From contig JBAMJV010001328.1 of the NCBI GenBank assembly GCA_037951105.1, positions 248,001 through 312,000 of the forward strand: a DNA stretch of 64,000 bases, in the 5' to 3' direction. Origin of the DNA: Echinarachnius parma. Taxonomy: Eukaryota; Echinodermata; Echinoidea; Clypeasteroida; Echinarachniidae. A program made the position numbers and the translations under genes. This document shows, one piece after another, positions 1 to 64,000 of the stretch (position 1 is its first letter; each line of letters begins with the position of its first letter). The notes below the pieces were generated by a model. The model saw only the letters and a program-made list of their open reading frames with translations, was not told the DNA's origin and ran no database searches.

Positions 1-297
1 ATCAATAATAATCATACACAAGTTTATAAAGCACACTTCATAAATATGACCTCTTGCAATGGACATATGACAAATCTATTCCTACTTCCATTTTTATAAC
101 TTTGACAAAATATACTTGCATTTAAGCATTCATATTCCCTGTAAGGCAATATTTTGAGGCGATTCACAATTTTATGGAGAGCTATTTTTTTTTAAGACAA
201 ATTAAATGAGCAAACAATTCACTTTTTGGGCAATCCCAAACAACATCATCTTAAACCAGATGCAAGTGCCTGAGTAAGTTTCTTATTTCCTACAATG

Positions 298-737
298 CAG
301 TGGAACTGCTTATAAAGAAATCCTCTTATAACAAGGTATAAATAAGGTAATTGTTAAAATACAGAGGAACCTCATTATAAAGCAATATGTAATAACGAAA
401 ATAACGAGACTCCACTGTACCTCTGAGATATTCTCAAGGTAATATTTACCGCAATAACCAGATCATTGGTAAATGGTTATACAATGGAACCTCTGCATAA
501 CAAGCTCTGTTATTACACTGCTAGAAATTAACCTTTTTTTCCTTATGGACCGGTCGGTTAAGTAAAAGCAAGAAAACTCAAGTTTAATGGCACAAAATCT
601 TAATCTGGTGGCCCCATATGGACAAAGAACATTTTTAGTAGCCCCGGGGCCAAGAGGCCTGTACTGTCTTAATGTCGAATGCAAAGAGGTCAATTCAATG
701 GGCCAAAGGTGCTTGTTATAATGGGTTTCCACTGTAT
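298..737. repeat. Two MITEs with CAGTGGAACCTC-type ends, one carrying a nested repeat
   Basis: Two adjacent elements lie at about 298-418 and 480-737, each bounded by CAGTGGAAC-like and GTTCCACTG-like inverted ends, in the 3' flank of SLC25A43. The second contains, at about 520-655, a fragment of another family marked by CTAGAAATTAAC and by GGCC-rich motifs. Further copies of the outer family lie near 3787-3966, 24324-24593, 26951-27298 and 32175-32351. Confidence 0.7.
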
Positions 738-813
738 CAAAATCTGCAGACCGATTCCTGACATTCCTCTGAGATCTAACACTAAGGTCAACACCCCTAT
801 TGGGCTCCAGTCA

Positions 814-3800
814 TCATCTGGTCCTCTCTTTCCACATCCCGAGTTCATTTGGCTTCATGGACTGGTCCACTCCGTACACAGGGGTGTCATCGTAGGGGGA
901 GATGGTGTAGCCATTCTCGTACAGAAATAGCTTCTTGCAGAACTCAAAGGTCATGAACATTAGGCCGGCGTATGGAACAACCTAAATAAAGAGCAGAAGA
1001 TGGACACATTTTTAGCATCACAGTCATTTGCAGAATTCAGCAGTCAGCCAAACATAGACATTTGGGAATTTGAGTAGAGGGTATATTATTAACAACACTG
1101 AAGTGATCAATCAACTCCATGAAGTGTAGCCATTTTTGTACAGAAATACATTCTTGCATAGCTCAAAACTGGCAGAATACTTTTATGATTGTTATGATTT
1201 AGGAGTCTAGTGTTTTTCTTCTAAACATGATGTGAATCAAAGTCATTTAAATTTCCCAGGGCTCGCCCTTAACAGTGACCTGGGTGCCAATGGCCATCAG
1301 AAATGCCATTTGGCCACTACAAACTCTTGTATTGGCAACCAACACACTCCAATGGGAGTCTTTTATTTTGGCCACCTGAAAGAAAAGCTTAGAGGGAACC
1401 ACCACCTTTATAAATTGTCTAATAAATGAAAGAAAACAGTTCACTTGTAGTAGTCCATTCCACCAAAAGAGTCAGAAAAGTAGGTTTCTAGAAAAACGTT
1501 CTATGGCATTTGTATACTGTTTTGTGCAAACATGCGAGCTTGGCACTCAAGCCTCAAGGAGTTAAAAACTTATCATCATACTTAATTATGTGCTCTTGGG
1601 TCTGCAGAACAAGACTATAATTATTGTCTAGGAACTAGGAACTTGAATATATAACATAAGAACTAGTCTTCTGTTGACCCATGAATATTTATTCACAGCA
1701 GTTATGATTATGAAGTTTGAATGTATACAACTATTTTGGACACATATATTTCAACACGTGCTGTTGAAATAGATTTCTATAAGCAATCACTTTTATTATA
1801 ATATCAAATTAATATTTTGGAGTGTTGGTCCCCTTTCAGGGAGAGCCATGTTTCACCTTGCATAGGTTAGCTACATTGCCTCTCCATAGCCCTTGCCAGC
1901 CATACATGTTCCTAGTCTCTCTGAAGCAGGAGATCATGCCGTGGAACTTCACGTCCACCCCTCCTCCATCCTTCATCACTCGACTCTGGGCCTGTGTCAA
2001 GTAAAGAACAGAAATTATTTCTTTATAACCAGATTCCACATTCAATTGTCATTACAAATTGAACAAAGAAGGACAAAGTGTGGCCCAAACACACAAACAT
2101 TACAAATTCTGTTTAAAATCTAGCACTATAAAATGTAGGTGGCCCGAGGCTAATTTGTTTGTGGGCCTGTGCTAATTTCAAGCACTATATATAAAACTTG
2201 TTTCCTCATTCAATCGTCTGTCAAATATGAATCAGGAGTTACAAATTGGACAAAGAAGGACCACATGTTTAAAAAAAACATGAAGACCCTACCTTAAGAT
2301 ATTTTAATATAAAACTTTTAGGAAAAAATCACCCCCATCAAAAATAAACCATGAATAAAATCCCTATTAGTTTCCTCCACGTAGTGGCCCCTGAACATTC
2401 AAAACAGAGTAAACATTTAGTTGCCCATTTGGACAAGTAAAATTTTACATTGATGAAACTGTGGTGGCCCGAGTCTCATTTCTGGTGGTCAAGGATCTGT
2501 CTCCTAGTGCTAATTTCAAGCCCTGTTATAGCCTGAAAGATGATAAGTATGCAATATTTCTAGTAGACGAGTTAAAATATGGGGAACAAAAAAGAAAATA
2601 AGTGCGTAATACAAGTTAATAATTTTCACTTCTTTTCTATCTTCATTAGACAGCACTGTTCCAAAAATGTTACACTATGGAAATGGCACAAAAGACACTA
2701 GAACAATGAGTTTTGATGAAGAAGGGATATGGAAACTGCACCTAGAGATATATAGTAAATTAGCCTAAAAATTTGTTATTCCAACTACACGTTTCATCTT
2801 GAGTAGATAGCACTATCAACTTTTCATGGATTGATTCCCAATCAGCAAGTACATTTGCCTGCTTATAGTGTACCCAAATGTGTTATTCCTAAATGTTTTA
2901 AATATTTTACAGCCTTTATGAGTAAGTAAAATTATGTAAACAGTATACAAAAAACAAAATGTCACTGTCAGTTCTTGATTTACTATCTTCATTAGATCCC
3001 TAGCTAGCATCGGTTGCAATTATAAAACCTTCTGTGGACTACCAAACCTTCACATTCTTTGATACCTAAATACTTATCATTTTAATTTGAAAGCCTTATT
3101 AAATAAGAAAAAAAATACCATGTTATCATTATATAAACTTATTCCCTGATATCTCATCTTCAGTAGATAGCACAAGGTCAAATTTGTTATATTTCACTTT
3201 TGAATCTGGTCCCAATTCTAGATATTCATCTAGAAATCTGAGCCCTGCCTTTCTAAAATAGACTGTTACCCATGACAAACTTACTTGTCCTGCTTTATAC
3301 ATGGAAGTCCTTTCTCTCAACTGTTCGTTTTCTATCAATTTTCCAAGAAAATTTTATTTTTAAGTGATCGGCGATCACTCCTGCTCATTAGAAAAGTGTG
3401 CATCTTTAATTTGAGTGTAAGACAATAATTGTTGAAAACTTAGGAATAAAGCAAACAAACCTGCTTCCAGTGTTTCATCTGAACTTTTAGATTATAATCT
3501 ATCACTTGATTGGCAAATTATCTGGTATATTCTGAACTATTTGTATGCCTGGTATGCCGAGCAAATCACTCTACATCATCTACAACTGTTATACCTGTAG
3601 CTTCTTCCTAATGGTGTCAAATGGATATGATATGGTCTGAGCAACGGCCCCGGCCAGGCAGCCGTTGATGAAGTTCTCCATGGGCATCATCATGTAGCGT
3701 GGTTTGTCCCACAGCACCTCAAGGAACTCGTAGGCAGCGAACGTCCCAGCAGTGAATGGGATGGATCCTGTACAGAATAAAGTGGAAGCTCATAATAAAG

Positions 3801-6128
3801 AGTTCTGATATAATAATTTTTTTAAATTTTATAACGTGGTCATTTTGCTGGTCCCAACTCGTTATATTTTTGTATGTTTTGTTGAACTGTTGGTCTAACA
3901 AGATATCTTTATTAAAGAAGGTTATATCTTGATCCCAAGGACCTTGTTATAATGAGGTTCCACTGCAATGTTGCAACATTAGAGAGAGGGGTGAAAATAG
4001 GTCTAGCCGAAACCTGTTAATTATAACAAAAATAAAAGGATGCGTTTCTTTTTTTGTTTTCATATAAAAATATCTAGTCATGTAGAGTGGCATGTTCATA
4101 AAGAACTTGAACAAACAGCAATTTAATAGCACTGAGTGGATCGAAGGGAGCCTGTATATAGAAGGATAAACTAAAGAGTGCACAATAAATGGAAACGACA
4201 TAGATATCACAATGATTTGTGACAGAATCAACATATTTTCTTTATTCTGAATTTTTAATCTGGAACCTTGACGAAATGAAAATGTGACTGTGTATTTAAG
4301 TATATTTGATATTAATATTTCTCTTACAATTCCCACATTTAAGTACCTATACAAGAATGTGATAACATTTTGAGCTCATTTTTTATAACAACCATTTTCA
4401 ATTCATTATTTCTGTTTATTTCGAATATTAGCATTCATGTAATGTTTCATAATTAAATTATCATCAAACGTAATTGATACATCTGAGTCATCTTTAATGA
4501 TCTTTACCTAAAAAATAACAGTTATATGAATGAAGTAATGTAAATGTAAGTAGTACTACTACTACATTGTATTAGTAGGGAGTTCGGTGACTTTTGGATT
4601 TGTTGAAGGAACCTCAACAAACTTAATATCATTGGAAAGCTTGTAAAGTGAGAAAAATAATGGTGCTTAAATCAACTTATTAGCTTCAATATTAGTGGAG
4701 ATATTCCAATTTTAGAGGTAGAAGGTACAAAGTTTGGTTCTGCCAGTTTCAGCCGATGGACGGTAACTATGCTCTGTGCGTGCCCCAGCGCTATAAATAG
4801 AAAACGCATGCCTCAACATGGCTAAAAATATCAAAATCAGTACGTGGGCAATTTGTTTACATTGGATGATCGCAGCTTAGCGCTATTACTACTCCCATAG
4901 TAATGTATTTCAATGTGTAGAGAAATCAACACACTTTCATAAAATACTACTTTTCCATACCTTTTTCAGATTCCTTCCTCCAGTTTTAAACGATTTTTCG
5001 TCGATTTTTTGTGCTGAAAATCGATGCAAATATGTCAGCAAAACAATCCTTCAAAAAAATCAATTTGCAAGGTGAAAATTCCAAAAAATTCCGGCGAATT
5101 TGGTGTCATTCGAAAGATCAGATTCTGCTCTACATGACAATGGCCTCAAATTCAACGTAGAGGGAGTTTACGAACCCCTACTCTGGCATGGAAGTTGGGA
5201 AAATTTATGCACTGTGGTAGCAAAATGAGGTTTTCAAGTGCAGTCGCTACCGCGACTACCGCGAAGTCTCCTAACTCACTGCGCATTCAGATTGTTTTTT
5301 CGGGTGTTAAAACATCGATTTAGGAACAACTAATGCTATATCCAGATCAAGGAAGGATTAAGCTTCAAGAGGATACCAATTTCATGGTAAAATATTGAAA
5401 AATATGAATTCTACCCTAGGTTTTTTGTAGCAAAGTTTTGCGTGTTAGCAGATACAAATGCGTGATTGCGGTATTCGGTCGTTCTCCCTAGTATTAGTAA
5501 TGGAAATGAAAGAAGAAGAGTCACAAGTCACAACATGCAAAATTGATCAAAAACTGAAAAAGGCAAAATAAAAAAAATTAAAAATGTATAATAAATGCAA
5601 CTTGCCCAGCAGTGATGCATTCATTCCCTTGTAAAAGGCAAGCAGTCCCTCCTCTTTTAGGATCAAACGGAACGCATGAATAATGCCTTTATATCTCCTC
5701 CTCCTAACATCTGTTGGCTGAACAATCAGCCGTGTTTTCACCATGTCCGTGGGATAGGTCACAATCGTCGCCGTCATGCCGCCGAGCGCCCCGGCCAACA
5801 TTGCCTTCGTTGCGGTCAGGCGGCCCGTGTCGTCTGCTAGCATCACTTTGAATCTGGAGAAGGCAAGAAACTGCAATGCACTGAACGGGCTCAATCTCAG
5901 ACAGCCGATGAGGTTTCCTTTCCAAAATGCCCTGACACCATGCGACGTGTAGACGTTAGCAAATGATTTAAAAACCCCCTGATGTAGCGTCTCTTTGGTG
6001 CCGACTTGCATTCGTATTTTGACCACGTCCATCGGAGAAGTGAGCGTTCGGCTCACCAGACCTGCGGCGGCTCCACATGTCAAAATCTGCACGTAAGTCA
6101 GGCGGCTGTCTCTTCCACCTCTCACCAT
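814..6128 (-). CDS. SLC25A43: SLC25A43-type mitochondrial carrier, 4 exons, 332 aa
   Basis: Minus-strand exons at 6128-5606, 3767-3595, 1991-1857 and 981-814 sum to 999 nt with consistent phases (1, 0, 0). The protein has the three mitochondrial-carrier repeats, with signature motifs PMDVVK (about residues 32-37), PTDMVK (126-131) and PFDTIR (223-228). Family members are six-helix inner-membrane transporters; the substrate of SLC25A43 is not established. Orthology to SLC25A43 rather than another SLC25 rests on the third-repeat stretch GGGVDVKFHG and on the C-terminal tail with ENGYTISP and GVDQSMKP, which match my memory of the human protein (341 aa). The start is chosen for its strong Kozak context (ACCACCATGG). 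Intron 1 needs a GC donor to keep frame. Introns hold MITEs and a decayed copy of exon 4. The gene is divergent from UFSP2. Confidence 0.93.
1121..1168 (-). pseudogene. Decayed partial copy of SLC25A43 exon 4
   Basis: About 48 bp in intron 3 match the middle of exon 4 (the part encoding FEFCKKLFLYENGYT) at roughly 85 percent identity by eye. The copy lies about 150 bp upstream of exon 4 in transcript direction. It has no complete reading frame or splice sites and is probably an exon-duplication remnant. Confidence 0.7.
2125..2530. repeat. Diverged copies of the GGCCCGA / CTCGAAATTAAC hAT-like family
   Basis: Several phrases such as GGTGGCCCGAG and GCTAATTTCAAGC recur in this part of SLC25A43 intron 2. 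They match the interior and ends of the better preserved copy at 10934-12188. Another diverged copy lies at about 1255-1400. Confidence 0.5.
4576..5490. mobile_element. Non-autonomous DNA transposon, 915 bp, in SLC25A43 intron 1
   Basis: The ends are TAGGGAG and CTCCCTA, flanked by the direct repeat GTATTAG at 4569-4575 and 5491-5497. No transposase ORF is visible. The 7 bp duplication (possibly 8 with one mismatch) and short inverted ends fit a hAT-type deletion derivative. Family assignment is tentative. Confidence 0.6.
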
Positions 6129-6524
6129 GGTGGTTCAGAATGAGATAAAATACCAGGAATATGATAATGTCTCGACTCCAACATCAGGTTATTAATGGGC
6201 AGAACATATCATGGTTCAATGTTTGACATTCTGCTAGATTAAAAGTGGAATAATGTTGGTTTTGTCCTCACGTTTCACAACTTCGAACTACCCCTTTCGT
6301 CTTGACAGACTTTGCCAATTTCAGTTTAGTTCGACAAGTGTATGTAAACTCCTGAAAATTAAAGATTCGAATCTCGATAATGATACATTTTATATTCTAT
6401 TAACAGTCCATATAATGTATGTTACACACAAATAAATTGAGTAGAAAACAAGCCCAGTGTAACAAAATCATCATAGTAAAATTTTGCTAAAATTTCGAAC
6501 GAGACTAAACTACGTCACATCAAA
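6129..6524. promoter_or_regulatory. Shared divergent promoter region of SLC25A43 and UFSP2
   Basis: Only 396 bp separate the two start codons, so one region must drive both genes unless unseen 5' exons exist. A CRE-like half-site TACGTCA lies at 6511-6517. The UFSP2 start codon sits inside AAAATGGCTGC, which resembles a YY1 site, a common position for YY1 in TATA-less housekeeping promoters. No TATA box is obvious. Motif function is inferred. Confidence 0.6.
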
Positions 6525-9500
6525 ATGGCTGCGCCCTGTGAAGTCTCAGTGGAAGTATTTTCTGGCGCAATTGCGGTATGTTTTGCGTAGATTCTAATTG
6601 AATTTCTACCCAGATGGCTAATTTATTGGTTTTAATTGGGTGTTTGCATGATATATATGTAATATCAACTTGTTAAATTGCTATTTTGTAACTGTTACCG
6701 TATGGAGTAGTATGGGAGAAAAAATTGTAGTCCCATCGTATGTTTTCTGTGTAAGTCAGGTCTCCATAAAGAAGTAAAATTAAAAGAAGAAGAAAAAAAG
6801 GGGAGTATAAAATCACAACTCGGACACAAGTGATAAGAATTTCTGTGTTATTAATTATATCCGTCCTAACATTATCTTAAAGGATTTCGGCATTCTCTTA
6901 CTTTAGTCCACCGGGGACCTAAACCCCTGGCATCCGATTTTCCCTGGACATGCTGGATCTTGTCCCGTTTTCACAGTCTGACGTAGTCTGATTTTTTTAG
7001 ACCGTCTCACTCTCACGGCTGGCCGACGACACGCATAATAATTCGTGCCACTCTCCGATCATAATGAATTCAATTATTCATGCAGTTTATTTCGTCTGCA
7101 TGGTTTTTAGATTTATTCGGACAAAATAAACTCAGTCTCATTATGATTTTAGTTTATTTCGTCAGAGGATTTTAGGAAGATTTAATCAATTGCTTACCTG
7201 TCTTACTTTACTTAGTCCACCCCTAAAATCAACAAAAAAGGGCTTCTTGCTTTCTAGTTATAATTAACCTTTTTTTTATCCATTAACCCCGGTTTTCCCT
7301 TCTCTTCAAGACCACTCTGCCACTTTTAGACAGTAGGCTATTGATGATAACGCTATTAGAGCAAAAAATAATGAATCCGTCTCCCTATTAACTAATCCAC
7401 TTTCGATCCACCCCCTATGAGAATTTTGTACAGGTGTGTAGTTAATTTCCCATAGGGGGTGACTCCAAAGTGGATTATATACTAGGATAGAGCGACGATG
7501 AAATGTTTGCAACAAGATTATGTGCGTGTCCAATGTAATACACGTGCGCGCATCAATCTTGTTGCGAACATTTCATTGTCGCTCTAGTACCTAATCCACT
7601 TTGGAGTCACCCCCTATGGGAAATTAACTACACACCTGTACAAAATTCTCATAGGGGGTGGATCGAAAGTGGATTAGTTAATAGGGAGACGGATTCATTA
7701 TTTTTTGCTCTAATAGCGTTATCATTAATAGCCTACTGTCTTATAGCGATGGATTTGTATGATCATCTGATCTTTTGTCAAGCTTTTGTGATGGATCGTG
7801 ATGTCTTGGGGATAATAGCCCCATCCAAATGTGCAAGCCTGGTGGATTGAAATCACTCGAATATTGGTAGCGTCTGAGCTGCACAGCGCTAGTGCACGCA
7901 CTCAGCGATTTCGCACAGTTTCGGATAGGATAACAAAGGGAATCTATTGAAAGTTAACGGACCATGAGAAGGTATTGTGACTATTGAAAATCGTCGGTAT
8001 TTTGGAGGGTGGGAATTTGAGGTCCCCAGTGACCTAAAGTAAGAGAAGGCCAGGATTTCTGTAAATAGATTAATGTCGGTGATACCTACTATTTTATAAA
8101 ATGTGTCATTTTATTTTTAATTTTGATTTTGATTTTTGTCCACTACCACATTCATAATCAAATGAATCATTGACATTGATTGATTGAACTAAAAATATAT
8201 ATTCAAGGAAACAAACATTTTCATTCAAACATGACTGTATACACCAGGATAGGCCCATATCATGTAAAGCAAATGAGAGTGGAGAGGATGTGACTAGACA
8301 GTCTACACGCTTGATCAGTGATCACTTCGATCTGCTGCTTTTTACGGCCACATGCTTTCCTGGACTGGTACAGATAATATTGTGTGAGCTTCTCCCACCT
8401 TATAAAAGGCTCTCGGCTCTCTACCATGGCCCTTTGCACCATGACGATGGGCGGGTTGTTCCAAAGTGTAGAACCTAGAAGCCGTAATCAAAATTCAGCT
8501 ATCGTTATCACTGCATTCGTTCGATCTCTCAATCATGTCAATAATTCTCATGCATTTGTGCTGTTGTTGTGATTGAATGAAATTGTATTATTGTTTATAT
8601 TATTCTTGCTAATGTTTATGATTAATAATCTGGTTGAATCATTTTGATATTTAGTTAGTAATTTCATTTTTATTAATGTTATTTAATTATTTTGACATCT
8701 TGATTCTTTAAAATTGTGCAATATTTGATTGTCAATTTCATTTCAATGTTTAATTTCCCCCTTTTTTCTCTCACTTTCTTTCTCTCTTGCGGGCTTGCTC
8801 TCTCTCTCTCTCCATCTCTTTTTTTCTCTTTCTGACTTGCTTTCTCTCTACGCTACACTCTTTCTCTATTCCAATTAATAATTCTCATCACTCTCTTTTC
8901 CTCCACCCTCCTCTCAATCTTGTTATCTCTCTCTTTATTTCTTACTTTCCATTTTGCTCTACCTCTCTCTTACTGTTTCCACTCATTGTCTCACCGCTGT
9001 TGTTAATTTGAGGACTTGTATAATTGTGTGTGTATATTGACAATTTATATGTGATTTGTAATGTATCATTGTAAATTAAATTTATATATACCATAATCAT
9101 TGTTGGTCTCCGGACTCCGGTATCATGTTTTTCTATCATACCGGAAATAAAAAATTAAATAAATAAATAAATAAATAGCTAAAAAACAGAACTTTCAACT
9201 TTCAATTCCGGTGCGTTACTCAAAATCTTTATTTGATCGTTATAAATGTGTTTAACAGAAAATTGTTTCAGGAAATGTTGCAAATTTACATTTTACCTTC
9301 AAAAATTTCTTCATGTTACAGCAAATTGAAAACTTCAATTTTGCCAAAACCCTTCTTCTGATTGGACCATGCAACAATGTGGGTGGGGCGAATCATGAGA
9401 ATGAAACAACATCTGTGTTGAGCTGCTCGCAGCTTGCCGAGGGAAGAGACCTGGCTGAAGAAGCAATCATCATCAACTCATTTCTTCCAGCAGGTAAGAA

Positions 9501-12500
9501 CTAGTGGCACCTACTGAACCAACCAAAGTTTAGTCATGACCCCTGACCTGACCATAATTTCAAACTAATATTGCATGGTTATTTCATTGTAGTTATATTT
9601 TAGGCATTGGTGTGTATTTCTAACAACGTCACAAACATTTACATGCATTTAATATGGAATAAAGACATTTTCTTACAAGCTTTGATATTTGACCCTTACT
9701 ATTGTGCCATTGATAATTATTTACTTTTTTGTGCATTTTCTGCACATCAAATTCTTGTTTTTGACAATTACACCGTTTCATAATTCAGTTTATATGCACA
9801 CCTTTTCAATCAAGATACGTTTTTACAATTCTAAATTTTTTTCTTATCAACTGGAGTAAGTTATGTAGGACATCTGTAATACACATAGTATTTTTATGCT
9901 ATTATATTCAAGTAGTAATCTCATGAGAACAATATCTACATTTGATATTATTTGATACATATATATTGATCAACCCAAATTATAAGAAAACAAATCTAAA
10001 AAGAAATCTATTGAAAATTTAATGAAATAGATGTTTTTTCATTTTACACATATCCACTTCATGGTATGTTGTTTTTGTTTCCATCCCTTTTCTCCTCATA
10101 TTTGATCAAAGGCATCAGTGTTTGTGGGCTGTTTCTGCCACAGTCGTCATCATCAACATTGTCCAGCTATGTCTCAGAAATGCTTACAGGAGATATTGCC
10201 AAGGTATGTGAGAAATTCTTATTCTAATAAAGATAGTTGAAAGTAACATAACAAAAACTGACCAGAAATGTATGAAATGAATTATGGAAATTAGGTAATA
10301 TTGCATAGGTATGTGAGAGATTCTTATTCTAATAAAGATAATTTAAACATTTATAGGATAAACTGACCAGAAATATATGATATAAATGAAAATGAGCAAA
10401 GAAACTTGGGCTTTCCTGGGGATTGAACAAAAGACCTCCGGATTGCTTGATATATATTTTATTAATAAACTTTCACTGTAGGCCGATAAATCAATTTGAT
10501 GTATGCGTAATCATTTCAATTTCCAAGTTTCATCATATTCGAGGTAAATGCATAGTATTGCAGTCACTTATTACCACACCTCATGACTCGTTGAATGTCA
10601 ATTAATACCTATATAAGGCCCAAAGGCCGACCTCTCATGACCCCTCTCATCCTCCCACGCCAGGCTTTCTTTTCTTGCAAAGCCTCCTCCAGCATGATTG
10701 TTATGCCTCCGCCAACGAAGTGGCCGGAGGCATTATGTTTTTGGGTTGTCCGTCCGTCCGTATGTACGTCCGTCCGTCCCGTTTTCGTTCTCGCGATATC
10801 TCAAGAACCAGTTGACGGATCAATTTCAAACTTGGTATGAGTGTACATATTGGGGTGACAATGATCTGAATATATTTGGGGGGTCATGAGGTCAAAGGTC
10901 AAGGTCACAGGACTCAATATGTATGCGAAAATGCAACGCTCGAAATTGGCGTAGGCCCGATGGCCCGGGGCCAGTAAAAGTTGCGGTCGGGCCAGTAAAA
11001 ACATGAAAATGCCAAAGTTTGGTGGCCCGATCGGGCCACCAAATGTTTAAACCATAAGAAGACAACATCAAGGAATATGAATCTCAAGTTTGACACCTCT
11101 TAAAAACACTTTAATTGTGATTTAAATATTTGCAAGAAATGAAAAGGACGGACATAAAAAGTCGCAAGCGCACTTGCGCTAGTTGAATTAATCCTTATTT
11201 ATGCCTACAAATATGTGCTATTTCCTCATATGAACACTCTTCCTTGAACTATCTACTTCTTGCATGATAAATCATGGTAAAATTAAACAACTTCCAGAGG
11301 TGTGTAATGACTAAAAGTAAAAGCATATGCTTATGCTGTTTTCTTAATTTCCCACACACCCCCTGGAAGCCTTTGCAACATGTAGAATATAAACATAGAA
11401 CAACCAATCCACAGAGGGAGTATGTGTGCATACTAAGACCTATCAAAACACATGTCTAACTTTTCACATTCATTCATATTGCAAAGTGCAGTGTGCTTGC
11501 CTTTGCGATACCGTCCGCGATACCGTCAATAAAGGGGAATAATTTCATCTTTCGGATCATTATTCATATTTTTGAAGGTATTAGAAAGAATCATTTTTAC
11601 AAGGTAGAGACTTGTGACTACTTGGAATTATTTTAGCTTGTAAAATAACAAAGATTTAAGTGATTTAATTTCCCGATTTGAAAAGTTATCTTAGCTATGC
11701 TCAGTCCCATGTGTGTTTTTATGTGTTGGAGATTTTATGGACCATAAAATAACAAAATCGTACATGGAAAAGAGCTTAGTTTCATCAGTTGATGACTCTT
11801 CGATGAAACTGCTCGATTCTAGGTTTTGTTTTGTTTATTCAGTGATGGATTTCTTTAATGATGGTGGTAATTTTAACACATAACTTCCATAATTTACCAA
11901 TTAATGACCAAAGTAGTCATGACCATTGTTTTTCTTTGTTTGTAAATTTTATTTTCGGGCCACCAGAAAAAAAGATAATTTCGAGCATTGGAATACAGTA
12001 ACAAATGAGGCTAAACATTGCCCAGTACCCTGAAACTATGAATATGGTTATTGTTTTAATTTTACTTTTGTTTTTTCCTTATTTTTTTCGGGCCAGTAGA
12101 TTTTGGTTTCGGGCCACCAAAATTGGAAAAATACTAATTTTACTGGCCCGACCGGGCCACCAGCAAAAAAAGTTAATTTCGAGGGTTGGAAAATGGCTTG
12201 TAATGGCAAAATTTCAAGAACTGAATGTCAGATTTCAATCAAACTTGGTACCTGAATGTATCATAAAGAGTCAACGTAGCCATAAAATGTTGGGGTCATG
12301 AGGTTGAGTTCAAGGTCACGGGACTCATTATACATGCAAAAAAGCTTGTAATGCCAAAATCTCAAGAACTAAATGTCAGATTTCAATCAAACTTGGTACC
12401 TGAATGTTTTTTAGGGAGCCATCAAAGATTGGGGTCATATAGTCAAGGTCACAGGACTCAAAATATATGAAAAATATGAAAAAAATTAAATCAGTGCATG

Positions 12501-15500
12501 TTAATTTGGGCTTGATATTAAAATCGCATGATAGCGGAGGCATAATTTTCGATTGCGCGCAATCGAAGATCCATCTAGTTATTTATGCAATCAAGCCATC
12601 TCTTTCTGGGTCAACACATTAGGAAAATCACAATGCAGCCCCATCTAAAATCTATATCTGATTTCTCTGATAATTTATATTTAATCCACTATTGCTGGAA
12701 GGAAGGATGGGAACGTAGTTCCAATAGCACTCAGTGCGCCTAACAAGCGACTGGTTGGAATACTCCCCAGGAAGTGGAAATTGTGCACTTTGTATGCAGG
12801 AATGATAGAAGTGTGTATCCATTGAAGGGGGTAAAAATAATAGAGCTAAAAGGCTCAGTGCAATTTGCGCTCTATAAATGTCTATATTTATTATTTCTTT
12901 TCTTCCAGATGTTATTTCCATCTGGCAAAGTTGCCCTGCTGTTCACCAATGAAGAGGACAATTGCCTCGAGCAGATGGCCAGCATCTATGACCTCGCTAC
13001 ACGTCAGCAGGCACCATGTGACCTCAAGACAGTCGCGGACTGCAACACGTTTGCTCAGAACTCGCTCACATTTCGCATCAGATCAGAAGTCAGCATGAAG
13101 TGCTGCTATCAAAGTCAAAGTGGTGAGTCTATAGCTGATTAAAGGTGCACCTGTAAAGTGTCAGATATTGCCCAAAATTACATTTGAGACTTCAATCCTA
13201 TACCAAAATCATTGCAAGATATGATGACACACGCAGTACCCCGGGGTACCGTTGTACCCCGGTATCCCGCGTTGTGTGGCGCCATCTTGTGTCCACTCGA
13301 AGTACAACCGTATTGCGTTGTGCATGCAGTGCAGCGTGCTTTGTATGCACGCTATACCCCGGTACAGCCCTAAAAAATAAATAAATAACTGAACAAAATG
13401 GCAGATTTTCGTTTGGTACCCCAGGGTACCATTTATGTCATCATATGTCCAAATGATGTGTGAAAGTTTCATTGAAAAAAAATAAAATACTGCTTTCCTG
13501 GTTAAAAAAGTGAAAATTTGCATCAGCTTTTACAACGAATTACTGTATAACGTGTATGAGGTTTATGACCGTTCATTAACGCTCTTCAGCCGAATGATTA
13601 TCAATGATAGATATCGTCATAATAAAGGGGCATTAAAAAAATCTAACTCTATTTTATTCTTCTCTTACCATTTAACCAAACAACACGGTAGAAGAGAAAT
13701 GTGGAAGCTCCAAGTAATTTTCGTGGAGTTAGACACTTTACTGGTTTCACTTTAATATGCAAGTGGGGTACCAGGAGTATGTGATTTAAGCTGTGAATGT
13801 TTATTGTACAGATTGATGGGTTTGTGATAATTCTTTACCCATTTGGTTAAAAAAACATATATTTTATTGATATAAATTAAATACAGTTCAACATGGTTCT
13901 ATAATTTTTCATGCTCTCTTGAGTCACAATTATGTTTTACTTAAGTGTGACTATTTATCTTTCATTTGATGTCCAAAAAGGATTTTTTTCTAGATTTCTT
14001 TAGATTCTTATTTAATGGTTTGCTTTATTTCATTGTATTTATATAAAAGTCCCTTGCCACTTTTTCCAGGGACCAGCAATAATACAAGCCTTGCTTCCTT
14101 GCTAGTTCATCTTTCATCTTCATTTTATTACCATGTACGTTAATTGATAACTTTGTTATGCTGTTGTTGTTGTTGTCGTTGCTGCTGTTGTTGCTGTTGC
14201 TGTTGCTGTTGTTATTGATGATGTTTTTTTTTGTTGTTGTCAATGAATTCAAATCTTATGAATTGAAAAAAAAGGTCATTTTGTTTGTATCCTTCTCACT
14301 TCTTTCTTTCAGATTTACCCGATGCATTCCTCTCCCAGTACGCATTCTTGAAGAATCAACTCCACTCCCCTGGAACTCTCTATCACATCCAGAAAACCAG
14401 CATCCTAGTCGGCAGCAAAGCTCAGTCTTCATCATCTAGTGAAGGCAGTAGTAGTGATGCAGTCGTCATGGGGCCTGTTGCCCCTAGCAGCTGCATCAAG
14501 GACATCCTCCAGCACATTCAGGATGAGGAGGAGGATGACGGGTTTGGGGTGTCAGGTGGCGGGAAGAAGAGCAAAAAGCCCAAGTTAGATGGACAAGTAA
14601 GCTTACAATTTGATATTTTTCCCTTTTAAAATGCTATATGATTCAACAGTTGGTTATTTAATGATCTGTAGGAACAAATCTGTACATGTTGTAATACAGT
14701 TAAATCTGTCTTAGTGGCCACATGTCTATATAGCAGCCAACCTGCCTATAGTAGCCTCCAAATGTGATTTCCTGCAGACGAAATAAATGTTATGGATCCA
14801 TTCTATAGACGTCACCTGTCCAAAGTGACCACTTTTATTGTTTCTCGTAGGTGATCCCTATATACACATTTTGATTGTATGTATAATTGCACAGAGTTTC
14901 TTTTCAGTTTTATTTATGTTATCAGATTAGGCAATACTGAAAAAAAAGCTTAAATAAAACCCATTAGTAAACAAACACAACCCCAAATGTTCAGCATTGT
15001 GTCTGTTTGGGCTAAATGTGGCAGTGTGACTGGGGTATTGTGGTCATCTCTTACTCATGTCTAGTTAAATTAACCAAAGCTCACCCCTTATCTCCTTATT
15101 TGGCACAACAGGTCCTGGATGTAAGGATTCTCTTCAAGACGAGCAGTGAAGAGTCGGAAGAAGACACCCACATTCCTATAGTACAGTATCATGCATGTGA
15201 GTACCAGTAATAGTGTATTATCCAGTTAATACAATGTTGAAGCTTAACATTTTGAGTAGATTCACTCACCAATGATAGATGCTCTTTCATCCAAGTTTGG
15301 TTTGTCTTTTTGAACTGAGGGATTAGTTTGTGTTTTACTTGATTTCAGAAACTTATCTTTAGAAAAGATGCTCAGTTTTCATTAGCAAATTTGTCTTCAT
15401 TTCTTAACTTGATACTGAAAGATAATGCTGCTTGTTACTTCAAGATAATCTATGATCAATCTGTAATAAGATATTTATTGGAAAGATGTGTTCACTTTCA

Positions 15501-17499
15501 CAACAGTTATTTATTGTTTTATTTTTCTTTGTAGATGAAACAGAGGTGCATCACCTCATTATGAATCTTCCCTTGGATGTTGTTGCCATGGCACCAGCCT
15601 CCTCCCCCATCTCCCACCTCTCATCTCTGTTCTACGAAGGAGTGTGCAGACAACTCAGAGCCATGGAGATGTGCATCGCCAGACACTATGGGGTGAGATG
15701 ACCTTTGGCTTTTGACCTTTGACCATGAAATAATAGATGTATATTACATAGCCTTTCTTTCAGCCACACATGGGGTGAGATAACTTTTTACCTTTGACCC
15801 TGCAAAGTTACATTCAGAAACATTCAGTCACACATGTATGCATACATGAATACACATTGTGAAGGAGTGAGCAGTGGAGATATGCTTCACAGGGCTCTTT
15901 TCTGTGTGTAATCAATGCAGTTATAATATATTTAATTTGCTCTTTTCTGCTACTGATACCATATATTTCAGAAGGTATACAAATAATTACAAATCACAGA
16001 TAAATAATTCACCATTATACCTCTGTATTTCAGGACCATGATATCTGCAAGCCAGAGCCATATCACTTCCAGCCCCCAGGACTTCAACACATGCTAACCC
16101 TAGTCTACCCAGCCGGTGTGCCCGACAAGGATTTAGGTAGGTCCATTTTAAAATAATTTTTTTAATACAAATTTACATCTTCTCATTTTAAAGATAATAA
16201 TAGAGTACTGATCTCATAGGTACCCATGAGAATGACCAATTATCAAATTTCACCACAAGTATTGGGGCAATGATTTGGAGCATTTTACATAGACTCCAAT
16301 CACTCAGAATTTAATATTAAAAAATAACCAGCCATCTGGTTTATCTATAAAAATGCTTCAGGTTGTTTGAACAGGGGTTTGTGATGTCACCAAAAAACTC
16401 ATGCCATCACACACTGGCATGTGCAAATGCATGAAGTCATATTGCATCATAGTACGATCATCATAAATCAAGCATCATTATTATAATTATTTCACACAGA
16501 ATCAACAAGACTGTCGCTCCATCAACAGTTCATCCTGCCGGTAGACAGACCCCTTCTGAGACACCGCATTGTGCACATTTTTCCCCAAAAGATTTATGAA
16601 GAAGAGGATTTTTCTCAGACATGAACAGATATATTAAGTGATATTTCCTTTATTAAGCTCTTCATAAATCAAGCATCATTACTAGTATTATTATGGTTGT
16701 TCTTTTCACACAGAGTCAACGAGGTTGTCGCTCCATCAACAGTTCATCCTGCCGGTAGATAGACCCCTACTGAGGCGCCGCAATGTGCACATTTTCCCAG
16801 AGGACAGGAAGACGATGGTTTACCTCATGAACACTCACATCGGTCTGTCGCCATCTGGAGGTGAGTGTACCACAAGTTATGCAGGATGCTCCTTTATTGT
16901 ATTATTCTGAGTACCAAAATAAATTGTACAAATCCACTTGACCCAGCTCTTTAGACAAGTTTACCTAAACAGTTCAATCCTTTATTTTTCTACAATCTTT
17001 CAAATAATAATAATCTTTCAACGCGTATTTTTGATTTGTTGTCTTTTAATAATTTTGTATACCTTTGTTTTTTTACTGATTTGCGCCCATACTATTGCAG
17101 AATCAAGCAGTCTGCGGTGTATGGTAAAGGAGTGGTCACATTGGACACAACTCCCCACGACTAGACCCACGAATGCAGTACGCATTGGTACAAATCCATG
17201 GCAAGCCGTTTTAACATTTATTCCTATTTCTTGATATCAATAATTGAATTATTGATATCAGTTTATTTCTTGATATCAAGTATCACCAATACAGAAAAGT
17301 ATTTCTTGATATCAAGAATGCATTTCTTGATATCAAGAATTCGATTTCTTGATATCAAGAATTGATATAGAAATAGGAATAAATGTTAAAAACGGCTTGC
17401 CATAGATTTGTACCAATGCGTACTGCATTCGTGGGTCTAGTCGTGGGGAGTTGTGTCCAATGTGACCACTCCTTAAGGGGGGACATATAGTCTAATAAT

Positions 17500-17537
<38 letters not shown>

Positions 17538-20500
17538 CAGATTGATCAGTAATATCTGTTGAATGTTCTGTACAAATTTGAGAAAAAAATATGGCCTACA
17601 GGTTTTCCAAAATCAAGCTCAAAGTCACATATCTTATATTCGAATGACCTTTTTGTACAGTAAAGTATAGCACATAAAAGTACTAATTAAAGCAGTTAAT
17701 TACCTTTTAATTGTATTAATTGATGTATATTCATATGTTTTGCTGTTGATATGCATATATTATCTTCAATTAATGATCTAAATTAAATTTTTTTTTTAAT
17801 TGGTCAAAATTGCCTAATTTGGGTGTCGTTTACCATTCGGAACATATTTGACGCGATTCAAAATGTAATTCTTTTTATTTTCTTTGTTTTCTCCAAATTG
17901 GCTTTTTGGAGAAATTTGAGAAAAGGGGTGTGGTATGATTTCATTTTAAGAGAAAATGGAATGTTGTATTGAGCTGTAATTTGGGGTGCTGGTTTGTGAT
18001 GATGTATGCATAAAAATGAGTGAAGTTGTTTGCTGTGTTTGTGTTTGCATTTTATGGAATTAGTCCATGAATATTTAATTAGCTAATACAAAATTTAATT
18101 GGCAGAAAAAAATATATATAAAATAAAAGAAATATTTTTTCAAAAAAATAATTAACTATAATTTTAGACATATACCCAAGGAACATACTCAGCAAGTTTG
18201 AATGAATTTGAGTGACAGATAAAGAAACCTATAGACATTTAATGTTTTTTTAATGTTTTCTATTGTATGCAAATTAGGCATATTGGTGTCAAATTACACA
18301 TGCCTAAAAAGATTTGTCTTGAGTTATACTATCCATATACAACTTTTATTTTGCACTAATATTGTAAAATCACCCCAAAATAAATTTTTAAGAATCATTT
18401 TTATGAACTGGGGGGTCCCCCCTTAACTACACATACCACCTGACAAGTTTGATAATGAAAACTGTATTTTCTTCTGTCCTCTTTTGGTTATTTTACATTA
18501 ATTAATTTCTTATACATTGTTTTTTTACGTTTCCCCCAGTCGCAGAAGGCAAGCAGTCCGTAGTGTATGTTAACTACACCTACCACCACTATATGCAGGA
18601 CAAGTTTAGTGATGATAAATGGGTTTATTCTGTCTTCTTTAGTCTTTAAAATTATATTTCAAATTTGTTTTCCTGCATTAATTCCTGATACATTTTTGTT
18701 TTATTTGCTTCCGCACAGTCGCAGAAGGCAAGCAGTATGTTGTGTATGGTAACTACACATACCACCACTACATGCAGGACAAGTTTGATATTGAACACTG
18801 TATTTTCTTCTGTCCTCTTTCATATTGTCTTTTGTTTCTTTTACCTTAACCCGTTCCCTACGAGATTATGAAATCCCAATTTACTTTGTATATAGCCCAC
18901 CATGTTCCCGTAAGCAGTGGGCGAATACATTTCTTATACATTTTTCTTTTACTTCTCCCCAGTCGCAGAAGGCAAGCAGTCTGTTGTGTATGGTAACTAC
19001 ACCTACCACCACTACATGCAGGACAAGTTTGATGATGACAAGTGGGGTTGTGCCTATCGCTCCCTGCAGACGCTGTGTTCATGGTTCAAACTACAGGTAA
19101 AACTTATTAAAGTGATAATGATGATGATGATGATGATGATGAAGACTACGACGACGATGATGATGATGATAATACATTGCTCAGAATGACTTCTCCTTGT
19201 TGGCCAAGTTGAGCAAATAAAAACAAAAAAAGAAGATTTTTACAATTTTGCTGGCTAGATGTCATAATTAACTGGGTTTAGTGCAAACAAAAATGAGAAT
19301 CAAATGTCTTGGTTACAGAGATTAAAGTTGCACCTGTAAAGTGTCAGATATTGCCCAAAATGACATTTGAGACTTCAATCCTATACCAAAATCATTGTAA
19401 GATATGTCCGAATGATGTGTGAAAGTTTCATTGAAAAAGAACACTGCTTTCCTAGTTAAAAAAGCGAAAATTTGCGTCAGCTTTTACAACGAATTACTGT
19501 ATGACGTGTATGAGGTTTATGACCGTTCATTAACGCTCTTGAGCTGAATGATTATTAATGATAGGTATCGTCATACTAAAGGGGCATTTGAAAAAATCTA
19601 ACCCTATTTCATTCTTCTCTTACCATAAGCCAAACAACACGGTAGAAGAGAAATGTGGAAGCTCAAATTAATTTGTGTGGAGTTAGACACTTTACAGGTG
19701 CACCTTTAATGCCAGGTTATTGATCAATTTCAAACTAAGGACCCAACGGGCAGTAAATACAGGAAGCACAAGCTGACAATTTTGTCTTTTTGTTTTCTCT
19801 GGTGTTTCATGTGTTTAACATTTTCTTCCGTTGTTTCTCTCTCTATCTGCAGGGTTACTCAGACCGTTCCATTCCGAGTCATAGGGAGATCCAGCAGGCG
19901 TTAGTCGATGCGAAAGATAAACCAGCCAAGTTTGTGGGTTCCAGGCAGTGGATTGGTTCTATAGAAGTTAGCACAGTTCTCGATCAACTACTGGGGGTAT
20001 GTTTCTCCTACTTTTTTTCACTTTTTAAAGCAAAAATTGGCTAAATATTACCCATGGACTAAAAAATTGGAATTAAACAAGTACGCTAATTCCATTCTTA
20101 GAAAATAACATCTAGGGTTTATATTAGTTCGCTGAATATAAATTGGGCCTATTTTTTGGTGCTTTTTTTTGGTCTAAGTTGCCTATTTCTTTCTTCCTTC
20201 TTCCAGCTTACCTCAAAGATCATGTTTGTGCGTAATGGAGAGGAGTTGGCGACAAAGGGAAGAGAGTTGGCAGCTCACTTCCAGACACAGGGAACCCCAG
20301 TCATGATTGGTGAGTGTTCAGTAAACATAGAGAAAGGATGAAAGATAGCAATATAAGGCATAATAATATATGATTCTCTTGTTCATTAAATTATAGATTG
20401 GGGGGTTCAATGTGTATGTATTTTTAAATGTTGTATACGTTTTAAAAATACATACACAAATATCCCATATTTCAATTTATGTAATAATGATAATAATATA

Positions 20501-22183
20501 TAAAATAACACTGTCATGCCCCCTGGTCGCTTGGTACAATTCAAGCCAACCCATTTTAGTGTGCATAATTGGAACTCCCCTGCGGAGCATACAGCCAACA
20601 AACAGCCACACAAGTTAATCTGGCATGTCACCATGAAAACCATCATATATGTGGTGATTTTTGTTAATGACAGAGTAATCAGAATTTGTGAACCCTCCCA
20701 ATATACATGCCAGGTATGTAAATGCCTTGAGTCATTTGGAAATGTAAATATTAGGTTTAGAATTAAATGAATAACAAGTGAAATGGTTGTGTCATGGATG
20801 TTGTATGTCATTAGTTTTTGTCGAGCCCACCGAGGTGGAGGGAGACTAAGGGATCCAACTTAGGGATAACTTTCCAACCCTGCATCTGTTTGTAACCAAA
20901 CTTGATTGGTAGATGCCCTATATTGGCCTCCATGATATTCTGGGGTCAAAGGTCACATATATAGGTCAAAGATCAAATGAGGTCCAATGTGAAATTTTAC
21001 CTACAAGAGTCTATTAGGGTTGATAACTTTCCAACCCTGCATCTGTTTGTAACCAAACTTGATTGGTAGATGCCCTATATTGGCCTCCATGATATTCTGG
21101 GGTAAAACATCACATAAGTAGGTCAAAGGTCAAATGAGGTCCAATGTGAAAGTTTACCTGCAAGAGTCTATTAGGGTTGATAACTTTCCAACCCTGCATC
21201 TGTTTGTAACCAAACTTGATTGGTATGTGCCCTATATTGGCCTCCATGATATTCTGGGGTCAAAAGTCACAGAAGTAGGTCAAAGGTCAAATGAGGTCCA
21301 ATGTTGCATGAATGCGCGCAAGTGGGCGAGACACTTTACGGATATCGCCTTGTTTAATGTTCTGATTCATTCTTGTTTTTGATCTAGGTGGAGGAGTGCT
21401 GGCCCACACGATTCTGGGAGTTGATTTCAGTGAGAGGACCGGCGACCTCAAGTTCCTGATTCTGGACCCTCACTACACAGGGGCTGAAGACATCAAGACC
21501 ATCCAGGATAAGGTAACGTTTGTCCCTCGGATAGGATGTTGAATTGGGATCGAATGGGGGAAACAGGGGCTGAAGACATCAAGACCATCCAGCATAACGT
21601 AAGGTTTGTCGCTCAGATAGGATATTGAATTGGGATTGAATGGGGGGAAACGGGCTGAAGACATCAAGACCATTCATGATATAGTGGAGTTACACACCTT
21701 ATACAGCATGGTCTAAACAAAATGTATTATTTGTATTACTTTGGATATCCAATAGGAAATATATCATATGAAGGGACATGATATAGCTCCGATCAGTTCT
21801 GGACCCTCACTACACAGGGATCAAAGACATCAAGACCATTCAGGATTTAAGGGAATGTTTATCCCTCAGATAGGATGTTTAATAGAGGTCCTATGTAATT
21901 GAGATGAATGTTTATAGGCTAATAGGGTGTTGCCTGTTAGGGTTAGGGTTAGGGTTAGGGTACGTTCCCTCGCAAAATGACACAAATGTATTGTGTGATG
22001 CAAGGACAATATTATTGGTTTTGAAACATCTTCAGTCAGAACAAAGTTTGGATATTAATTTTGTTTTCATGTTATTTATTTGTGTTCCTGTTGTAGGGCT
22101 GGTGCGGCTGGAAAGGAACTGATTTCTGGGACAAGACTGCCTACTACAACCTGTGTCTACCGCAGAGACCTATCGAACTGTGA
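6525..22183 (+). CDS. UFSP2: UFSP2, UFM1-specific cysteine protease, 14 exons, 632 aa
   Basis: Exons: 6525-6575, 9322-9493, 10112-10203, 12909-13122, 14313-14596, 15112-15196, 15535-15692, 16034-16136, 16714-16860, 18963-19096, 19853-19996, 20207-20309, 21388-21512, 22097-22183; total 1899 nt, all GT-AG and in frame. UFSP2 matures UFM1 and removes it from substrates, mainly at the ER. The C-terminal peptidase domain is very close to human: [13 protein letters not shown] holds the catalytic Cys (about residue 465), and LDPHY holds the Asp/His pair (589, 591). The Cys-to-Asp spacing of 124 equals that of the human enzyme. The tail GWCGWKG...[10 protein letters not shown] is also diagnostic. The N-terminal half is longer than human (469 aa total) and includes a Ser-rich, acidic then Lys-rich linker at about 220-271. 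The start has A at -3 and the next in-frame ATGs lie well inside the domain. Confidence 0.95.
6894..8046. mobile_element. TIR element of about 1.15 kb with an internal long palindrome
   Basis: In UFSP2 intron 1, TCTCTTACTTTAG at 6894 is the inverse of the sequence ending at 8046, and the matching ends extend through GGGGACCT. No transposase ORF is seen. The centre (7329-7741) is a nearly perfect inverted repeat listed separately. Confidence 0.6.
7329..7741. repeat. Near-perfect foldback palindrome, arms about 190 bp
   Basis: The left arm begins GACAGTAGGCTATT and the right arm ends AATAGCCTACTGTC; the arms match almost base for base around a loop near 7535. Arm identity this high implies recent origin or gene conversion. 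RNA from UFSP2 intron 1 could form a long hairpin here. Confidence 0.85.
8260..8478 (-). other. Unassigned open frame antisense in UFSP2 intron 1
   Basis: A minus-strand frame of roughly 70 codons reads through [29 protein letters not shown] and [13 protein letters not shown]. Its composition looks protein-like rather than random, with charged and aromatic residues well spread. I do not recognise it. It could be an exon of an unseen gene, a transposase remnant or chance. Confidence 0.25.
8760..9178 (+). repeat. Pyrimidine-rich tract followed by a retroelement-like (AAAT)n tail
   Basis: Positions 8760-8960 are strongly TC-rich. The stretch then ends in AAATAAAT repeats at about 9150-9178, shortly before UFSP2 exon 2. 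The microsatellite tail suggests the 3' end of a SINE or LINE, but no reverse-transcriptase frame is present. Confidence 0.4.
10700..12590. mobile_element. GGAGGCATTATG / CGTCCGTCC repeat element, interrupted by a second element
   Basis: In UFSP2 intron 3, the left part has GCCGGAGGCATTATG followed by CGTCCGTCCG repeats. The right part ends near GCGGAGGCATAATTTTCGA. Between them are imprecise tandem units of about 130-190 bp containing TCAAGAACT and GGTCAAGGTCAC. It is probably a non-autonomous DNA element. A different 1.26-kb element is inserted at 10934-12188. Confidence 0.6.
10934..12188. mobile_element. hAT-like non-autonomous element, 1,255 bp, nested in another repeat
   Basis: The ends CAACGCTCGAAATT and AATTTCGAGGGTTG are inverted repeats. 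The flanking GAAAATG at 10927-10933 and 12189-12195 is a 7 bp direct duplication. Subterminal GGCCCG...CGGGCC blocks recur at both ends. Diverged relatives lie at about 520-655, 1255-1400, 2125-2530, 36088-36392, 36976-37340, 45636-45905, 55535-55770 and 56869-57020. No intact transposase is present. Confidence 0.7.
12655..12905 (+). repeat. SINE-like fragment next to UFSP2 exon 4
   Basis: The stretch ends TTGCGCTCTATAAATGTCT followed by an AT-rich tail, an ending commonly seen in invertebrate SINEs. It directly abuts the exon 4 splice acceptor, so part of it may serve as the polypyrimidine and branch region. No pol III boxes were clearly identified. Confidence 0.3.
13139..13758. mobile_element. 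TTAA-flanked MITE (AGGTGCACCTGTAAAG ends) with nested insertion
   Basis: Same family as the clean copy at 19322-19709. The 5' end AAAGGTGCACCTGTAAAGTG is preserved. At 13221-13444 a second small element is inserted, with ATGATGACA/TGTCATCAT ends and subterminal GGTACCC(C/T)GGGGTACC-like palindromes. The homologous uninterrupted sequence in the other copy confirms the insertion. Confidence 0.75.
14160..14240. repeat. GTT/GCT trinucleotide microsatellite
   Basis: Imperfect (TGT)n/(TGC)n repeat in UFSP2 intron 4, 70 bp upstream of exon 5. Open frames through it are artefacts of the repeat. Confidence 0.8.
14694..14880. repeat. MITE of the 'TAGTGGCCACCTGTCTATA' family, full-length copy
   Basis: Begins ATACAGTTAAATCTG and ends TTTTGATTGTAT, giving short inverted ends. 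The interior has CTTAGTGGCCAC, CAGCCAACCTGCCTATA and GTGACCACTTTT. Related copies lie at 36484-36730, 40375-40570, 49424-49500 and 51655-51815. Confidence 0.7.
16500..16624 (+). pseudogene. Extra copy of UFSP2 exon 9 lacking a donor
   Basis: A copy of exon 9 with its upstream CACAG acceptor lies 214 bp before the real exon 9. From the phase set by exon 8 it reads [19 protein letters not shown], then diverges and stops in frame at 16622-16624. No GT donor follows the match. It is either a dead duplicate or a premature alternative end that would remove the catalytic domain. Confidence 0.75.
17128..17473. mobile_element. Foldback MITE, 346 bp, inserted in an exon copy
   Basis: The arms AGGAGTGGTCACATTGG... 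and ...CCAATGTGACCACTCCT are near-identical inverted repeats of more than 110 bp with a centre rich in TTGATATCAA. Flanking TAA at 17125-17127 and 17474-17476 gives a 2-3 bp (TA/TAA) target duplication, as in Tc1/mariner or Harbinger-type MITEs. Confidence 0.8.
17477..18422. mobile_element. piggyBac-like non-autonomous element, 946 bp, TTAA target site
   Basis: TTAA flanks both sides (17473-17476 and 18423-18426), and the ends are GGGGGGAC and GTCCCCCC. The TTAA site was created by the preceding foldback insertion. A long poly-T tract lies at about 17503-17535. No transposase frame is present. The piggyBac assignment rests on TTAA alone. Confidence 0.65.
18540..18649 (+). pseudogene. Second extra copy of UFSP2 exon 10
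   Basis: It has a CCCCCAG acceptor and, in the phase set by exon 9, reads [20 protein letters not shown] and onward to DDKW before diverging; stop at 18647-18649. It lacks the GCAYRSL catalytic segment and the normal donor. Confidence 0.8.
18719..18849 (+). pseudogene. Third extra copy of UFSP2 exon 10
   Basis: A CACAG acceptor is followed by [20 protein letters not shown] and DKFD, then intron-like sequence to an in-frame stop at 18847-18849. The real exon 10 starts about 240 bp later at 18963. The catalytic Cys segment is absent. Confidence 0.8.
19119..19175. repeat. (ATG)n microsatellite
   Basis: ATGATGATG-type repeat with ACG interruptions in UFSP2 intron 10. Confidence 0.85.
19322..19709. 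mobile_element. TTAA-flanked MITE, reference copy, 388 bp
   Basis: The ends are TTAA followed by AG(G/T)TGCACCTGTAAAGTGTC, with the inverse at the right end and TTAA again. The TTAA duplication fits a piggyBac-like group. Other copies are at 13139-13758 and 60512-61077 (with extra internal sequence). Confidence 0.8.
20821..21310. repeat. Three tandem units of about 155 bp rich in AGGTCA half-sites
   Basis: In UFSP2 intron 12 the block GATAACTTTCCAACCCTGCA...GGTCAAAGGTCAAATGAGG occurs three times with high identity, preceded by GAGCCCACCGAGGTGGAGGG. Each unit has several direct AGGTCA-like half-sites. Confidence 0.85.
21567..21880 (+). pseudogene. Two partial copies of the UFSP2 exon 13 / donor region
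   Basis: GGGGCTGAAGACATCAAGAC and the following intron sequence recur at about 21567-21690 (in two pieces) and, with GGACCCTCACTACACAGGG, at about 21797-21880. They sit downstream of the real exon 13 donor at 21512. None has a full exon. Confidence 0.75.
21936..21960. repeat. Short interstitial telomere-type repeat
   Basis: About four TTAGGG units in a row in UFSP2 intron 13. TTAGGG is the canonical metazoan telomere unit. Confidence 0.9.
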
Positions 22184-22428
22184 TATCTTCCCTCACAAGA
22201 TGTCGTACCTGCATTGCGTGATGTGCGGACAATACAATTCCTCTTGGAACATCACCCTTCAGAAGAACTCTGGACATAACAAGATTGTGTTAATACTGCT
22301 CTTACGATTTTATGAGAATAGCTATCATAAAAACCTATGGAAGATGACTCGGTTTTTGTAAAAACATGCAATCTCCATGGACCCCTCCCCAAGTATTTTG
22401 GGGACCAGTCTTGAACGGGTTAACAAAT

Positions 22429-22757
22429 GGCCCGGATTCACAAAGCAGGTTTGTAGGAGGTTTGTACAAACCATGGTTTATCCATGGTCTACATCTATGG
22501 AGTGCTGCTCGTATACAAGTATTAAACAATTTCTAATGATATTACTGTTTAATGCTTGCTAACCAGCAAATTTCATCATGTGAGAAGACAAATATTTATT
22601 TGGTGCATTTTGTAAATGTGTACCATCAACATTGTTAACAAGTAAGGAGTTTACATTCTTTCTCCATCAGTTTACAAATGGCACTCCATAGATGTAGACC
22701 ATGGATAAACCATGGTTTGTACAAACCTCCTACAAACCTGCTTTGTGAATCCGGGCC
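22429..22757. mobile_element. MITE with GGCCCGGATTCACAAAG ends, 329 bp
   Basis: Inverted arms of about 75 bp start GGCCCGGATTCACAAAGCAG and end in the exact inverse. Arms are almost identical, suggesting recent activity. Confidence 0.8.
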
Positions 22758-24323
22758 ATAGAGTTTGTTCTGAAAGGTGTTAGCCTCCCCTGGCTTTATA
22801 GTAGTCAAGAGTACTATATATTCCGGAAATCCAGTATTCAACATGTAATTTCCATGTTTATATCCAGTTTTGTGATAGCTAGTTATTCATGTGCTTTTCA
22901 TTATTAGTTCTTCCATTCTATTTATGTTTCCACCATTTGGTTGAGCATGCAGCCAGATCTTCTTTCTTGTTTTTCTTGATGCTATTAAACATATTTTGGT
23001 GAGTCAATGTATGAATGTAAATTTTAAAGCCAATTGTTGGATGTATACATTACCACAAAAGCCCAAATTTGATCAGACTATAATTGACCCTAGGATGGTT
23101 TAGTCCATGAATTAGCATGGTTTGTAACACCAAATTTAGTCTGTTGAGTAAATACAATCCTAGGTTAATTACATTACAAATTAGGTCTAGGGGTTAAATT
23201 TAACACAATATTGAGAAATGATGAAGATGATGTTGGTGATGAAGATGATGTTGATGATGAAGACGACGGTGGCGACGAGGATGACGATGATGATGATGAT
23301 GATTTTGAAGGTGATTGTAATGTTGATGATTCAAACACGTATGGTCATAGAATAATATTCTGTGAAAAAGTTTTCCATTTTCTGTATTGAGATATTGCAC
23401 AGTATTAGTAAGATTCCTGTGATGATTATAAATGTAAAAGTAACTATTGCAGAGATTCTATGTCATGTTCTTTGGATAATCACTCCTGGATTTGCCTCAA
23501 AGGCATTTATTTTTATGTATCAACAGTAGTTTAGTTTCATAATTTATATGAACTGAAATTGTATGCACACCTATATATCACAAGATTATTATGAATATGC
23601 AACAAACTGCAACAAACATTGCAACTCATAATGATACTTAAAGATAAATAACTGGTATTAAAAGGTTTCACTAATTGCTGGTTATCAGAATGCAGGGCTA
23701 TCTCTATTAATCCTATAATTTAGAGCCTGGTTTCAAAATGCATGTGTATTAAAACTAGCTTGTGATTATCACTGTAATTAAACATAATAAGAAATTGTGG
23801 AATTCATAAATTTGTTACAATTATATACAGATTTCATTTGAGAACATTTGGGTTGCTCTCAAACGGACGGACTTTCATTTCGTTTGTGAAATTTTAATTG
23901 GGAAAATAAAATAAATTCTGATTTGGTGTTTTCACAATGTTGAAAGATAGTTGAATATGTTTTGTGCGTATTGAAATATGATCGACTTGAAACATTTGGT
24001 ATGATGTGCAATAGAATGATTCAAATTGAATTTAGGGATGCATCAACAGTGTATATGATTTAATTAATATTTTGGTTTTGATTTAAATCATTAGTTGTAT
24101 AACATGTATACAATGGTGCCATTGCATCATATATTGTTATTTTATGTATCTTTCTCTGCTGCTTCTTTACAAAAAGGAGCACATGCATAGAACATGACTT
24201 TTTTTTGGGGGGGGGGGGGGCAATTTACACAAATGTGTTTTCCTGTTTTGTGTGTGGAAGCACACAAAGTAAAATGCCATTTATATTGTAATAAAACACA
24301 TCACTGTAATGTATTACAATATA

Positions 24324-24593
24324 CAGTGGAACCTCTTTTTAATGAGCTGTTATAACAAGGTCATTTCACAGGTCCAGGTTATATGTGTTTTTGTTTTTAA
24401 GCACTGATACAGTGGGTGATTTCAAGTATGGTGTTTAAGGCCGGTGTTAGTGTTTATTACACACAAACACCAGTTTGATAAACACTAACACTAGCCCTAA
24501 ACACCATACTTGGAATCACCCAATGAGATATCTGACAGAACAGGGTATATTCAATGGACCCAAGGTGTGCCTTGTTTCAATGAGGTTTCACTG
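24324..24593. mobile_element. CAGTGGAACCTC-family MITE carrying a nested palindrome
   Basis: The ends CAGTGGAACCTC and GAGGTTTCACTG are inverted. A second palindrome at about 24412-24521 (GGGTGATTTCAAGTATGGTG and its inverse) is inserted inside. Confidence 0.75.
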
Positions 24594-25200
24594 TATATAT
24601 TTTCAAAGGCCTGATTCTGATTTAGAGTTACTTTATAAACATACTAATAATAATGGGTTTTTCCATATTTAATGAATACGAAATTAGATCCAAAACATAT
24701 GTTTTATGGAGAAGAGAAAATTCAAAGTGTGCTATATGATTTCTTTTATTTGCAAGAAAGCAAACTTTATAATGTTTCAATACTATTGTAGTTCAACTTC
24801 TGGAATATTTCTTTTCTCCCTTTCTTTTCCTCTTGGTTACCTATGTTAAGTGTAAGAAGCATTGAAGCATTGCAAACAGTTGTATGTGTTCTAGTATGCA
24901 AGAGACAACATGTTAAATTAAATTTACACATATATATCTATCTGCACATCAAAATTATAATCCCCACCCGAGTCCACTTTGTTTTGTTTTTTTTTACCAC
25001 AGGTGCTTTAACATGCACGTAGTATTTTAGTGACTAACCTCTGTCAGTGAAGGGCAAAATAAAATCAATAACATGAAATATATTTGAAAATGTTAATGAA
25101 ACCAGTTACTAATCCCAAGGAAAAGCTGAAGAAAATAGTATTAAATATTATGAAGTTTTGATGGATTGAAGGGTCATATGATGGCATAAATGTTTACTAT

Positions 25201-25645
25201 ACAGGGTGGTAAAAAAAAAAACGGAACGGGGCACTCCCCAAAATAAAGTTACAACATGAGTATGTCCATCGGATAGAGTGTCTTTTCCAATGAAAAACGA
25301 TACCAAGAATAGTCTTTTTGGTCGAGTAGTTTTTTTTTTAGGGCGCTGTGAGTAACACCATGTCGGGTTCCCATTTTTGTCAATTTTTACCAAGTCAGTG
25401 CCTGATAAATCGCACTTACTGCCCGTCATAAGTCTCATTTATCAGACACTGACTTTGTAAAAATTGACAAAAATGGGGACCTGACATGGTCTAACTCAAA
25501 GCACCCTAAAACAAAAACTACACATCCAAAATTACTGCTCTTGGTATCGTAGTTCATTGGAAAAGACACCCTAGCCGATGGACATAATCATATTGTTACT
25601 ATATTTTGGGAAGTGCCCCGTTCCGTTTTTTTGGGGCCACCCTGT
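25201..25645. mobile_element. Foldback MITE with ACAGGGTGG ends, 445 bp
   Basis: ACAGGGTGG at the left and CCACCCTGT at the right, flanked by ACTAT/ATAGT. The whole element is an imperfect palindrome; arms of about 220 bp meet near 25415. No coding frame. Confidence 0.8.
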
Positions 25646-26950
25646 ATAGTTATTTTGTCCTTTGTTTCTGTGTATTTCATGTCAGATATTATTGCAACAT
25701 GTATACCTACTTGAAGTAGATTCAATTACTAGCTCTGCTTATTAAATCACGTTATTTTTCTTTTAAATGTGATCTGACTAGTGGGTCCTTTCTTGTGTGT
25801 ATAATGTGTGAAGCTGTTGGTATATTGTGTGGTACAGTACTAGTCTCCGCTTAATTGGGAGGGCTTTTAAAAGGTATATTTTACCCCTTTAACAGGTGAA
25901 CCCAATAAAGTGATGAACATTTCCAAAAGAAACAAATGTTTGGTAAAACCCTACTGCTTTAAAAGGTACCGCTATTTAGCAGAGACTACTGTACTTCGGG
26001 AGAGAAGCGACATTGACCTGACTTTTCCTGATAAGGTCAAACTTATTTCCGATTTCATTTTAATTGAAATTAAGTCCACTGGTTTAGTTTCATCCATGGA
26101 CAAGAGAAAGGGTGTCTATATACACTGGCATAGATCTGTACGTAATACCTATTGTTCAGAGGGGGGGGGGGGGGGGGAAGAGTAAATTAATAGACCCTCC
26201 CCCACTGAACGATAGGTACTGTATCACTTTGGATTTATGCAACAGGATGTCAATGTCTAGATTAACCCAGGGTTAAATATAACCCATTGTTGAGAATGTC
26301 TGTCCTTTACATTGTTATCCACAATTGACACAAGTTTTCTATACTCAAAAGAAACAAGACATTTGAAAGCTGAAGGAGACTTCAGATACACAAGTTCAGT
26401 TCATTTTGAAAGAAACATTTTTATTAAAGAAGCGAAGGACACGTTGGCCCCGTTAATAACATCTACCTGTACAACCGACCAGTATACTACATGTAGTAAA
26501 TACAAACACAGTTTTGTGCATTTTGAATTAATAAAATCTTGTAACTGCCCACGAGGTGCTAATCTGCACCCTACAAAAATATGCACATGATTTCCATAGA
26601 GCCGTATTGCAGTCGGAGTGTCAAGAGTTAAAGGGACTGGGTCGTCGACTCTCGGAGGGCATGCTTCGGGAACGCGTGCAGGGCAGTGTCATGTCTTCAG
26701 GACCTGGGCCCTTTAACATAAAGATTCATGATTACTAAATCATATGATCAATTGATTAGTCATAGGATTAATCAGCAACTGTTATGTTATGGGGCCCCGG
26801 TGGATTCATGTGTTATTCATGTGCGAAATTCACGCAACTACTGTATGTAACCCACAGATCATGTGACATACTTTTCAAAATGGCACCTCCCTATGATCTC
26901 ATTTTTGTGAAGCACTCTCTCTGGCCCGACAATGCAGTATCTTTCATTTA

Positions 26951-27298
26951 CAGTGGAACCTCATTACAAGTACGTTAGGACCATGGAAATAACCTTGTTA
27001 TATCAAGTATCTTGTTCAATCAAGATAAAAGAGAGATAGACTTGGGGACCAGCAAAAATACCTTGTTAATATACATTTAGAACCAAAGCGTGACATCACA
27101 CTTATTCATTGACATGGGTAGTGGTTCTAAACAATGTCGGGCAAGCCAGAAATTGTGACCGAGAGCGATGCTAAGAAGGCAATCTTCCATCTCCAACCCA
27201 CTGTTAAATGCCCAAACCAAAGGACAAGTTGTTACAAACAAAAAAGGGTGATGTCATCACTTCGGTACTTGAGAGCACTTTATAATGAGGTTCCACTG
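26951..27298. mobile_element. CAGTGGAACCTC-family MITE, 348 bp
   Basis: CAGTGGAACCTCATTA at the left and TAATGAGGTTCCACTG-like sequence at the right. Confidence 0.75.
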
Positions 27299-27558
27299 TA
27301 ATGCTCGCTTTTGAAGAGAGTTGGAGGGGGAAATGTGCAGGGTATCTACTACCTGATTATATCTTGCTCCAAAGATTAAAATACTTGATACATGTACTTA
27401 TAAGCAAATTATACATGTATTCCACTCTTGAACAGGAAAGAAAACAAAAACAAAATATATATCAATCAGTGCAAATGAACATGCATAAGAGATGAACAGC
27501 TCTCAGGGGACCACTATCTAGTATCTATAGTGCAAAATGATTATGGATGAATATCCAA

Positions 27559-27868
27559 GGGGGTGTTCCACAAAGATCCCAAGCCAGACTTAACACTAAG
27601 TTGGACTTAAACATTATGGAAAGCCATTAGGTTCCTTGTAAAATTGTTAAACAAGATCTACAGGCCTACACTTTAAATTAAAAAAACATTCACATTTTCT
27701 TTTATCAAACAGACTTCAAGTTATTAATGTGAAATTTTGTGGAAAGTTTTAAATATTTGCATTTGGGCTCTTGAAAATGTCTCATTTCGAGGCTACACAT
27801 GGCTCTCCATAATTTTAAAGTCCAAAATAGTGTAAAGTTCAACTTGAAATCTTTGTGAAACACGCCCC
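27559..27868. mobile_element. MITE with GGGGGTGTTCCACAAAGAT ends, 310 bp
   Basis: The left end matches the inverse of ATCTTTGTGAAACACGCCCC at the right end. The interior is AT-rich with no frame. Confidence 0.7.
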
Positions 27869-30800
27869 TAGCCTGATTGAAATCTGTCTGTCTGTCTGAC
27901 AGGCGAAAGACAGATTCACATCTTTCTACGAATTATTAAGTATCCATGTTCTACATTTATGTTTAAAATACATTAACGAGCTAAAATGAAATGATACTCA
28001 CAGTAATCGTATTTATACTCACATAGTAAATGGTAAGGCATATACAATGCACTCCTCTTGTTTTTTTAAACACAGTCACGTTTCTTGTTTATCTCCACAA
28101 TTTACAATATAAAAAATTATACTTTTCCTCCCACCTATTTCAAGTTTTAATAGGAAAAGGGGGTTCACATGATACATTGGTACAATACTTATATTTGTAG
28201 CTAACATTCACTTTCTGTAGCAAAGTATTATCTAAACGATACATTTAAATAAATCACAAACTTGCACGCTGTATAAAATACATATAAGAACTAAATCATG
28301 GATTACTTGCCCAACCTTGCAGCAGGCATAATGGGTGGGCAGGCAGCAAAGGGGCTGTGGAGTTTTACATCACAGACTGAATTAAAAACTACAATGGGAT
28401 TTACCTTGACAAATGTTTAAAACATATAAATGTTATGTTATGTAGCCATTTTATAGAACACATTGTAATGACTATTATTAAAGTGCATCTAGTTCTACAC
28501 ATCATGCGCTCATTTGTATAGACTATCCGCATTGGTAGACCTGTTTTATTGACAATTACATTGGATAATCATCATACTGATTATTTATGTAAGAAAGAAA
28601 ACAAATAGACAAATTTGGTAAATGGACCTTAAACACACATCCTTTACCTATACAAACTTATCCCAATAACAGAATCTGTACATGTCGATATGGGAACTAA
28701 ATTGTAAACAAAATTGTCTTCTACTTCTTTCGATTTCTATCGGCAATTCATTTTTTCCACATTTGGAAAGATTTCCTGAGCTCTTTGAAGACATGGTCCA
28801 AAAGCTCTCTTTACATCATACATGTAAGAGCAATCAATACTAAATATACTGTATACATAACCCAGGACATTGTGATACTGTTTTATTACACATAGGCTCA
28901 TCTTATAATGTATAGCAAAAATTGGGAGGGGTGTTACATAACTACGATAAAAGAGCTAATGATGCAAAACTGCACCATACAATATACATTTAATACAGGT
29001 ACACATACATGTATGTTTATAATGTAACGATACCTCTGGCATGATATTCATATGGATCACATTATTATAGCATACCTGCTACATCCACACAGACGCTCTC
29101 TTGACATGAATGAAAACAAAAATATGCATCGATAGCAGAAGGGGAAAGAAAAAAGGCCAGCCAGGGCTAGAATTCACAAACAAAACATGGTTCTGATGCA
29201 TCGCATGATGTCAATTGACAACATGGTTTAGACCACTGTTTTATGGAAAGGCCATGTGTAAACCATTCCTTCCTGTGAGAATAGCTGTTATTTTGTGACA
29301 AAATTAATAGAGATATCGTGAATTAGAAAGAATTCAATATTTCAATTAAGCGAAACAAATTGTTACAGTAGCTTTTACGGCTGAATTGTATTCCTTGTTT
29401 TGGGTGATGTGGCACTCTATAAAACTGGGCATTAAAACCATGGTTTACTTGTTAACCGTCTTTTTGAATTCCATCCTAGGATCTAGGTTTCTCTTCAATT
29501 CCCTACACTGGCATCTATTTACATGCACTTTTTGTCTTAAAGCTCTATTCAACTATTTACAATCGCATGAAAAATGCAGTATGTCTGTAAGTTTGATTGA
29601 AGAGGATGTAAAAATTAGACTTGGATTACAGAGCTCATAATTTTGCAACAACACAAATTGATCGCAAATATGTTGGCAAAGGCGAGATACTAAAGGTAAT
29701 GGAAAATCAAAACGATGGATAGAGAAGAAATGCGATGAGAAAAGTTCCCAATATCCTGCTAGGTCCATTTGTCCACGGCTCAACATAGCACTTGCCCGCT
29801 AGTCCTAAGCCAGTTAAGTTTGACCTCTGTTCAGCAAAATTGAATGAGTCACATTTTGGTAGTATATTTGCTAACTTACAGTGAGGGAATGAAAAACAAG
29901 AATTCTTCCATGTCAAACCTCATCCATAACCATGGCTATGATCAACTAATGGAGTGAGATAATGAGTGAGATATTGTATAGAAAACAGTTTACAAATAAA
30001 CTGCTATTTTGGGCTTTCCAAAAATTTGATCATAGAGAGAAAATTACAAAACTGGCGCAATCAGACCACTAGTGATATAAGTAAGCGTTGAGCCCTGGTT
30101 TATCTGGCCCATTTACTTGGAGGAATAGAAAAGTAAGGAAGAAAAAATTATGAAACTACACTCACAAATATGCATATCAAAGCTAACATATTCAAATAAG
30201 AAAGGATACAATTTTCTTCTTTTTCACAATGAGGAAAAGGCCATCCTTTTAATCTCTTGTCTGAAGAAAATACCGTATAGTTCTACTAATTCCATTCAGT
30301 AATCTAAATGCAATACAAGATATAAATCTCTGTCTTCTGGTTATAGCACTTGGGTCACTGATTACTTTAATTCAACAATATTTTCTGTTTAATATTTTTC
30401 CGTTTTTCACACAAGTGATTTCAAAGGAGATAAGCAATTCTCAACAGTATTTTTTCTTCAATATTTGCTGTTTATGACAAAGGGGAAAGCATGCAGCTGT
30501 CACTCAAAAATACCTTTTTGAATGGACAAGTCCTGGAAAAAATTGAAATTCCAAAGGTTGCAATACTCTTGTCCTGAGAAATTTAGATTATGGAAAGTTG
30601 TATTCAGACAGTTCTCTTTTATTGTATTATCCAAGAAAAAAAACATTAATATTTTGTCAAGACATATACAAGAGTTTCACCCAAAAAATGACAACAGCAC
30701 AGTAGAATGTCAGTAAGGTGACAGACCTATAGGAAATGGGGAATATACAAACAGTGCAGTTATACTTTTTTTCCTTCAAATATCTGTCTTTGTAAAAATC

Positions 30801-30931
30801 GCTTTTCTTCCTAGTTAATACACAAATATATGACGGCGACTCTCTTGGATGTGTTGATACACAAATATATTCTTGAAATTATTCTTCTTGCATGGCATAC
30901 GATCTCCTTGCTCTCTCCCGGTGCCCGCATA

Positions 30932-33900
30932 TCATAAGTTGTCGACCCAGCTTTGTTCAACGATGCCCGCGACTTTCTTCTCGTACTCGCGGCGGTTCTC
31001 CTGGTAGAGCTGCGCTGCCAAACTGTTGGCAGGGCTGTTAGGGTTCGGTTCGTCTAGTAGTGACTAGAATAAAACAGAGTAATAGAAATATGACTTATTA
31101 ATCATTCAATAGCGTCTAAAAGTCACACAAAAATTAATGAATGATTTTACTCGCAGCAGTTCACTCTATAAAGCAGTGCTGCCATGCAGTTGGCATGGCT
31201 GTTGGGGTTTTTGTTTATCTAGCAGTGACTAGAAAAGAATGAAAACTGTTTAAAATATGAATGATTTAATATTCTATTCGGAACTAGAAATAAACATGAA
31301 TAGTAAATTAAAGACATATTTCACTTGCAGCTGATTTTTCTGATAGAACAGAGCTGCCATACTGCTGCCATGGCTATAGGGGTCTTCAAAAGTTTTTAAA
31401 AAGAGATAAAGATAGATTTTACTCGCACCTACAAAGACATTAACTTGTTTGAGACACAAAAGAACAAAGTCCAAACCAAGCAACCAGGTGTGAACGAAAT
31501 GTATACAGCCTTCCTCATCTTGAGTTGAACTCCCAAAAGTTTAATAGTGGCTATTAAAGTAAAAGGTTTATTTTATTTCTCTTTTCATTTATCCACAGAC
31601 GCCCCACTAGCAATAGTTGCTATTTCCGTAGGGTCCTACCAATTTGTTATGTTTGTTAATACTTATTCTTATCTTGTTATCTTTTAACATATTGGTAATT
31701 AAATTATTCATTCATTCCAGGTAGCACCCAGCTAGTGCGACCAGCATCCCATTCTACTGACATGTCAGACAAGTATGAAAGAGGCTTACCTGTATTGAGG
31801 TGAGTATAGCTGACACATCATATGTGGGACTCCACCTGTTCTGCAAGATGTCTAGGCAGATTCCACCATCGGCATAGACTGGAAGAGACAAACACGATGG
31901 CAAACATTAATGTAAAGTGGCGGGAGTCCCTATGTGAGAGATGCATCCGAGGATGGCGTTTATAGAATAAATATTCAAATTATGTTACTTTGGGCCAAAA
32001 AAATATCGCGATATTCAGAGTGGTGCCACGATTATAATTTGATTAAATATAAAGTATAGTCGTTAATAAAACAAAATTTTTAAAATGTGAAGAGAATTTA
32101 AATTGGCAACAATAGTCAAGTTTGACTGATTGCCATAAAATAATAACAACAACAATGATAGCAGTACTAATATACAGTGAAATCTCATAACAAGCGCCTT
32201 GGGCCCATTGAATTTACCTCATGTATATCAGATATATACTTTGCTGTATCAGAGCTTAAAAGTAATAAAATGCATAGAACCTGGACCTGTGAAATTACCT
32301 CGCTATATCAGGTACCCCATTATGAAATAGCTCATTAAAAAAGTTTCACTGAAGTCCATAGTAGAAGAATCATGGAATAAATAGTCAGTGGCATAGCATG
32401 GTTAGCCTGATTTAATTTCTTCATTATTTCCTTCTGTTTGTTATTGCTGAACATTGTCAAATTATTGGGAGGGCAAGTTTGAGAGAAATGGAACATATTA
32501 ATTAAGTGGGGCTTACCATTAGGGTGAAACATCTTTGATACAAAGCGTACTGTTGGTGGTTTGTTGGGGTATTCTTCCGTAAACTCAATTGTCAATTTGA
32601 ATGTACCTGAACAGGGCAGAAAATTAAATAAAAGAACATGTGGCAATCATAATAATCGAAAGATGATATCCGTTGATAATAGGTTGAAATTGAATCTGTT
32701 GTCTCACAATGCGTATTATATCCCTCATAAGATCGTTTTACCATTGTATTTGACAAATGATAGTTTTGGACAACACGCGCAATCCCCGCGCAAACATGTG
32801 ACCGGGCTGTTAGCAAAAAATTAACACTAAAAGTTTGTTACGCGTTCGTCCCATAGATCATGTGTTTAAGCAAAATGCACACGCGATCAAATTTGTGCAG
32901 TACTCTATGGCGCACACGTTCTAGTCACGTGATTGACATTGCTGGTAAAAACTAACACCCTGGGAAGAAGAACGCCAAGACAGCCAATAAGCACATCAGT
33001 GGGAGCGCTAGCACGCATTCATCGCGTATGTGCGCAACTGCCAGCGCGTTGGTGCGCACTCAGTTTTGCGTCTTTGTGATTGTGTGCGCAAAATAACAAT
33101 GACTTTAAGCGTATTAGATGCGCCGTGGTTCTGGAGGCTCATACTGGCTTCTTTAATGTCGATTGATTTTTATATCAAAATTTACAAGCGATTTAATGAA
33201 ATATTCAGAGATTATCACTTATTTTGCTATAAGCTGAACACAATCACTGATATTGATGAGTGATATAAAACAACTAACGAATGTGCTTGATTGTGATAGG
33301 CAATCTATTACCTCGGTGGGCTCAAAATGACTATTACCCTCAGCTACGCTTCGGGTAATAATCATTTTGAGCCCACCTCGGTAATAGATTTGACTATCAC
33401 AAGAAGCCCATTCGTTAGTTGTATATTGACATTTAGAACTCACAACGCTAATTAGCGCCACCCGTTCATGCCTCTGATTGGTTGAGCCCATGCCATGAGA
33501 CAACAGATTAAATGTCCACCATAATTATGTTCAAACAAATTTATATTGAAATCAACAGCTAAATTTGCTATTTACACATGATAAACAGAGAACATGTATA
33601 CAGAGAACTTTGTACATGGTGTCTATTTCACTCACATGTGATTTGTGTCAATAATATCCAGTAGTCTTCATTATATGAACATAGACATGTATATTTTATA
33701 TGGATAACATAAATTCATGATGTAGTCATACAGTATCATACACTTTCTCGGAACATTTCTCGTGATACCTGCTATCATTGTATTTATGCATCCAAATGAC
33801 TGTATTCTTAGTTTAGAACAGAGCATGCAAGAGGCTTATAATGATGGTTAGTTATATAGCGCACATTCCATATTTCGACAGTTGCAGCACATCATATTAT

Positions 33901-36900
33901 TATTACCTGGTCAACATGTTTTAGAATATGCACAAATACTCAACATTGCCCATTCCGAAATAAATCATTAATTTAGTCTATTCATATTTTAATTAATTTA
34001 CATTTTTCTTCAATTATTCTCAATTATATCCTCCTATATGAACAATGTACATAAAGACCCACATCAAATTAATTTAAACACCATCATCATGTGGTAGTCT
34101 TGTAGATAACAATAAAAGTAGGAAAGATTTCTCAGATCTACATTATAAGATCTACACTTACCATCTTCAAAGGGTGTATCATGAGGCCTGTTTAGAGAAA
34201 GAAAATAAGAAGTGGGGAACAAAATTAGATAAACTGGAAAATTTGTAACATTCTCCGTTTTGCAGAAACAAGTACAGGGGGGTGTTGCATAAAAAACTTG
34301 CGATCTATTGCAACTTTACAATAAATCATTTACACATTTACACCAACCAAAAAAATACTTTTTTTTTCACGAGGGCGATTTTGAAAATTTTGAGGGAAAA
34401 AAACGCCCTCATGAAATTATTCACGAGGGCTATTTTGGGGCTCACGGGGGCTCTTTCTTTTTTTAACATCGTTTTCACTGCTCAAGGGTCTAATTAATGA
34501 TTATCATGATGTGATCTATCTGATTATGCCATGTTTGGTACGTTTCTGGCGCTTTCCGATCATGCAAAAAGATGTTTTAAAAAAACTTTTTTTTTTTTAA
34601 ATCGGGGGCGTATCGCCCTTTGCCCCCGTGTATTTTTTTGGTTGATTTACACATTCCAGATGAAATGCTTCAGAATGTGTGACTGGAACATAAAGCATTG
34701 TCAGGCAGAAGCCATCACACACATTCCAGCAATGTTATGGACAGCTTTAATAAGGAAGTGGTATTGGACTTTAACTAAAGTGTAACTCAGTAGATACAAT
34801 GAAGGAAATTACAGTCCACTACCAAGAATTCCAGCATAAACATTGTTTACGTGACTGAATTGTCTACTTCCTACATGAATTGGTAAATTGTGACATCACA
34901 ACACAGGGCAATATAAAAGTATTAATAAATTGTTTAATTTCAATGCTAAATTGATCAGCAAAAATTTGAATCACAAACTCATCAAAGTTCCTTCAAAAGA
35001 TATGCTTGATCCTTTTTTCTTTTTTTTTACAAAACCATGTTAGACAGAAATATTTTTTTTAAATGAAGAAAAAAAAAATGTATCCATGGATACTTATGAC
35101 AATACAGCAATTATTAAATGACAGATCATGTTGACAATTTGGTCCTGTAAAAAGATTATTGATTCCAGAGTTGGGATTTCCCTTTGTCTAATTACCATGA
35201 TCACATCATTTGCACGATACCAGATGAAGGTCAGACAATTTCTGATCATATCATAACCAAGACTCTGAACTCATTGTTTTTTTTATCCGTGCCCATTCGG
35301 GCGCATAAAATCATTAACTTTTTCAATTTCAGCCCCAACTGAAAATTGACATGCCTGAAATAACAATGTGAAACTAATAATTTCTCGCTTACTTCTAAAT
35401 GAGATTAACACAAATTGGATTTGTTGCTCTTGCAGATGAAACTAATAATTTCCCTCTTACTTCTTAAAGGGACTCGGTAACATCGTCCAAATCCTCAAAA
35501 TCCAATTGGAATTCTAGCGGTTCATTCGTATTAACAATAAAAGCATGGGACAGGTTTTGGTTTTTCAAATTTCCCTTTCATTAGAAAGATATTTACGATT
35601 GAAGTGTTCAGATGTTAAATTATCCACTGGAACATCAAAACCGTGTACAAAGTGAGTGCAATGAGTTAGTGAATATCACTTTGCATTTTTGCTCATTACT
35701 CGGCCATATAACGTCCATTTAACTTGAAATTTTCACACAATACCCAGTGGTATCAACCACTCATCACTTTTTGCACATGTCAACAAAGTTACTAGATCCC
35801 TTTAATGAGATTAACACAAATTGGATTTGTTGCTCATGCAGTTGAACAGAAAAATGTTAGTTGCCTGATCCGGCAACCGAACTAGACCATTATAAAAATG
35901 TCAGTTGGCCACCATCATTTTTGACTTGCCCCAGACAATCACACAAGCCGCAAGTGCCAGTGTTGAACCCTATGATGGCTCACCAAATATTTGTGATTTC
36001 CATTCTCCTTCTACCTGTATCCATGACAGTACAGTATGCAAGGATGATTGGATTACAGGCCCAGAGCTCTTTAAACAAAACCTAGGGCTCGACACTCGCA
36101 CTGGCCCGCTGGCCCCGGGCCAGTGAAATTGCACTTAGGGCCAGCAAAAATGTATAAAAGATGCAGATTTTCAACCCGACATTGACAAAATTATACAAAT
36201 CTTGTTTTCTTCCATGTCATGCTTCATCTATAATCACAGGTTTGATCAGGAAAGAGTGATATTTTGAATAGTAAAAAGATTACTCATGAAATACAATTTT
36301 GGGGCCAGTAAATTTTGCTTTCGGGCCACCAGAAAAGAGGAAGAAATTATTTCACTGGCCCTGCCGACCAAAAAGGAAAGTGTGGAGCCCTGCAAAACCC
36401 ATTTGCCCTATCGCCCAATGAAAGTGTAATCAGAGAAGGACCAGGGGCAAGTAGTGTTCGCAGCTTACAGGATTATATTTGTTATACAGTCAAACCTGTG
36501 TATAGTGACTACCCAAGGGAAACGAGAATAGTGGCCACTGTAAACAGATGACCACTATAGACAGGTTCCACAACACTGTTTTTCCGTGCAGGGGATGACT
36601 TTTGATGGCCACTATGGCAAGGTTTTCTTTATGCTGCTCACTGAATTCTCTGCAGCACTCAATTGAATGCTCCTGACTTGCCCAATTTGGCAAGTCAGAA
36701 AATAAACTTTTGTAGACCACTACCTCTTATGTTTTCCACTCAAACTTACCCAAATATAACAGCGTTCCAAACCATGATGTTGTTTTCTGACGGAGCACCG
36801 CTCACACCCGCTGGTGGGTCATCTTGTAACCTGGCAGAGTGAGAAAGATATACAGTGTAATTACAGAAAATCTTCTGGAAACATATTTTTCTGAACTTTT

Positions 36901-38188
36901 TGGTGGAATGGAATACTAAAATTGTTACCTTTTATATAAAAGAATATTATTTCGAGGTGGTGGTACCCCTTAAACCAGTGCTCCACATTAACTTTAATTT
37001 CTAGTGGCCACCAAATTTTTGAATTTTCTAATTTTTGGTGGTCAGAATGCAAATTCTAGTGGCTCCCCAAAAAACATGAAAATAATTGGAACAAATTATT
37101 TTGTAGATTTCAATTTTCAATAAAACAATAAATTTGTGTCAATCTCATGTTGCACTTTTTTACGTAGAAAGCTAGCAGCTGACAGTCTAGTCTATTTTAT
37201 TGGTGTTTAAATCATGAAGTGAGTTTTCAGTAATTGTCTTCTTGGAAACTGTAGAAATTGTGAGGTATGAATTTCAGATACATCTAACTGTACAAATTTT
37301 GATGGCCCGATCGGGCCAACAAAACCTAGATCTTTTTTCATGTTTTTTCGAGCATGTAACCGACGTTTGCTCTTTCATTCAGGTAAATTACACTTTACTT
37401 TCTGTAAGTTTCTGATGTTCTTATGTCTAGAAATTTAGATCGGGGGACGTTTGGGGGGTGTCCCCCCGATGATTAGTCAATATAATTCTGATAGAGAAGG
37501 AAATTTAAGCTCTAAAAACAACAATAATCAGCAATTTTCGTCACATTTTTACCACTTTCCTCCTGCTTGTTCAGCGTGCCAAAATAAACGTCACACGCAG
37601 TGACTTTATTAATAGGATATTGTGTGAGTTTTTTAGTGTTTGGACTTTGGTTGTGCGCGCATGAACTTGAGAAGGAACAAGCGCGCGCGCAGAGGCTGCC
37701 AGAGCTGTGGCAGTAAGGTGTAAATTCCCCTTTCAATTGTTTCATTCCATTCGACATTGGCAATATTTGTTGCTATGTTTGTGTACAGCCATCGTGCAAA
37801 ATTACAATGCCGGTTATGAAATTGAAACAAACAAAAATTGAAGAAACAAAATGTCCATGCGCATGCACTATGCAGAAAATGAAATGAAACGACATGAACG
37901 AGGCAAATAACAAGCATACAACTAGTACAACTACAAGTTTAAATTTTAAAACACAGCAAAATTAAGAACACATGCGAGTCATAATTAATAAAATACAGAA
38001 CATTATATATAATTTTCAGAAGTCATGAAACATTTCAGTCATTGGATTGGAATGTGCTGTCTTATTTTTTATTTTGTTTGAGTGTGACTGTGTGAATATT
38101 GTGTGATTGTGAGAGAAGTCAGAAAAAAGTTGAATGATACTCACCTCTTAAAATCTCTCATTAACCGTCTTCTACCTGGAGTTGACAT
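30932..38188 (-). CDS. UBE2A: UBE2A/UBE2B (RAD6) ubiquitin-conjugating enzyme, 6 exons, 153 aa
   Basis: Exons 38188-38145, 36830-36750, 34187-34162, 32606-32517, 31878-31790 and 31063-30932 sum to 462 nt in frame. The protein starts [17 protein letters not shown], has the HPN motif at 78-80 and the catalytic Cys at 88 in [13 protein letters not shown], and ends EQSWVDNL. Human UBE2A/B are 152 aa and near-identical through the core. RAD6 E2s monoubiquitinate PCNA with RAD18 and histone H2B with RNF20/40. A single invertebrate gene is the expected co-orthologue of vertebrate UBE2A and UBE2B. Introns carry MITEs and two decayed copies of the last exon. Confidence 0.96.
31147..31232 (-). pseudogene. 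Decayed copy of UBE2A last exon (first)
   Basis: It keeps a TTTTCTAG acceptor and SLLDK, then a frame shift, [14 protein letters not shown]-like sequence and a stop. It lies between exons 5 and 6. Confidence 0.75.
31318..31410 (-). pseudogene. Decayed copy of UBE2A last exon (second)
   Basis: The match around GAACAGAGCTGCCATACTGC and GCCATGGCTATAGGGGTC to the start of exon 6 is weaker than in the neighbouring copy. No intact frame remains. Confidence 0.55.
32175..32351. repeat. CAGTGGAACCTC-family MITE, diverged
   Basis: CAGTGAAATCTCATAA at the left and TTTCACTG at the right, in UBE2A intron 4. Confidence 0.6.
33272..33422. repeat. Palindromic MITE in UBE2A intron 3
   Basis: CTAACGAATG...ATTACCTCGGTGGGCTCAAA and its inverse form arms of about 65 bp around CTACGCTTCGGGT. 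Confidence 0.75.
34344..34644. mobile_element. hAT-type MITE, 301 bp, with 8-bp target duplication
   Basis: The ends are CAACCAAAAAAATAC and GTATTTTTTTGGTTG, flanked by the exact 8-bp repeat ATTTACAC (34336-34343, 34645-34652). The 8-bp duplication and CA...TG termini support hAT. The interior has GAGGGCGATTTTG and GGGGGCGTATCGCCC palindromic pieces. Confidence 0.85.
36088..36392. repeat. GGCCCG / GGGCTCGA hAT-like family copy
   Basis: Begins AGGGCTCGACACTCGCACTG and ends GTGTGGAGCCCTG, with GGCCCGCTGGCCCCGGGCC inside, in UBE2A intron 2. A further copy is at about 36976-37340 in intron 1. Confidence 0.6.
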
Positions 38189-39839
38189 TTTAGAAATATA
38201 TATACAACAGTTCTAATAAATATATTTACAAAAAAAACACGATATTCTCCTCTGGAACTCCAAATCGCTGTTTTTTCACATTTGACTTCGCCAAGTTCCC
38301 GAATTATCATAGCAATTGCATGACTGTGTTGCTGAGTGTATTTCCTTTCAATACGTTTTTGTGTGTGTGTTGCAATACGGGAAAATTCCTGAATGTATGT
38401 ATGACTGTGCACTGTTGGTACGGTACCGAGTACGTCATGCACCGAGTACTGCATGTACGTATGCGATCCTATGAGATCATCGAGAAACCATTTTGTTTTG
38501 GAATAGCTCCATCTGGGGTCGGGAATTGGTATTGACAAAACAAAGGTGTTTGATTTGTTTTTGTTTACATAAAATTACATAGCAGTAGTTTAATGTACCA
38601 CTCTATTTACCATCATGAAAACAATAATTTAGAACAATGGTATTTCAAATAGAATGCTTTTGAATAAAAGTGATGCAAAACTTGTCATCTAGGGGTTAGA
38701 AACTGACCCTCCTACCACCACCCCCAGACATGGAGGCAAAGGAAGTGGGGGGAGGGGGGGGGGGGGGGGCAAGGGGAAGGCAAGAATGGGCAGTTTATAC
38801 CCCGTAAATACGAGGAAGGTACAAAATAACTTTTGCCTCCAAAATTTTCATTTCAGATGAGCAGGGACGTATCCTGTCTTCAATTCAGAGACCAAAATGT
38901 GTTCGTTTTTTTAGTTTTTTGTTATCTTTAATTTTGTGACAAAACTTGCCCAAATCATAAGGAAGGTATAAACAAAATGTTGATTCTATTTGTATTTTGT
39001 TTGCTTTTTAGATGCCCCCACCTCCAAACCCAAATGATTCTGTTTTTGATGCACCCACCCTTCCATCCCTTGTCCCCCCCCCCCCCCATCCCTTGTCCCC
39101 CCCACCCCCCCCCCCCCCCATTTCTTTGTAAACCGTTGAGTATTGGTATTTCCCGATGTGCCCCCTGATATTTTTTTGTGAGATAATGAAAAACTGACTG
39201 TCAAATTTGAAAGAACATACAATTTTAATGACAGAATAAACTTTATTTGATCAAAATCGGTTCAGAAACGGCTGAAATATCCATAAGTATATTTTTATTC
39301 AAAAGATTCTTCACCAGCAATCACCGGGGGATATTTAGACTTTTTAGAAAAAAAATGTAAAATGCTTAAAGACTACTTGGAAAAAAATCTGAATAGGTTT
39401 TTAAAAAGTCGTTGATGATATCTCTATTGAGTCATTATTTTAACAAAACATTAAATGCACAATTTTGTATGAAAAATGGCTAAAACCAGTGATTTTTTTA
39501 AATAGCGCCCTCTTGAGTTGTAACGGCTCTTTTTGAATGATAACAGGGGTTTTACTTAGTCGTTTGTAATTGTGTATACTTTTCGAGCATGGTGAAATTA
39601 TAACTATTACTTTGTACTGTAATGGTGCAGGTTTTGGTTACTAAAGTTAAGTTTGACCAATACTCAACTATCCCTTAAGAAAATGGATGGATAAATAATT
39701 ATAAAATGGATCTCCCTAAGAAAATTATACACTATCTTGTAACTGACTATGTTTTTTGTGAGCTGTATGCAGTGCAGGATCTATGGTCTGTAATAAAAAG
39801 GGGACACCAAATCGCACCAAATGTTTGTGAAGATGAAGT

Positions 39840-39905
39840 TTTCTGGTCTAGTGGTCAGTGCTCTGCTCCTAGCACAGATCAACCAGGGTTCGAATCCAGG
39901 TTGCG
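39840..39905 (+). repeat. tRNA-derived SINE head
   Basis: A pol III box A-like TGGTCTAGTGGTCAG and a perfect box B GGTTCGAATCC (39887-39897) are spaced as in a tRNA. The acceptor stem does not pair, so a SINE head or tRNA relic is more likely than a functional tRNA. Confidence 0.55.
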
Positions 39906-40199
39906 TCTTTCAGATGGTGACATCAAAGGGTAGTCCCAGATGAAAATAATCATAATTAATGATTGAAAATGTCTGTAAAAACAAAATAGCTAACAACCAG
40001 CCTTTTTTCTTTTTTAAGACTTTCTTTGTGATCCGAGAGTGCAGGCGATAATACTTTTGTGTTCCCTTGCATACCCAATATTGTTTTGCCAGAATGTTTG
40101 TGATCCTTCCCTTAAATAAATTAATTCAATTTGATTTCAATAATTTACTTAATTATATTAATAATTTCAATTTAATTAAATACCATTTAATTTCAAATA

Positions 40200-40325
40200 T
40201 ATTCATTCATTCATCCATCCATCCATACATATATTCATTCATTCGCACATCCATCCATTCATTCATTCAATCATTCATTCAGTCATGCCATCATTAATGC
40301 ACATATTCATCCATTCTTCCATCCA
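40200..40325. repeat. (ATTC)n/(ATCC)n microsatellite
   Basis: Runs of CATTCATTCATC and CCATCCATCC. Confidence 0.85.
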
Positions 40326-43300
40326 TCTACCCAGCGACCCAATCACATGCAATAAGGGACACACTTTCTCAGTAGTAACTATTCAGACCTGGCTTAGTGG
40401 CCACCTGTCTATAGCAGCCAACCTACCTATAGTGGCCACCAAAAGTGATCCCCTGCAGAGAAAAACAATGTTGTGGAACCTGTCTACATGTAGAGGTCAT
40501 CTGTCTACAGTGACCACTTTTCTTGTTTCCCTTAAATAGGTGGTCACTAAACACATGTTTGACTGTATATTAGTTTGATCGTGGATTGTACTAGTACAAT
40601 CCATGGTTTGATAAAGTACACACAAACCTAAATGAAACAGGTATAATTTGTGGTAGTGCAAAACATTCCATGTTTTTAATTATTATACAAATCAGCACAA
40701 TTGAATCCATACATGTAGTTTATATTTTGTTCCTCGATAAAACAAGTTTGCACGGTGAAAACAAAACATATGTCTGTAAAATATTTTACAAAGAGTATCA
40801 GTAGCAACTTTTTTGTATCAGTAACATTTCTTCTTTTTAATACTACACTTGATGACTACTTAGGTTATAAAATAAACAAGAGAATAAAATAATATGTATT
40901 TTTAAAACAGGTGTTTTAAACAGACTTCCTATTACAAAGTTTCCATAGCTTTTAACAAGGTGTCGTGCTTGCATATCAAACATTCTGCATCTACTAAATT
41001 ACTGAATACTTCAGGGTAAAGAATATAAAAAGCAGCTTAAAACTTTGCACAAAAAACATATTTCATACATTTACATTGATTACATAATACATACAAAAGA
41101 AAAACCTGTATAATAAAACCATTATATCAGAAATTATACAATGCACCCCATGAAATTTAAAATGTAGGACAGCATTTTTTCCATTACTTTTTTCAACAAG
41201 GCAAACAATAACTCGGACTGTAGTTGGATCAATTATACACATTTTGCATTAATCTGCCAATATGTATTGAATTGGAATTTGATTATTTGTTTTAAAAATG
41301 CATCGCCTGAAGGCTGAGCTGCATAAGGACAACATAGACCAGTCCACTAACATATTTAAATTTATGCATGCATATACCAGCAAATTGCTTGTCGCTACAT
41401 TGGGCAAACCACAGGAAAGTGTTCCGGTTGCCAGGATCAACCCTTGTTACTAGGATATACAGAACACTTTAATGATTCATAATATTATTGAAAAAGAGCA
41501 AAGAAAATGGGATTTGATTTTCTTTGCTCTTTTTCAATCACATTATATATTTCTGGTCAGTTTCTCTATATATGTTTGAATTGATTCATAATATTAGCGA
41601 ACCGGTACATTGAAATTGAAGATTACAATGTAGAAATCACTGAAACTATTAGAGATACGTGTACTGTACACCCATCATACAATAATTATCTATACAGGTA
41701 TAGTCATACATAAAGACAAGACTATAGAGGATGAATCACAGTAGCCTTTATACGTAATGAAGTGATGCACCAATGTTGACATACAAACACAATATTCGTA
41801 ATTTTCTATTGGCATTTTGTGATATGTTCATACTGTATAATTATGATGCAAGCTAGCACAAATTTTGCACTAAGATTACTTATATGCCTAAATATGGTAC
41901 GTTTCAGTGCAATTGCAGTCAATACAAAATTAACAGCAATTGCGGCCTACTACAAAAGTTCAAACATGCTAGCCTTTGCCGTCTACTAGTGTGTATAACT
42001 TACAATTTAAAATATCAATATCAACATACATGTACATGAACATTTATTGATAAATTTCTTATTAGCCTTTGGTGAAATGTGCATAGTATAGTGCAAAAAC
42101 ACATTTTTGCAAGCCTTAATGACGTTGCAGTCATTGCAGAATACACATTTAAAACAATCCAGCCAAACTGCAAGATACAATGAATAAATCTCTCAAGCCT
42201 CACTGTAGTCTACTACAGATGTATATCAATATACTGATATATAATGTATTTCAAAAATACACACTGATATTCTATTAGCAAGTGCATGGTATATGATGCA
42301 AAAAACAAATGTTGCACAAAGATAGCATAACATGCAACTTTGCAGTTTAGTATATATTGCAGTCATATTGCATACTTACTAATAAATATGGACGTGTGCC
42401 TAAATTTAAAAATATGCAAATTACACAATTCACAGAAAAAAATGAATGAAAATTCACTATTGATTTAATAGTAAAAACCATCATAAAGGATAACTCAGAA
42501 CCAGAGTACAATTGCAAAGGACCAACTGTTCAGCTGATTGTCACAATATCTACATAATATGAACTTGAACAGTGATTGTCTCCTTGTATGTAAATTCGAT
42601 TGATGAACTATATATTAAATTAATTTTCATTGTCTGAAACAATTTTAACCGTCCGAGTACATGCCTATACATGTACAGAACATCAGAATAATAGAGAAAA
42701 CATATCCATTTCTCAATTCAAGAGTACATAAATATAAACAAAAACTCACTCATTCCAATTTACAAACTATATATACAGTTCTAAAATCTATTTTCATGCT
42801 GCAATATATATGCGAGGGACAAAAAGTTTTACATCTCTGATACTGTTCAAAATGTAGAAAAAAATTAAAAAGTTCATTTCTTTTTTAAGTGCATGGTCTT
42901 GCTAAATCGTTTTCCCTATTTACCAAATGATTTGATTGTTAACATTAATTTCAATTCACAAGAATTGCAGATTATGAACCAAATGAATACACAATAACTG
43001 CAGAGTGTTCTTTCCTACCCCTGCCCTGTAGTTGTATTATGTTAATGAAATATCAACAAACAATTTCGGTTTGTATATATTTTTAAATTCAAAATGTGTG
43101 TTATAACAAACAAGGTAAAAACCAATATCGATACACCTCATGTGAACCTACTTTCAATTACCAAACTGCAAAGATCCATTACATTTAAAAAATTGATCTA
43201 TCAAAATGCAAAATAATGAAGAAAAAATAATCATGAGTTACATGGCAAAACAAAAGTATACAGATCTATTAAGTGTGATAAAAGTAAAATGTACTTTTGA

Positions 43301-43581
43301 AATAAAAAAACGAAAGAAAAAGAAACTACATATTATATTGCAACACTGGAATGTACAGGTCGGCATATAAAAATGTGGCAAGTGTCTAATAGACTAGTAC
43401 TATTCTAATTACAACAATCTTCCCAAGATACTAACGCCTACTAGAACTAGCAAGACAAGTATAACAACAAACATAGGCAATGCTTTAAAGAATTGAAAGC
43501 CATTTGGATTGCATGTACATAGAGCAAGGCACAGGAATATAAATCTATTATATTAATACGGTAAGCTTCAACCCCCGAATC

Positions 43582-43818
43582 GTGTCCCACTCGAGATATC
43601 CTCACCCCGACGATTCGGCGACTCCCCGACCGTCGGGATCGAAGGATATACGTTTTGCGGAGGACAATAAGGTATTCCCGAGTCGCTCCCGCCCCGTGGT
43701 CGTCGTCCAGATCGAAGAAAAGGGAAAGTCAGCAATGCAGCATTGCCCGTCTAAGACGCCGAGCATTGACTACAGATTTATCGCCGCAACTTTGTTCGAC
43801 AATATAAAACGGAGTTGA
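43582..43818 (+). CDS. Unassigned CpG-rich open frame, possible exon
   Basis: An open frame of about 78 codons in a stretch with many CpGs, unlike the AT-rich surroundings. It includes GSKDIRFAEDNKVFPSRSRP, VVVVQIEEKGK and SIDYRFIAATLFDNIKRS. The frame opens at GTG; the first ATG is late (about codon 52). A GT follows NK (AAG/GTATTC), so it could be an exon with a donor at about 43672. DIRFAED is the kind of segment in which PP1-docking motifs occur, but I do not recognise the protein. It may also belong to an unannotated gene or be an old insertion. Confidence 0.3.
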   Translation: MSHSRYPHPDDSATPRPSGSKDIRFAEDNKVFPSRSRPVVVVQIEEKGKSAMQHCPSKTPSIDYRFIAATLFDNIKRS

Positions 43819-44250
43819 AAAAGCAATATATATATTACGAAACATATTCAAAGTTTACGAGTTGCAAATATATCCAGTTTTAGATAGATATAAATATCAT
43901 TATCACGCGAATGGTCGATATGATCCGTAAGTCTAAAATTGTCAACGCGAGGTGCCATGTATTCGTAGTGTAATAGTCGTAAGGTTCAGTAATTAGAATT
44001 TCGCTGCGCATGGTACTCAAAACATAGTACTCAAAACCGTGTACACGCATCGGAGTCATCTTTCGACCACGGGCCCACGGGCCGCGTGTTTATTTGCATA
44101 GTTTGACCGCTGACCCATTGAAGTATGTCCATGTTAGTGGTATAAGTTCAATGTGCTGACCACACAATTCTATAATCGCGCCCACATGTGGTAAGATGTA
44201 TTAAGCCAGCCGCGTATAGCTAAGACGCTGTGGGTGAGGGGGAGGGGGAG

Positions 44251-44960
44251 CTGAAAAGATGGGGGGGGGGGGGGGGGGTATCTATACTAATTTATTATGC
44301 AATGCATGTATATTTATTCCCTTCAAAGGTATATATCATCGGGTTTCTCAGATATGAATTGTTTAGGGGACACGACGCGTTATGTGTCATGCAGGCAATT
44401 GGAGACATGGGAGGTGGGGGTGGGGGCAGCGACGAGTGCATGTTGTATTTGATTAGTTTGGCATGCATACCATTTCATCATATTTTCATAATTATTATTG
44501 TTAATTGGAAAAAAGGGAGAAGGTGATCACCTACTAACTTCGCAATAAAAGAGAAAACAACGAAAACGCATCGAGTGCATGTTGTATTTGATTTGCCATG
44601 CATGGAGGGGGAGCTGAAAAGATGGGGGGGGGGGGGGTATCTATACTAATTTATTATGCAATGCATGTATATTTATTCCCTTCAAAGGTATATATCATCG
44701 GGTTTCTCAGATATGAATTGTTTAGGGGACACGACGCGTTATGTGTCATGCAGGCAATTGGAGACATGGGAGGTGGGGGTGGGGGCAGCGACGAGTGCAT
44801 GTTGTATTTGATTAGTTTGGCATGCATACCATTTCATCATATTTTCATAATTATTATTGTTAATTGGAAAAAAGGGAGAAGGTGATCACCTACTAACTTC
44901 GCAATAAAAGAGAAAACAACGAAAACGCATCGAGTGCATGTTGTATTTGATTTGCCATGC
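44251..44960. repeat. Recent tandem duplication, period about 359-362 bp
   Basis: Two copies, 44251-44601 and 44613-44960, appear identical except for the length of an internal G-run (18 against 15). Confidence 0.9.
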
Positions 44961-45309
44961 ATGCAATTTCATCATATTTTCATTATTATTATTGTAAACA
45001 TTTAAACAGAGTGTACGAGGATTTCCGATGGGTCGGGTTTATCATGTTCACTGCAAGCATCGATCGCAATGACATGTGCATAAGAGCGGGGTAAAACCGC
45101 CCATGTCTCTTTCATCTTTTAACCCTGTGGATAGGGACGTTTCAATTATTTTCTGGGGTCGTTGTATTATTAAAATCAACATGGCTTTTCTCTGACTAAA
45201 AAAAAATCGCGGATTTCCGCGGGTGCCGCTAGTAACATCATTATTATTCAAACATAGGGGAAACTGACTTGAAATAAATTAAATGAATAAAACAGACAAA
45301 AGAAAATCA

Positions 45310-45580
45310 ATCTTTACAAAGATGAGAATCAAACTCAAATCGTAAAAATTGCCAGACTAGTGCTCTCACCATCAAGCCACGAAGACTGGTGTATGGTGGA
45401 ACCTCCCAGTACCACCATGACACAAACCCAACGAAAAAAAAAATCACTGTTAAGAAGGAAAGTGTAAGCTTGGAAGGAATCATACAAGGATTGTTTTGGC
45501 CAGATGTTAAGAGCATCGGTCTTGCAATCAAGAGGTCTAACCGTCTACATGTATGTTTCAAGCCCAATTTTCATTGCTCT
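45310..45580. repeat. Two tRNA-like SINE fragments in opposite orientation
   Basis: On the minus strand GGCTTGATGGTGAGAGCAC with GTTTGATTCTC near 45322-45378; on the plus strand GGCCAGATGTTAAGAGCATC with GTTTCAAGCCC near 45498-45568. Both resemble tRNA A and B boxes. Confidence 0.45.
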
Positions 45581-46444
45581 TTTTCATTAAACATACAAGT
45601 AATCATGGTGGCATGACAAAATGTTAAACGAGAAGGCATGGCTGGACACTAGCACTAGCCCAGGGGAAGTAAGAATTTATGTCAGGCAACTAAAATTTCA
45701 GAAATTGTCAAGTATGCTTGCCTGATTGAGCAACTTAATAATTGTTCAACTACGAGTCAGAGAACAATGTCATTTCATATGTGTAAATCTCTTCTAGAAG
45801 AAAGAGGGCAAGTACATTTTATATTGGGGCAAGTAAAATGTAAAAAATTAATAGTTTTACTTGCCCAAATGGGCCAGTACAGAACAAAATTGTGTGGAGG
45901 CTTGCACAAGGAATGGGGTACCAAAGGGAGAAGCAGATAGGCCTATACAAAACAATTTGATAACCATTGATCAAACAAAATATTCATGCTTATAGCAAGT
46001 GAAACAATAGAAACATGATCTATTATTAAAGGTGAATTAAAGGCTCAGCCTGGAAAGAAAGACAATACAACAGTTACAATTTACAATAGTAGCCTAAATT
46101 ATCATCCTTAATATCTGCAATCTAAATTATCCACAAATTTAGTTAGAAGTTTGTATTTTTTATTTTTTCAATGACATGTTTTATCCTAACTTCCAATGGC
46201 CTTCTTTGATAGTATTATAAGTGTTAGGTGAGTAAATGCTAATTAATACAATAACTTAGTCATGAGTCAAGCATTTAACAAAATATTTTGTTAAGATGGG
46301 AGGGTGTGATTAGTTGAACAAATTTGTAATTTAGTAGCAGTAGAAATTAAAATATCACATTCGTATTGTTTAAAAGAACACTGTATTGTGACCAGCACAA
46401 ACATGCATATTTTCAACTCAATAAAACATGGTCAGAATTTTAAT

Positions 46445-47036
46445 ATAGGTTTTCCCATTCATTTTAACACTTTTGTCATTCAATTTCATTAATTCGTCAT
46501 TCAAATTCGTCCCGAGGAACCACCAGAGCGGAAATCCCAACTTCAATTTCGTCTTTCGTCAATCAATTTAACACAATCACCACACAATTTAGTCATTAGG
46601 CACACATTTTCGTCAATTGCAAATCAAATTCGTCGGTCACAGTTGCTAAACACATAAAAGCGAAAGCAATTTCGTCAATTGGCAACCAATTTCGTCAAAA
46701 CTCCATTCAAATTCGTCCTATGTATTTAGGAGGTAATTTTCTGTTATAAATTGTCTTGATGTAATTGTTAAATTGTAACATTAATTATATAGGGGGTAAC
46801 ACACACACACACACCCACACTCACACACATCCACACACACACACATACGTTTAAAACATATCTTCATTCAATTATATATTTTTTGTATAGAAATATATGT
46901 AATGTTGTTATGTTTTATTTTATATATTTTGTAAGAGATTTGAAGTAAATCAAACTGGACTTTTTATTTATTTTGTTTCATCTTGATTTGGAAATAAAAC
47001 AAACAAACAAACAAAGAAACAAACACACATCACACA

Positions 47037-47114
<78 letters not shown>

Positions 47115-47420
47115 GTTTTCCGATCCCAACAAAAGGCTATACCACCTGACGAATTTGAATGACAAATTCACGAAATTGTTTGCACAATGACGAAATTGAA
47201 CTTTACATTCACCACCCGCTCAGTGGCCGAGACGAATTCCAATGACAATTGACGATTTTGAATGCGAAATATTTGAAATTGGTTGACCAATGACGAAATA
47301 GAATGACCATTGACGAAATTGAAGTTGGGATTTACGCTCTGTTGGTTTCTCGGGACGAAATTGAATGACGAATTAATGAAATTGAATGACAATAGTGTTA
47401 AAATGAATGGGAAAACCTAT
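46445..47420. mobile_element. Long-TIR foldback element with short AATTTCGTCA-type repeats
   Basis: Inverted arms of about 290 bp begin TATAGGTTTTCCCATTC and end in the inverse. Each arm is built from many short variants of TTCAATTTCGTCATT. The middle holds unrelated sequence with (CA)n and an (AAAC)n tail. The architecture resembles Foldback-type elements. Apparent proteins in the arms are repeat translations. Confidence 0.8.
47040..47111. repeat. (CA)n microsatellite, about 36 units
   Basis: Uninterrupted CA repeat inside the foldback element. Confidence 0.95.
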
Positions 47421-47602
47421 ACTTCAAAACAGTCCGAAAAACTAAGCATACATTAATTACAAATGTATATATACTGACATCACAAGTCGGCAATTCTAAG
47501 TACTTGAAAACTAATTAGCACCGGATACAAAAAACCCAGACATATGAGTAAATTCTTTCTTCCAAGCAATCAATCTAACAATCAAGTAATAAAAAATTTA
47601 AA

Positions 47603-47607
<5 letters not shown>

Positions 47608-47684
<77 letters not shown>
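47608..47684. repeat. (TCAA)n microsatellite, about 19 units
   Basis: Uninterrupted four-base repeat. Confidence 0.95.
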
Positions 47685-47685
<1 letters not shown>

Positions 47686-48230
47686 TCAAATCAGTCAAAT
47701 GTATGTACACACATTGTTTTAAAAAAAAAGTCAAACAAACACACTAACACACACATATATATTTCTACCCTGAACAGGAATGTTTCTACTCATGCTGAAT
47801 ATAATACACATTTGGCTATTTCATAAAAACTGATGGCTAAAAAAGAAAATATAGGATTTCAATTGGCACAAAAAGAACATGCAACAAGATAGGACCATGC
47901 AAACCAGCAAGTTAACTGCCATCACAGTGTAATCTTCTATAAGATGCATGTATCATATCGTCGTTTGAGAAAGAGAAGGGCGCAAGGTTAGTTTTAATTC
48001 TTTTGAGATAATCACGTTTTAAGTTTATGAGCCCTGTAGAAACAGAGTTTAGTTCACTTTTATCTTTGATCAATAATCCCAAACTTGGAAATAACATTTC
48101 TTTTTTTTTATCAGCAAATTTGGCATCACAAAGAGAAGGCAGGGACCTACAAGATGGTATGCAGAACTCAATTTAGCACCAATTCAACTGAATGCCCTTC
48201 TCATTCTCCAACCACGCTGCTAGTCAGACA

Positions 48231-48928
48231 TCAGTACGCATGACTACAGGGCATGGCGTCATAGTTATACATGGCTTCCAGTAGCTTTCTATCGTACCCC
48301 GCGCTCTGCCTCACCATCTCGACATGCTCGAGGGCGCCATTCGTCATTCCCTGGCCGGAGTCGCAGCGAGACTTCATCGGCGACGCCCCACCTTGCATGA
48401 CTGGCTGTGAGGGCGCACAATTTGTCACAATACTTCCCTGAGGTACCCCTACTGATTGTCTGTTTCCTACACCATTCTGTTTTAAGGGCATGAACGGACT
48501 TCCTACTGGTACGCCTTCTCCGTCATCCATGCAGCTATTTTTAACGTCCATGTCCTCATCGGCCACTGGTGCATAATGGGAATCCTTCATATTTACACCA
48601 CCATTGTCATGGTAGCCATTACCACGGCAACCATTGCCCTGATGATGCCCATTACTTTGTCCTCCAGCATTACTGGCATCATTTGAATGCCTCCGCTTCC
48701 TGGAAAAGAGTATGGAGGTCGCATAGTCCCTTAGTAGCTCAACACTATTTGGACAATTTGGCACATGTTCAATGGTACCGTTAGAAAGCATATGTTCAAC
48801 ACCTGTGGTACCGTTCGTCGGAAGGGTGCTTTGCGGTGCACTGCCGTTCATGTGACCATTGAGTGCTGCAGAAGAAATGACCATTCCATTACGGGCATTG
48901 TGAGAAAGATTTGGCATCAAAGCATGGT
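48231..48928 (-). CDS. Alternative terminal exon G2 (distal copy)
   Basis: A GCACAG acceptor, phase 1, starts DHALMPNLSHNARNG. The tail is rich in Asn-Gly (NGHHQGNG, NGYHDNGG), has SRKRRHSNDASN as a possible nuclear signal, and ends GYDRKLLEAMYNYDAMPCSH plus two residues. The end resembles the RYDSAVLGTMHLHH end of human ANKRD10. About 233 codons. Paired with G1 by a segmental duplication that includes flanking sequence. Confidence 0.8.
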
Positions 48929-51900
48929 CTGTGCAAAAGAACAACAACAAATACATGACAAAGGGTACCAAAGGAGGAAAGTATACAAACTTAATACACA
49001 TACATGTATCATGCAATTGGTTCTATTAAAGGCAGTTTTGTATTTTTACAAAATGGACACAAAATGCAAAACTGACAAGATGTGATTGAACATATTTTCA
49101 GAGGAATATGATGGATGGTTTGAATTCAAGGTTCACAACAAAACACAAACAGAATGGACGTACAAAGTTCAATAAACAAACCATGTGACACATACATGAA
49201 CAAAAGAAGTACGTTTACAAGATAACACAGCAAACATGTTCATAACAAGATAATCTTAAATTATCACCAATCTTTAAAAGCGCTTGTTCCAGCAAAAGTT
49301 GTTCCAAGTTAAAAACTATAATTGGTGCAAGAATAAACATTTCATATATTATTGGAGTTGCTATAGATAATGACCACTGTCCTGCTGAGGAAGTCGATTT
49401 GAATTGGTGCCCATACTTGAACCATACTTAGTGGCCAACTGTCTATAGCAGCCAACCTGCCTATAGTGGCCATCAAAAGTGATTCCCTATCTATACTGCA
49501 GTATGAAATTGATGGAAATTTCTACAAGTATGACCACTAAGTCATAGTGCCTTGCATTAAGGCAGAGCCTGGTGGGGCACGTAGCATTCCATCCAGTAAC
49601 TTCAAGAACCTCTAGTGTTGTTCACAGCATCAGGGATTCTCGGAGAAGTCATGTTTTCTGCGCTATCAACGCGAAGAGTCTCAGTAATTTTAAGCGATAC
49701 TTCTGATCAAGGATGAATCATCAAACCAGTATATATATATAAAGTTAGCGCTGCAGAGACAGAAGTTTCTACATGTATTGGCCACTGAGTGCCTTGCATT
49801 TAGGCAGAGCCTGCTGAGGCACGTAGCATTCCATCCAGTAATCTGAAGCACCTCTAGGGTTGTTTGGGGCATCAGGGATTCTTGGAGAAGTCATGTTTTC
49901 TGCGCTATCAATGCAGAGAGTCTCAGTAATTTTAAGTTCGGCATTACAAAGAGAAGGCTGGGACCTATGGTATGCATCAACAAGTTTAGAAAAATATGAT
50001 TCCAGAAAAAAAATATATAATTGGAAAACGCATCACCATTCTAAAGCATGCGTTCATGGGTCTGCATGTACGAAGACTACCTTTGTCGAGAGCGAACGAA
50101 TCATCCGGGATTCTATTGTCTCCAAACGTACGCGTGAATAGAATTGGCATACTCGCAAACGTTTGGCGCGTAGGGAACCATGAAATAATAGTGGTTCCGT
50201 AAGTGGTGGTTATTAATTGCATAGTTTATGAATTACACAACACTTTGCACAATGTTGGGTATCTATTTGATATCACAAAACGGTACCAAAACATATAATT
50301 ATGTGTTGTTCTTTGCCTGGTGGTCCCCTTTAATTTAAGCCATAAGTCCCAAAATCAAATTAATGCCCTTCTCATTCTCACCGGACGATAAAATGGCTAG
50401 CAGTGATAATTCTCCGTCCATGATGACCATGCTGAATATGCCTGACTACAGGGCATGGCGTCATAGTTATACATGGCTTCCAGCAGCTTGTTATCGTACC
50501 CCGTGCTCTGCCTCACCATCTCGACATGCTCGAGGGCGCCATTCGTCATTCCCTGGCTAGAGTCGCAGCGAGACTTCATCGGCAACGCCCCACCTTGCAT
50601 GACTGGCTGTGAGGGTGCACCATTTGTCACCATACTTCCCTGAGGTACCCCTACTGATTGTCCGTTTCCAACACCATTCTGTATTAAGGGCATGAACTGA
50701 CTTCCTACTGGTATTCCTTCGCCGTCATCCATGCGGCTATTTTTAACGTCCATGTCCTCATCGGCCACCGGTGCATAATGGGAATCCTTAAGATTGACAC
50801 CACTGTTGTCATGGTAGCCATTACCATGGTAACCATTGCCCTGATGATGCCCATTACTTTGTCCTCCAGCATTACTGGCATCATTTGAATGCCGCCGCTT
50901 CCTGGAAAAGGCTGGTTGGCAACATGGTATGGAGGTCGCATAGTCCCTTAGTAGCTCAACACTAATTGGATAATTTGGCACATGTTCAATGGTACCGTTA
51001 GAAAGCATATGTTCAACACTTGTGGTACCGTTCGTCGGAAGGGTGCTTTGTGGTGCACTGCCGTTCGTGTGACCATTGAGTGCTGCAGAAGAAATGACCA
51101 TTCCATTACGGGCATTGTGAGAAAGATTTGGCATCAAAGCATAGTCTGTGCAAAAGAACAACAACAAATACATGACAAAGGGTAACCAAAGGGGGAAAGT
51201 ATACAAACTGAATACACATATCATGCAATTGGTTCTATTAAAGGCAGTTCACAAAATGCAAAACTGACAAGAAGTGATTCAACATATTTCCAGAAGAATA
51301 TGATGGATGGTTTGAATTCAAGGTACACAACAAAACAAACACAAAATGGACGTACAAAGTTCAATAAACAAACCATGTGACACATACATGAACAAAAAAA
51401 GTACATTTACAAGATAACACAGCAAACATGTTCATAACAAGATAATCTTAAATTATCACCAATCTACTTCATGACAATCATTTAAAAGTGCTTGCTCCAG
51501 CAAAAGTTGTTCAAGTTAAAAACTCTATGATTGGTGCTCCATACAAGAATAAACATTTCATATATTATTGGAGTTTCTATAGATAAAGACCACTTTAGTG
51601 CCTTGTATTTTGTCCTGCTGAGGAAGTCAATTTGAATTTGTATGGTGCCCATATATCGAGCCTATCTTAGTGGCCAACTGTCTATACCAGCCAACATGCC
51701 TATAGTGGCCATCAAAAGTGATTCCCTATCTATAACGGCCACCTGTCTAGAGTGGCCACTATACTTGTTTCCCTTAATAGGTGGTTACTCTACCCAAGTT
51801 TGACTCAAGTTAATACTGCAGTATGAAATTGATGGAAATTTCTACAAGTAATGACCACTGAGTGAGTGCCTTGCATTTTGGCACAGCCTGCTGAGGCAGG

Positions 51901-54900
51901 TAGCATTCCGTTCAGTAATCTGTTGTTCACGGCATCAGGGATTCTTGAAGAAGTCTTTTTTTCTGCGCTATTAACACAGAGAGTCTCTGAAATTTAAGAT
52001 GCTTCTTTTCAAGGATGAATCATTGAACCAGTTAAAGTTAACACGGCAGAGACGGAAGTTTCTATAAGTAATGACCACTAAGTGCCTTGCATTTAGGTAC
52101 AGCCTGCTGTGGGGCGTAACACTCCATCCAGTAATCTCTAGAACCTCCATGGTTGTTTGGGGCATCACAGATTCTCGAAGAGGTCATGTTTTCTGCGCTA
52201 CCGATGAACAGAGGCTCCTCACAATTGTTGACTCCTGTGCAAGCATCGCTAATTCCAGAAGACGGTACACGTACAATGGCTGAAGAATCTCTTCCGTTCT
52301 CTAGTTCATCTGTAGAAGTAGAACCCAGTTAAAGCTTGCATCAGTCACTGTTGTAACACAGGGTTATCTCTCATCAGAATAAGTGTAAATGTAGCCCCAG
52401 GGCTATTGAAATGTCTGTTACACTATGAAACATCAATGTCCATGTTCACATATAATTGTTCAGTCTACAACTTTAAAAAGCTTGCACAAAATCAGAAGTG
52501 TCATGACAATGCTCGGGTTTGAACATATTAAATACTATTCAAGTTTAAGTGGTTGCAGTCACATATAATGTAGCAAGCAGTATTTAATGTAGGTCCACTT
52601 CATTCATCGTTCCTCATATTTATTTAATTTACAAAAGAATTTTTTAAAATACAATATCGGTGGGTTACATTACATGCATGAACTGTAATTTTTCACTTTT
52701 CATACTTGAAAATATTGCACAAACTATCAGCCTAAAATGTATTTTCATAAATTAGCTAGAAATAGAAGCTTTCACAACATTCATGCACTTTATTTAACTT
52801 CTGAATACACTGTTTATGAGGTACATGAGCTGGCATGATTGTTTGTTATAAATATGGCAGGTAAATTCATACATATTACATATACAATATTTATTTACAT
52901 ATATTCAGCCTCAAATATATCAACTTTTTGCTCTGCTTGCTCATAGATCCATTACATAAAAAGACTGCACAAAACGAGCAAAAAGAGTTTAAAAACTGTA
53001 ATCTGCAATTTTACAGACAATGCAACAGGTATTGTTCATTTGATGTGAATATACAACAGTGCAATATAATTCACTGTCATTGTGATATCATGCTGCATAA
53101 AAACTTGTTTAGTGATGAACATACATGTAGCTGGTTTTTGCATTGTAAATGCATGCACTGTCTCAATAATCCCTTTTGAATTGCAGTGCACATCACATTC
53201 CCACACTTCTTTAGTACATGTGTTAACACTTGTCTTATCACAGATAAGAATAATACAGAACTCAGGACTCACAAGTTTATAAATAACACTAACAAAATGA
53301 ATTTCAATTTACACAATGAAATGCAAAGTAGTCATTTCCACAGCCACACTTGTACATTTATGTACGTGATGCCAAACTAAATTATTTTCATTACAATTGA
53401 AGGAAAAAAAATTGCGCTAGTGCTAGTTCGACTAGAATATACACTGTGGTAGTCAAATGTTTGCATTTAAACCTCACATTGCAAGATACACAATATACAT
53501 ATATATATGCTCTATACAAAAAATGATCATAACACGGCACTGGGTTTTAGCTAGAGATTTGCTGGACCATCAAATGCAGAATGGCTGGTATTTCCAGTGA
53601 TCTTCTTTTGGGATTTTCTTTGACTGTGGCAAGACAGCCACAGAGGGTAGCATTCCATCAGACTCCGTTGCTATGGCAGCAAAGCCCACATCAGCATCTA
53701 TTAGCTCCTCAAGATCCTCTTTAACTTGACTTCCCTCATCCGTGGGGTCCAAGAGTGTTTGAACCTCGTTGTCCGTTTGTGACGCTGGGTTTTGTTGCGA
53801 TCCTTGGTCTAGCAGGGGCCCAGATGAGAATGATTGTCGTTTTGATAAACAGAACAGTGATAGAACAGAGGTGAATGGAACGCAAGCTTGAAAGTCAAAG
53901 CTCTAGGGCTAATAATGTCTGCTCTCAGAATTTCCTGGCAAAAACTTACAAATCATAAAATGGTAATCAGGTGAAAAGTTTTTTGTTAAACAAATCTGAG
54001 GGCATCACATTGTTTTTATTCAGGAATTCTGCTCCTTTCTAGTATTAATCGTTGACATCTTTCTAGGTAATTATCTAAATTAATTCATCACACATTTGCA
54101 CAACATTTTTAATAAATATTCATGTTTGAAGTAAATTATGGTACTTTTAGATACTTCTAAAGATTAAAATTCTGTTAAACAAATAAAAGAAATTAAAATC
54201 CACACTTAAATCATATTTCTTATTTTTTTTCTTCAATTACTCACAATGAACAAGAAGCAATCATTATTATCTTTACCATAGCAAGCAATATAAATACATA
54301 ATCTGTAATTTACATTATGGGAGCTAAATAGTATTCTAGACATAAATCTGACATGAAAATGCTAAAAACATGATACGCTATTAGCGTATCATGTTTTTAC
54401 CATCCTTTCAAACCATCCATCGCGTCTCTAGAAGATACACAAAGCGTCTGTTTTTCTACATGACTTAAAATGTACATTGATTCCTACTGTTATTTGAGGT
54501 TGTTAGTTAGTGTTAGATTAGTATTTGTGATGTTTTAAAGTTTAAACGTTTCACATTATCCACTGTTTATACGTGTTGATTTGTTACCATCCTGTTAGCA
54601 ACCACTGGAATTGGGACAGAAGGCTTGTAGCCATATTTATTCAGTTAACTTTTTTACAAGCCCTGGCCCCTGGCATACCAGTGGTTGCAATTTCTTCACT
54701 TTTTTACACTTCTCTTGTATACTTGATTTACTGAATAAAATAATAATAATAATAATAATAACAAACAACGATCTGAGGAAGGAATGAGGAACTATACAAA
54801 ACACTTGTTGAATTGTTCTTTGTTTATGTGTGTGGGGGCGAGGCGAGTCCAATGATAGTTACAGAATCATGTTTCGGTTCTGGTTTATGAAATTCACTCC

Positions 54901-57900
54901 AAGAAAAATGCATAAAACATATCAGAAATACACTTTCAAGAGACAAATCAAATGAGCTGCAAGTTCAAATTTTACCTCTTTTAAGAATTATATTTCATAT
55001 TTATATTTAAAAGAGGTTTAACTGTGATGAGATACCTACCATTTTCAAATGGCTCTCTATGGTTTCGGCCACAAAATTAGCTTAATCTTGATTTCACTCT
55101 CCAGATGCAAACAAACCAGGGGAAAAATACACGGGGGCGGCGGGCGAATTTGCCCCCGAAATGCCCAAAAGAGCCCCCGAAAAAAAAAAAGAAGAGCCCC
55201 CGAAAAAAAAATTTAAAATAATAATACAATTTTGGTAATTTTTTGGGGGGGGATTTTGGGGGATTTTGTTATTGGATCGTGATCAAATGCCGATCAGATG
55301 ATCACTTACAGCATTAGAGCTTAATAGTAGCCCCTGAAATTCGAAAAAGAGCCCCAGAAATTTGTAGCCTCCGAGATGATAAAAGTAGCCCCCGAAAGTT
55401 GGAAAAGTAGCCCCGAAAAGGAGCCCCCGAAATAAAAATATTAATTTTTTCTTGTCTAACCTTGGTAAAATGTAAGCTAAAGAAGGACTATCCTTCCCCA
55501 AATCTGTACACTTACAACAATGCTAACAATTACATTTTTGGCCTTTTGGCCTTTTGGCCCAGTCGGGCAAACAAAACAAGATTTTCACATTCTTGTGGCC
55601 AGAAACCCGTTTCTGGTGGCCCCAAACACAGAAAAACATAAGAAAATTCTGTTATATTTGGTTGCCTTTACGAGCCTGTGGAATTTAGGATCAATTAAAT
55701 TTGGTAGCCAGAAACTAGTTTTTGTAGTGGCCCTAGGCCAGCAGGGGGTGTATTTTGACAAGGATTTTAACTTTAATTTGATTGTATCTACCTCACTAAA
55801 ATATTTGTTAGGCTAGCAAATCAGTATTCATTAAGCAGTTTCAGAATACCGCTTTGGCTAAAACTATTTTAGTGATCAATGTCGATGCAATCAATTTGAG
55901 CTTAAATCGTTTTCAGAATACACTCCCAGGCCAATTACGAGCACAGCTAACTGTTTTGAGATACCTACCATCATCTACCCTGGCTCTCTTAGCCAGATCC
56001 ATCACCATTCCATCTCCCTCCTCCTCTGGGGTGAGTCTCTTCCGGCTCCCAGCCTCGCCCCCCGAAGACGCAGACACCCCATGACCAGCATGGGTCACAT
56101 GACCCGTTGTCATGTGATTCTGAGCGTCGCCCCCGGCACGGAAATAATCCACGCACTGCCCCTGCTGGTTCTGCACGGCTAGGTCGGGCACGGTGGCACC
56201 AGATGTGCTGCAAATACTGGAGACACAAAATATTGAGACACAAAATATTATTATTTCTGCATTTTTTAAAACATAATTGAAACAGACAATTGTGCAAATT
56301 AACTTTTCCAAGCATTTGGGAGAAGGAATATTTGTTGTGCTTTGGGTACATGGCTTTAAAGGTTAATTTCAAGGCTAAATACTTCAATCATTTTATCAAA
56401 TGCGCTAACAAAAATTACCACAACAGCAAATGACAAAGAAACCTTTCTACCCCCTGCTACCTTGTAATACCCTTTACATCCCAATACAGATCCAGAATTC
56501 ATACACTTTTTTCAAGTCAAATTCCAGGACTTTCCATGACCATTACTGCAAGAATTCCATGACTTTCACTATGTTTATGTAAACAACATTCTATGACTTC
56601 TTTCGCAACTTTTTATACTAAAATAAGGTCAAAAGTATTGATTTGTATTTTAGGAATAAGGAAATGCAAGATAAATTGGAATTCCACGACTTTCCATGAC
56701 CCATATCCTTTCACAATTTCCCCTGACATTCAAGACTTTGAAAAACAACGAGTGAAATTCCATGACTTTCCAGGTTTTTCAGGCCCTGTGTGAACCCTGT
56801 GATCAGAAGCTTCAGATTTACAAGAAACCTTGCCGTCCAAACTTACAAAAGAACAAACTTACTGAACCAGGTCTTAAATTAGGACTCCCCCATGTTGGTG
56901 CCCTGGTGCCAATGCCAACCAGAAATTTAATTTGGCCACTAGCAACTGTTGTACTGGCCACCAACAATTTCAACAATACAACACATTTGGGCCACCTGAA
57001 AGAAAAGTTGAAGGGAGAGCCCAGCCAATTCACCACTGGAACCTGGAACATGTAATAAGTCCATAGATATTATGTTATCTCATAGTCAATGGGTTAAGTA
57101 AGTTAATTCACCTGAAGTCAGCACCATGTTCCCTGAGAATATGAAGACATTCCACACTGCCACACCTCACTGCCTTGTGCGATGCAGTCTCACCCATGTG
57201 ATCCTATGAAGTTAAAGCCAGAAGAAAAAACAAAAATGAGTTAAAATAATCATGTGGATCTGAACTGAAAATAGTTAAAATTATCACACAGTTGTGGGTT
57301 TATTGCTTAAAGGTAGTTTGGATTCTTAAATCAGACATGCAGTGCTATCTTGCAAACACCTTGCACACAGTGCATTATAACCATTGGCTCAGTGTTATGC
57401 AGTGCGCACAAACTAGCCTCGTTTAAAATGGCCACCCACATTGTAGAATCCCCATGGTTGATAATTTGTTTAATAAATGCTGAATAAATGATTTAAGCCT
57501 ATTATTCTCACAGAGTCAGAGTAGATATATTCAATTTCAATACTTAATCTTGCTTTTGCATAAACATATCAGAATGGAAAATAGTATGGTTAAAAAATGT
57601 ATAATATACTAGGTAGAAAATTGAATTAATTTAACAACTCTCAGCTTTTTTGTTTCTATTTTCATTAATTTAGCGAAGTATCCTAAATAGTAGGTAAAAT
57701 GTATTCTTAGGTGGTTAAAATTCAATAACTTCCTGGACAAGAAAAGTGTATTTACCTGTGCATTGACGCTGATCCCGTTCCGACACAACCACGCTAGACA
57801 GGCTGCCTGTCCCTCCAGGGAAGCTACATGAGCGAGAGTAAGACCAGCTCCTTGGGTTGCTATGTCACACGGCAAGCCAGCTTGCAGCAATAGCTGCAGG

Positions 57901-59606
57901 CACTCCACCTGGTTGGAGGGGAAATAAAATAGCCCTTTTAACATTTAACTAAGTAGTACGTTATACTGGTATTACACCAAAAAGCACAATGAACTATTTA
58001 GAGCATTTATGAGCTTTGTACAGAAAGCTACATGATGCACGGTTTGACCTGCTCCTTGGGTCGCTATGTCACACGGCAAGCCATCTTGCAGCAGTGGCTG
58101 CAGACACTCAACGTCTCAACCTGGTTTGAAACTTTGAATTTACAATGCAAGACAGTAAGACACAAGCTAAAAGGTAAAAGGGAGAAAAAAACACCTTTTA
58201 TTGTGTCTTACATTATAAAATACTAATACTGTCACGCAACCAAATAAATACTTTTTTTTTCACGAGGGCGATTTTGAAAATTTTGAGGAAAAAAAATGCC
58301 CTTGTGAAATTATTCACGAGGGTATTTTGGGGCTCACGGGGGCTCTTTTTTTTTTTACATCGTTTTCACTGCTCAAGGGTCTAATAAATGATTATCATGA
58401 TGTGATCTATCTGATTATGCCATGTTTGGTACGTTTCTGGCGCTTCGCGGCTTCGCCCCCGTGCCGTGGCTCACGGGGGCGATTTTAAAGGTATCGGGGG
58501 CGAATCGCCCTTTGCCCCCGTGTATTTTTTTGGTTGCTGTCACGTCACTGCACTGCGAGACCACATAAAAGTAAACAGTGAAAAGAATTTGTGCAGCAAT
58601 ATGTCTGCAAGTCTTATTGGAAGATTTTGCAATTTTCTTTTTTTCTGCAGTTTTGTGATTTTATTTGATGAAAAAAAGTTGTAAACAGAGTTGACTAAAT
58701 TAATCATGTTTAATGTAAATACAAATTACAATAACAAATTAATTATCTCGAACACACAATCTCATTTCCTTTTCACAAGCACATGTATGCTAGCCAAAAC
58801 ATTAGTTACACAAGAACAAAAACTTCCGCAAACAAATTAAGAAAAAAAACAATAGAAATGTACACATTCAATAGAATTATGAAGCGCCTCTATAAAGACG
58901 AGTCAACAAAGGCACAAATCATAACTATTTTTACTCACATCAATCATCAATCATCAATTAAAAAAACCAATAGAAATGTACACATTCAATAGAATTATGA
59001 AGCGCCCTCTATTAAGACGAGTCAACAAAGGCACAAATCATAACTATTTTTACTCACATCAATCATCAATCATCAATCATCATTTCAGACATCAGATTCA
59101 CACCCCTCCCCAATATTTTGCTTGCAGAATTATGAAGTGCCCTCTAGTTTAAATTATAGTTGATAATAAAATAAAATAAAAGTAAAACAGTACAAAAACA
59201 ATAATAAGTGTAAAAAGACAAGTCAACAAACTACAAAGTCAAACAAAGACAAAGGCACAAATCAGAACTATGTTTACTCATAACGTCTCACTCGAACATC
59301 AACCATCAGTTCAACCGTTCAGACATCAGCTTGACATCCCTCCCCAACCCTCGAACACATAAATGACAAAGAATCTTCAATGTTTACCTTTCCGTTATGT
59401 GCTGCCCAGTGCGCCGGTGTCCAGCCAAACAGCGGGTCCTGCGCTACAGCATCGCACACCGACACCACAGCGTCCCCGAGCAGCCCGGACAAAGCGGCTA
59501 GGTCCCCGTCTCGACAGGCGCGATGCAGAGGAAATGATTGCAGGAGATCCTCCGCTCCCCATTTTTTGCCGGCAAAGTTGGCAGAGTTGCTGTCGGTTTC
59601 CATCAT
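48231..59606 (-). CDS. ANKRD10: ANKRD10-type ankyrin repeat gene with alternative terminal exons
   Basis: Shared exons A 59606-59388, B 57908-57756, C 57203-57112 and D 56207-55969 total 703 nt (234 codons plus one base). They encode FPLHRACRDGDLAAL, GWTPAHWAAHNGK, ECLQLLLQAGL, LTLAHVASLEGQAACLAWL and GETASHKAVRCGSVECLHIL, about four ankyrin repeats closely matching human ANKRD10. A basic SRKRLTPEEE and KRARVDD follow, probably a nuclear signal. An in-frame stop lies just upstream of the double ATG start. Exon D ends in phase 1, and four downstream exons with AG acceptors continue in frame to a stop: E, F1, G1, G2 (313, 316, 483 and 466 aa). G tails resemble the human C-terminus. ANKRD10 has no settled biochemical function; regulation of transcription is suspected. 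Confidence 0.88.
49545..49690 (-). pseudogene. Decayed copy of terminal exon F (F2b)
   Basis: Reads SAENMTSPRIPDAVNNTRGS and then an in-frame stop; the rest of the exon F match continues after it. No 5' part or acceptor of exon F. Confidence 0.7.
49769..49930 (-). CDS. Partial but open copy of terminal exon F (F2a)
   Basis: The frame is open to a stop at 49769-49771 and reads SAENMTSPRIPDAPNN then DYWMECYVPQQALPKCKALS, close to F1. The 5' third of F1 is missing and is replaced by sequence related to the start of exon G. An AG in AGCGCAG before AAAACATG would join exon D in phase, but its use is speculative. Confidence 0.5.
   Translation of the reverse strand: MTETLCIDSAENMTSPRIPDAPNNPRGASDYWMECYVPQQALPKCKALSGQYM
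50397..51145 (-). CDS. Alternative terminal exon G1 (proximal copy)
   Basis: Same structure as G2, with a GCACAG acceptor and phase 1, starting DYALMPNLSHNARNG. It is about 250 codons, with a short extra segment (PCCQPA) before SRKRRHSNDASN and a different last dozen residues after MPCS. Differences from G2 are mostly single substitutions with the frame preserved, which suggests both copies are kept by selection or the duplication is young. Confidence 0.82.
51845..51995 (-). pseudogene. Decayed copy of terminal exon F (F1b)
   Basis: The SSRIPDAVNN-like segment is recognisable, then a deletion shifts the frame within the DYWMEC region. The 5' part and acceptor of exon F are missing. Confidence 0.7.
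52062..52309 (-). CDS. Alternative terminal exon F1
   Basis: Acceptor TTCTACTTCTACAG. From exon D phase 1 it reads DELENGRDSSAIVRVPSSG and, further on, AENMTSSRICDAPNNHGGS and RDYWMECYAPQQAVPKCKAL, then a stop at 52062-52064: 82 codons without interruption. It is unlike exons E and G apart from the acidic first residue. No known domain recognised. Three partial relatives lie downstream. Confidence 0.7.
53570..53808 (-). CDS. Alternative terminal exon E
   Basis: Acceptor CCCCTGCTAG. It continues exon D in phase as DQGSQQNPASQTDNEVQTL, then an acidic run including EGSQVKEDLEELIDADVGFA, and ends KEDHWKYQPFCI with a stop at 53570-53572. Nearest to exon D of the four tails. Composition is acidic and Gln-rich, like a transactivation or interaction segment, but the role is unknown. 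Confidence 0.72.
54390..54765 (+). repeat. SINE or LINE 3' end with (AAT)n tail
   Basis: Contains CAACCACTGGAATTGGGACA and TATTCAGTTAACTTTTT and ends in AATAATAAT. The same sequence occurs in inverse orientation at about 63640-64000. The microsatellite tail and dispersed copies fit a non-LTR retroelement end or SINE. Confidence 0.65.
55017..55070 (-). pseudogene. Decayed copy of the exon D donor region
   Basis: AACTGTGATGAGATACCTACCAT... followed by TGGCTCTCT parallels the exon D 3' edge and donor at about 55950-55995. Short and diverged. Confidence 0.45.
55120..55440. repeat. GGGGGC / GCCCCCGAAA repeat copies
   Basis: AAAATACACGGGGGC resembles one end of the hAT-type MITE at 34344-34644, followed by many GCCCCCGAAA units. 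Confidence 0.5.
58043..58122 (-). pseudogene. Decayed copy of ANKRD10-type exon B
   Basis: CTCCTTGGGTCGCTATGTCA, ACGGCAAGCC and CTTGCAGCAGTGGCTGCAG match the 5' part of exon B at high identity, about 135 bp upstream of it in transcript direction. The second half is missing. Confidence 0.8.
58237..58536. mobile_element. hAT-type MITE, second copy, 8-bp target duplication
   Basis: Same family as 34344-34644. CAACC... and ...GGTTG ends are flanked by CTGTCACG at 58229-58236 and 58537-58544. Confidence 0.85.
58851..59345. repeat. Imperfect tandem repeat, unit about 119 bp, in intron 1
   Basis: AATAGAAATGTACACATTCA...GACGAGTCAACAAAGGCAC occurs twice in succession (58851, 58970). A more diverged third unit ends just before exon A. 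Confidence 0.75.
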
Positions 59607-61740
59607 TCGGATGTCCCTTGGTATTCTCTAAGCAATGGCACTACCTTAATTCACTTCCATCATCAGTTCAAAAGGCAAATAAGGCAAAAGGCAAATAATG
59701 TTGTGACTTGTCGTTGTCTCTGATAATCTGCGCGCCTTCGCTCAAAAAGTCAATTGTCAATTGGATATAAATAAAATAAGCATGGGAAACATGCATATGA
59801 AGGGCGATGCTTGTTGAAATAAACATGTATCAAAAATAGTTTCACAATAATTTGTTTCCGCACCATGAAAATGAGAACTAAGGTGATCCCGCAGCAAGTC
59901 TCTCGATCATCTTTTAAATGATAAACGAGATAAATAAAAAAAAACTAAATCATATTACCACATAATATTATTATAATTATGTTCAACTAAGCACATAACA
60001 TAAACTGAGAGAATTCCCAACTGAGAGTGGGTATTTCTGAATTATCACCACAAGGGGAATGGAAGGCAAGTGGTTGGCCAAGTCACTTTTTCAGTACCCA
60101 ACTAAAAGTCCCACTCAAGCGATACAAAGTATATCACTTTGTTCCCTTTCCAAAATAGAAGTTTATATATATATATATATTTTGTGTGTAAAGAGTGTAA
60201 TTATCGTGTTGTTGGTTTTGTTTTTATCTTCAGGATGCTCGATCATTTCCTTCGACCATAATATACTCCGCAAAAAAGAAACATGACACTTGTTTATGCA
60301 ACATATTTCATATTTATGTACGATAAAGTGTACGTTAAGTAACGTTATCAAATTAAAGGGAACTGAGTCCTATTCAGGTCGGCAATAAATATAAGGTGTA
60401 ATCGATGAACTGCCATGGTCAATTAACAATAGCAAGGTCTGTTTTCAAAAATAGCAAAAACAATGGAGGACCACACCATTCGACTGAAATGATAGTAATT
60501 AAGCGTTTCGCTTAAAATGATCCAGGTAAAGTGTCTAACTCCACGAAAAATACTTGGAGCTTCCTCGTTTCTCTTCTGCCGTGTTGTTTAGCTTATGGTA
60601 AGAGAAGAATAAAATAGGGTTCGATTGTTTCAAATGTCCCTTTAGTATGAAGATAATTATCATTGAAAATCATTATTTCAAAAGCGTTAGCTAACGGTTT
60701 TGATAAAAAGGTACAATTGTCGTCGCTGAACACGTCCTGCCAGCGCGCGTGGGAAATTTTCCCGACCCAATGAACTTTGACTCCTATATAGCGTGCGCAA
60801 ATTCCATGAATTCCGTACCGTTTGTAGCTGTATACACGGTGCGGATATCGTCAAGATCAAACGGATGATTATTACTGCGACAAATCTACAACAGACCATC
60901 AGTATTCGGTGATAAAATATGAACTCAATATTCGTTTTTTTCACTAGGTAAACAGTGTTCGTTTTCTTTCAAACTTTCACAAATCTTTCAATTCTATTTT
61001 ACAATGATATTGATATAGGATTGAAGTCTCAAATGTCAGTTTGTGCAATATCTGACACTTTACACGGATCACTTTAAAACAAGATGTGCGGGGCAAGTAA
61101 ATTATGAGGGCCAGGTTATGAGAACATCATCATACTGGTCAGGAGGGGTGGGGGTGGGGGGTCAAATACCCCCCCCCCCCTTTGACCAAACAATGACTGT
61201 TTTGGGGGGGTTTGACCCCCCCCCCCCCCCCCTCCCCTTTACAACTTGTAGCTGGTCTGGAGACCACATTTTAGCGGTCTCGACTATATCTTTACCGATG
61301 GTCTCGGCCTCGAAAATTGCGAAGAATCCTGGTCTCGGTCTCGGCTTCAAACATTTTCTACGGACACCCCTCCCCCCCCCCCCCCCCCCCTTACAGGATT
61401 CTCAACCAATGGTTTCGGTCTCGACCTCAAAAAATGTTGACCGGCCCTGGAATTGGCCTCGAAAATGTTGATGGTACTTGGTCTAGGCTTCAAACATTTT
61501 CTACGGACACCCCCCCCCCCCCCCGCCCCCCATCCCCTTGAACAAATCCTGGATACGCCACTGCTTTGAGGCATGAAGCTTGTCTGTTTCATGTGTCCCC
61601 TACCTAGATAAATGACATGTTAGAGACTGTCCAACTGGTTGACCAAGGGTGACATACTGACATGCAGGTTTTTTAAGATCTTTGGACTCCGGTAGATTTC
61701 TTGAAAATAATTTATACCAAGTTCATGCTGAAATAAGGGC
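59607..61740. other. 5' flank of the ANKRD10-type gene and repeats
   Basis: 59607-60500 should contain the promoter; no motif stands out beyond an (AT)n run at about 60166-60180. A TTAA-type MITE occupies 60512-61077. 61140-61570 is a mosaic of long G and C runs with CTCGAAAATGTTG-like repeats, ending CTGGATACGCCACTG. Confidence 0.55.
60512..61077. mobile_element. TTAA-flanked MITE, third copy with extra internal sequence
   Basis: Inverse orientation of the 19322-19709 family. TTAA lies near both ends, with GTAAAGTGTCTAACTCCACG and ATCTGACACTTTACACGGAT. About 200 bp of unrelated sequence lies inside. Confidence 0.65.
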
Positions 61741-61758
61741 ACAAACTGTGGCTTCGAC

Positions 61759-63302
61759 CAGGCGCGCCGGAAGCAGTTTTGGATTGGGGGGGCAAAACCC
61801 TAAGGGGGCTCACGAGTTATGTCTTTAGGGGCTCATGCCCAACCGCACTCACAGGCAGTGGCGTAGCGACGAGGGGGGGGGGGGGGGGGCAGAGGCGATG
61901 CGGAGCATCGTCCAGCGGCAATTTTTTTTTTTGCTATTTTGAACCCCCCTGAGTGATTTTTTTTCACCTTTTTTCACTTTCGTCCACGAGCCGCGAAGCG
62001 GCGATTTTTTTTTGCTATTTTGAATCCCCGTAAGTGATTTTTGTTCACCCTTTTTTCACTTTCGTCCACGAGCCGCGAAGCGGCGATTTTTTTTGCTATT
62101 TTGAACCCCCGTAAGTGAATTCTTGTCACTTTTTTTTAAACTTTCGTCCACGAGCCGTAAATTATTTTCGCTATTTTGAACCCCAGTAGGTGATTTTTTT
62201 TCACTTTTTGTTTCACTTTTTTCACTGATACATTTTCACTTGGCAGCCCAAGGGGGGTGGCGTTAAACCCCCTAACCCCCCCCCCCCCCCCCCCCGTAGA
62301 TCCGCCACTGGGGGGGGGGGGGGGGGGAGAGGGCACCCCCAATAATTTGGGAAAAACAATAGAAAACATAAGGGGACATTTAAGGTGTGCCCCCCCCCCC
62401 CCCAATAATTTTGCGTAGACCACGCTACGCCACTGCTCAAAGGGTTGCCATCTTCGAGTCAGAGGTGACATTGCGAGGATAAAGCGACTAATTAGCACGA
62501 GGGAGCAAAGTAACTGAGCGGTGTGTCCCCCTCCCCCCTCCCCCCCCCCCCCCCCTCCCATGGTAGGGAGCTTTTGCATTTTGGGACTTGCAATCGGGTG
62601 CATAAAGACATGATCCAACAACATAGCGTACAGCCATAAATGAGCCCCGAGGGAGCGAAGCGACCGAGGGCTGGGGCCGAGCCAGAGGGGGTGGGTTTGG
62701 GAGGGGGTATCCCCCTCCCACGGGGAAGATTTTACATTTATATACTTAAAATGGTGCAATCTGGTGCATAAAACATAAACAATATGCCACATTTGTATGA
62801 TCCAACATCATAGCTTACAGCCAAAAATGAGTCCCGAGGGAGCGAAGCGACCGAGGGCTGGGGCAGAGCCAGACGGTGAGGGTTTGGGAGGGGGCATCCC
62901 TCTCCCACGGGGAAGATTTTGCATTTATTTACATGAAACAGTTCAATTTGGTGCACGTCAAACAAATAGCCAGAGCAATAACAGTCGACACATGAACTAC
63001 GTGGACCGATACAGAAAAACCCACCGCAGACGGTACCATACCCAAGTTACCCACAAACTGAGATGATTTATTTGCGCGCGAAGCGCGCAGCGAAAACTTT
63101 AAATGGATGTATAACTTAGATTCTAAATGTTATAATTAACAAGTATTGGCTGATACATACCATGTTTTATTTTCCTTTTTCTTATTTATTTTTTTTTTTT
63201 GAGGGGGGGGGGCTTTTTGGGGGGGCAAAAACGCGTTTTGCCCCCCCACTTTTTGGATTGGGGGGGCGGCCGCCCCCCCTGCCCCCCCACTTCCGGCGCC
63301 TA
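61759..63302. mobile_element. Composite TIR element, 1,544 bp, 10-bp target duplication
   Basis: The ends (C/T)AGGCGC...CGGAAG and CTTCCGGCGCCTA are inverted and flanked by TGGCTTCGAC at 61749-61758 and 63303-63312. A 9-10 bp duplication fits Mutator-like elements. Inside are a CAGTGGCG-type insertion (about 61856-62435) and a duplicated block of about 183 bp (62638-62790, 62823-62960) with GAGGGAGCGAAGCGACCGAG. No transposase frame. Confidence 0.65.
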
Positions 63303-63639
63303 TGGCTTCGACGAATAAACCTTTGTCATGGAATTCCCCATTTCGTAACATTTTGATCAAAATAAAAACTATTATAACGTTCACAATTTGTCTTCATTTA
63401 TACTCTTTTTTAAATACTTTTTTTAGATAATGCTTATCAACTTTTAAATGGCCGAGTTGAAGTTCCATTTTTGCTATTTTTTAAAACAGACCTTGCTGTG
63501 GTAAGTGTGGTTAATTGACCGTGACAAGTATATACTAAAACACTTTAGAAACATACCGTACATCAATTACACTACGGTATATATATATATGAAACCAGTT
63601 AATTTGTGTTGCCGGGGTGTTGCCCTTATTTTTTATTAT

Positions 63640-64000
63640 TAATTATATTATTTATCATTATTATTATTATTTATTCGGCAAATCAAATACACATGAAAAG
63701 TGTGGCAAAGTAAGGAAACTGCAACCACTGGAATGCCAGGGCTTGGAAAAAGTTAACTGAATAACTGCGGCCAAAAGCCTTCCGTCCCAATTCCAGTCAC
63801 TTACTTACAAAATGGTAACAAACCAACACTGATAGAAAGTGAATAATACAAACGATTGAACATCAGAAATACTAATCTTACACTAATTAACAAGTCATGA
63901 ATACTAATTAACAAAACAAGAATACTTCTAACACTAATTAACAAATCATGAGGACAATCAATATAAATCAGCCCATTGAATTACACTAATCATTTTCGAC
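63640..64000 (-). repeat. SINE or LINE 3' end, second copy, cut by window edge
   Basis: Inverse orientation of 54390-54765, with ATTATTATT near 63640-63672 as the tail. Confidence 0.6.

Follow-up and report, generated by a model that had tools for sequence, protein, structure and literature searches.

Candidate alternative 3' terminal exons at an ANKRD10-like ankyrin gene of Echinarachnius parma

The closest described counterpart of the locus reported here is human ANKRD10, which is spliced into two isoforms, ANKRD10-1 and ANKRD10-2, in a balance set by RBPMS; the short form binds MYC, while no such binding was seen for the long form (PMC11882939). Changes in Ankrd10 splicing have also been described in the hippocampus of offspring after prenatal BPA, where they are small and of the alternative 5' and intron-retention types, the available part of that report making no mention of tails (PMC12337383).

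Arrays of alternative 3' ends are known from other genes. In the oyster, exon 10 of alternative oxidase, a terminal coding exon that includes part of the 3' UTR, occurs in tandem and yields two related protein ends, and one variant takes both copies via an alternative 3' splice site (PMC5589949). In the Drosophila genes pip and PGRP-LC, tandem duplication has produced a series of alternative 3' ends that follow one common head; the pip units are homologous to one another, and the choice in PGRP-LC reportedly uses competing RNA structures (PMC9013439). Lastly, Drosophila mod(mdg4) joins its common exons to one of more than 30 alternative 3' exons, and its mRNAs are all reportedly trans-spliced from independently promoted 3' exons (PMC12692577).

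Here we describe an ANKRD10-like gene of the echinoid Echinarachnius parma. It lies within a window of 64,000 nucleotides (GenBank assembly GCA_037951105.1, contig JBAMJV010001328.1, positions 248,001 to 312,000), and all positions below are those of the window. We consider it moderately probable that the ankyrin head of this gene, exons A–D, is spliced to alternative 3' exons, namely a proximal exon E and a distal exon G that is duplicated in tandem (G1 and G2), with F1 as a less certain third tail. The phase-1 donor of exon D, four phase-matched frames, their acceptors and the repeat structure can be read directly from the DNA, and it is from these that we infer exon usage.

The same kind of gene with long and short splice products is found in human, where these have different partners. 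Human ANKRD10, however, has two variants only, and the available part of the report states no separate terminal exon for the short form and mentions no duplicated tail exons (PMC11882939). With the oyster gene the locus shares a terminal coding exon in tandem, but there the two tails are the only ones. With pip and PGRP-LC it shares the array behind a common head, but whereas the pip units are homologous, E, F and G show no similarity to each other. Finally, it resembles mod(mdg4) in its layout, but here the tails are confined to 8 kb of the same strand, such that cis-splicing would suffice. The original prediction held that no tail array had been described at ANKRD10. Since the human two-isoform switch has been published (PMC11882939), variation among ANKRD10 products as such is already known. 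The array of several exons may be new, as no report of a terminal-exon array at ANKRD10 was found in the open-access literature among the matches listed. The general surprise is modest, because systems of this kind are known and alternative tails are a familiar source of variants in animal genes.

The common head and its relation to ANKRD10

The four common exons lie on the minus strand between 59606 and 55969 and code for 237 residues with ankyrin repeats. Exon A (59388–59606) starts the head and is open from the first ATG to the donor AAG/GTAAAC, where the slash marks the exon end. Exons B (57756–57908; acceptor score 10.1, donor CAG/GTAAAT) and C (57112–57203; acceptor score 7.0, donor CAG/GTGAAT) continue the repeats, and exon D (55969–56216; acceptor score 8.9, donor ATG/GTAGGT), the last common exon, contains a basic RKR...KRAR stretch. 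Its 3' boundary (...GATGATG/GTAGGT) is in phase 1. The donors used by the gene in A–D score 6.8–8.8; all splice-site scores given here are based on generic donor and acceptor frequencies that are not species-trained. A partial copy of exon B, comprising bases 1–88 of its 153 at 84% identity, is found on the same strand at 58025–58112, 116 bases upstream of exon B, and the similarity stops short of the donor.

In Pfam, the head matches Ank_2 (4.1e-21) and Ank_4 (1.3e-20), showing that an N-terminal ankyrin block is present. A comparison with human ANKRD10, the one ankyrin family considered, serves as a lead only; here the head has a match of 37% across 224 residues that takes in the basic stretch following the repeats. 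ANKRD10 is not among the best 60 of 399 matches of the head to solved structures, all 60 of which are ankyrin-repeat proteins, designed ankyrins included, and which do not help to identify the gene. Against the same human ANKRD10 sequence, again as a lead only, the C-terminal end of G1 gives a 25-residue match to the human C-terminus with an E-value of 0.04, and the best E-values for exons E and F1 are 3.0 and 0.21. This suggests, as far as such a lead can be relied on, that G is the ancestral tail, with G1 likely the canonical ANKRD10-type one, and that E and F1 were either gained in this lineage or lost elsewhere.

The gene is probably single-copy, because its tails were found at this locus only and because, among the listed matches to the head (the best 150 of 2864 candidates scored), those outside the locus are 28–36% identical. 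In the 1.2 Gb genome, a protein query with E matched this locus alone, a DNA query with F1 found F sequence at four places, all at this locus and only F1 itself complete, and queries with G2 DNA and G1 protein found G at two places only, both here. No retrocopies that would reveal exon joining were seen in the same 1.2 Gb with E protein, F1 DNA, and G DNA and protein, or among the listed matches to the head. A search for relatives of G1 in viral contigs returned two stretches that fitted a pattern, neither of which was confirmed.

Several side observations concern the surroundings of the gene. The genome is rich in very long open ankyrin-repeat frames, those listed reaching up to 4052 codons (for example on contigs C2974, C1971 and C13866). 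Within the window, two adjacent copies of a stretch with runs of G lie at 44224–44885, both containing one and the same open frame, about 85 residues long. A 195-codon open frame at 5547–6134 on the minus strand resembles a mitochondrial carrier of the SLC25 type and marks a probable SLC25 carrier gene.

Candidate tail exons in the phase of exon D

According to the original prediction, exon D ends in phase 1, and four downstream exons (E, F1, G1 and G2), each preceded by an AG, are open in that phase for 79 to 249 codons. Joining the exons confirmed this: attached to A–D, each of the four is open up to one stop of its own. The tails of E, F1, G1 and G2 comprise 79, 82, 249 and 232 codons, and the predicted proteins 316, 319, 486 and 469 amino acids, respectively. 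All four downstream exons thereby have acceptors matching the phase of one common donor, the arrangement of an alternative-last-exon gene. The off-phase frames at these acceptors are short, with 35 and 23 codons for E, 2 and 0 for F1, and 3 and 12 for G1 and G2. Just as predicted, the E, F and G tails show no sequence similarity to one another.

All four exons lie on the minus strand. Exon E (53570–53808), the candidate proximal terminal exon, would encode an acidic tail (pI 4.05; among its 79 residues, 16 are acidic and 5 basic). Its acceptor, which scores 5.3, is the weakest of the seven scored and competes with a rival phase-1 AG at 53886 (score 4.6, 105 codons). F1 (52062–52309) would provide an 82-residue tail behind an acceptor scoring 9.6. 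G1 (50397–51145) codes for the long, 249-residue tail, of which Asn, Gly, His and Ser make up 36%, and G2 (48231–48928) for a second, 232-residue copy; the acceptors of both score 9.0, compared with 7.0–10.1 for exons B–D.

We scanned the 8,968 bases behind D for phase-1 acceptors followed by open frames and compared them with 115,000 bases of control from both strands of the same window, in which matches were counted without locating them and may thus include real exons. In the 115 kb control, seven acceptors of at least 5 are followed by 78 or more open codons, corresponding to 0.55 expected in the 9 kb region; the expectation rises to 1.25 for acceptors of at least 3 (16 in the control) and falls to 0.16 for those of at least 9 (two in the control). 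Since no frame of at least 200 codons stands behind an acceptor anywhere in the 115 kb control, G1 and G2 far exceed what chance would produce and can safely be taken as coding exons. The acceptor and frame of F1 probably exceed chance as well. E is not beyond chance by these two properties alone, and its support comes from its codon score and a peak in G+C content.

With the head and G1 as the training set for codon log-odds, E scores 0.111 and F1 0.121, and 1 of the 81 open stretches in the control scores as high as either. When the 114 stretches of the whole window are ranked by their best 79-codon window, F1 comes 10th and E 12th, with a frame that is a shadow of exon A between them. Above both rank the gene's own frames D, G1, G2 and A, along with two shadows of exon A in other frames. 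The remaining three that rank higher come from outside the locus, two of them overlapping at about 5.5–6.1 kb in the probable SLC25 carrier gene and the third, which has long single-base runs, at 62136–62807. The G+C content is 47.7% in E, compared with 34.8% before and 30.9% behind it, and 46.8% in F1, the other adjoining non-coding stretches having 35.6% and 36.8%.

The weak acceptor of E, the ease with which a similar acceptor and frame arise by chance and the positions of F1 and E in this ranking are points against our reading. They bear on an alternative that we regard as unlikely, in which only G is used, G1 and G2 provide a single kind of tail, and E and F1 are either chance open frames with passable acceptors or dead exons. 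An E-like combination expected 0.55–1.25 times per 9 kb would fit this, as would the decayed units in the F array and the missing AATAAA and ATTAAA between F1 and G1 described below, but the codon scores and G+C peaks of both exons, the strong acceptor of F1 and the constraint on its partial copy argue that E and F1 are more than chance frames. Neither E nor F1 matches Pfam at an E-value of 1 or better, which would likewise fit; the same, however, is true of G1 and G2, and Pfam therefore cannot separate E and F1 from G.

Repeats of F and G sequence

Three further F units accompany F1 on the minus strand. F1b (51841–51994; 73% identical to F1 over the matched part) is degraded, its frame being split into two, and has an in-phase AG that opens 59 codons behind an acceptor scoring only 2.7. 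F2a (49769–49924) is 83% identical to F1 without any indel and keeps an open frame, but it aligns to bases 93–248 of the 248 in F1, such that the 5' part of the exon is missing, and it has no adequate phase-1 acceptor. F2b (49522–49665; 79% identical to F1) is again degraded, its frame being broken by stops. Between F1 and F2a, dN/dS is 0.27 (NG86) or 0.37 (maximum likelihood) over the 44 last codons of F2a; judged by these ratios, the partial copy is under constraint. F2a was also considered as a fifth tail and rejected: of its six in-phase AGs, three are situated upstream of position 50032, where the open frame starts, and the others leave 43, 27 and 24 codons.

G1 and G2 are 93% identical including one 15-base gap, with 36 of 694 aligned bases differing. 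Their dN/dS ratio of 0.49, 0.60 or 0.61, depending on which of three methods is applied to the 232 codons, indicates that they are under only mild constraint. About 350 bases behind G1 (approximately 49989–50352, minus strand) have no counterpart behind G2, and short matching sequences are found on both flanks of this segment.

The original prediction, in which F and G had been duplicated together, holds for the 3' part of F only, because the 5' part is missing from the second F copy, which also has no good phase-1 acceptor. Furthermore, the duplicated segments differ in their divergence. In the intron before G1 and G2, 31 of 566 bases differ, and in the F-derived part 60 of 376 (F versus intron, Fisher P=2e-7). 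The divergence declines as a slope and not as a step, amounting to 17, 17, 10, 8, 9, 4 and 4% in successive 150-base windows from F towards G and to 3–7% inside G. This unevenness makes a duplication of a single age unlikely, and suggests either that G and the introns were homogenized later or that the F units are not true counterparts, owing to turnover within the array.

A divergence of about 5%, which is a plausible allelic distance in some marine invertebrates, is found alike in the G exon and the adjoining intron, as would be seen if G1 and G2 were haplotypes or an assembly error in a polymorphic genome that in fact has one G exon only. We judge this very improbable: the F units next to them are 16% divergent and unlike in structure, matching sequence resumes behind both copies once the roughly 350 extra bases behind G1 have been passed, and G is found at just these two places in the assembly.

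Putative transcript ends and tail choice

The probable 3' UTR of E (52600–53569, minus strand) contains AATAAA signals starting at 52895, 52794 and 52624. These three compare with 1.84 expected in 53569–52310, which is no significant excess (P=0.28), and two further AATAAA lie inside the D–E intron. ATTAAA is found at 50334 behind G1, 63 nt past the stop, and at 47998 behind G2. Between F1 and G1 there is neither AATAAA nor ATTAAA, and only rarer variants such as AATATA at 51566 and AATACA at 51609 occur. A distal cluster of AATAAA (46914–46972, minus strand; starts at 46972, 46968 and 46919) is a candidate for the poly(A) site at which the G isoforms would end. From 52623 to 46973, between the E-side sites and this cluster, the minus strand is free of AATAAA over 5.65 kb, where 8.3 would be expected; it is the longest such gap on the strand, but it is suggestive only, because another of 5.62 kb occurs elsewhere on the same strand.

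A donor-like site, CCG/GTGAGA (50376–50384, minus strand), is located 15 nt past the stop of G1, and an intron using it would begin at 50381. Its score of 10.2 exceeds the 6.8–8.8 of the donors used by the gene, and sites like it are found at 0.1 per kb in the control. G1 could therefore be non-terminal, and G1 and G2 could share the distal AATAAA cluster.

A more far-reaching version of this idea, in which neither F1 nor G1 is terminal, appears rather unlikely to us. Transcripts would run on to the distal poly(A) site, F1 would act as a poison or cassette exon, and an intron of the 3' UTR would start at 50381 behind G1, the last being too close to the stop to trigger decay. F1 has a weak internal donor at 52222, 87 nt from the start of the exon, that would keep phase 1; sites of this strength (score 5.7), however, occur 2.5 times per kb. 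The strength and rarity of CCG/GTGAGA are in line with such an arrangement, but other donor-like sites scoring 9.8–9.95 are present within the coding parts of G1 (50593 and 50516) and G2 (48391 and 48314), which means that high donor scores arise easily in G exons, and the place in G2 that matches 50381 has no donor-like site above 5. Likewise, the lack of AATAAA from F1 to 46973 would be accounted for, but the gap was chosen post hoc, and the ATTAAA behind G1 and the rarer poly(A) variants between F1 and G1 offer both exons potential ends of their own.

Turning to the splicing signals, raw counts in 55968–46973 amount to 8 TGCATG (5.3 expected), 16 paired CAC (24.6 expected) and 70 TTCT (54 expected). 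An intronic element at 54407–54421 is complementary at 15 of 15 bases to 51302–51316 before G1 and to 49110–49124 before G2. This could represent a docking and selector pairing, a layout whose proposed origin is the duplication of one stem arm along with its exon (PMC6071210). It is a weak lead only, because shuffled sequences reach the pairing score in 11 and 13 of 300 cases, which is borderline, and because F1 has no docking-type pairing, its 300 upstream bases being matched or beaten by 260 of 300 shuffles. The element abuts a 22-nt inverted repeat in the D–E intron (54359–54403, minus strand; 95% complementary, 1-nt loop). This hairpin is perhaps the remnant of a mobile element, to which the adjoining 54407–54421 element may also belong.

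If, as we favour, E and G are the proximal and distal tails of one gene, G would be its ordinary long tail, reached past E and F1 and ending either near 46970, in the distal AATAAA cluster, or at a nearer ATTAAA. E would be a proximal last exon, and cleavage at one of the AATAAA signals 0.67–0.95 kb behind it would produce a short, acidic-tailed protein that lacks the Asn/Gly/Ser/His-rich G tail. The choice between the two would then depend on which comes first, splicing to G or cleavage behind E; such a race governs tail choice at other alternative-last-exon genes. G would have been duplicated in tandem beside a small F array, its copies and adjoining introns being later homogenized or duplicated again, so that G1 and G2 would be near-equivalent choices, and F1 would be a third, less certain tail. 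As to the array originally predicted, its exon anatomy is correct, and the simplest way to read it is as alternative last exons; the prediction has to be qualified in that the exons are unequally supported, with E limited by its acceptor and F1 by its poly(A) signals, and in that G1 is perhaps not terminal.

The locus might also be understood more ambitiously, as one ANKRD10 head with three unrelated tails, the acidic E, F and the N/G/S/H-rich G, in a cis array whose distal exons are kept alike by gene conversion and in which the element at about 54.4 kb decides between G1 and G2 by pairing with either selector. We regard this combination as decidedly improbable. If true, a nuclear ankyrin protein would change its partner with the choice of tail, much as the RBPMS-driven choice of isoform does for human ANKRD10 and MYC.

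Given the contrast in divergence between the F units (about 16%) and G with its intron (about 5%), the locus could also serve as a small test case of how duplicated terminal exons are homogenized. Should the tails indeed be used, one head would give rise to proteins with very different ends, and a species that presents this choice in the form of separate exons would be well suited for a clean study of the function of the tails and the age of the switch.
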